From Phycisphaerales bacterium (GTDB taxonomy: Bacteria; Planctomycetota; Phycisphaerae; WQYP01), in assembly GCA_027313145.1 (NCBI GenBank), contig DAHVEJ010000013.1:1-40196 (forward strand): a stretch of 40,196 bases of DNA. Direction: 5' to 3'. This document shows positions 1 to 40,196 of this stretch, piece by piece. The translations under genes were made by a program, and so were the position numbers. The stretch's first letter is position 1. Each line of letters opens with the position of its first letter. Below the pieces are notes generated by a model, which searched no databases, had not been told where the DNA came from, and was given only the letters and a program-made list of their open reading frames with translations.

Positions 1-249
1 AATCGGCACGGCACCGTGCGTGGTTGCGGGAACATCGGCCGAGCCGGCTGTCGAGTGCGCGGAAGAGCCTCCCTTGCCGCATCCGGATAACGACACTATT
101 GACATTGCTGCGATACACAAAAATGCGAGCCGCATTGTACAACCGTTCACTTCCTGGATATTTTCATAGCCACCACGGCGTTCAATAACGCACTGGGCCA
201 GGAGCACCGGATGACAATCTGACGGTTGGCCCGGTGTTGCCAATACCCC

Positions 250-519
250 CTATTTATTTGTTGACGTGTCGCCCGGCGTCATGGTCGGCCTGGTTGATTG
301 AGAACGTAGGGGGGCCGGCGATGAAGGTGTCGATGTCCTGTCGCGTATGTCGTTGACCATCTTGTTTTTATCGGCGCGTATTTTTGCCTGGTCGACACTC
401 ATCGTGACATGTGAATGATTGGTGCTGTCCCCCCCGGATACGCGGAACCATCCCCGATAGAAACCCACGACGACCAGAACAATGACCAGCAAAATTAGCA
501 ATGTAGATATAATTCTCAT
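250..519 (-). CDS. small single-TM hypothetical protein
   Basis: 89-aa ORF with hydrophobic N-terminal helix (MRIISTLLILLVIVLVVVGFYRGWF) and polar Ser/Thr-rich tail. Confidence 0.5.
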   Translation of the reverse strand: MRIISTLLILLVIVLVVVGFYRGWFRVSGGDSTNHSHVTMSVDQAKIRADKNKMVNDIRDRTSTPSSPAPLRSQSTRPTMTPGDTSTNK

Positions 520-1225
520 TATATTCCTCTTTATTCAAATAGCCCGCGGGTTAGGGGCCAGCAGGCTACCCCTTAGCTTTACACAGCAATTGCCATGCCC
601 GGAGAATAATTGGCTTTACGGCATTCGCAGGGCATATCACGGCACCGCAGCGTGGTCATCAGACACCCTGTCCGTGTCAGGCTGTCAGATATGGCCTTAA
701 TGTCGCGTCAAACTGGGGAATTCTCGTTCCCTAAAGCACGAAAAATGAACCGCGTTAATTCTTTCTTCCGACTTAGCCGGTGCTTGGCTGGGGTTGTCTG
801 CAAGGCCAATCGACTGCTTACAAGGTGGATTCTCAACGAGTGTGCTTGCGCGGGAGGCGCTGCAATTGCTTAGGTTACACTTGTTTTCGCATGCACGGTT
901 TCTACGATGGGCCTGACGTGGGGGACCACATTAATTATGCAAAAAAGATGATGGAAAGTTAATTCCCACGATCGGGGTCACCGTTACAAACACCCTTTGT
1001 CATTACCTGTGGTACGGCGTTTGCATACTTATCAAGTTGTAATATGAAGTCCGTGAATGTCGGGACCAAAAAATTCGGAGAAAGAAGAATCACTCAACGA
1101 TACTATAAAAACAAGACGCCGAGGCGGAATAAAGTTGTCGGGCTCCGTATGGGCAGGGTGCTGTACAGGACCAGCAACATGAGCAACGTAACGGGAAAAA
1201 CCATGAATTATCAGGAGTACACACT

Positions 1226-1438
1226 ATGAACGGTCAACGCATTGTAGGAATTGTTCTCTTAGTCATTGGCATTGCGCTGCTATTTACTGGCCTGCACGCT
1301 TCGCATTCATTAGCGGATAAAACGCATAATCTGATCTTTGGGCGCTACACGCAAGCCACCGCCTTTTATATCTTCGGCGGTGGCGCCTTGGCCCTTGTGG
1401 GCCTGCTTATGGCCGTAATACCCGGACGCTCGCGTTGA
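1226..1438 (+). CDS. small membrane protein, DUF3185-like
   Basis: 70 aa, two predicted TM segments, N-terminal RIVGIVLLVIGIALLFTGLHAS resembling DUF3185 proteins. Confidence 0.6.
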   Translation: MNGQRIVGIVLLVIGIALLFTGLHASHSLADKTHNLIFGRYTQATAFYIFGGGALALVGLLMAVIPGRSR

Positions 1439-1954
1439 ATGTTTCGGTGTCCTGTCGCCCCAAGAGCGACGGCCGAACCCCAAGGCGGATCGCATTCGTC
1501 CCCGGCGCCTCCGCATCGAGCTACGTATTGACCGGTAGCTGATGCGGAAGCGTCGCGGTAGGATGCGGTTCGTTAGGCCGAATACTGATGAAGCATCATT
1601 CATCGGTCCCGACGGATTAAAGCGCTTTGTATCATCAAAACATATTCCTCATCCCACCCAACGCTGCCGCATTGGGCTACGGGCGATCGTCACGGTGGGG
1701 CGTCGAACATCCCGCGGAAAATAACTGGACCTGATCTCCTCGCGCAAGATTGCAAATCTCCTATACGTCCGGCGTGCACTCGGACAGGCTCCTCGGCACA
1801 ACCGCGTACTTGTTGTGCCGGCATCATCGCCATGGTCATAAACTTGAGTCATCAACTTGGGGTATTACCTTCCGGCGTCACCTTGGGGCCTTGGCAAGGT
1901 TGCCTTCGCGTGCGATAATCCGTTTTGAAAATTGAACCCGCGCAGGAGTTGTCT

Positions 1955-2254
1955 GTGATTATCGCAAAAATTGTCGGTACGGTTGTTGCAACCGTAAAAG
2001 ATGCCGGTTTTGATGGAAAAAAACTGGTCTTGGCGCATGCTCATGTTCTCAAAGACGGACAGCTTGTGCCCGGGCAGACGGTGCTGGTGGCCAATGATGA
2101 TCTCGGTGCCGGCGAAGGGGAATTCGTGGTCCTTACGCAGGGCAGTTCCGCCCGCATGGCCCCGAGTATGAAAAGCACCTCCACGGATGCCGTGGTCATC
2201 GCGTTAATAGATCGTATCGACGCCAATGGTCAGTTGGTATTCAAACGCAGTTGA
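1955..2254 (+). CDS. EutN/CcmL family bacterial microcompartment vertex (BMC-P) protein 1
   Basis: IIAKIVGTVVATVKDAGFDGKKLVLAHAH...AGEGEFVVLTQGSSAR...DAVVIALIDRID matches the EutN/CcmL pattern; GTG start at 1955 preceded by AGGAG. Confidence 0.85.
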   Translation: MIIAKIVGTVVATVKDAGFDGKKLVLAHAHVLKDGQLVPGQTVLVANDDLGAGEGEFVVLTQGSSARMAPSMKSTSTDAVVIALIDRIDANGQLVFKRS

Positions 2255-2295
2255 AATAATGTATCCGCCTGGGGCGGATGCTCATGAGGCTCTAT

Positions 2296-2574
2296 ATGTT
2301 TATTGCCATGGTTAAAGGCACGGTAACCGCTACCAGGAAGCACGCCTCCATGACTGGTGCGCGGCTTTTAATTGTTCAGCCCATCGACCCAACAAGTGGC
2401 CAGCCCAACGGCTTTCCGCAAATTGCGGCTGATGTGCTGGGGGCGGCCAAAGGTATGCGGGTGCTGGTGGTAAGTGATGGCCGGGGTGTGCAGGACATGC
2501 TCAAAACCGACACCCGTTGCCCCATGCGGCTGGGTATTATGGCGTTAATTGATTCGCCCGCGGGCGGCAGGTAA
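2296..2574 (+). CDS. EutN/CcmL family BMC-P protein 2
   Basis: MFIAMVKGTVTATRKHASMTGARLLIVQPID...DVLGAAKGMRVLVVSDGRG...LGIMALIDS; EutN/CcmL pattern. Confidence 0.82.
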   Translation: MFIAMVKGTVTATRKHASMTGARLLIVQPIDPTSGQPNGFPQIAADVLGAAKGMRVLVVSDGRGVQDMLKTDTRCPMRLGIMALIDSPAGGR

Positions 2575-2612
2575 CGCAAGCTTTGGCAACCGGCGATAAA
2601 TGGGAATAACGT

Positions 2613-2879
2613 ATGTATTTAGGCAAAATCATTGGTCGAATTGAAGCCCGCGTTCGGCTTCCAGGTTTGGAAACGCAGCGGCTGGTATTACTTCAGCCGT
2701 TAGATTTTAATCAGCAGCCGATCCGCTGGACTATTCTGGCCGTGGATGTCACGGGCGCGTCGGAGGGGTCGCTGGTGGTATATGAAGAGGGACGCGAGGC
2801 GGCCAATCCCTTTGATCCCCCGCTGGCGGTGGATGCGTGCATCGTGGCGATTGTCGATGATTATCAATACCAAGCTTGA
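2613..2879 (+). CDS. EutN/CcmL family BMC-P protein 3
   Basis: MYLGKIIGRIEARVRLPGLETQRLVLLQPLD...AVDVTGASEGSLVVYEEGREA...DACIVAIVDDY; EutN/CcmL pattern. Confidence 0.85.
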   Translation: MYLGKIIGRIEARVRLPGLETQRLVLLQPLDFNQQPIRWTILAVDVTGASEGSLVVYEEGREAANPFDPPLAVDACIVAIVDDYQYQA

Positions 2880-2894
2880 GCCATCGGAGTCGTC

Positions 2895-3869
2895 ATGGGG
2901 TCCCTCTTAGCCGTTTTTCAAATTATGCGCGTTGCTCTGGCGTTCACGGCGGTTGCGGACGTCTGGACGCTGATGTTTCTTAGAATTCCCGGCCAAAGTG
3001 CCATCAAGGACCCGGTGGCTGAATTTGTCCTGGCGGCGTTGGCCTCGTTTTTCCTTTACACCTTCGGCATGGCTCTTAATGACCTGCTGGACTCGCGCCG
3101 CGATCGTCTTTTTGCCCCGTGGCGGCCCATTCCCAGCGGACGCCTTAGTGTGCCGGCGGTCATTGTGTTAAGTCTGGTGCTGATGCTCTTGGGTTTATTT
3201 TCCGCGACGTTGCTATCCTGGGTTGAACCCCTGCACTTTCCCGTCGCTTTGATGCTGGCAATGACCGTCTGCCTGATGATTGTTTTTTATAACGCCACAG
3301 GGAAATATCTGGGCTACATCGGCTTTATTGCGCTAGGCCTGATTCGCGGCGTAAACTGTCTGATTGGCCGGCCCAATGCGGGATTTTTAATTTTATCGTT
3401 GTTTCTCTTTACGCACATCGCTGTGGGTACCGCTATTTCCTACCGTCTGGAATCCAAACGTCCGCGGCTGCGAATTACCGGCGTCTGGAAACTCTTAGGC
3501 TCGGTTGCCTTGATCGATGCCGTGGCGGTTGTAATCATGCTGCTGCGCGGCAGTATTACACGCGGTGTGCTTATCGATGCCCTCGGACCGGCCGTGGTGG
3601 CTGTGATTTACTTCAGTTGGGTCGTGCGGCAAGTATTTAATCATCATGAAGCACCCAGAAAACGCGGTGAGCGCATCATGCTGGTGGGGCTGTTTACCCT
3701 CTTTGCCTACGACGCATCTCTATTGGCCGCCAACGGGGCCTTTCGTGGAATGGCAGTGATATTATTTCTGGCGGTTTTATCTTTCATCGCGTTCTGGATC
3801 ATGCGATTGGCTGGTAAAGGCCTTACCGTAGGCCGCCCACACTACCGTATTCGCGCCGGGCGCTCATGA
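2895..3869 (+). CDS. UbiA-family prenyltransferase-like membrane protein
   Basis: Multi-TM protein with NDLLDSRRDRLFAPWRPIPSGRLS, resembling the UbiA NxxxDxxxD region. Confidence 0.75.
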   Translation: MGSLLAVFQIMRVALAFTAVADVWTLMFLRIPGQSAIKDPVAEFVLAALASFFLYTFGMALNDLLDSRRDRLFAPWRPIPSGRLSVPAVIVLSLVLMLLGLFSATLLSWVEPLHFPVALMLAMTVCLMIVFYNATGKYLGYIGFIALGLIRGVNCLIGRPNAGFLILSLFLFTHIAVGTAISYRLESKRPRLRITGVWKLLGSVALIDAVAVVIMLLRGSITRGVLIDALGPAVVAVIYFSWVVRQVFNHHEAPRKRGERIMLVGLFTLFAYDASLLAANGAFRGMAVILFLAVLSFIAFWIMRLAGKGLTVGRPHYRIRAGRS

Positions 3870-4014
3870 ATTCCACTCTTTGCCTTTGTGAATGGTCGCC
3901 AATCGCTTGGCCCGTGGCGCACACCGGGCGGCATCGTGGCCGTTGGACTGGCATGGGTCGGGTTCATAATCCGGAGCGTTACGCCCGGCCATAAGCCCCG
4001 GTACCGCCGCTTTA

Positions 4015-5859
4015 TCAGTGGAGCAATCCGTAGCAGTTCAACGCTTGGGTAGTGCTGACATAAACCCGGCCATCGGCCACGGTGGGCGTGGAATTCATGT
4101 CAATTTCGCGGCCCACAATCTTATTGGACAGACCGTCGCGTCCCGTGCCTTTGCTGCTGTCAAAAAGCTTGTCGCGAAGATCATTGGCCCGATACGCCAC
4201 AAGCCGATTGTTGTTTCGGTTCAGCAACCAAACAATCCCGTCGCGTCTGCCATTGGCGGATATCTCCGCCGCGGAGCCGGGATAGGGGAATCTATCGCGT
4301 GATTCGGTAACGGGTTGAGGCCTGATATGGGCATGAGCAATAAGAAAAGCCTTGGCGAAATCGGCAACTTCCGCGTAATAAATCCAACCGCTGTGGTGAT
4401 GAGGCCCCGCGAAAAAGGCCCCGGTGCTGAATCCGCTGCCCGTCGCGTGTCGTAATTCCTGAACCACCGCGTTACGCCCGGAATGCCCGTTCCCTTTTTT
4501 TCCTCCGTGATAGCCGCCCATGTCGTCTCGATCCAGCAGATAAATAATGCCCTGCTTATCGTTAATGACCAGCAGATGGCGATGCCGCCTGTCCCCGACA
4601 GATGTCGGCAGCAGCACGGGACTTGACGATCCGAGATCAAGATCGGCGCGCAGGAGAAGATTTTCATCCTTCGGCACAAAATAATCGGCCACGTGCAGCC
4701 CAAAACCGTTGGGGTTATCCCGATGTTGCCGCGTATCAGAATCCGGAATCAGCTTCAGGGCCGCATCCCCAAAGTCGCCCAAAGCGGGTATCCGCAGATG
4801 CGACGAATCAACTTTAAGCCGCTGGCGATAGGGGGCGGCAATAAGATGCGTTTCAAAGGTGCCGTTACCGGTTTCAACAAACAGATTGCCTGCGTGATCA
4901 ACGGCAATGGGGCCACCCCAAATCCCAGCGGCCCAGCCGTTGGGGGTCGTGCTGAAGACCGCTTTAACCGGTAAATTGTCGTCCTGGTTTTTAACCGTGC
5001 CATAACCGAGAATCCAACCGTTATAGGGTCCAATATCACCTGGATCTGCACAGGCCATGTATAAAACATGGTTTACCGGGTCAATGGTTAGGTAGCGGAA
5101 TGTGATCTCAAAACCATAAAAATGATCCAACTGTCCATTGGCCTTGCGGACCGTTGGACCGGCGATGTATTGGCCGCGCGGCCCGCTTTCGGAAATTTTT
5201 ATCTGGTGGGCATAAAATTTACCGTTGCTAAGCCGCAGGGAGGAAAGAACGTGAATCCAATGAAGTTGCCCGTGGGTTCCCGGACCTTTTTCTGTCTCCT
5301 CACATTCCACATAAATCACGCCAGTTGCCAGATCAATGGCCGGTGTGTCTTCGAGCGGTTCGTTTTTCGCGGCCCAGTTGGGGTTTTTCTCCTGGGCATT
5401 GACTGTATCCGAAGCGTTGTCAAAGCGTTTAAGCAGACTGCGTTTCCATAGCACCTGTCCGGTATCGGAATTGATGGCATACACGGCATCACGGGAAGTA
5501 GTGGCAATGATGATATTCTGCACACCCGGATGCGGACCGGTCGTGATATTTACATGCGAGACAAACAGCGGTTGGCCATAATCCACACCGTTAAGCCGGG
5601 TGACAAACAGCTTTCCGAATAGACCCACGCGAACATTATGCGGGGTCAACACATGCTCCTGCAGGTTTTCGCCGGTGTTGGCCATATCATTGTGGTTGGT
5701 AAGGATATTCACCACTGCCGGCGCTCGCGGGGCACCCAAAAGAATGATCCCCAGGGAAACACCGGTCAGGATCATATTGAATAAAGTTCTCCTGCGCTGC
5801 TGAGCTCCCCGAATACATGCCGTCGGCAATTTGCGCGGACTGGAAAAAGTATCATTCAT
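4015..5859 (-). CDS. PQQ-like beta-propeller repeat protein (BamB/PQQ dehydrogenase-like fold), exported
   Basis: Repeats such as DAVYAINSDTGQVLWKRSLL and GIIYLLDRDDMGGYHG; N-terminal hydrophobic segment. Confidence 0.75.
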   Translation of the reverse strand: MNDTFSSPRKLPTACIRGAQQRRRTLFNMILTGVSLGIILLGAPRAPAVVNILTNHNDMANTGENLQEHVLTPHNVRVGLFGKLFVTRLNGVDYGQPLFVSHVNITTGPHPGVQNIIIATTSRDAVYAINSDTGQVLWKRSLLKRFDNASDTVNAQEKNPNWAAKNEPLEDTPAIDLATGVIYVECEETEKGPGTHGQLHWIHVLSSLRLSNGKFYAHQIKISESGPRGQYIAGPTVRKANGQLDHFYGFEITFRYLTIDPVNHVLYMACADPGDIGPYNGWILGYGTVKNQDDNLPVKAVFSTTPNGWAAGIWGGPIAVDHAGNLFVETGNGTFETHLIAAPYRQRLKVDSSHLRIPALGDFGDAALKLIPDSDTRQHRDNPNGFGLHVADYFVPKDENLLLRADLDLGSSSPVLLPTSVGDRRHRHLLVINDKQGIIYLLDRDDMGGYHGGKKGNGHSGRNAVVQELRHATGSGFSTGAFFAGPHHHSGWIYYAEVADFAKAFLIAHAHIRPQPVTESRDRFPYPGSAAEISANGRRDGIVWLLNRNNNRLVAYRANDLRDKLFDSSKGTGRDGLSNKIVGREIDMNSTPTVADGRVYVSTTQALNCYGLLH

Positions 5860-5993
5860 AGATCAGGACCACCTTTCAAAGGGAACTATAGCGCCTCCGG
5901 GGGCATAGACAAGACCGCTCCGGAGTACAACTGAATCCGCAACTTACTATCATATACGATCAGCGCCTGCAAAAGTTGGCCGTCTTGGGAGAG

Positions 5994-6199
5994 CATCGCG
6001 TCATAGCGCATCGTGGTGCGAACCCGATGGTTGGTTGGCGGAAAAGGTTACGGGGAACAGGTTACCGGGAGCGGGCAGGTTTACCCTGCCGGGCGGAATA
6101 ATAGAGCGGCGACGCTTCTAACCCCTAAGTCCCCGGTAACCTGTAAGCCCCGTCCGCCCCAGCCGCACTGGATCAACCACTGAATTATCGTCCGGTGCT
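5994..6199. repeat. foldback/MITE-like repeat, copy B (inverted relative to 8791-9003)
   Basis: Reverse complement aligns along its length with 8791-9003, including tagaagcgtcgc, cggcagggtaaacctgcccgctcc and ctatgacgcgatg. Confidence 0.75.
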
Positions 6200-6336
6200 C
6201 TGCAAGATTAAGACAGCTTTTCGTCCGTAGCTCAATGCGGCGGCGTTAAGTTCGCGGCGGAATATAAATTGCTGGATCGCCGTATTCCGCCCGTCGCAAT
6301 CAGCTCACCCCGAGATAATTTCTCCCGCGCGGCCGA

Positions 6337-6735
6337 TCAGTTAAATAGACCGCGGTGTTTATAAATTTTCGAGCATGTCAGGCTGTATTGCTCCACCACG
6401 CCGTGGCGATTAAATAAAATCACCAGCGATTTTCGGGTGCCGCGGGCGTTGGTTTCCACCGCGTTGATAAACGGGAGAAAATCAGTGGTTGTCAAATGTA
6501 GCTTGGTATAGTCATATTCCCATTGCTGACTGCCGTTGCTGCGATATGAAACCTTCAACGGATCACCAAGATCAGCCTTGACCTGGTTGCTGGTGGTTTT
6601 TCCGCGGATAATTTGCCGCGATACCTGTAATCGGGTGAGGTGGTCAATTTGCTGATTGCCTTGACTGGAGCAACCAACCAGACCCGCGGAAAGCATGGCC
6701 GTTATTGCAAGAATGGTAAAACGCGTAGCTTTCAT
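6337..6735 (-). CDS. BamE/SmpA-OmlA-like lipoprotein
   Basis: Signal peptide with lipobox LVGCSS; IIRGKTTSNQVKADLGDPLKVSYRSNGSQQWEYDY. Confidence 0.7.
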   Translation of the reverse strand: MKATRFTILAITAMLSAGLVGCSSQGNQQIDHLTRLQVSRQIIRGKTTSNQVKADLGDPLKVSYRSNGSQQWEYDYTKLHLTTTDFLPFINAVETNARGTRKSLVILFNRHGVVEQYSLTCSKIYKHRGLFN

Positions 6736-7437
6736 CGTGTAAACTCCTGTTTATTGCACCGTTGCCGATCCGCTCCGGCGGAACGGAATGTGGATCGCGT
6801 GTATTGTCGGATCTCACATGCAAAAGTCAATAAAAAAGCAATAAAAAAAGCCGCTATGGGTCTGTGACCGATTCTGCCAGATCTCTGGAGGCCAAATCCT
6901 TAACTTTTAGCGCGGTTACTAATTATCCCTCTCACTGCAACCCTATAGCCTTCCCAATGAACAGTTCAGACCTGCTGAACAATGTTCTTTGAAAAGCGAA
7001 TAATATGCCTGCGTCAATGGTTCTGTTTCAGCCATGAGGATCGCTATGTACCCGGTAAAAAATCGAAGCCCGCGCCCATTCCGTGCATTTCTGAAATTAC
7101 TGATCAATGCTGACCAATACTGCGCAATACTGTAAAAGTCTTCTAACTTCTAACTCCTCAATGCTGAGTGCTGGCCCCCCCTGGGGGCCAAAAACATCTT
7201 GGGCATCTGGGGCAACTTGAACCAAAACCGCTAATATCAACGCTTTGCTCTACTTGCGCATCTTGGGCAAGTTGACCCGCTAACTTGGACATCTAGGGCA
7301 AGTTGATATTCGCAACTGGCCTGTAACCTGTAACCTGTAACCTGTAACCTCGGAGGCCGCCGCCGTTGCGCTGCAGAAACTGTCACAGGCCCAGCCGCTA
7401 TTCACGTTTGTAAACTCCTGAAATTGGATAGCCGGTC

Positions 7438-7466
7438 TTGACAGGCAATCGGTATTAGTATATTAT
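7438..7466 (+). promoter_or_regulatory. predicted sigma70 promoter for the MarR gene
   Basis: TTGACA (7438-7443), 17-bp spacer, TATTAT (7461-7466). Confidence 0.65.
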
Positions 7467-7475
7467 TAAACTAAT
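7454..7475. promoter_or_regulatory. putative MarR operator
   Basis: Inverted repeat ATTAGT-N10-ACTAAT overlapping the -10 box and start codon. Confidence 0.45.
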
Positions 7476-7962
7476 GAGTAGAGCATCTAATAGTTCCGGT
7501 GTGTCACAGAAACTCAGCGTGCTGGTGCCTGACGCGCAGTTGCCGCGGGAAAATTGGCTGGCCATTGCCCGGGTCCATTCTCTGATGACCAAGCAGTTGG
7601 ACCGCAGCTTGCGCGATATTGATCTGACCATTTCTCAGTTTGAAGTGCTGATGATTTTAAACAGCAAAGCGGGTTTATCGCAGCAGGAGTTGGCGCAATG
7701 TCTGCTGGTAACCAAAGGAAATGTCTGCACGGTACTGGGGCGGATGGAAAAAAACCAATGGATTGTCCGACAGCAGGATCCGCATGATGGCCGGGCACAT
7801 TGTCTGCATCTAACGGAAAATGGCCGGGAGATGGTTAAAAAAGCTGCCCCCTTGGCCGCCAGGCAGGTGCGTCTGATGATGGACAGCTTGTCGCTGGCGC
7901 AACAACGGTCGCTGCAGGATTTGTTGGATCGTCTGGAGGGGGCCCTGGGCCACTGGATATGA
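7474..7962 (+). CDS. MarR-family transcriptional regulator
   Basis: wHTH pattern SQFEVLMILNSKAGLSQQELAQCLLVTKGNVCTVLGRMEKNQWIVRQQDPHDGRAHCLHLTENG. Confidence 0.88.
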   Translation: MSRASNSSGVSQKLSVLVPDAQLPRENWLAIARVHSLMTKQLDRSLRDIDLTISQFEVLMILNSKAGLSQQELAQCLLVTKGNVCTVLGRMEKNQWIVRQQDPHDGRAHCLHLTENGREMVKKAAPLAARQVRLMMDSLSLAQQRSLQDLLDRLEGALGHWI

Positions 7963-7971
7963 ACCTGGGAT

Positions 7972-8000
7972 TTGACTCACCACAGGGTAAAGTCTAGTAT
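7972..8000 (+). promoter_or_regulatory. predicted sigma70 promoter for wrbA
   Basis: TTGACT (7972-7977), 17-bp spacer, TAGTAT (7995-8000). Confidence 0.55.
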
Positions 8001-8043
8001 TAAACCAGTTGATGTAGATGCGTTCTTTTTTAAGGAGTTTGTT

Positions 8044-8664
8044 ATGTCGGTTAAAGTTCACGTCGTGTTTTACAGCATGTATGGTCACATCTGGCAAATG
8101 GCCGAAGCCGTCGCCGCCGGTGCTCGGGAAGTCAGCGGCGCGGAGGTAAAGGTTTTTCGTGTGCCGGAAACCATTCCCGCAGATGTTCTTGAAAAGCATG
8201 GTGCTACCGGAGCGCAAAAGGCGTTTGCCCATATTCCGGTCATCACGCCGGCCGAGCTTACGCAAGCCGATGCCATCATTTTTGGCACCCCGACGCGCTT
8301 TGGTAATATGGCGGGACAAATGCGGACTTTCCTGGATCAGACGGGCCAAATTTGGGCCACGGGTGGTTTGATCGGTAAAGTCGGCAGTGTTTTCGCCAGC
8401 AGCGCCTCGCAACATGGCGGGCAGGAAACCACTATCACGAGTTTCCACACCACCTTGTTGCATCATGGAATGGTCATTGTCGGCGTACCCTATTCTGAGC
8501 AAAGACTCGTTGCCATGGATCAAATCACCGGCGGAACACCGTACGGAGCCACCACCTTGGCCGGCGCAAAGGGTGATCGCACCCCCAGTGAAAATGAACT
8601 GGCGATCGCCCGATTCCAAGGGAAACATGTGGCACAGATTGCAGCTAAATTGGCGGCGAAGTAA
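8044..8664 (+). CDS. wrbA: NAD(P)H:quinone oxidoreductase, WrbA/flavodoxin-like
   Basis: [23 protein letters not shown]...[56 protein letters not shown] upstream of the ATG. Confidence 0.9.
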
Positions 8665-8790
8665 ACATGCACAATACCGAACGGGTGGCGGGGTAATCAA
8701 CGCCATGGATGGCGACGTGCTTATTGTTGTCCCTCTGTCGCGCGGCAGTACCATCGTGTCACGTGCGCGATCCTCGGCACGACCCCGTAA

Positions 8791-9003
8791 AGCATCGGAT
8801 GATAATCCGGTGGTTGATTCAGTGCCGCTGGGGCGGACGGGGTTACAGGTTACAGGGGACTTAGGTGTTAGAAGCGTCGCGGCTCTCCTATTCTGCCCGG
8901 CAGGGTAAACCTGCCCGCTCCCTGTAACCTGTCCCCCGTAACCCGTAACCTCGTCCGCAGGCCAACCACCGGGTTATCAGCACGGTGCTCTATGACGCGA
9001 TGG
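8791..9003. repeat. foldback/MITE-like repeat, copy A
   Basis: Terminal inverted repeats agcatcggatgataatccggtggttg / caaccaccgggttatcagcacggtgct, inner palindrome ggcagggtaaacctgcc; inverted copy at 5994-6199. Confidence 0.75.
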
Positions 9004-9007
9004 AAAA

Positions 9008-10138
9008 TCATGGCTTTGCAGGGAAAGCCAATTTCCCGGCTTTAATAAATGCGTCCACCTGTTGTCCAACATAGAGAGGAAACGGTGCCGAACCCATGCG
9101 ATAAACCACTTGCAGCACGCGGGTTTCCACCTGCTCCGTTGGAGCGCCGGTAAGGTTCTGCTTGGGCACCACATAAGGCTCAATACGTACAAATGTCAGG
9201 GGAACTTGCTGGCGTGTCATGCCGCGCACAAAGCACATGGCCGCTTCAGCAGGATTAAATCTAGACGCATCTTCCTGATCTATTTGCAGTCGCACGTTTA
9301 GATGCCGAATATCTCCCAGGATGAGCGCCGCCAGTTGAGGATTGTCGGTGAGGTTATCTACCGCTGTGGTGTCTGCAAATTGCCCGGGACGGATGTTAAT
9401 GCGCAGGACTGTGCCAGTAATGGGCGCACGGACCGTAAGTAGATCTAAACTGACCATCGCCTGTTTCAGCTGCGCGTCGTTCCCTGCAACCGTGGCGCGG
9501 GCGGCAAGCACCTGGGTTTTGGCGATGGTAATATCCCGGCTCCATGTGCCGGCATTAAACTGTGCCAAATCGGCTTTCGCCTTTGCCAGCTGCGCTTGGG
9601 CTGTCAGCCAGGCAAAGCGTCGATCCGCGACGTCATCAACGGAAACGGCATTCGTCCCAATCAACGGCTTGATGCGTTGCCAGCGCTCTTGGTCATTACG
9701 ATACGTGGCCTGGGCCGCTTGCACAGCCGCCAGATAGCTCAGACGATCCACGGCGCGCGGCGGTGATTGCAGCTTTGCTAAATTGGCCTTTGCCTCCGCC
9801 AGTTGTGCCTGGGCTGTCAGTACCCCGGCTCGGGCCAGCGCCACCTGCGCCTTGGCCTGCCGGGTGTCCAATTGAAAAAGTTTCTGCCCCTTAACCACCC
9901 GCTGATTCCATACGACAAATACATGCGTCACCACGCCACTGATGAACGGCGAAACCGCGATGGAGCGGCTCTCAGGCTCAATAATGCCGGACGCGGCAAT
10001 CGCGTTGGCATATGGATTTCCCGCCGGCTGCACCGCGGGCGGAACTGACCGGTAATGATGGGTGCTGCGTTTTACCGCAATAATGCCAATAGCTGCGCCG
10101 GTGATGGCCAGTATAGGAACTAAATATTTCCGAATCAT
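9008..10138 (-). CDS. HlyD/DevB-type membrane fusion protein (ABC exporter adaptor)
   Basis: N-terminal TM, coiled-coil TAQAQLAEAKANLAKLQ, lipoyl halves GIIEPESRSIAVSPFISGVV and VRAPITGTVLRINIRPGQ. Confidence 0.85.
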   Translation of the reverse strand: MIRKYLVPILAITGAAIGIIAVKRSTHHYRSVPPAVQPAGNPYANAIAASGIIEPESRSIAVSPFISGVVTHVFVVWNQRVVKGQKLFQLDTRQAKAQVALARAGVLTAQAQLAEAKANLAKLQSPPRAVDRLSYLAAVQAAQATYRNDQERWQRIKPLIGTNAVSVDDVADRRFAWLTAQAQLAKAKADLAQFNAGTWSRDITIAKTQVLAARATVAGNDAQLKQAMVSLDLLTVRAPITGTVLRINIRPGQFADTTAVDNLTDNPQLAALILGDIRHLNVRLQIDQEDASRFNPAEAAMCFVRGMTRQQVPLTFVRIEPYVVPKQNLTGAPTEQVETRVLQVVYRMGSAPFPLYVGQQVDAFIKAGKLAFPAKP

Positions 10139-10872
10139 ACATTTCCTTGATCAATTAAAACTGTGCCGGCTACGACGGTATCAATGATTTTGCCATCTTC
10201 CATGTGCGCGATTCGATCCGCAAAGTGGAAAATGCGGCTATCATGCGTCACCACAATCACCGCCCGATCAGGCCGAACCGCAATCGTTTTGAGTAAACTG
10301 ATGACCTGTTCGCCGGTTTTTCCGTCCAGAGCGCTGGTGGGTTCATCACATACTACCAGCTTGGGTTCGTGCACCAGTGCCCGGGCAAATGCGATACGTT
10401 GCTGCTGTCCCCCGGAAAGTTCACGGGGATAGCTCGTCAGCCGCTTGCCCAGCCCCATTTTATCAAGAAAATCGCCCGCCCGGTCGAATGCCTTTCGCCG
10501 CGACCAGCCCAGCACCAATAGGGGTATGGCGGCATTTTCGACAGCCGTGAGTTGCGGCAAAAGATTAAACTGTTGGAAAGCAAAGCCGACATTTCTTCCG
10601 CGAAATCGGGCCTTAGCGTTGTTGCGCAGGGCGAGAATATCCTGCCCAAATAGATGAATCTCGCCGTCATCGTGATTCAAAATGCCGGCAATTACCGAAA
10701 GTAATGTAGTTTTACCGCAGCCGGATGGGCCAACCAGCATCAGCATTTCACCGGTGAAAACATCCAGCGTTACACCGGCCAAGGCATGATTTAACGCATT
10801 TCCTTGGCCGAAAGATTTTTTAACTCCGCGGCATTGCACCGCAACGTTGTCCTGCTGCAAATTCATCGGCAC
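10135..10872 (-). CDS. ABC transporter ATP-binding protein (MacB/DevA type)
   Basis: Walker A GPSGCGKTT, signature LSGGQQQR, Walker B LVVCDEPTSALD. Confidence 0.93.
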   Translation of the reverse strand: MPMNLQQDNVAVQCRGVKKSFGQGNALNHALAGVTLDVFTGEMLMLVGPSGCGKTTLLSVIAGILNHDDGEIHLFGQDILALRNNAKARFRGRNVGFAFQQFNLLPQLTAVENAAIPLLVLGWSRRKAFDRAGDFLDKMGLGKRLTSYPRELSGGQQQRIAFARALVHEPKLVVCDEPTSALDGKTGEQVISLLKTIAVRPDRAVIVVTHDSRIFHFADRIAHMEDGKIIDTVVAGTVLIDQGNV

Positions 10873-10909
10873 CTCATCCTCTGCGGCAACTTCTCATGGC
10901 TTTCACAAC

Positions 10910-12049
10910 TCATTTGAACACCACTGCCGGCTCAAGTTTCACAACCGATACCAACGAGAACAGACTGGCGAAAATAACGATGAAAATCATTCCAATTCCC
11001 GTTACTGCCATAATTTGCCATAGAAAAACCGCCAGCCGTTCGCTGGGTGGCGTGAAATGCAAAATGAGCATATTCGCAGCACCGCTTATGCCAATTCCAA
11101 TACCAAAGCCCAGCACCCCGGTAACAATCGCCTGCAGCAATACCATGCGGACAAGTGTAAGATCGGTTGCTCCCATGGCCTTTAATGCGCCGAGATACCG
11201 CAGATTATCATGCGTGAATTGATACAGCGTCTGGCCGGCAATGGCGATGCCAACCAATGCTCCCAAGCTGATGGTAATACAAAAATTGATAGGAATACCC
11301 GTTGATTTCATGTAATACCAGAAGGTTTTACTGGCGATACCAGCCTTGGTGTACGCCTCCAGCCCGGTGCGGTGTTCAATGCGCCGGCACAGAGTTGTCA
11401 AATTCTGCTTTGGCCGGGCCTTGACCAGTATTACCGCGAGCTGATGGCGCTGCGCGGGGGCCCAATTGGCGGCGCGACTATATGTGGTATAAATAATGGG
11501 AAGCCCTTGGAAACTTAAAGCGGTTCGGCACAAACCCGTTACCAATGCACGGTTGCCATTAATCTGCATGGTTTGACCGGGCTTGATGTTGCCAAGTTTG
11601 TCCTGTGCGTAGGCTGCATCTACCAGCACGCCATGCGATATTCGTAGCGCGTTGATGGTCGCGCCGCCCAGCAATTTCGGCGGCCCACCCACCAGAGCCT
11701 GATCGCCCAGACCAAGTAGAAGACAGGTTTGAAATTTGCCATTCGAAAGCCGCACTTGAACATCCTGCCGAAATAGCCGCGTGGCCCATAGAACACCGGG
11801 TATCGCTTTAACCCGATATAGTTCATCCTCGCTCATGGGGCGCAGATCATCGACATCCTCCATGGGGCGATTTGTCACCCAAATATCCGGCGTGCTGATG
11901 TTGGTAACAATGCCATAGGTGCTGCGCATCAGGCCGACGAAAATATTCAACTGCTGAGAAATAAGAAATGTCGCCAGCGCAATGCCGATAATAATACCAA
12001 TATATTTAACGCGATCCCCAACCAGCATCCTCAACGCAACAAAATTCAT
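10910..12049 (-). CDS. FtsX/DevC-type ABC transporter permease
   Basis: MNFVALRMLVGDRVKYIGIIIGIALATFLISQQ N-terminus, large extracytoplasmic domain, three C-terminal TMs; start chosen at the internal Met. Confidence 0.82.
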   Translation of the reverse strand: MNFVALRMLVGDRVKYIGIIIGIALATFLISQQLNIFVGLMRSTYGIVTNISTPDIWVTNRPMEDVDDLRPMSEDELYRVKAIPGVLWATRLFRQDVQVRLSNGKFQTCLLLGLGDQALVGGPPKLLGGATINALRISHGVLVDAAYAQDKLGNIKPGQTMQINGNRALVTGLCRTALSFQGLPIIYTTYSRAANWAPAQRHQLAVILVKARPKQNLTTLCRRIEHRTGLEAYTKAGIASKTFWYYMKSTGIPINFCITISLGALVGIAIAGQTLYQFTHDNLRYLGALKAMGATDLTLVRMVLLQAIVTGVLGFGIGIGISGAANMLILHFTPPSERLAVFLWQIMAVTGIGMIFIVIFASLFSLVSVVKLEPAVVFK

Positions 12050-12147
12050 GATCCATTCTCCCGACGTTGGCAGCAAGACCGTCACTGTGGCCTTTACGCG
12101 TAAAATCAGCCGTAGCATCTTAGGCACGCCATCGTTGCCGGGCTATT

Positions 12148-12510
12148 TCACGCTTTCATTCCGATCATGACCACGCCGATGAGAATTAAAAGGATACCCA
12201 GCCAGCGTTGCGGGGTCATACGCTCTTTAAGGATATGCGCGGAACATAATGCGACGGTGGCAAAGCAGATCGCCCCCATCGGAAAGGCGATAATCAGCGG
12301 CATCAAATGTAACGTCCAGGTCCAGAAAATAGATTCGGTCATAAACGATACAATCGCCGCCTGAACCCACAGGTTGGTCAAAATTTGCCGCAGAATGCCG
12401 CCGGCACCGGGCGGCATTTTACGGGTACCGATTTTCATGGTCACCTGCCCCAGGGTTTCCAGTGCCACCGCGCCGGAAAAACTCAGCAGCCCCATCCAGT
12501 ACACGTTCAT
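12148..12510 (-). CDS. EmrE/EamA-like small membrane transporter (half 2)
   Basis: Four-TM protein MNVYWMGLLSFSGAVALETLGQVTMKIGTRK...RWLGILLILIGVVMIG; overlaps the upstream gene by 4 bp. Confidence 0.7.
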   Translation of the reverse strand: MNVYWMGLLSFSGAVALETLGQVTMKIGTRKMPPGAGGILRQILTNLWVQAAIVSFMTESIFWTWTLHLMPLIIAFPMGAICFATVALCSAHILKERMTPQRWLGILLILIGVVMIGMKA

Positions 12511-12944
12511 CCCGTCGCCTCCGACCCTTCCGGCTGTGGTTGTATATCTGTGATCGTCGGCGAAACAGAGGGCGTGCGGCTGACGAGAATGACTCCCACC
12601 AACACCATGGCAATACCGCAAAATTGAAGCGGATCCAGATTTTCTGAAAAAAGCCAATGGGAACTTATCGCCACGGCAATATAACTTAACGCGGTGATTG
12701 GCTGGACAAAGCTTAAATCCGCCAAAGCCAGAACCATCATCCAGTTGAACAACTGCCAGACGTGTAAAAGCAGGCTCAGCAGAAACAGCGGTTTAATCAG
12801 CGTGGCCCCCAGAGCGTGCGCCATTCCGCCGTGCTGTGGAACTGAGGCACGCCAACACAGTTGCACGCTGGTGTCCAGAGAGATCGCCAGAAAAAGCCCC
12901 ATCCACAGCAGGAGCCGGGGACGCTTTGGAGTAGGAATGCTCAC
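12507..12944 (-). CDS. EmrE/EamA-like small membrane transporter (half 1)
   Basis: GTG start overlapping the SGNH stop; four-TM protein ...DLSFVQPITALSYIAVAISSHWLFSENLDPLQFCGIAMVLVGVILVSR. Confidence 0.7.
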   Translation of the reverse strand: MSIPTPKRPRLLLWMGLFLAISLDTSVQLCWRASVPQHGGMAHALGATLIKPLFLLSLLLHVWQLFNWMMVLALADLSFVQPITALSYIAVAISSHWLFSENLDPLQFCGIAMVLVGVILVSRTPSVSPTITDIQPQPEGSEATG

Positions 12945-13675
12945 GCGCCGGATCCGATCTCCGCGGGGCGCGACTTTTCCAGTACCGCTTGAATGACCGT
13001 AACTAATTCTGCGGCAATCAGCGCATGGGCGTGATCGTTGGGATGCACGCCATCGGGACCGGATACGCTTTCCAGCGGCATGCGGCTTAGCGCCGTGCCG
13101 TATCGCACAAACGGGCAATCCAGTTCCGCCGCCACCGCCCCGGCCGCCACGCGATACACTTCCAGTTCCCGATCGGATACCGGCTGCCCCCCATGCGACT
13201 GGATCATCGCGCTGACATCTTTGCCGCTTAATTGGGATAAATATCGCCCGCGAATTTCCAGCGAGTGGTTAGGCATATCCGTGAGAATCGGGCGCGATCC
13301 GGCGGCGATTATTTTATGCGCGATTTTTGTCAGGTTGGCGGCATATCGATCCACGCGAATACGATTCTGCACAATTTTTCCATTGCTGATAACAAAACGT
13401 TTCCAGAGCAAATCCACATCATTGCCGCCCAGCATTACCAGCACCGCATCAGGATGATGCTGCCGCAGCAAGGGGTCGATAAGTTCCACCGCGTCGGCTG
13501 TGGTGCGATGAATGTCCGCGTCCACAATAAATGTGATGCCCGGCAATTGGGGCCGGAGGATATCCAGATACCTCCGCTGGACGCGACCCGTTACATCGGT
13601 GCCACGGATTTCCGCAATTCCCAGGCTGATGCTGTCGCCGACAATCAATAATGTTCGCTGCTGTTTGTCAGGCAT
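12941..13675 (-). CDS. SGNH/GDSL hydrolase
   Basis: Block I LIVGDSISLG, block III-like VMLGGNDVD, block V DGVHPNDHAH. Confidence 0.85.
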   Translation of the reverse strand: MPDKQQRTLLIVGDSISLGIAEIRGTDVTGRVQRRYLDILRPQLPGITFIVDADIHRTTADAVELIDPLLRQHHPDAVLVMLGGNDVDLLWKRFVISNGKIVQNRIRVDRYAANLTKIAHKIIAAGSRPILTDMPNHSLEIRGRYLSQLSGKDVSAMIQSHGGQPVSDRELEVYRVAAGAVAAELDCPFVRYGTALSRMPLESVSGPDGVHPNDHAHALIAAELVTVIQAVLEKSRPAEIGSGA

Positions 13676-15047
13676 GGGCGGCCTCCTTGCTGTTTGGCAC
13701 GGCGGAATTTACTGCCGGGTCAATGAAATCGTACCGATGATCCACCATGCGTTTGAGCTTGCGATCATGGCGGAGAAAACCGGGCGGATGCGTGATCAAA
13801 CGCATATCAAATATGCCAATATCCATGTTTTTGGTCAAATCCGGATATTGTAAACGCATCTGCGCCTGGACCTCGCTTCGCAACTGCTGCTCATCGGTGC
13901 GGAGGCACTCCACGTGAATTTCCATGATCTCCCGTAACCCCTCGAGTTTGAACACGACCTGCCAGTCATGTGTTAGCCCCTCCACATGCCGGAGAATATT
14001 TTCAAACATCAGCGGATATAAATTGCCCCCGCTGGCGACAATTAATTCGTCGCGGCGACCGCGCAGGCGGCTCATGCGCATCCCTTTCAGGCCGCAGGGG
14101 CATGGTTCGGGAATCAGTCGCGTGATGTCCCGCGTGCGGTAGCGTAACAGCGGCATCACGGTGCGGCGCAAAGTTGTAAACACCAGTTCCCCAAGTCCGT
14201 TGGTGTCCGGTTCAATGACCTCCGGGTAAAAGTCCGTATCGTCGAGATGATAAATGTCCGGTTGCTCGCAGGGTTGATACCCCAGGCCGCCGCCGAGTTC
14301 TACGCTGCCATAGCACATGCGAACTTTGGCACCCTGCCACACGCGGTTCATCCATCCGATAGCCTCGCGCGGCATTTCTTCGGCTCCGCCGACCAGCAGC
14401 TTCAGCGGTACACTGCCGTGTTCTTCGGCCAATTCCGTCAGACGAATCAGCCACGTGGGTTCACCCATGATGACATTAAATTCATACTGCTTGAGCCGCC
14501 GATAGACCTCCAGCGGGTCAACTTTCCCAAAGGCCATACAAAAGCAGTTGAGCTTCATCAGGGCATTATGCACCAACATGCCGGGAATCCACATGGAAAA
14601 ATCAAACGCATTGGCCACTCGATCGGTGGATCGCATGCCCATAACCTGAAAACCCGCCGCGTCAATTTGCGCGATTTGTGACAGTTCGCTTTGGTTGTAA
14701 TAAATTTGTTTGTTTTTTCCGCTGGTTCCGGAAGATTCAAAAACAATGTTCGGTGTCTGGCAGATAAAGGCCCTGGGATTCGCGATAATATCTTCGGGCA
14801 TGGTATAAAAATCGCCGAGATCCGCCGGCGCGCGAACTTTGGCCGGATCAATGCCGCGGTCATGGAAAGCTTTGCGATAAAATTCGCTGTGACGACCGAC
14901 ATATTTCACAATCTTTCGGAATCGCTGTTCGCGCAGTTTCGCCACGAGCCACGGCGGCATGGCTTGATAGATTCGCGCCGTGTTCGCCGGACTAAGTTGG
15001 TCCGCAAAAAAGTCTATCGGATTCAATTTCAGGTACCATCCTTTCAA
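13668..15047 (-). CDS. PaaK/CapK-like adenylate-forming ligase
   Basis: FESSGTSGKNKQIYYN AMP-binding loop; YRTRDITRLIPEPCPCG; SRLRGRRDELIVASGGNLYP. Confidence 0.85.
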   Translation of the reverse strand: MKGWYLKLNPIDFFADQLSPANTARIYQAMPPWLVAKLREQRFRKIVKYVGRHSEFYRKAFHDRGIDPAKVRAPADLGDFYTMPEDIIANPRAFICQTPNIVFESSGTSGKNKQIYYNQSELSQIAQIDAAGFQVMGMRSTDRVANAFDFSMWIPGMLVHNALMKLNCFCMAFGKVDPLEVYRRLKQYEFNVIMGEPTWLIRLTELAEEHGSVPLKLLVGGAEEMPREAIGWMNRVWQGAKVRMCYGSVELGGGLGYQPCEQPDIYHLDDTDFYPEVIEPDTNGLGELVFTTLRRTVMPLLRYRTRDITRLIPEPCPCGLKGMRMSRLRGRRDELIVASGGNLYPLMFENILRHVEGLTHDWQVVFKLEGLREIMEIHVECLRTDEQQLRSEVQAQMRLQYPDLTKNMDIGIFDMRLITHPPGFLRHDRKLKRMVDHRYDFIDPAVNSAVPNSKEAAHA

Positions 15048-15085
15048 AGTCCCGCCGGCTTTTGGCGCGGTTTTGAGCGTCTTGT

Positions 15086-16441
15086 CTAGCGCACAGACTT
15101 CATGGCCTGTCCGATGGCCTGGGTCGTAAATTCCAAGTCATCGGCCCGGTGCGCAGCGCTGACAAACCAGCAGGCGGAACCGGAACTGTTGACATGCACA
15201 CCCTGCATCAGCAACGAATGCCGGAAGGCCGCATAGCGCTGTGTGTTTACTTTCAACAAGTCCCGATAATGCTTCAACGGCCGGCCGTCGTCATTAAAAA
15301 TGACTTGAAACATGCTGCCCACGCCTTGCACCACGCACACCACGCCCGCGTCAGTGGCCGCCCGGCGAATGGCTTCCATACAGCTTCGGCCATGGCTGTA
15401 AATATTTTCCAGTGTGCCCGGCTCATTTATTTTGCGCAATGTATAAAGTGCGGCGGCGGCACACAACGGATTGCCATTGTAGGTTCCTCCATGTTTTACA
15501 ACATTAGCCCCCACTTGCTCCATAATCGCCCGGCGACCCGCGAAAGCGCTGATGGGAAATCCTCCACCGATAGCTTTACTGAAAATTGTCAAATCCGGAG
15601 TGACACCGAAATACTGTGCCGCTCCGCCGCGCGCCAGGCGAAAGCCGGTGACAATTTCATCATAAATCAGCAAAATTCCCCGTTTGTCGCATTGCTCCCG
15701 CAGCCATGGCAGCAGTCCGTCTTCCGGCATAATGCAGGCGTTATTCGCCACAATCGGTTCTAAAATAATCGCCGCCGATTCATCGCCGTGTTCTTTAAGC
15801 AACTGCTCGATAATGTCCTTGTGATTCCAGGGCGCAATAATGACATCCCCGCTGACGCCCTCTGGAATACCCCGCGAATGCGGGCTGTTATGCGGGTGAT
15901 CCAGCGGACCAGCTTCGGTGGATGTGGGACGGTTGCTTACCGCCAGTACATCAATCCAGCCATGATAGTGTCCCTCAAATTTGATAATCCGATTGCGACC
16001 GGTATATCCCCGCGCCGCACGAATGGCTCCGCTGATGGCTTCCGATCCGGAATTCGCGTAACGCACCAGTTCCGCCCCGGGAACCATGGCGCAGATTTGT
16101 TCAGCCAGTTCCACCTCCACGGTGTTGCACGTGCCAAACATGGTGCCGCGGTCCAACTGTTCTTGCACCGCCGAGACCAGGCCGCTGTCCGCGTGGCCGA
16201 GAATCGCGCTGCCATAGCTCAGCAGGTAATCAATAAATTCATGGCCATCCACATCCCATACATGCGATTTGTTGCCCCGCGCAATATACAACGGATAGGG
16301 CAACGGGCCGGTGGTGGAACTGCGCGCCGAACTGCTGATTCCGCCCGCCAGCACCTGCTTGGCCCGGGCAAACCATCGCTGGGATTGGCTCGTGGCATGA
16401 AGGTCCGTCAGGCCCAGAGGATGTACCATCGTTTGTGTCAT
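15086..16441 (-). CDS. class-III PLP aminotransferase, glutamate-1-semialdehyde aminomutase-like
   Basis: VWDVDGHEFIDYLLSYGSAILGH, YANSGSEAISGAIRAARGYTGR, LLIYDEIVTGFR, FSKAIGGGFPISAFAGR (PLP Lys), HGGTYNGNPLCAAAAL. Confidence 0.88.
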   Translation of the reverse strand: MTQTMVHPLGLTDLHATSQSQRWFARAKQVLAGGISSSARSSTTGPLPYPLYIARGNKSHVWDVDGHEFIDYLLSYGSAILGHADSGLVSAVQEQLDRGTMFGTCNTVEVELAEQICAMVPGAELVRYANSGSEAISGAIRAARGYTGRNRIIKFEGHYHGWIDVLAVSNRPTSTEAGPLDHPHNSPHSRGIPEGVSGDVIIAPWNHKDIIEQLLKEHGDESAAIILEPIVANNACIMPEDGLLPWLREQCDKRGILLIYDEIVTGFRLARGGAAQYFGVTPDLTIFSKAIGGGFPISAFAGRRAIMEQVGANVVKHGGTYNGNPLCAAAALYTLRKINEPGTLENIYSHGRSCMEAIRRAATDAGVVCVVQGVGSMFQVIFNDDGRPLKHYRDLLKVNTQRYAAFRHSLLMQGVHVNSSGSACWFVSAAHRADDLEFTTQAIGQAMKSVR

Positions 16442-16445
16442 AGCT

Positions 16446-17768
16446 CTATTTTACCGGTAAAGTTGTCCAATGTATTGCACACAGCGCAAAAGATCGCGCC
16501 GCATCATGCACCGCTTTTAATTCCACGTATTCATCCACACCATGCGCCTGCTCCAGACTGCCGGGACCCCATACCAGCGTGGGCGTTTGGTTAATACCCC
16601 AGCGCAGTCCCGCTTCGCAACCCGCGTTAAAACCGCGCCATGACATGTTGCTTGCTGTTAAACCGATGTCCGTTATTGCCGCCAAGGCACATTGCGCCAG
16701 CGGATGACCCGTGGATAATTCATGGCCGCCATATTCTTCGGAAAATTCAATTTCCAGGCGGCACCCGCTGGCTTTTCCTTTTTGCTGCAATTCGCACAGC
16801 CGATCTTGAAACCGCTTCTTCCATACTTCAACATCATCCGCGGGCAGCAGCTCCAAGTACCCCGCACACCCGGCTAAGTCGCACGTGGCACCCTGCCAAT
16901 TTCCGCCCTCTATATGATCCACCGTAATCGGGCGCATCAAAGGATAGCGGGCAAACAGCTCATTGGCATCGGGCATGGCAAATTCCGTTTCCATAAGCTC
17001 CAGGTGTTCCAGCACCGCGCGCAAGGCGATAATGGCGTCGATTCCCAGCCATTTAACGGTGCCATGCGCCGCTTTACCTTGTACCCGGATGGCAAATCTT
17101 ACGCCGCCGCGCGAAGCATTTCGTGGCTGTCCCTCTGTGGGTTCCAGCACAATTAATCCATCCGGATGATAGCCCCGCACATAACTGGTTAACGTGCCCA
17201 ACCCCACGCAGTCTTCTTCGCCGGGAACAATTTCCACCCTCACATCGCCCGGCAGGCCCTGCGGATACGCGTTTTTTAACGCCAATAGCGCTGCCAACGC
17301 ACTGGCCAGCGGGCCTTTTACATCGCAAGCGCCCCGGCCATAAATCCGCCCGTCGGAAATTTTCCCCGACCACGGGCCATGCGCCCATCGCTGCGGATCA
17401 CCCGGTGCAATGACATCACTGTGCGCGTTAAACATCAAGCTGCGGCCATGGCCACGCCCGGCAAATGTGATAACCAGGGTGGGGCGGCCGGCCAGTGGAA
17501 TGTGCCGTAAAGTTGCTTGCCGATAGGCGCTAAGCTCTGTTTCCGAAGACTCGAATAAATCCGCTTCAAAGCCATTTTGCTTAGCCCATCCGGCGATAAA
17601 CAAGACCAGATCGCGCTCGTTGCCGCTGGTGGATGGGATTTGCAACAGCTTTTCCAGCAGGTCCTGAGCGGCGGGCTGACCCTGATGCAGAATGTTTTCC
17701 AGTTCGCGTTGTAGATTCTGCGATGGTGCTGGAAATGCTGCGTGTTGGGGCGTGGTTATTGCAGGCAT
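16446..17768 (-). CDS. M20-family metallopeptidase / ArgE-DapE-like deacylase
   Basis: Metal-ligand motifs FNAHSDV, YGRGACDVKG, PGEEDC; dimerisation domain RFAIRVQGKAAHGTVKWLGIDAI. Confidence 0.88.
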   Translation of the reverse strand: MPAITTPQHAAFPAPSQNLQRELENILHQGQPAAQDLLEKLLQIPSTSGNERDLVLFIAGWAKQNGFEADLFESSETELSAYRQATLRHIPLAGRPTLVITFAGRGHGRSLMFNAHSDVIAPGDPQRWAHGPWSGKISDGRIYGRGACDVKGPLASALAALLALKNAYPQGLPGDVRVEIVPGEEDCVGLGTLTSYVRGYHPDGLIVLEPTEGQPRNASRGGVRFAIRVQGKAAHGTVKWLGIDAIIALRAVLEHLELMETEFAMPDANELFARYPLMRPITVDHIEGGNWQGATCDLAGCAGYLELLPADDVEVWKKRFQDRLCELQQKGKASGCRLEIEFSEEYGGHELSTGHPLAQCALAAITDIGLTASNMSWRGFNAGCEAGLRWGINQTPTLVWGPGSLEQAHGVDEYVELKAVHDAARSFALCAIHWTTLPVK

Positions 17769-17802
17769 AAAGCTCGCATTCTTTCTTTTGCTTGAGAGCG
17801 AT

Positions 17803-18522
17803 TTAAATCGCTGCTACCCGCGATGTCCATGCCCCATTGATAGTCGCGGCAATTTCGTGCAGGCTGTTGTACGGAATATAGGCGTGTTGCCGGACCGCCA
17901 ATTCCTGCGCCAGAACTCCTTTGGCAAATACAACATCGGCCTGCCGAGCCGGGCAAATATCACTGCGACCGTCGCCTATATAAATAGTTTTCCGCCGGCC
18001 TATATGCAGTTCGCGGGCGCTGCTGCATTTGCAATGGGCTGCCGCGGATAAGCAAAATTCCCTTTTGTGTGGGCAGACCAGATGAAGCTGTTGATCCACT
18101 CGGGCGATTCGATTGGCCCGAATTTTAATGTCGCCCACATTAAAGCGGTTGAGAATTCTCCGGATAAATTTTTCAATCCCATCGCTGAGAATGGCGAACG
18201 GGACGTGATACTGCCGGAGTATGGCAATCAGTGGGAGAAACCCCGGATCAATTTCCACTCGATCTATAAAATCGTAAAGATCTTTATCAGAAACGTCCAA
18301 AAGCGAAAATTCTTCCCGTAAACACGCTTCTGAGCCAATCAGCCCAGCTTTCCACCGCTCTTCAACAAGTCTCCATGATTCATTGCGTGAAAATTTGTTT
18401 ACCAATTCGTCCAGCACATCCTGGCGCGAGATCGTGCCGTCAAAATCAAGCCATACCTGTGCGGTTTGCGGATCAGGTAAAATCACGTTTTTCACTATGA
18501 AAATTCCTCTTAAAGCACTCAT
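17803..18522 (-). CDS. HAD-superfamily phosphatase (MtnX/PSPase-like)
   Basis: VWLDFDGTISRQDVLDEL (DxDGT), FAILSDGIEKFIRRIL, IYIGDGRSDICPA; alternative GTG start near 18495 has a better RBS (AGAGGA). Confidence 0.82.
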   Translation of the reverse strand: MSALRGIFIVKNVILPDPQTAQVWLDFDGTISRQDVLDELVNKFSRNESWRLVEERWKAGLIGSEACLREEFSLLDVSDKDLYDFIDRVEIDPGFLPLIAILRQYHVPFAILSDGIEKFIRRILNRFNVGDIKIRANRIARVDQQLHLVCPHKREFCLSAAAHCKCSSARELHIGRRKTIYIGDGRSDICPARQADVVFAKGVLAQELAVRQHAYIPYNSLHEIAATINGAWTSRVAAI

Positions 18523-18725
18523 GGCTTTCCGGCCCCGCCGGGCCTGATGTGGCCACCGGGACTACTGTGAGAAAACCAGTTTTAAATCTTCGATAAAAGG
18601 GGATTTTTATCCCATTCATCGCGCGCGTTCCAAAATCCACTGGTATCTTAGGGCAAAAGGGGGGTGAATATCAACCGTGGTCAATAGTTAAGTGTTGTAT
18701 TCCAGGTGGTGGTATTCCGGGGGTT

Positions 18726-19175
18726 TTATTCCAGCGATGAAAGATCCTCGGCATCGGCCAGGTCCTTGGGGCGGCCGGCACGCTTCTTGTTTTGAATGAG
18801 TAGTTCGCGGCTGATAAAGTGCATGGGCACTTCTGCCACCGTCGCCTCCGCCCGTGTCGCCCAGGATTGTTCGAAGTTTACGCCGTCAATGGATGTCATC
18901 AGATCAATGCGATTGGGTGGAAATCCAAGCTGCAATACCAGATCGTCCCGGCACAAATCTTCAGCCGTCACCTTCAGTTCCGCGAACCCAAAGGAGTTAA
19001 GTACGTCGACAATTTTGTTACCGTTATCAACAGACCTTTCGATAAATATATCGATGTCCCCTGTGAACCGTGGTCTGCCGTGAAATGCCACCGCGTATCC
19101 GCCGACGATAACGTACTTAACGCGGGCGGCGTTTAACAACGCGACAAACTCGCGCAAGTCTTTGGGAAGTTTCAT
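18726..19175 (-). CDS. nucleotidyltransferase, AbiEii/MNT-like
   Basis: VKYVIVGGYAVAFHGRPRFTGDIDIFIE (GG...DxD nucleotidyltransferase core). Confidence 0.75.
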   Translation of the reverse strand: MKLPKDLREFVALLNAARVKYVIVGGYAVAFHGRPRFTGDIDIFIERSVDNGNKIVDVLNSFGFAELKVTAEDLCRDDLVLQLGFPPNRIDLMTSIDGVNFEQSWATRAEATVAEVPMHFISRELLIQNKKRAGRPKDLADAEDLSSLE

Positions 19176-19329
19176 CGTTACTCCGTTGGGAATTGATCAG
19201 GTCCAGCAGAATATCCATGCGTTGCGTGGGAGACAGAGACCTGTAATAGGCCCGATCCGCCGCATCCGCCGCGCGATGAGAGTCGAATTTCCGCCCGATC
19301 TTCTCCATATCGGTATTATACCACAACAT
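19117..19329 (-). CDS. small partner protein of the nucleotidyltransferase
   Basis: 70-aa ORF immediately upstream, overlapping by 59 bp; MEKIGRKFDSHRAADAADRAYYRSLSPTQRMDILLDLI...RVCRVVKRRP. Confidence 0.6.
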   Translation of the reverse strand: MLWYNTDMEKIGRKFDSHRAADAADRAYYRSLSPTQRMDILLDLINSQRSNDETSQRLARVCRVVKRRPR

Positions 19330-19339
19330 CAGTACAGGA

Positions 19340-19430
19340 TTATTTCTTTAAATACGCGGGTTTAAGCCCCGCGAGCATCGGATAATGTTTCGTATTAAGT
19401 GTGCCAAGCGCGATGGGTGGATTCGCATGC
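19340..19430 (-). pseudogene. C-terminal remnant of a PIN-domain toxin
   Basis: Minus-strand frame ending at 19340 reads PPIALGTLNTKHYPMLAGLKPAYLKK*, typical of PIN-protein C-termini; no intact N-terminal domain upstream. Confidence 0.45.
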
Positions 19431-19881
19431 CGATCAGATGGCGGGCCGCGCCGTCATCCACCGGAGCCGGAATTGTCGACCAATCAGGTACTTCGATGGT
19501 GCTGTTCATCTTGGCGCTGTCGTTATTGGAAGAGGTCATAAGAATAGATGCCCAGTAGATGATGTTATCAATCGCGGCGAGCGTCGCGATTGAAGATATC
19601 AAAAGTCGATGCCGCATTGTACAAAACCCGATCCCAATATGACTTTACGATAACCGATCGGGATATGTCGTCAAATCAGCGTGGCGATTGTATCGGGCGA
19701 GGGCGTGATCGCACTTGCAAAGCTGCACTGTCACCAACCGGTAATCGTTTACGCCCGCTGGTTTGCCGCACGCTGGATGGTGGCGAGGATGGACGTTGGC
19801 GACGGTGTTGTCAAGAAGTAGAAATGTCATCCGATGCTTCACCTTCGGGCATGCACACGAGCACGTGCGGCAGGCCCCGCG

Positions 19882-20436
19882 CTATTGTGCCGATCCAACT
19901 CTCGCCGGATACGTGATCATGGGATGACGTGTCTTTTTCCCGCGGATGCGGGCGAAGGGTGTCAACGCGTGCGGTACGGTCGCCCGTTGCGTCATAATAT
20001 GCCGCACAGGAATGCCGCGGATTAGTTCCGCATCGGCGATCATCCGGCGATGACAGCGCCACCAAACGGCTTCTGCGCACATCACGCAAACGCGGTGCCG
20101 CGTCCGCCGTCGGTTCAGCTCCTTCAAACCCGATTCAAACTCTTCGGTTTGCATGTAGTCAGCATACCCGCGAAAGCTGGCATTGCGCCAGCCTGCGTTG
20201 ACAGAGTCTTTTTTAGAATAGCGCAGGCCCCCAAGCGCAGCCAGATGGCAATAAGCGATGCCTACTTTTGGCAGAGCCTTTTGCATGTGTGTTTTTTCAA
20301 ACCAGGGAAATGCCCGCGAACGCGGAACCGTCCGCACATCAATAAGTTCCTGTATCTTCCACGTCTTCAATAACAATACAAATTCTTTCCACGTTCTTGT
20401 GGAATGGCCCACCGTGAATAACAGGCGTTTAGCCAT
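19882..20436 (-). CDS. DUF488 family protein
   Basis: MAKRLLFTVGHSTRTWKEFVLLLKTWKIQELIDVRTVPRSR...CVMCAEAVWWRCHRRMIAD. Confidence 0.88.
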   Translation of the reverse strand: MAKRLLFTVGHSTRTWKEFVLLLKTWKIQELIDVRTVPRSRAFPWFEKTHMQKALPKVGIAYCHLAALGGLRYSKKDSVNAGWRNASFRGYADYMQTEEFESGLKELNRRRTRHRVCVMCAEAVWWRCHRRMIADAELIRGIPVRHIMTQRATVPHALTPFARIRGKKTRHPMITYPARVGSAQ

Positions 20437-20479
20437 TTGGCAATCCCCATGCCGCATTAACGCCCGGCAACCGATGCCG

Positions 20480-21406
20480 TTACGCTTCAATGTGTCCCGC
20501 TTCCGCCAGGCTTCGCAGCAGCAGATGAAAGTATACCAAGCCGCCAAAGCGGTGCCATTCTCCCAACGACTTGTGAACGCCTTGATAATCCAGTGGTTTG
20601 GCAATATGAAGCCACCGTTGGAGGTTATTGCGAGCGCCTACATCGTCGCCGGGGAAAATATGCACTCGGCCCAAACCGCGCAATAGAATATATTCCGCGG
20701 TCCAGCGCCCGACACCACGCAGAATCTGCAATTGCCGCAGTGCCTGCGCATCCGGCATCGCCTCGAACCGCTCAAGAGCAAGCTGGCCGCTTGCAATACC
20801 CTGCGCCAGTTCAATGATCGCCCGACTCTTGTTGTGACTGAAGCCCAACTCGCGCAATTTCCCAGGTGACACCACAGCCAGCGCCTGCGGTTGAGGAAAT
20901 GCATGGGTTGTCATGCCCTCGCTGGTAATGCCGTCACCGCAGGCCGAGGCAAGACGGTTTAAGAACCCGATGCCAACTGTTAATGTCAGTTGCTGGCAGG
21001 CGATCGCATTGATGATGCCTTCGAACACTCCAGAAAAACGCGGTGGCTTCATACCGCGGAATTGCCGGGCCAGGTCATGCAATTGTGGATTACTGGCGGC
21101 CAAGCGGTAAAACGGTGCCAAATCATATTGCAGGCCCAGCAGGCGATTGAGCATTTTGGAAATCGTCGCCTTCATCGCGGTAGTCAGGTGCGCACCTTGT
21201 ACCGTGACGCGAAGTTTCGGGGTGGCCGCCGATCCCAACTGTGTGACCGCCACTTCAACAATGACACCGGCAGGGCATAGCACACGCCGATAAGTCTTTC
21301 CATCCCAGCGATCAACCACATTTTCTGCGCGGCGGCGCAGCGTCCAGACCGTCAGATCCAGTCGGAACGGCGGCACTGCGGAAATAAAAAAATAATCGTT
21401 GGCCAT
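20480..21406 (-). CDS. alkA: DNA-3-methyladenine glycosylase II / HhH-GPD glycosylase
   Basis: FEGIINAIACQQLTLTVGIGFLNRL; HhH-GPD LRQLQILRGVGRWTAEYILLRGLGRVHIFPGDDVGAR. Confidence 0.85.
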   Translation of the reverse strand: MANDYFFISAVPPFRLDLTVWTLRRRAENVVDRWDGKTYRRVLCPAGVIVEVAVTQLGSAATPKLRVTVQGAHLTTAMKATISKMLNRLLGLQYDLAPFYRLAASNPQLHDLARQFRGMKPPRFSGVFEGIINAIACQQLTLTVGIGFLNRLASACGDGITSEGMTTHAFPQPQALAVVSPGKLRELGFSHNKSRAIIELAQGIASGQLALERFEAMPDAQALRQLQILRGVGRWTAEYILLRGLGRVHIFPGDDVGARNNLQRWLHIAKPLDYQGVHKSLGEWHRFGGLVYFHLLLRSLAEAGHIEA

Positions 21407-21420
21407 CGCATTTCCGCGTT

Positions 21421-22065
21421 TTACCCGGATCCCCCTGTATCGACCTTTGGGGAATTAACTACCGGTGGACTTGGGATGTCGCGGTGCCGGGCCGGGCAGC
21501 TTTCGCAGCCCTTGATGCCGCTGAGCGGGCGGGCGCACATGCACCTGCGGTGTGGAGGCTCCTGGCCGATGGCGGTCGCAAGAAACTCTTCCGCACACGG
21601 ACGTGGAGCGATGTAAACAGTTCCATTTTGGCGATCAAGCACCAGAACGTCCTGCCCAACGTGTTGCTGATCGGTCAGATCGGCTCGAACCCGCTGTGCC
21701 AAAGGCAGCAGTCGCTGGAAATAAAAATCCCATCCACCTTCCCCAAATCCGGATTGGCGACCATCTTTCCAGATCACCGCATCGGCTTCGGGATGGTAGG
21801 CCGCAATGATAAATCGCTCCTCGCGGACATAACCCAAGTGCTGCGCAACCAGCACTGCTTCCATGTCCGGCAGCGAATGGAATCCAGCCGGAATAACAAT
21901 TGCCGCCAGTGCCGGGTCAGATTGTGAGGTGCCATCTTCAGTGGGTCTTTCCATGATTAAGCTCTGCCGTCCACCGGCATATTCGGTGCGAAGCAGCTTT
22001 GCTATTCGCACGACGATCATCCAGCCGGCGGTGCGGCCCGCCATATTCTGGACTTCTTTATTCAC
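21421..22065 (-). CDS. hypothetical protein
   Basis: Long ORF in a co-directional context, no recognised family. Confidence 0.4.
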   Translation of the reverse strand: MNKEVQNMAGRTAGWMIVVRIAKLLRTEYAGGRQSLIMERPTEDGTSQSDPALAAIVIPAGFHSLPDMEAVLVAQHLGYVREERFIIAAYHPEADAVIWKDGRQSGFGEGGWDFYFQRLLPLAQRVRADLTDQQHVGQDVLVLDRQNGTVYIAPRPCAEEFLATAIGQEPPHRRCMCARPLSGIKGCESCPARHRDIPSPPVVNSPKVDTGGSG

Positions 22066-22303
22066 ATTATAGTAACGTCAACTCGGCAATTCAATATCGC
22101 GTGGCCCGCGATGTTGTTTCAGCGTCGGCGCGGCCTGAAACAATCAGTGCATTTTTCTGACCGCCAGCCACGCCAGCACATCGGCGACACCGCGGCCCGG
22201 TGCGAAACACCGGATAGAACACCCGCTTAATAACGCCATCCTGAAGTATAAGCAAGACGCCTATAATCTACCGGCGGCGGTAACGAATGGAAGGAGTTGC
22301 GGC

Positions 22304-23629
22304 ATGGCCACAGGCCTACCAGTAATGCGCATCGTGGTCGTCGGAGGCGGTTTCGGCGGTGTGTACACAGCATTGACACTTGAAGGCTTGCAGACGTCCA
22401 GTCGGCATCTCGATGTTACATTGATCAGCCGGGATAATTACATGTTGATCACGCCACTGCTCTTTGAGGCCGGTTCGGGAATATTGGAGCCGCGCCATAC
22501 GGTATGCCCGATCCGCCCGCTGCTGCGGCGAACCCGGGTCATTGTTGCGGGGGCTACCGGCATTGATCTTGAAAAGCAAATCGTTCACGCGGTGCACGAA
22601 CCTGATGGGCACTGCTACGATGTAGGGTACGATCAGCTTGTCTTGGCGGTCGGCGGGGTTACCAATCGGACGATCATTCCGGGTTCGGAACACGCCATGG
22701 TGTTTAAAACACTTTCAGACGCCATTTGTTTGCGTAACCAAGTAATTGATGTTCTTGAGCAGGCCAACGTTGAAACGGATTCTGTGCGTAAGAAGCACCT
22801 GCTGACGATGGTCGTAATCGGAGCCGGCCTTGTAGGTGTAGAGCTTGTGGGGGAATTAACGGAGTTCCTGCGTAATATTTGCCGAACGTATGAGAATGTT
22901 CGCTGTGAAGATTTCACCATTGTCTTATGTGAAGCCGGCCCGGTATTTCTGCGGGAATTGCCGCCTGGTCTGGCGGATTTTGCGCGGCGGTCACTTGCCA
23001 AACGCGGTGTAGACATACGCACCAACACGCCTGTGGCGGAAATTACGCCCAACAGCGTTACACTGTCCAATGGCACAACCATCTCCGCGGCTATCATTCT
23101 CCTATGTACTGGCGTAGCGCCTAATCCGCTGCTGGCAGGTCTGGATCTGCCCAAAGACCACGGGCGGATTATCGTGGATACAACACTTAACTGCTTGAAA
23201 CGACCTGAAGTGTGGGCCATCGGTGACTGCGCCTGGATTCCCAGCGGGGACGGAAAAGCCTATCCGCAGTTGGCACAACATGCTCTGCGGGAAGCACGGG
23301 TTCTTGCTCGAAATATTACCCGTCGCGTCCAGGGTCAGCCACTGGAGCCATTTGTCTATCAGACCATGGGTGCTCTGGCGGCACTGGGGCATTACTCTGG
23401 CGTAGGCCAGGTGATGAACATACGGGTGCGCGGTTTTCTGGCTTGGTGGATATGGCGGAGCTATTACCTGATGCAGATGCCGCGCTGGTCCCGCCGTCTG
23501 CGGATCGTCATTGATTGGACGGTCTCGCTATTTTTCCACAATGACGTGGTGAAGTTGATGGTGGAGTCACCAGCGGTGCGGGAATCAGCCGGTACGCTGC
23601 CAGCCGTGCGGCCGCCAGGAAAGCAATGA
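22304..23629 (+). CDS. ndh: type II NADH dehydrogenase (NDH-2)
   Basis: IVVVGGGFGGVYTALTL; VVIGAGLVGVELVGELTEFL; PEVWAIGDCAWIP; C-terminal membrane-association region. Confidence 0.88.
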   Translation: MATGLPVMRIVVVGGGFGGVYTALTLEGLQTSSRHLDVTLISRDNYMLITPLLFEAGSGILEPRHTVCPIRPLLRRTRVIVAGATGIDLEKQIVHAVHEPDGHCYDVGYDQLVLAVGGVTNRTIIPGSEHAMVFKTLSDAICLRNQVIDVLEQANVETDSVRKKHLLTMVVIGAGLVGVELVGELTEFLRNICRTYENVRCEDFTIVLCEAGPVFLRELPPGLADFARRSLAKRGVDIRTNTPVAEITPNSVTLSNGTTISAAIILLCTGVAPNPLLAGLDLPKDHGRIIVDTTLNCLKRPEVWAIGDCAWIPSGDGKAYPQLAQHALREARVLARNITRRVQGQPLEPFVYQTMGALAALGHYSGVGQVMNIRVRGFLAWWIWRSYYLMQMPRWSRRLRIVIDWTVSLFFHNDVVKLMVESPAVRESAGTLPAVRPPGKQ

Positions 23630-23677
23630 TTTCCCGAGTATTATTAGACCTGGTGTTCGAGTCCTGCCGTGGGGAGC

Positions 23678-24037
23678 TTAGGATTTGTTCTGTGTCAGAT
23701 AGTCCCGTAATGCCAAGGCCCCATTGCGGTTTTCATCATGCGCCGCGTAGACAAATGTGACGTCGCCTTTCTTCATGAATGCCCGCAGGCTTTCCACCAC
23801 CGGCTGATTATGCCGCAGTTCATCCCAATACCGCTTTTTAAATTCTTCCCACTTCACGGGGTCGTGCCCGTACCATTTCCGCAGTTCGGCGCTGGGCGCT
23901 ATATCCCGATCCCACAGATCGATTTTCGCCCTGGCCTTGGTTACCCCGCGCGGCCACAGTCGCTCCACCAAAATCCGCATCCCATCCTCGGGAGAAGCCT
24001 TATCATAAACGCGCTTGAGTTGGATTCGGGAACTCAT
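23678..24037 (-). CDS. DUF488 family, YeaO-like
   Basis: IQLKRVYDKASPEDGMRILVERLWPRGVTKARAKIDLWDRDIAPSAELRKWYGHDPVKWEEFKKRYWDEL. Confidence 0.9.
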   Translation of the reverse strand: MSSRIQLKRVYDKASPEDGMRILVERLWPRGVTKARAKIDLWDRDIAPSAELRKWYGHDPVKWEEFKKRYWDELRHNQPVVESLRAFMKKGDVTFVYAAHDENRNGALALRDYLTQNKS

Positions 24038-24040
24038 AAA

Positions 24041-24388
24041 TTACTCGCGAATCATGGTCAAAAGCATTCGTAACTCCACCGGTGCCTGAACCGCATGCGG
24101 TTTCCCCGCCGGCAATAGCAGCGCCTCCCCGGCGCGAACCGTTGTGGTATTCCCGGCAACCGTGATCTCCGCCTCGCCCTGGAGCACCTGTACAAGCGCA
24201 TCAAACGGAGCCGTGTGTTCACTAAGCTCCTGCCCCTTGTCAAACGCAAAAAGCGTGACATTTCCGCTTTTACGTTTCAGCAGGATGCGGCTGACGACTC
24301 CTCCCGGCTGAACCTCAATAAGCGTGATAAGATTTGCCGCTCCATCCGGCCAAGTGTTCCGACCGTGTTCCACTGGTGGTAATGCCAT
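24041..24388 (-). CDS. cupin domain protein
   Basis: GNVTLFAFDKGQELSEHTAPFDALVQVLQGEAEITVAGNTTTVRAGEALLLPAGKPHAVQA. Confidence 0.85.
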   Translation of the reverse strand: MALPPVEHGRNTWPDGAANLITLIEVQPGGVVSRILLKRKSGNVTLFAFDKGQELSEHTAPFDALVQVLQGEAEITVAGNTTTVRAGEALLLPAGKPHAVQAPVELRMLLTMIRE

Positions 24389-24492
24389 TTGATAGCTCCT
24401 GTGCCGCTTCTTATTATAGCCGAGCAACGAAAAGCAATTCCGATTTTCGTAGTGCGTGGTCGCTCTATCCCGCGTGTCGCAGCGGCAGCCGG

Positions 24493-25140
24493 TTATTGCA
24501 ACCCGGAGGTTCCGTAGATCAAGGCCAGCGCCTCGGACCGGCTGGCGTGGTTCTTCTGAAAAATACCGCGGATTGCGCTGGTTATCATTTTGCTGCCGGG
24601 CTTTCGAACGCCGCGAATGGTCATGCAGGCGTGGGTCGCTTCGAGGATGCAAATCGCACCCCGCGGCCGGAGTTGTTCCATAATCGCATCGGCTATCTGG
24701 TCCGTCAATCGTTCTTGTAATTGCAGACGCAGCGCAAAGCCCTCAACCAGCCGCGCGATTTTGCTCAGCCCCACCACGCGTCCGTGCGGCAAGTAGGCCA
24801 CATGGGCGTGCCCCGTAAATGGCAGCAAGTGATGCTCACAGAGGGAATGAAAGGGAATGCTGCGCAGCAGAACAACCTGATTATACTTTTCGCAAAACAC
24901 CGTTTTCAAAAAGCTGCGGGGATCCATTCGGATGCCCGCCGTCAATTCCGCAAAAGATCGCGCGACGCGTGCGGGCGTCTCGCGCAGACCTTCCCGGTCC
25001 GGATCCTCACCGATGGCCAGTAGAATTTCACGGACGGCACTTTTCATTCGTTCATAATCAAGAGCCTGACCATGCGCTGTTGGCATGGTGTCGCCAGGTG
25101 CTTTATCGCGGATAGGATGTGCCGGTAAATGAGATCGCAT
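24493..25140 (-). CDS. folE: GTP cyclohydrolase I
   Basis: GEDPDREGLRETPARVARSF; IPFHSLCEHHLLPFTGHAHVAYLP; THACMTIRGVRKPGSKMITSAIRG. Confidence 0.95.
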   Translation of the reverse strand: MRSHLPAHPIRDKAPGDTMPTAHGQALDYERMKSAVREILLAIGEDPDREGLRETPARVARSFAELTAGIRMDPRSFLKTVFCEKYNQVVLLRSIPFHSLCEHHLLPFTGHAHVAYLPHGRVVGLSKIARLVEGFALRLQLQERLTDQIADAIMEQLRPRGAICILEATHACMTIRGVRKPGSKMITSAIRGIFQKNHASRSEALALIYGTSGLQ

Positions 25141-25178
25141 CGTTTCTCCATTATGTGCAAGCCTGCACTATTAACAGG

Positions 25179-26054
25179 TTACCGCTCAATCGGCACGCCG
25201 ACCACGCTGCCGTACTCCGTCCAACTGCCATCATAGTTGCGGACATTGTTTTGCCCCAGCAGGTACGTCAGCACAAACCAGGTATGACTGGATCGCTCAC
25301 CGATCCGGCAGTAGGTGACAGTGGGCTTGTCGCGATCAACTCCCCCTTTTTCAAAATATACGGCTCGCAACTCATCACACGATTTAAATGTTCCGTCCGC
25401 GGTGTTGGCTGCCAGCGACCATGGAATAGATTGCGCCGTCGGTACATGTCCCGGGCGCTGGGCGGTTTCGGACATGCCTGGTGGCGCGATAATTTTCCCA
25501 GTGTACTCATCGGTACTGCGGACATCGATGAGATTCTGGCCATGATCTTCCACGATCTGCAACACATCCGGCAATTTGGCGCGCAGCTCGGGGTGCGTGC
25601 CGCTGATCTTATAGTTTGATGGGGCGGGGCTGGGTTTTTCCGTGGTCATCGGCTTATCCGATTCATTAAGCCATTTGAGCCGGCCGCCGTTGAGAAGTCG
25701 CACATCGGTGTGGCCGTAAAATTTAAGTATCCAGAAGGCGTAGCAGGCAAACCAGTTGCTGTTATCGCCGTAGAGAATGATCGCATCGGTAGGTTTAATA
25801 CCGGAGGCGGATAGAAGCTTCTCCAGATCCTGCTGAGAAATAATGTCGCGGCGCACCTGGTCCTGCAGTTGCGTCTGCCAGTTGAAGCCCAAAGCTCCGG
25901 GAATATGCCCGGCATCATAGGACTTGGTATCCACATCAACTTCAACAAGCCGCACTTTCGGATCGTTCAAGTGATCACGGACCCAATTTGTATCAACCAG
26001 CACTTCGGGATGTGCATAATCAGTCATTTCCATTACTCCTGAAAAAAAGTACAA
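25179..26054 (-). CDS. thiosulfate/3-mercaptopyruvate sulfurtransferase (tandem rhodanese)
   Basis: VEVDVDTKSYDAGHIPGALGFNW; second domain active-site loop VTYCRIGERSSHTWFVL. Confidence 0.9.
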   Translation of the reverse strand: MYFFSGVMEMTDYAHPEVLVDTNWVRDHLNDPKVRLVEVDVDTKSYDAGHIPGALGFNWQTQLQDQVRRDIISQQDLEKLLSASGIKPTDAIILYGDNSNWFACYAFWILKFYGHTDVRLLNGGRLKWLNESDKPMTTEKPSPAPSNYKISGTHPELRAKLPDVLQIVEDHGQNLIDVRSTDEYTGKIIAPPGMSETAQRPGHVPTAQSIPWSLAANTADGTFKSCDELRAVYFEKGGVDRDKPTVTYCRIGERSSHTWFVLTYLLGQNNVRNYDGSWTEYGSVVGVPIER

Positions 26055-26060
26055 ACATCG

Positions 26061-27086
26061 TTATTCCCTCGTCTGCCGCGCCGCATCATCCGAGAGTTCA
26101 GGCAGGTGACGCACCATTGATGAGGTGTATTTTAAGATATTATCGCAGAATATCATCACCCCCAGGCCAACTTTATCCCGGACAGCGATACGCCTCGCGC
26201 CTTCAAAGATCAGCCCCGAACTTGGACCGGCCAGCAGACCTTCTTTTCTGCAAAGGTCCAACGCTCTCCGATAGGCCAGTTCATATTCAATTTCCAGCAG
26301 GTCATCAATCAGGGCGCGGTCCAATAACTCCGAAACCTCCAGTTGGGCAACGTTGCGTAGACCCGGGACATCGTGGCCGGCGCTGGGCTGAACGGCCACC
26401 ACGCGGATATTCGGATTTTTTGATTTAAGAAACCGACTGGTTCCCGTGGCGGTGCCGCAGGTTCCCAAGGATACAAACAGGTGGGTCACCCGGCCTTCGG
26501 TTTGCCGCCAGATTTCCGGGCCTGTTGTTTCATAGTGGGCTTGAATGTTCTGCTGGTTGACATATTGATTCGGATGGACATATTTATCCGGTTCGGCGCG
26601 GGCATGCGTTCGGGCCCTATTGATCGAACCGTCGCCAAGCCCCGGCGTCGGGCAGAGGCTGTCGTTGAGCACTTCCAGTTGCGCCCCGACGATCTTCAGC
26701 AGAATCTTCTTTTCTTCCGGTATCTGATTGGGGACCACCACGGTAGTGTGGTAACCTTTCGCCCCCGCCATTCCCGCCAGCGACAGGCCGGTATTCCCGG
26801 AAGTCGCTTCCACAATTCCACGAGTGGCCGAAACTGAACCGGTTCTTTCCAGTTCCCGAAGCATGTACGCCGCGGCCCTGTCCTTGACGGATCCGAAGGG
26901 ATTCACCCATTCAAGCTTCGCGAACAAGCTTAGTCCGGGTTCCGGATTCAAACGGCTAATCCGCACCAGCGGGGTTGGGTTGTCAACCGAAGGCAGCATA
27001 TCGAAAATGCTTTCATAAACGCGTGTACCATGGTGATTAATGGCGATGCTGGTCGTTTGTTTTTCTGCGGGAATTATTTCTGACAT
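26061..27086 (-). CDS. cysK: cysteine synthase-family PLP enzyme
   Basis: NPFGSVKDRAAAYML (PLP Lys), EATSGNTGLSLAGMAG, LGTCGTATGTSRFLK; start chosen at internal Met 27086. Confidence 0.88.
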   Translation of the reverse strand: MSEIIPAEKQTTSIAINHHGTRVYESIFDMLPSVDNPTPLVRISRLNPEPGLSLFAKLEWVNPFGSVKDRAAAYMLRELERTGSVSATRGIVEATSGNTGLSLAGMAGAKGYHTTVVVPNQIPEEKKILLKIVGAQLEVLNDSLCPTPGLGDGSINRARTHARAEPDKYVHPNQYVNQQNIQAHYETTGPEIWRQTEGRVTHLFVSLGTCGTATGTSRFLKSKNPNIRVVAVQPSAGHDVPGLRNVAQLEVSELLDRALIDDLLEIEYELAYRRALDLCRKEGLLAGPSSGLIFEGARRIAVRDKVGLGVMIFCDNILKYTSSMVRHLPELSDDAARQTRE

Positions 27087-27237
27087 GATATGTTTACCTA
27101 TTTTCATATTTAACCTATGGGAATTATATGCAATTGCCGTTTGGTTTGTCAAATCCTCATTATGGTGCTATTAGCATGTGCACCCAAACTTTTCAGCCGC
27201 AACTATAATGAATGTGGCAGGCCAATGAGGATAGACA

Positions 27238-27705
27238 ATGGAAAGTCGACTGAATTATGTGAAAGTTTCGCCGGACGCCTACAAGGCCATGAGTGGTTTG
27301 GAAATGTATGTAAAGCATTCCGGTCTGGAAAAATCCTTACTGGAACTGGTTAAAATCCGCGCTTCGCAAATTAACGGTTGCGGATTCTGCTTGGATATGC
27401 ACACCCAGGATGCCCGCGCCGGAGGCGAAACCGAACAGCGCCTCCACACCCTCTCCGCATGGCGTGATACGCCCTTTTTCACCGATCGTGAGAGAGCCGC
27501 CCTGGAATGGACGGAAGCCGTGACGCGCATCGCCGATACGCGAGCTCCGGACAACACCTATGAGTCCGTTCGCAAATATTTTACGGAACTAGAAATGGTT
27601 GACCTGACCATGGCGATCGTGGCAATCAACGCCTGGAACCGTCTGGCGATCGCGTTTCGCAGTGTGCCGGGAACTTACAAGCCGAAGCAAGATGCCTCTC
27701 GCTGA
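27238..27705 (+). CDS. carboxymuconolactone decarboxylase/AhpD-like protein
   Basis: LLELVKIRASQINGCGFCLDMHTQDARAGGETEQRL (CxxC...H AhpD core). Confidence 0.9.
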   Translation: MESRLNYVKVSPDAYKAMSGLEMYVKHSGLEKSLLELVKIRASQINGCGFCLDMHTQDARAGGETEQRLHTLSAWRDTPFFTDRERAALEWTEAVTRIADTRAPDNTYESVRKYFTELEMVDLTMAIVAINAWNRLAIAFRSVPGTYKPKQDASR

Positions 27706-27750
27706 TAAGCGGACATTGCGCGGCTACACGCTTCGGGCGGATGCGAAATG

Positions 27751-28944
27751 CTACGGCAAAATTCGCCCTTTCAGATTCGCTGGGCTGAACGGCCCGGGAG
27801 TGGAGATTAATGCCCGCGCAACATCAATCTGGCCGAAAATATTCCACAACAAGACTCCTCGCACGCGACCCGCCTTAAGATAATAAATCACACCCTGTTT
27901 GAGTGGTGTGGTCCAGTCACAGAATATGTCCAGCCGTGAATCCACCTCGCCGACGGCCTCATAGCCCATGTCGAACAGATCGGAATAAAAGAATGGCAAG
28001 TGGCTGTAGGCAACCGCCCTCCCCGCCATGGCCACACCGGCAAAACCGCCCATCGTGTTTGCGTTGTCCTCGTGCTCCACCCGCAACCATGCATCAAGCG
28101 CCGGACTATAAAAACGCGCCGCATCACCGGCTGCGTAGATATCCGGGCTGCTGGTGCGCAGCGATGTGTCCACAAGAATTCCATCATTGACTTTAAGCCC
28201 CGCCGTGGCTGCCAGGCTCACATTTGGTTCGACCCCGATTCCGGCGATTACGCCGTGGACGCTAATTTCCTTTTCATCGCTGTTGCTGCCGTGTGAAATT
28301 TTCGCAACCAGTTTTCCCTGCCGCATGGCGCAACCGGTTACTTTACTCTCCGTGAGGATGATGATTCCTTTCTCCCGATAGTAACCGTTTAAAAATTCCG
28401 CCAGTTCCGGCGGATACATGCGGGATCCGATCGCTTTGTCCGGAAAGATCAGCGTAACGTTTTTGCCATTCATGGCCAGCGCGGCGGCTATTTCCGAACC
28501 GATAAATCCACCGCCGATGACGGCGAAATGATCGCCGTTCCGCGCAAGCTCCCGTAATTTGGTATAGTCATCAAGGGTGCGGAAATAAACGATGTGATCT
28601 TCACCAAAGGGTAGGCGACGGGGCGTGCCGCCGGTTGCCAGAAGCAACTTGTCGTAGGCGTAAATACCGCCCTGGTCGTCCACCACATTTTTCTTTTCAG
28701 GGTTCAACGTCCGGACTGTTCGCCCTAAATGCAGAGTCAATGCGGTTTTCTCCAGTGACCGCCAGATGCTCGACTGCGGTTTATCTTTCCACAGTCCTTT
28801 GGACAGCGGAGGCCGATCGTACGGCGGATGCGTCTCTGCACCAATAAGTCCGATGGTGCCCGCGCGATCCACTTCGCGGATACCCGCAACCGCCGCCGCC
28901 GCCGCCATTCCGCCGCCGATGATCAAATACTTGTATTTTCGCAT
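27751..28944 (-). CDS. FAD/NAD(P)-dependent oxidoreductase (ferredoxin-reductase-like)
   Basis: YLIIGGGMAAAAAVAGIREVD; HFAVIGGGFIGSEIAAAL; SPDIYAAGDAARF; start chosen at MRKYKYLIIGGG. Confidence 0.88.
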   Translation of the reverse strand: MRKYKYLIIGGGMAAAAAVAGIREVDRAGTIGLIGAETHPPYDRPPLSKGLWKDKPQSSIWRSLEKTALTLHLGRTVRTLNPEKKNVVDDQGGIYAYDKLLLATGGTPRRLPFGEDHIVYFRTLDDYTKLRELARNGDHFAVIGGGFIGSEIAAALAMNGKNVTLIFPDKAIGSRMYPPELAEFLNGYYREKGIIILTESKVTGCAMRQGKLVAKISHGSNSDEKEISVHGVIAGIGVEPNVSLAATAGLKVNDGILVDTSLRTSSPDIYAAGDAARFYSPALDAWLRVEHEDNANTMGGFAGVAMAGRAVAYSHLPFFYSDLFDMGYEAVGEVDSRLDIFCDWTTPLKQGVIYYLKAGRVRGVLLWNIFGQIDVARALISTPGPFSPANLKGRILP

Positions 28945-29051
28945 TAACGCGCTCCTCATTGGGATTATTGGGAAGTTGATATGAGAAGTCAATCGCGTTG
29001 GCCAATTTGCCCACCGTCCATCGGCGCAAAGGGCGGCTATAATATTCATCG

Positions 29052-29098
29052 ACGCGCCAAGCGCGTGGACCGCGATGTGCACCGTGTCCACCGACACG
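29052..29098 (+). promoter_or_regulatory. two consecutive hairpins in the 5' leader of the AhpD-like gene
   Basis: ACGCGC-CAA-GCGCGT (29052-29066) and CGTGTC-CACC-GACACG (29083-29098), downstream of a TATAAT at about 29038. Confidence 0.4.
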
Positions 29099-29129
29099 AA
29101 TGCAAGAGTCATTTGAAGGAGTTCACATC

Positions 29130-29477
29130 ATGACCGAAAGTATCTACCCCGTTGGTACACCGGAATTAGCTCGCCAGCGGCGGGAAGCCGTTCCCGCACA
29201 ATTTGAAGCATTCCATCAGTTCAGCAAGCAGGTGTTTGCCCCCGGCGCGCTGGATGCAAAAACCAAACAACTCATCGCGGTGGCCGTGGCGCATGTCACC
29301 CAATGTCCCTATTGTATCGCCGGGCATTCCCAGCAGGCAGTCAAACAGGGAGCCACTCGTGAAGAGATTATGGAAGCAATCTGGGTCGCCGCTGAAATGC
29401 GTGCCGGCGCGGCCTATGCACATTCGATTATCGCGTTGAAGGCTATTGACGATGCGAACGCCGTCGCCGGTGCATAA
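29130..29477 (+). CDS. carboxymuconolactone decarboxylase/AhpD-like protein
   Basis: KTKQLIAVAVAHVTQCPYCIAGHSQQAVKQGATREEIMEAIWVAAEMRAG; GAAGGAG RBS. Confidence 0.9.
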   Translation: MTESIYPVGTPELARQRREAVPAQFEAFHQFSKQVFAPGALDAKTKQLIAVAVAHVTQCPYCIAGHSQQAVKQGATREEIMEAIWVAAEMRAGAAYAHSIIALKAIDDANAVAGA

Positions 29478-29548
29478 CCCCAAAGTTGCGGGAGGGAAGG
29501 AATCGGATAATGCACGGCATTTTCCAAACGATCGCGTGCGGGAATCAG

Positions 29549-30274
29549 CTACCGGTCTTCGCGAACTTCTTCGGCCTCCGCTATGCACACCAGGTCGTGC
29601 GGCTTACGAATCAGAATTTTGCGCTTCTCCAAGGTAATGATTTTCTGTCGTTGCCATTGATTGAGCAATCGGCTTACGGTGTACAGTGTTGTGCCCGTCA
29701 TTTGCGCCAGATCTTGCCTTGAAAGCCGAATATCCAACAAAATGCCTTCAGTGGCGCGGCGTCCGGCTTGTTGCGTTAACCGCAGAATAGCGTGCGCGAT
29801 GCGCTGTCGCACTTGTTGGGTGGCCAGTTCCACACAGCGCTGTTGTAATTCTTCAATGCGCGCCACCATCAGACGCATGGCGTTGAACCCTATCACGGGG
29901 TAAAGTGTGATCAGTTTCTGCATCGTGCCGGTATTCCATGCCAGCAGCCGCGACTCACTTAGCGCGTGCGCCGTGATGGGATAGGTCAGGCCGCCGACTG
30001 CTGCCATGCCGCCAATCATCTGGCCAGGGCCAATGACTCGGTGCAATATCTCGTGCCCATCGGCTGTAATTTCAGACACGCGAATCTGTCCTCCAGCCAA
30101 CACATACAGTGTCGTGGCGGCGGTCCGCTGTCGGATCAGTAAAGTTTTTGCTTTTACCGTACGCAATTCGGCCCGACCCGCGACAGTCCGCAACTGCTCC
30201 GTCGTCAGCGATACGAATAAGGGCACATGGCGCAAAATACCCATCACAGATGCTATGTCCGTTTCGGCAACCAT
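29549..30274 (-). CDS. Crp/Fnr-family transcriptional regulator
   Basis: cNMP-binding-like domain plus HTH LSRQDLAQMTGTTLYTVSRLLNQWQRQKIITLEKRKILI. Confidence 0.9.
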   Translation of the reverse strand: MVAETDIASVMGILRHVPLFVSLTTEQLRTVAGRAELRTVKAKTLLIRQRTAATTLYVLAGGQIRVSEITADGHEILHRVIGPGQMIGGMAAVGGLTYPITAHALSESRLLAWNTGTMQKLITLYPVIGFNAMRLMVARIEELQQRCVELATQQVRQRIAHAILRLTQQAGRRATEGILLDIRLSRQDLAQMTGTTLYTVSRLLNQWQRQKIITLEKRKILIRKPHDLVCIAEAEEVREDR

Positions 30275-30439
30275 CTAGGTGATAATACTGCCGACACCGA
30301 AAAAACGCGACGAAAATAAAAAATAGGTAAGGCCCCGCAATTTCCATCGATATCGCAGCATCCGGTTGATTTTACGGGGTATAACGTGTACGCCGCGGTG
30401 TGTTTCCTCCGTATAGCCGGATGCGCGCCATGAAAAAGT

Positions 30440-30453
30440 TTGCTCTGGAGCAA
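30440..30453. promoter_or_regulatory. predicted Fnr/Dnr-type operator TTGCT-CTGG-AGCAA
   Basis: Lies inside a 16-bp palindrome TTTGCTC-TG-GAGCAAA (30439-30454); centre ~29 bp upstream of a CATAAT/TAATAT -10 element. Confidence 0.6.
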
Positions 30454-30487
30454 AGTGGCATTTCGTTAAGCGGACATAATATCAGTC

Positions 30488-30775
30488 ATGAATGTGACCG
30501 GATACGCGTGTGATATGAAACCCATGGAAAAGCGAAACATTGGAGATTTGACGATCCGGGAGTTGCTGACTCGCTGGCCGGAAATGACACGCGTGTTTTT
30601 GGACATGCGCATGTCATGTGTCGGGTGTCCAATTTCTAAATTTGAAACCGTCCGGGATGCGGCGCGAAATTACGGTCGCGATCCGGAAATATTTCTGAAG
30701 CTTCTGGAGCATTGTGGCCGTTCTCGACGAAGGCTCGGGTGGCGCAAGGAAACTGTGGTCCAGAGACGGTATTGA
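30488..30775 (+). CDS. DUF1858 domain protein
   Basis: IGDLTIRELLTRWPEMTRVFLDMRMSCVGCPISKFETVRDAARNYGRDPEIFLKLLEHC; start may be the internal Met at 30524. Confidence 0.82.
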   Translation: MNVTGYACDMKPMEKRNIGDLTIRELLTRWPEMTRVFLDMRMSCVGCPISKFETVRDAARNYGRDPEIFLKLLEHCGRSRRRLGWRKETVVQRRY

Positions 30776-30783
30776 GGCGGTCT

Positions 30784-31407
30784 ATGTCAATCGTTCTTAC
30801 GGCAAAGGCGGCGGATCAACTCATCAAAGTGATGGGTGAACAAGGACTGGATCCGGCTCGCGCTTATCTGCGCGTCACCTACCATCCACGGGCGCACTAC
30901 CAGCAGCGCTGCAGCATTGAACTCAAAGAAGACGATGGCCGGGTTTCCGAGACGGACCAGGTTCTTGAATCGTCAGGCATTCAGGTGCGCAGTGATCGTA
31001 AAAGCTATCACTATGTAAAAGGCATCACGCTGGATTATCACGATGCGCCGGGCGCACAGGGCTTTACCATCACCAGACCGCCGTCAAAATGGCCGGCTAA
31101 GGAACCATTTGCTACACCATGGATACACGAGGCGCTGCGCACCGTCATTGATCCGGAAATCGGGCTGAATATCGCTGATCTAGGGCTGATTTATGAAACC
31201 CGTCTCGACGCTTCCACCGTCACGGTGATCATGACCATGACGACTCCCGCATGCCCTATGGCTGAAATGATTGTAACGGATATAAAATCCAGTCTTAAAC
31301 AGCCATCACGGGAAATTAGCTCTGTAAATGTTGAGGTGGTTTGGGAGCCGCCCTGGACCCCGGAAATGGTTTCTGACCAGGGGCGGGACCAAATGGGTTG
31401 GCGATAG
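30784..31407 (+). CDS. HesB/IscA-like domain fused to MIP18/DUF59 (Fe-S assembly) domain
   Basis: N-terminal VLTAKAADQLIKVMGEQGLDPARAYLRVTYHP; C-terminal EALRTVIDPEIGLNIADLGLIYETRLDASTVTVIMTMTTPACPMAEMI. Confidence 0.85.
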   Translation: MSIVLTAKAADQLIKVMGEQGLDPARAYLRVTYHPRAHYQQRCSIELKEDDGRVSETDQVLESSGIQVRSDRKSYHYVKGITLDYHDAPGAQGFTITRPPSKWPAKEPFATPWIHEALRTVIDPEIGLNIADLGLIYETRLDASTVTVIMTMTTPACPMAEMIVTDIKSSLKQPSREISSVNVEVVWEPPWTPEMVSDQGRDQMGWR

Positions 31408-31427
31408 AAATTATATGGGCTGCACCG

Positions 31428-31470
31428 GTCCGGGTGATGTCAACCCGGACGGAACGGCGCGGCTTTTTTT
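31428..31470 (+). terminator. intra-cluster hairpin followed by T7 run
   Basis: GTCCGGGT-GATGTCA-ACCCGGAC (31428-31450), TTTTTTT at 31464-31470. Confidence 0.35.
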
Positions 31471-31482
31471 AGGAGCACCACT

Positions 31483-31719
31483 ATGAGTGACTCAGTGACT
31501 ATTATCGATGTGCGGACGATGCCGCCGCGCGAACGACATCCGCTGATTTTTCAAACCTTTGAAAAACTGGGGACCGGGAAATGGTTTTATCTGGTCAACG
31601 ACCATGATCCAAAACCGCTGCACTATCAGTTTCAGGCCGAGCATCCCGGCGCGTTTACCTGGCAGTATGTGGACCAGGGGCCGGAGGTGTGGAAGGTTCG
31701 GATCGGTAAAACAAGTTAA
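31483..31719 (+). CDS. DUF2249 domain protein
   Basis: VTIIDVRTMPPRERHPLIFQTFEKLGTGKWFYLVNDHDPKPLHYQFQAEHPGAFTWQYVDQGPEVWKVRI. Confidence 0.9.
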   Translation: MSDSVTIIDVRTMPPRERHPLIFQTFEKLGTGKWFYLVNDHDPKPLHYQFQAEHPGAFTWQYVDQGPEVWKVRIGKTS

Positions 31720-31729
31720 CCGTCGCGCC

Positions 31730-31767
31730 GGCGGGCTGCCGAGTTACCCTCGTAACGGCGGCCCGCC
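31730..31767 (+). terminator. long hairpin after the DUF2249 gene
   Basis: GGCGGGCTGCC-ga-GTTAC-CCTC-GTAAC-GGCGGCCCGCC, followed by CTTATT. Confidence 0.5.
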
Positions 31768-31811
31768 CTTATTAAGACATTTTATTTCGGCTCAGGGCAT
31801 TGGACTTTATC

Positions 31812-32207
31812 ATGATTACAAAAAACATAGAAAGTCTCTCAGCTTTCCGCGAGGATCACTACAACGCCGTGCCACTGGGCGGCAGCGGAAATTGCAAGGT
31901 GATGCTGGTATGTCTGGAATCAGGCCAGTTTATTCCCGTTCATCAACCGGGAATTGACCTTTGTCTGCTTATTCTCGATGGTTATGGAATTCTCTCTGAT
32001 GGAAAAACAGAGCAGAAAGCCGGCCCCGGCGATCTTCTTTTCAGTGTCGCTGGGGAAAGCCGCGGAGTTCTGGCTGAAACGCGCGTGGTGGCACTAGCCA
32101 TCGTAACGCCGCCGCCAGGGCCGCAGGATCACGAAAAAGTTAAACAAATGTTGCGGGAAGGCCGGTGGCGCGATGCGAACGCGGATCAGACTGTCGGACA
32201 TGCATGA
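31812..32207 (+). CDS. cupin domain protein
   Basis: VMLVCLESGQFIPVHQPGIDLCLLILDGYGILSDGKTEQKAGPGDLLFSVAG. Confidence 0.78.
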   Translation: MITKNIESLSAFREDHYNAVPLGGSGNCKVMLVCLESGQFIPVHQPGIDLCLLILDGYGILSDGKTEQKAGPGDLLFSVAGESRGVLAETRVVALAIVTPPPGPQDHEKVKQMLREGRWRDANADQTVGHA

Positions 32208-33366
32208 CCAGCACAGGCCTGCCTCGGCTGCTGGAAAAGCGTGGCGGTTCCCATTGCTGGCGGCGGCTATTCTGACGATGGCTTTGGGAATCTGGGGAGG
32301 GCTTGTTCGCATGGGCTGGGCATGGCCCGCGCCGCCCCAGGCCGTTGTGGACCACGGCGCGCTTATGATCGGCGGCTTCTTGGGCACACTGCTTGGCATG
32401 GAGCGGGCTGTGGCCCTGGGATGGAGATGGTGTTACGCCGGACCGACGGCCAGCGCCGCCGGTGCATTTCTGCTGCTCGCCGGGTATCCGACTTTGCTGG
32501 GGGAGAGTCTAATACTGGCGGCAAGTATGGTCATGGTGCTGGATTTCGTGTTTATTATTCGGCGGCAAGCGGCGATATTTACGCTGGTTATGGCGGGCGG
32601 CGCGGCGGCGTGGGCCATCGGAAATATTCTTTGGCTGATCGGCATACCGATTTATGAAATGGTGTTCTGGTGGATGGGGTTCCTAGTATTGACCATTGTC
32701 GGAGAGCGGTTGGAATTAAGTCGCCTGTTGCCGCAGTCAAAGAGAAAGCGGCATACATTCCTGGCAGCGGCGGGGTTGTTCACGCTCGGGATGCTCGCCA
32801 CGCTGGCCTTTCCGGGACTCGGAGAGTGCATCGCGGGGATTGGATTGCTGGCACTGGCGGTGTGGCTCTTGGTGTATGACGTGACGCGCCATACCGTGCG
32901 GCAACATGGTTTGCCCCGGTTTATTGCTGTCTGCCTGTTGACCGGATATTTCTGGCTGGGGGTTGGTGGGATTCTGACGGTGATTTATGCGGGTATCCTT
33001 CCCATATTGCAGGGACATGCCTGGTTGCGCACTGCGTTGGGTCCTGGGCTTGCCTACGATGCCATCTTGCATGCGGTATTCCTCGGATTTGTTTTCGGCA
33101 TGATCTTTGGTCATGCTCCGATTATCTTCCCCGCGGTGCTTAGTGTGCGAACGCAATTTAGCCGACGTTTCTATCTACATCTGTTGTTATTGGAAGGCTC
33201 GGTTGCATGGCGTATCATCGGCGACATCGGCGGCGGGTGGTCGATACGTCAATCGGCTGGATTAATAAATGGAATTGCAATACTTCTGTTTCTTGCTAAT
33301 ACTGTTACATCAGTCAGGCGAAAAGCGGCAGCGCCCGCTGGTGCGCCGGTCGGGAGTACGCCATGA
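32200..33366 (+). CDS. NnrS-like multi-TM membrane protein
   Basis: About 12 TM; DHGALMIGGFLGTLLGMERAVAL and YDAILHAVFLGFVFGMIFGHAPIIFPAVL resemble NnrS-family His-containing helices. Confidence 0.65.
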   Translation: MHDQHRPASAAGKAWRFPLLAAAILTMALGIWGGLVRMGWAWPAPPQAVVDHGALMIGGFLGTLLGMERAVALGWRWCYAGPTASAAGAFLLLAGYPTLLGESLILAASMVMVLDFVFIIRRQAAIFTLVMAGGAAAWAIGNILWLIGIPIYEMVFWWMGFLVLTIVGERLELSRLLPQSKRKRHTFLAAAGLFTLGMLATLAFPGLGECIAGIGLLALAVWLLVYDVTRHTVRQHGLPRFIAVCLLTGYFWLGVGGILTVIYAGILPILQGHAWLRTALGPGLAYDAILHAVFLGFVFGMIFGHAPIIFPAVLSVRTQFSRRFYLHLLLLEGSVAWRIIGDIGGGWSIRQSAGLINGIAILLFLANTVTSVRRKAAAPAGAPVGSTP

Positions 33367-33890
33367 GTGTAGCTGTAAAACTACTTGTGATGTTTCTCGT
33401 GTTTGCGAGTGCCGCGATAGCCATTTTTCTGGCTGTAGCTTACTCAACCCATCTTCCGGTAAGTGAGCAACATGATGTACAGCAGCACGGGTATGCGATC
33501 CGGGGCCGCTGGTTTCTGGCCCTCGTGCTTTTTCTCATTGCATCTTTTGCCGCATCTATACCTTTTTATCCGTACATGTCGGCCACTGCGGCTCTTGCGC
33601 CCGCCCGAAAAGTTCCGGTCATTGCCGAGCAATACGCCTTTATCATGCCCTCGCGTCTGCCGGTGGACAAACCGATTATTTTTGAGGTAACATCACGCGA
33701 CGTTAACCACGATTTTGGAATTTACAATCCGCAGGGGCATCTGATTGCGCAGGTGCAGGCCATGCCGGATTACACGAATTATTTGCGCGTTATATTTCAC
33801 GCACCGGGACAATACACGGCGCGATGCCTGGAATACTGCGGTGTCGGCCATGCGATTATGGCGAAGACCTTCACCGTAGGAGGCAAGTGA
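33363..33890 (+). CDS. heme-copper oxidase subunit II with CuA site
   Basis: RDVNHDFGIYNPQG and CLEYCGVGHAIM CuA ligand set; overlaps the upstream gene by ATGA. Confidence 0.88.
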   Translation: MSVAVKLLVMFLVFASAAIAIFLAVAYSTHLPVSEQHDVQQHGYAIRGRWFLALVLFLIASFAASIPFYPYMSATAALAPARKVPVIAEQYAFIMPSRLPVDKPIIFEVTSRDVNHDFGIYNPQGHLIAQVQAMPDYTNYLRVIFHAPGQYTARCLEYCGVGHAIMAKTFTVGGK

Positions 33891-33892
33891 CG

Positions 33893-35368
33893 ATGCTAAC
33901 GTCTGACAATACCAGCCGCCGGGTGATGGCATTATACATGGGCACGGGCTTGGCCTTGACCGCCCTGATGATGTTCGCGGGCTTAATGCTGCGCGCATCG
34001 CAGGCAGGATGGATGCCCATGTCGCCGGGACAGTTCTACGCGGTGCTGACCTTGCACGGCGCGGTCGTGATTGTCGCGTTGATGCTCTGCGGCATGGGAG
34101 GATTGTGGTTTTTAATGCGGCGACAGACAAGTTTGAGCGCCGCCACTACGCTAATTACCTACGCGTGCATCGCCGCCGGGGCTGTGGCTGTGATTGCCGC
34201 AACATTATTTGGCGGATTCGCCGGGCTTTACACCTTCCTGGCACCGTTACCTTTTCACGGTTCATGGCCGTACTGGTCAACGGGGGCTTTTCTGGTTGGC
34301 ATGACCCTGATCACCATTGGCTGGATGGCCTGGTGCATGCAGATGCTTGGTGCCGTGTTGCGGGCCTACGGTGGGGCCCTTGGCGCGCTGGCATGGGACT
34401 TTGTATGGCATCGGAAAGCTTTTGATGCGTCTGGCAAACCGCTTCCTCCGCCTGAAGCCTTCCCGGCACTGATGGCTGGTTTTGACGGAATGCTGGCGGG
34501 GATGAGCGCCATGCTTCTGGGCGTTGCACTGGTTGTCCGCTGGCTTGACGCACGCGTGCTTATCAATCCACTTTGGGCCAAGAATCTGACTTATTTTTTT
34601 GCCCACACGTACGCCAATCTCATTATCTACATGCTCGCCGCTTTAATTTATGTCGGCCTGCCATACGCCACGGGTCGAAAATACCATACCTCCACGGCGC
34701 TGGTTGTCGGATGGTGGTGTTCCATGCTCTTGACGTTGACCAATTATTTTCATCATCTTTACATGGATTTTGTTCAGCCCGGCCCGTTTCAGTACCTTGG
34801 CGAATTATCCAGCTACCTAAGTGCGGTTCCGGTCACCGTTGTCACCATATTCAGTGCATTGATGCTGGTGTGGCGTTCCGGCATGAAATGGACGCTGGGG
34901 GCAATTTTCATGTATACGGGGTTGATCGGCTGGGTGGTCGGCGGTATTGGGGCGGAAATTGACGCCACGGTGCCGTTTAATGTGCATCTGCATAATACGC
35001 TCTGGGTGCCCGCGCATTTTCATACTTATCTTGTAGGCGGATGTGTTCTCTTTGCGGTGGGCTGGGTATTTCTGTGCTTGGAGTCGCGCAGCATGCGACG
35101 CACGGGTGCTTTACTCCGATGGCTGATCGGTCTGTTGACTTTCGGCGGAATGGCTGTGTTTTTGATGGGATTTTATTGCGCTGGAGCCTACGGGGTACCA
35201 AGGCGCTATGCGATTGAACCGCCGCCGGGGCCGGAATTGGCTAAAATTGCGTCCATCGGAGCGACGGTGATGATCATTGGATTTGCGCTGGCATTTGCCG
35301 AGGGCGTTCGCCTTCGCTTTGGCTATCCAGACCAGGAGGGGGATATGCGCATTGAGCAAGGAGGTTGA
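33893..35368 (+). CDS. heme-copper oxidase superfamily subunit I (B-type-like) lacking the active-site Tyr; candidate NO reductase
   Basis: Ligands H55 (TLHGAVV), H238 (FAHTYANL), H287/H288 (YFHHLY), H375/H377 (VPAHFHTYL); Asn242 at the Tyr position; start preceded by GGAGG. Confidence 0.85.
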   Translation: MLTSDNTSRRVMALYMGTGLALTALMMFAGLMLRASQAGWMPMSPGQFYAVLTLHGAVVIVALMLCGMGGLWFLMRRQTSLSAATTLITYACIAAGAVAVIAATLFGGFAGLYTFLAPLPFHGSWPYWSTGAFLVGMTLITIGWMAWCMQMLGAVLRAYGGALGALAWDFVWHRKAFDASGKPLPPPEAFPALMAGFDGMLAGMSAMLLGVALVVRWLDARVLINPLWAKNLTYFFAHTYANLIIYMLAALIYVGLPYATGRKYHTSTALVVGWWCSMLLTLTNYFHHLYMDFVQPGPFQYLGELSSYLSAVPVTVVTIFSALMLVWRSGMKWTLGAIFMYTGLIGWVVGGIGAEIDATVPFNVHLHNTLWVPAHFHTYLVGGCVLFAVGWVFLCLESRSMRRTGALLRWLIGLLTFGGMAVFLMGFYCAGAYGVPRRYAIEPPPGPELAKIASIGATVMIIGFALAFAEGVRLRFGYPDQEGDMRIEQGG

Positions 35369-35371
35369 GGT

Positions 35372-36280
35372 ATGACGGACCATGTAGAACAACCAAGCCG
35401 CGTACGCATTGTAATGGGGGTTATCGGTGCCACAATCGCCCTTGGTGGCGTGGTTGCCCCGCTGATTTCTCATGAGATGACCACCATTGCCGTGCATCAT
35501 CTGCTCCATGCCGGTATGGCTGCCGGTGCCGGTCTGCTGGCCCTTGCCATCGCTCCGGTGCGCACCGCCCGGGAGCGAAGTGCCTGGATATGGCCGGCGG
35601 TTATTGCTCCGGCGATCGGGCTGTTGCTGATGTGGCCATCGGAATACGCATATCTCATGTCTCATCGCTGGCTGCATCTCCTGGATCATTTGAGCATCGC
35701 CCTGATGACATTTCTGGCGGTATATGCGGCACAGGCCTATGTGCGTGGGCTGGGGTGGCTGATGCTCGTATTAGTGGTGGCGATGGATGCCGCCTGCGCC
35801 GGCGGATTTGGTGTATCGCCAGGGCCAAGCTTTCTGCTGCGTCCGGTGCGGCGGATTCCCGGTGTAGTGGTGGCTTCCAACGCCGCAACCGCTGGTGCCG
35901 CACAGAAAATAACGACGCTGCATGCCCTTGGAGCGAAACTCTACAGCACCATGGGGTGCAGCGGCTGCCACAGCGTTGATGGTTCCAAAGGCATCGGGCC
36001 AAGCTGGGAAAATCTCGCCGGCTATCCACAGAAATTGTCTAACGGTAAAACCATGATTGCTGACTACTCATTTCTCAGGACCATGATCCTTGATCCGGGA
36101 AAAATGGATCTGGCTGGTTATCCGGCAGGTGTTATGCCCGGTACGTATAAAGTCATGCTCACCGGCGCGAAACATCCGCATGAGGTACAGCTCAACGCCA
36201 TTATCTGGTATATTAATACGCTTAGTAATAAGGCCGGAAAAGCCAGCGAACCGCCGGTACCCGACCGGCTGGCCAAATGA
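35372..36280 (+). CDS. multi-TM domain fused to a C-terminal class I cytochrome c
   Basis: N-terminal His-containing TM helices; GAKLYSTMGCSGCHSVDGSKGIGPSWENLAG...GVMPGTYKVM. Confidence 0.85.
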   Translation: MTDHVEQPSRVRIVMGVIGATIALGGVVAPLISHEMTTIAVHHLLHAGMAAGAGLLALAIAPVRTARERSAWIWPAVIAPAIGLLLMWPSEYAYLMSHRWLHLLDHLSIALMTFLAVYAAQAYVRGLGWLMLVLVVAMDAACAGGFGVSPGPSFLLRPVRRIPGVVVASNAATAGAAQKITTLHALGAKLYSTMGCSGCHSVDGSKGIGPSWENLAGYPQKLSNGKTMIADYSFLRTMILDPGKMDLAGYPAGVMPGTYKVMLTGAKHPHEVQLNAIIWYINTLSNKAGKASEPPVPDRLAK

Positions 36281-36336
36281 TGGGCCACCGCTGAATATCC
36301 GCTGCTGATGCTGTAACGGTCTCAAAGGAGTGCTCC

Positions 36337-36729
36337 ATGATGGAAGACGCGGAAAATCAACGTTTAAGGCCCCATCCCGAGGTTCGCTTCGCGGAACCCC
36401 CGGCACCCGTGGATTTACACGCGCTGGCGGCATCCTTGCGGGCGGAGCCTAATTCCGGCGAACGGGGCCATCGGCAGGAAACCATCTTTAAACATGGTAA
36501 TGTGACTATCGCCTTATTTGTGTTTGACCAGTTTTCACATCTGCCGGAACATACCGCGCAGGGTGTCGTCACCATGCAGGTGCTGAAGGGCTGGATGATA
36601 ATCAGCGCTGGGACTGCGGAGCATGAACTCAGGGCCGGACAGATGCTGGTTTTGGACTCAGGTGTTCGCCATGCCCTCAAGGCGGAAGAGGAAAGCGAAG
36701 TTCTGGTGAGCGTCCATCTTGGGTCATAA
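36337..36729 (+). CDS. cupin domain protein
   Basis: GNVTIALFVFDQFSHLPEHTAQGVVTMQVLKGWMIISAGTAEHELRAGQMLVLDSGVRHAL. Confidence 0.82.
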   Translation: MMEDAENQRLRPHPEVRFAEPPAPVDLHALAASLRAEPNSGERGHRQETIFKHGNVTIALFVFDQFSHLPEHTAQGVVTMQVLKGWMIISAGTAEHELRAGQMLVLDSGVRHALKAEEESEVLVSVHLGS

Positions 36730-37311
36730 TCCCGGTCGCCGCCGCCGCGAACACTGACTGCCTTCGCGGCCCGGATTGGCGGCACGGCGGGAGCGCATCT
36801 GCTCTCCAATGCCAATAAGTGTTTCTCGGCGCAGCAGCCTGGCCGCCAGAGGAAATATGTCCTGCTCTTCCATCGCAATGTGCGGCGTGTATATACGGAT
36901 AAGCGATTCAACGGTGCGACGAAATTCCTCTTGGTCCTCATCAATCATCTTCCCGCTTTTCAGCCAAGCCTCGCCGAGTTCATCAATCCGATGATGCAGT
37001 TTTTCCGCTTCCGCGTGTTCTTCGGCCAACTGGCGCATGCGCGTCACAGCCTCGGTCGCCGCAATATCTCCGCTGGCGGCTAACGCCGGAAACAGCGAGG
37101 CCTCTTCATCCTCATTATGTCGGGGGCCGGCGAGCTTGAAATAATCCAAAGCGGTTCGTAGAGCGGCGCGATGTTGCACATCGAGTGCACCGGTGCGTCC
37201 GATTTTTTCAAGCGCAAGTAGAAATCGCTCGATTCTCCGGTGGCAGTCCATCATCAATTCAATGGGCTGGCTGAAATCCGCCTGGGGTTTATCACCAATG
37301 TTGACGGGCAT
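36724..37311 (-). CDS. hemerythrin HHE domain protein
   Basis: MMDCHRRIERFLLALEKI, RHNEDEEASLFPAL, EEHAEAEKLHHRIDEL, YTPHIAMEEQDIFPLA. Confidence 0.9.
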   Translation of the reverse strand: MPVNIGDKPQADFSQPIELMMDCHRRIERFLLALEKIGRTGALDVQHRAALRTALDYFKLAGPRHNEDEEASLFPALAASGDIAATEAVTRMRQLAEEHAEAEKLHHRIDELGEAWLKSGKMIDEDQEEFRRTVESLIRIYTPHIAMEEQDIFPLAARLLRRETLIGIGEQMRSRRAANPGREGSQCSRRRRPGL

Positions 37312-37335
37312 CAGAAATCCTCACAAATATTTTTC

Positions 37336-37746
37336 CTACAGCAGGGCGACACCGTTGGTCTTGGCCGCCTTTTTCAGTGCTTCATCATCTGTTGCCAGAG
37401 GAATACCAACGCGCATCGCAAGTTCCAGATAGGCGGCATCGTAGCTGGTCAGACGGCATGTGTTGGCCAAATGCAATATGTCGTTCCAAGCGAGGCTGTG
37501 GGTTTCCGGGTCAACATGAATTGAAAATGCGTCAAACATTCGGATAAAGGCGGTCCGCTTTGTGGAACTGATACGTCCGGATTTTGTTGCAATCGCCAGC
37601 ACGTTGGCGACTTCCAACGACCAATGTCCCGGCACGATCGCGGGCTGGCGTGCTAATTTTTCAGGCAATGCTTCCGTTCGCGGCGTGCATTGGTCATCAA
37701 AGCACCAGGCCATGGTCATAAATGTATCATAAACCCATTCCATCAC
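37336..37746 (-). CDS. PIN-domain toxin (VapC-like)
   Basis: Acidic residues and C-terminus TSYDAAYLELAMRVGIPLATDDEALKKAAKTNGVALL. Confidence 0.88.
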   Translation of the reverse strand: MMEWVYDTFMTMAWCFDDQCTPRTEALPEKLARQPAIVPGHWSLEVANVLAIATKSGRISSTKRTAFIRMFDAFSIHVDPETHSLAWNDILHLANTCRLTSYDAAYLELAMRVGIPLATDDEALKKAAKTNGVALL

Positions 37747-37985
37747 GGGCGTCCTTGGTCGATGAGGTCCTGAATTTTCAGGCCGCCAAGGGTGACACCT
37801 TTGCGGGCCTTTCGCCCCTGGGCAATAGCCGTGGCGGCGTCCGGCCGGCCTGCGGCAGGGCTGATCGCCGAGAGTATTGCCACGTCGCGACCATGTCGGG
37901 TGATGACTATGCTTTCGCCGGCCTCAACTTGATCCAAAAGTCGCGGCAAATGCGTTTTCGCCTCATGCGCTCCAACCTTAACCAT
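37743..37985 (-). CDS. Phd/YefM-type antitoxin (VapB-like)
   Basis: VKVGAHEAKTHLPRLLDQVEAGESIVITRHGRDVAIL; overlaps the toxin gene. Confidence 0.9.
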   Translation of the reverse strand: MVKVGAHEAKTHLPRLLDQVEAGESIVITRHGRDVAILSAISPAAGRPDAATAIAQGRKARKGVTLGGLKIQDLIDQGRP

Positions 37986-38073
37986 GGCAGGACTCCAAAC
38001 AACTGGTCCAGATTAGTTTAGCCTGAGAAGCATTCCCAACAATGTCAAAACCCGCCGAGTTTCGCAGTTTCCC

Positions 38074-38574
38074 TCACTTTCGTGGGCCGCGACCCCGAAT
38101 GCGCAGGCCGGGACGGCGTTTTTCAATTTCCGCTGTCGCTTTTCCAACGGCGTTTAGTTGCCCGGGCGTGGCCCGATCCTGTATAGCGCCAAACAGCACA
38201 CGCTCTTCCCAGCGGATGTGGTCACGAAGTTCTCGGCCAAGTGCCGCGCACCAGGACTCCGCGGGCGGCTCGTCAGCGCTTCGCCGAAGTCCCGCCGCAA
38301 CAAGATTTCGTATGCTGCCGTGCTCGCGGAGCATTTGCTTGATTTCCGGTTCGAGCATCAGTGGAATAAGTAATTGCTCTTCCTCACGAAAGTGATCGGC
38401 GATCTCGGCGTTCCAGCATCGCCGAAAATACGCCGCCGCCGAGGTTCTCGCTGCGTCGTCCGCATTTGCCGCCTTGGTCAGCTCATTGGCCGCTTTCAGG
38501 CCCATAAAATGATCACGGGAAAACGGTTGCAGGCTTTCATCGCGTTGCAAGGGTGGGTGATCAAATTCCCGCAC
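38074..38574 (-). CDS. hemerythrin-like HHE domain protein
   Basis: FSRDHFMGLKAANEL, HFREEEQLLIPLML, LREHGSIRNLVAAGL, RDHIRWEERVLFGAI; GTG start proposed at 38574. Confidence 0.8.
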   Translation of the reverse strand: MREFDHPPLQRDESLQPFSRDHFMGLKAANELTKAANADDAARTSAAAYFRRCWNAEIADHFREEEQLLIPLMLEPEIKQMLREHGSIRNLVAAGLRRSADEPPAESWCAALGRELRDHIRWEERVLFGAIQDRATPGQLNAVGKATAEIEKRRPGLRIRGRGPRK

Positions 38575-38667
38575 GGTCGGTTCCTTTACGCTTAATGTCC
38601 ATGCCGCCAAACGTATGATAGCACGGTAGGCGCGTAGATCGAAAGTAATATTCTGGATAAAAATGTC

Positions 38668-38696
38668 TTGAAATCCATAATATACCGTGATACACT
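38668..38696 (+). promoter_or_regulatory. predicted sigma70 promoter of the scdA-like gene
   Basis: TTGAAA (38668-38673), 17-bp spacer, TACACT (38691-38696). Confidence 0.4.
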
Positions 38697-38748
38697 TATT
38701 CTGTGGGCTGGTGATGCTCCGGCCCGGTTGATGGAAACGAGGTGTCTT

Positions 38749-39450
38749 ATGACAACGGCAACAACCTTGGGTGTGGATGATTCGGTATCCCAATGGGTGG
38801 TGGAACTTCCCGCGCGATCCCGCGTGTTTGAAAAAAACGGAATTGATTATTGTTGTGGCGGCAAGGCAACGCTGCGGCAGGCGTGTGCCAAGCGCCATGT
38901 TAATCCGGAAACGGTGATCGCCGATTTGCTTGCGGCCGGGCATGAGCCCGATCAGAAAGATTGGAGCGCCGCAACCTTAACAGAACTGGCCGATCACATT
39001 GAATCGACGCATCACGCCTGGCTGAAAAGAGAATTGCCGCGTACCGCCATGCTTGTGCATCGCACCTACACGGTCCATGGATTGCATTATCCGTGGTTGA
39101 CAGAACTGAAAACCACCTACGACCGCTTTGCCGCCGAAATGGATGCGCACATGTTCAAGGAGGAACACATCCTTTTTCCGCGTATCCGACTCATTGACGC
39201 CAAACGGACGGATATTGAAGTTGATCAACCCGTGGCCATCATGGAGCACGAGCACGACCGCGCCGGTGCTGATCTGGAAAAACTGCAAAGCCTAAGCAAC
39301 AATTACACCGCCCCAGAAGACGCCTGCAACACGTTTCGCGCCATGCTCGATGCGCTGCGGGAAATTCAAGCCGATACGCACGTGCATGTACATAAGGAGA
39401 ACAACATATTGTTTCCACGGGCTAAGTGCTCTGTCACGTCTAAATATTAG
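38749..39450 (+). CDS. ScdA/YtfE/RIC-type di-iron iron-sulfur cluster repair protein
   Basis: DUF542 RVFEKNGIDYCCGGKATLRQAC plus hemerythrin motifs HIESTHHAWLKREL, HMFKEEHILFPRI, IMEHEHDRAG, HVHKENNILFPRA. Confidence 0.94.
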   Translation: MTTATTLGVDDSVSQWVVELPARSRVFEKNGIDYCCGGKATLRQACAKRHVNPETVIADLLAAGHEPDQKDWSAATLTELADHIESTHHAWLKRELPRTAMLVHRTYTVHGLHYPWLTELKTTYDRFAAEMDAHMFKEEHILFPRIRLIDAKRTDIEVDQPVAIMEHEHDRAGADLEKLQSLSNNYTAPEDACNTFRAMLDALREIQADTHVHVHKENNILFPRAKCSVTSKY

Positions 39451-39477
39451 GATCCAAATTTGCAGGCGTGACAGAGC
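39428..39477. repeat. inverted repeat overlapping the scdA 3' end, adjacent to the IS
   Basis: GCTCTGTCACG (39428-39438) and CGTGACAGAGC (39467-39477), perfect 11-bp arms. Confidence 0.7.
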
Positions 39478-39611
39478 GCTGATGCAGCATCGCGTTGATT
39501 TTGATCAACTGGCGGTAACGGTTTTAATTTTCGGGGCAGTCTGTGGAGCGCCGGACCGGGAATCTTTCAACGGTGTGGCAGCCAGGAATGGCACTTCCTT
39601 AAGGATCTCTA

Positions 39612-40175
39612 TCATGCGGCAATGGCCTTTCGTATCAGTTGGTGCCGAGCTTGTTGGCGCGGCACGGTAAGAAGCGCGATGGGCTTGGCACGACGCTTGA
39701 CGGCACGCGGTTCATAACGGTCGGGCCGGTTCCCTACGCGGTGGCGGGATACCGCATACAGCAACAGTTCCCACAGGCGCGGCAGATCGCGTGTGGCGGC
39801 GCACTGCAACACCGGGGCGAAGGCATTAATCGTCTGCACTGTTCCGGCAAAGCTTATTTCCCGTGGCTGGCGGCCCGCCGTTTGTGCCGCCTCGGCCATC
39901 ACGGTGCGGATCAGGTTGTAGGCCAGCAGGTGCATCCAGATTTCTTTTCGCACCATCTCCGGCCTCTTGCAACGCAGCACGCTCATGCCCATCGTCTGCT
40001 TGATGGCACGCAAGTCCAATTCCACATGCCAGCGCAGGCGAAAGGCCTCGGCAATTTCCGCCCGGCTGTAAACTTGGGCATCCAACAGCGTGGTCACCAG
40101 CACCACGGAACGCACGCGAAAGCCCCGCTGGCAAACCCGCACGCGAATCTCACGCACCTCCAGTGTATCGGGCAT
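39612..40175 (-). mobile_element. IS4-type transposase, C-terminal part; open toward the window edge
   Basis: YSRAEIAEAFRLRWHVELDLRAIKQTMGMSVLRCKRPEMVRKEIWMHLLAYNLIRTVM (IS4 Y-(2)R-(3)E-(6)K-type region). Confidence 0.85.
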
Positions 40176-40196
40176 CCGCTGGTAGGTCGCGTCATC

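Follow-up and report, generated by a model that had tools for sequence, protein, structure and literature searches.

A heme-copper oxidase-type gene of an uncultured planctomycete raises the question of whether an enzyme with asparagine in place of the cross-linked active-site tyrosine reduces NO or O2. The gene lies in the window, the whole stretch of DNA of 40,196 nucleotides that was analyzed. An earlier note on this DNA had read the protein as a CuA-containing, B-family-derived NO reductase.

Subunit I has asparagine at the place of the cross-linked tyrosine

The gene for subunit I (33893..35368, + strand) translates into 491 amino acids, and the protein matched the Pfam COX1 model at 2e-41. 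In the alignment, the low-spin heme was assigned to H55 and H377, the high-spin heme to H375, and CuB to H238, H287, and H288. All six columns contained only His across the A- and B-family oxidases aligned, which confirmed the heme and CuB histidines claimed in the earlier note, and these residues together with the COX1 fold place subunit I in the heme-copper oxidoreductase superfamily. Modeling of the active site, which had also been proposed, succeeded in part: the AlphaFold model (12 sequences) had the right overall fold, but the active site was weak, with a pLDDT of about 60, too uncertain for distances.

Helix VI of subunit I (HTYAN) was aligned without gaps with that of Thermus thermophilus ba3 (HPIVY), and the cross-linked tyrosine was replaced by Asn242, the codon of which (AAT) lies at 34616..34618 (+ strand) by arithmetic from the start codon. 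This replacement had already been pointed out, and it held in the comparison with ba3 and in the relatives of the protein. Asn242 was invariant in all 13 clade members (the window protein and twelve relatives that are 60–94% identical to it), which were drawn from Planctomycetota, Verrucomicrobiota, and Acidobacteriota, and Asn was also found in homologues from Ruegeria pomeroyi (32% identity) and Thermomicrobium roseum (34%). Because the residue recurs in the whole clade and in two outside homologues, Asn242 is not a sequencing slip. The distant homologues from the phyla of the Acidobacteriota and Verrucomicrobiota carriers had Asn wherever the column was readable, except for L120. This member of the wider Asn clade (genome G462, from the phylum of the Acidobacteriota carrier) reads HVTAE, with Glu at the Tyr/Asn place as in cNOR, and shows further motif changes (AHLHLG); it is a natural Asn-to-Glu variant.

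In the heme-copper superfamily, the mechanism of O2 reduction depends on the His-Tyr cofactor, which argues against O2 reduction by subunit I, where a cross-linkable tyrosine was found neither in helix VI nor at the cbb3 place. The earlier note had named a cbb3-like relocated tyrosine beforehand as a finding that would contradict its reading. This candidate was rejected from the position six residues before the first helix VII His (H287-6), where the window clade has Thr or Ile281 and the R. pomeroyi and T. roseum homologues have Val. An invariant tyrosine, Tyr285, stands two residues before the first helix VII His, and a high-affinity O2 reductase that dispenses with the canonical tyrosine, for example by using Tyr285 as a radical donor, could be proposed on this basis. 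However, Tyr285 occupies the place of the A-family Trp and not that of the cbb3 Tyr, and we consider such an enzyme unlikely. The precedent in its favor is the sNOR of Nitrosomonas europaea, which is induced by O2 limitation and was interpreted from transcriptomics as a high-affinity O2 reductase (PMC6967387); NO versus O2 as the substrate is still debated for sNOR itself.

The window clade is most likely a branch of the sNOR-like group

By profile and by fold, the nearest solved structures were ba3 oxidases, and subunit I has B-like residues of the ba3 type (Thr318, Tyr253, Asn368, and Asp292). In the tree, the window clade, the distant homologues, and the T. roseum and R. pomeroyi proteins formed one clade (100/100), which stands apart from the A family, from ba3, and from Gln-bearing eNOR-like proteins. 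The window clade is a branch of its own within this tree (100/100). B-family descent is consistent with the nearest structures and the B-like residues, and the AU p value for a B-family origin of the whole group was 0.43 in the tree. The alignment and tree that the earlier note had called for thus joined the protein firmly to R. pomeroyi and left the B-family origin without comparable support. Of the original reading, the candidacy as an NO reductase stood on the signature, the clade, the CuA partner, and the gene context, and the B-family derivation is retained as consistent.

On the sNOR side of the tree, R. pomeroyi represents the sole genus named in the literature, and it counts as sNOR by genus name only; Silicibacter is the former name of this organism. 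Asn is listed as the active-site residue of sNOR, including that of Silicibacter, and of CuANOR (Table A4, PMC8756737). Since the Asn observed here is this published sNOR/CuANOR signature, the idea of an Asn enzyme is already known, and the window clade is most likely a new, distinct branch of the described sNOR-like group and not a new kind of enzyme. Our literature search yielded no useful report on sNOR in these phyla or on NOR in acid-site Phycisphaerae.

The likeness to sNOR (NorSY of Nitrosomonas; Silicibacter) lies in the Asn at the tyrosine place, in the tree clade common to the window protein and the R. pomeroyi homologue, and in the type II layout, since the window proteins comprise a short, 12-helix subunit I and a two-helix CuA subunit. 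The differences are the low identity of 32–34% to the R. pomeroyi and T. roseum homologues, the well-supported branch of its own, and the gene in the place of SenC. In the type II qCuANOR of Bacillus azotoformans, 12 helices go together with a subunit II of two helices, and SenC is linked (PMC3475470). CuANOR of B. azotoformans (CbaAB; bNOR, type I), an Asn-bearing enzyme that was earlier purified as an NO reductase, belongs to another branch but resembles the window system in its CuA subunit and in Asn for Tyr; compared by description only, it differs in its 13 helices and in a subunit II with a single helix (PMC3475470).

Other groups differ from Asn242 at the tyrosine place. eNOR, likewise a Tyr-less CuA-type NO reductase group, has Gln, and the Gln-bearing branch is separate and joined to ba3; gNOR has Asp (PMC8756737), and cNOR and qNOR have Glu. 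The ba3-type (B-family) oxygen reductase, to which the nearest structures belong and whose K-path Thr and Tyr are kept in subunit I, retains the cross-linked Tyr and is about 21–25% identical to subunit I. Gln at this place, the eNOR signature, was seen in L083 (T. roseum plasmid 379740-381122), L105, and L106, and T. roseum and two Verrucomicrobiota hosts have both Asn-type and Gln-type enzymes. A further sNOR-like gene of the wider clade, L128 (genome G854), adjoins two genes, one for a NorC-like cytochrome and one for a subunit of the cNOR type (HLWVE).

A CuA subunit and a membrane cytochrome c accompany subunit I

Subunit II (33363..33890, + strand) is a cupredoxin of the CuA type that has two membrane helices at its N terminus. 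It matched Pfam COX2 and contains the motif CLEYCGVGHAIM, and its CuA ligand set (C155, C159, H163, M166, and H116) was full and conserved. sNOR clusters have SenC, and an SCO/SenC gene follows subunit I in R. pomeroyi and in most of the distant homologues checked, including most Acidobacteriota ones, whereas no SenC/SCO gene was seen in the window operon. Instead, the gene at this place encodes a membrane-anchored cytochrome c (35372..36280, + strand) with CSGCH at residue 196. Each clade locus that reaches far enough has a cytochrome c gene after subunit I, with the qualification given below for three Verrucomicrobiota loci. In genome G022 (L009 / L132 4543-6990), subunit I and the cytochrome c protein form a single in-frame fusion of 793 residues, counted from the start of subunit I.

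Residues 183-298 of the window cytochrome c shared 73% identity with the second heme domain of the CuA subunit (COX2) of the host aa3 oxidase. This identity suggests that the cytochrome c passes electrons to CuA as in caa3 and is probably the electron-donor subunit. The presence of a common domain in the O2-reducing aa3 oxidase of the host also speaks for the O2 reductase. The host aa3 CuA subunit (L001 3-1310) itself has two tandem cytochrome c domains. The cluster might even represent a separate, caa3-like family of sNOR-type NO reductases, in which the cytochrome c became a third, integral subunit carrying a membrane anchor of its own by domain exchange with the host aa3 oxidase, a proposal that we regard as possible but doubtful. 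In L033 (7385-8077), L035 (4416-5021), and L037 (7385-8077), all from Verrucomicrobiota, the ORF after subunit I is shorter and matches the cytochrome c protein partly, and the one scanned, that of L037, gave no Pfam cytochrome c match. The heme domain may be missing in this sub-branch, and for these loci the third-subunit reading is weaker. In its membrane part, the window cytochrome c matched T. roseum CtaG over 39 residues (41% identity, pairwise E 3e-5) and gave no Pfam CtaG match; because the match is short and the Pfam match is absent, descent from CtaG is a lead only.

The operon and its NO-stress neighbors

From 30488 to 36729, the genes lie on one strand in the order DUF1858, SufT/IscA-like, DUF2249, small cupin-like, membrane protein, CuA subunit, subunit I, cytochrome c, and cupin-like. 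The first (30488..30775, +) encodes a DUF1858, hybrid-cluster-protein-associated redox disulfide domain, and it is followed by a SufT/IscA-like iron-sulfur assembly fusion (30712..31407, +), a DUF2249 protein (31483..31719, +; Pfam PF10006, 4.7e-31), and a small protein that is cupin-like by appearance only and had no Pfam match (31800..32207, +). The last gene (36337..36729, +) encodes a cupin-like protein that is conserved beside the cytochrome c gene and matched Pfam Cupin_2 below the cut-off. Downstream of the operon are two hemerythrin HHE genes (36724..37311, − strand; 38074..38943, − strand, start uncertain) and a gene for a RIC/ScdA/YtfE-type iron-sulfur repair protein (38668..39450, + strand; TIGR03652 above the cut-off), whose start is uncertain and which overlaps the 38074..38943 ORF. 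Between the hemerythrin genes, a PIN toxin and Phd/YefM antitoxin pair was seen (37336-37985), and the window ends with a transposase fragment (DDE; 39612-40175).

The labels DUF2249, ScdA/RIC, hemerythrin, and Crp given previously agreed with the domain matches, whereas "NnrS-like" for 32173..33366 (+ strand) had to be abandoned. This polytopic membrane protein had no Pfam match even at E 10, and PF05940 (NnrS) matched nowhere in the host genome at E≤1. The family is conserved in the Planctomycetota operon copies that extend that far, and the protein is a candidate for a new NO-related membrane protein. In the other phyla, DUF2249 with hemerythrin, or RIC, lies upstream of the structural genes. 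NO-stress neighbors (DUF2249, hemerythrin, and RIC) thus recur in loci of Planctomycetota, Verrucomicrobiota, and Acidobacteriota, and they count against the O2 reductase.

A Crp/Fnr-family regulator gene (29549..30274, − strand) is divergent from the operon, and a conserved palindrome, TTTGCTCTGGAGCAAA (30439..30454, + strand), lies between them. Its 14-base core, TTGCTCTGGAGCAA, was identical in three further operons with diverged surroundings. Exact copies of the core were found once each in G000, G003, G004, and G012, all of which are carriers, and in no other of the 28 genomes searched; the reversed control pattern, with one mismatch allowed, had no match in G000, G003, and G004 and one in G012. 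When one mismatch was allowed, the looser form TTGCTNNNNAGCAA was no rarer in the window by itself than expected by chance, and the case for an operator therefore rests on conservation, by which TTTGCTCTGGAGCAAA is probably the Crp/Fnr-type operator of the operon. Three one-mismatch copies of TTGCTCTGGAGCAA, on contigs C210, C264, and C290 of G000, may mark further regulon members. Clustering with a Crp/Fnr regulator would also suit a sensor of NO or O2, or a relative that has degenerated and lost catalysis, but conservation across three phyla covers all six metal-binding histidines, all CuA ligands, and the motif for heme c, and this explanation is very improbable.

Host gene content and distribution of the cluster

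The host genome has two COX1 genes, that of an aa3 oxidase with Tyr and that of the window subunit I, and accordingly no cNOR or qNOR was found in it. Models of NirK, NirS, and NosZ gave no match in the host genome at E≤1e-3. These absences are provisional because the genome is 93% complete. A dual-function enzyme for NO and O2, acting at low oxygen as a scavenger that tolerates NO, would be compatible with the separate aa3 oxidase of the host and with the NO side activities reported across the superfamily (PMC6967387). However, no sequence feature specifically favors a dual function, and we rate it as quite improbable.

The gene cluster was present in three of the eight genomes of the host genus, host included, and the host genome was the only positive one among 392 sampled Planctomycetota. 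Of 396 genomes from the phylum to which the Acidobacteriota carrier belongs, 10 had a homologue, as did 3 of 388 from the phylum of the Verrucomicrobiota carrier, and the window clade proper was confined in these two samples to the carriers themselves. This patchy distribution fits horizontal spread of the cluster.

Proposed function and significance

We consider it likely, from sequence comparison and gene context, that the genes of the cluster specify a CuA-type, sNOR-like NO reductase that serves mainly for NO detoxification. The NO reductase reading is based on the invariant Asn242, the 100/100 clade with R. pomeroyi, the published Asn signature, and the NO reductase activity of a purified Asn-bearing CuANOR; on the conserved CuA ligands, the cytochrome c gene or fusion, and the 73% identical COX2-like heme domain; and on the NO-stress neighbors, the cNOR-type pair beside L128, the separate Tyr-bearing aa3 oxidase, and the unique conserved box. 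Detoxification is likelier than denitrification, given that the aa3 oxidase of the host is separate and that NirS, NirK, NosZ, cNOR, and qNOR all went undetected. With no nitrite reductase detected, which counts against the NO reductase reading, NO would have to come from an external or some other source.

In the proposed mechanism, NO or nitrosative stress would act through the Crp/Fnr regulator on the operon. Electrons would pass from the cytochrome c to CuA, to the low-spin heme (H55/H377), and to the heme-CuB center (H375; H238/H287/H288), where 2 NO would be reduced to N2O without a tyrosyl radical, and protons would probably enter via a remnant ba3-type K-path (Tyr253 and Thr318). The RIC, hemerythrin, and iron-sulfur assembly neighbors may repair or buffer NO damage.

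New in the window branch are the cytochrome c gene in the place of SenC, the conserved palindrome, and the recurrent NO-stress neighbors. The invariant Asn, the cytochrome fusion, and the single conserved operator make this branch a clean case for the NO-versus-O2 question of sNOR-type enzymes. Common pipelines label Tyr-less CuA-type NO reductases as cytochrome c oxidases (PMC11388526) and thereby miss NO consumption and N2O production. The window branch widens this annotation blind spot in Planctomycetota, Verrucomicrobiota, and Acidobacteriota.
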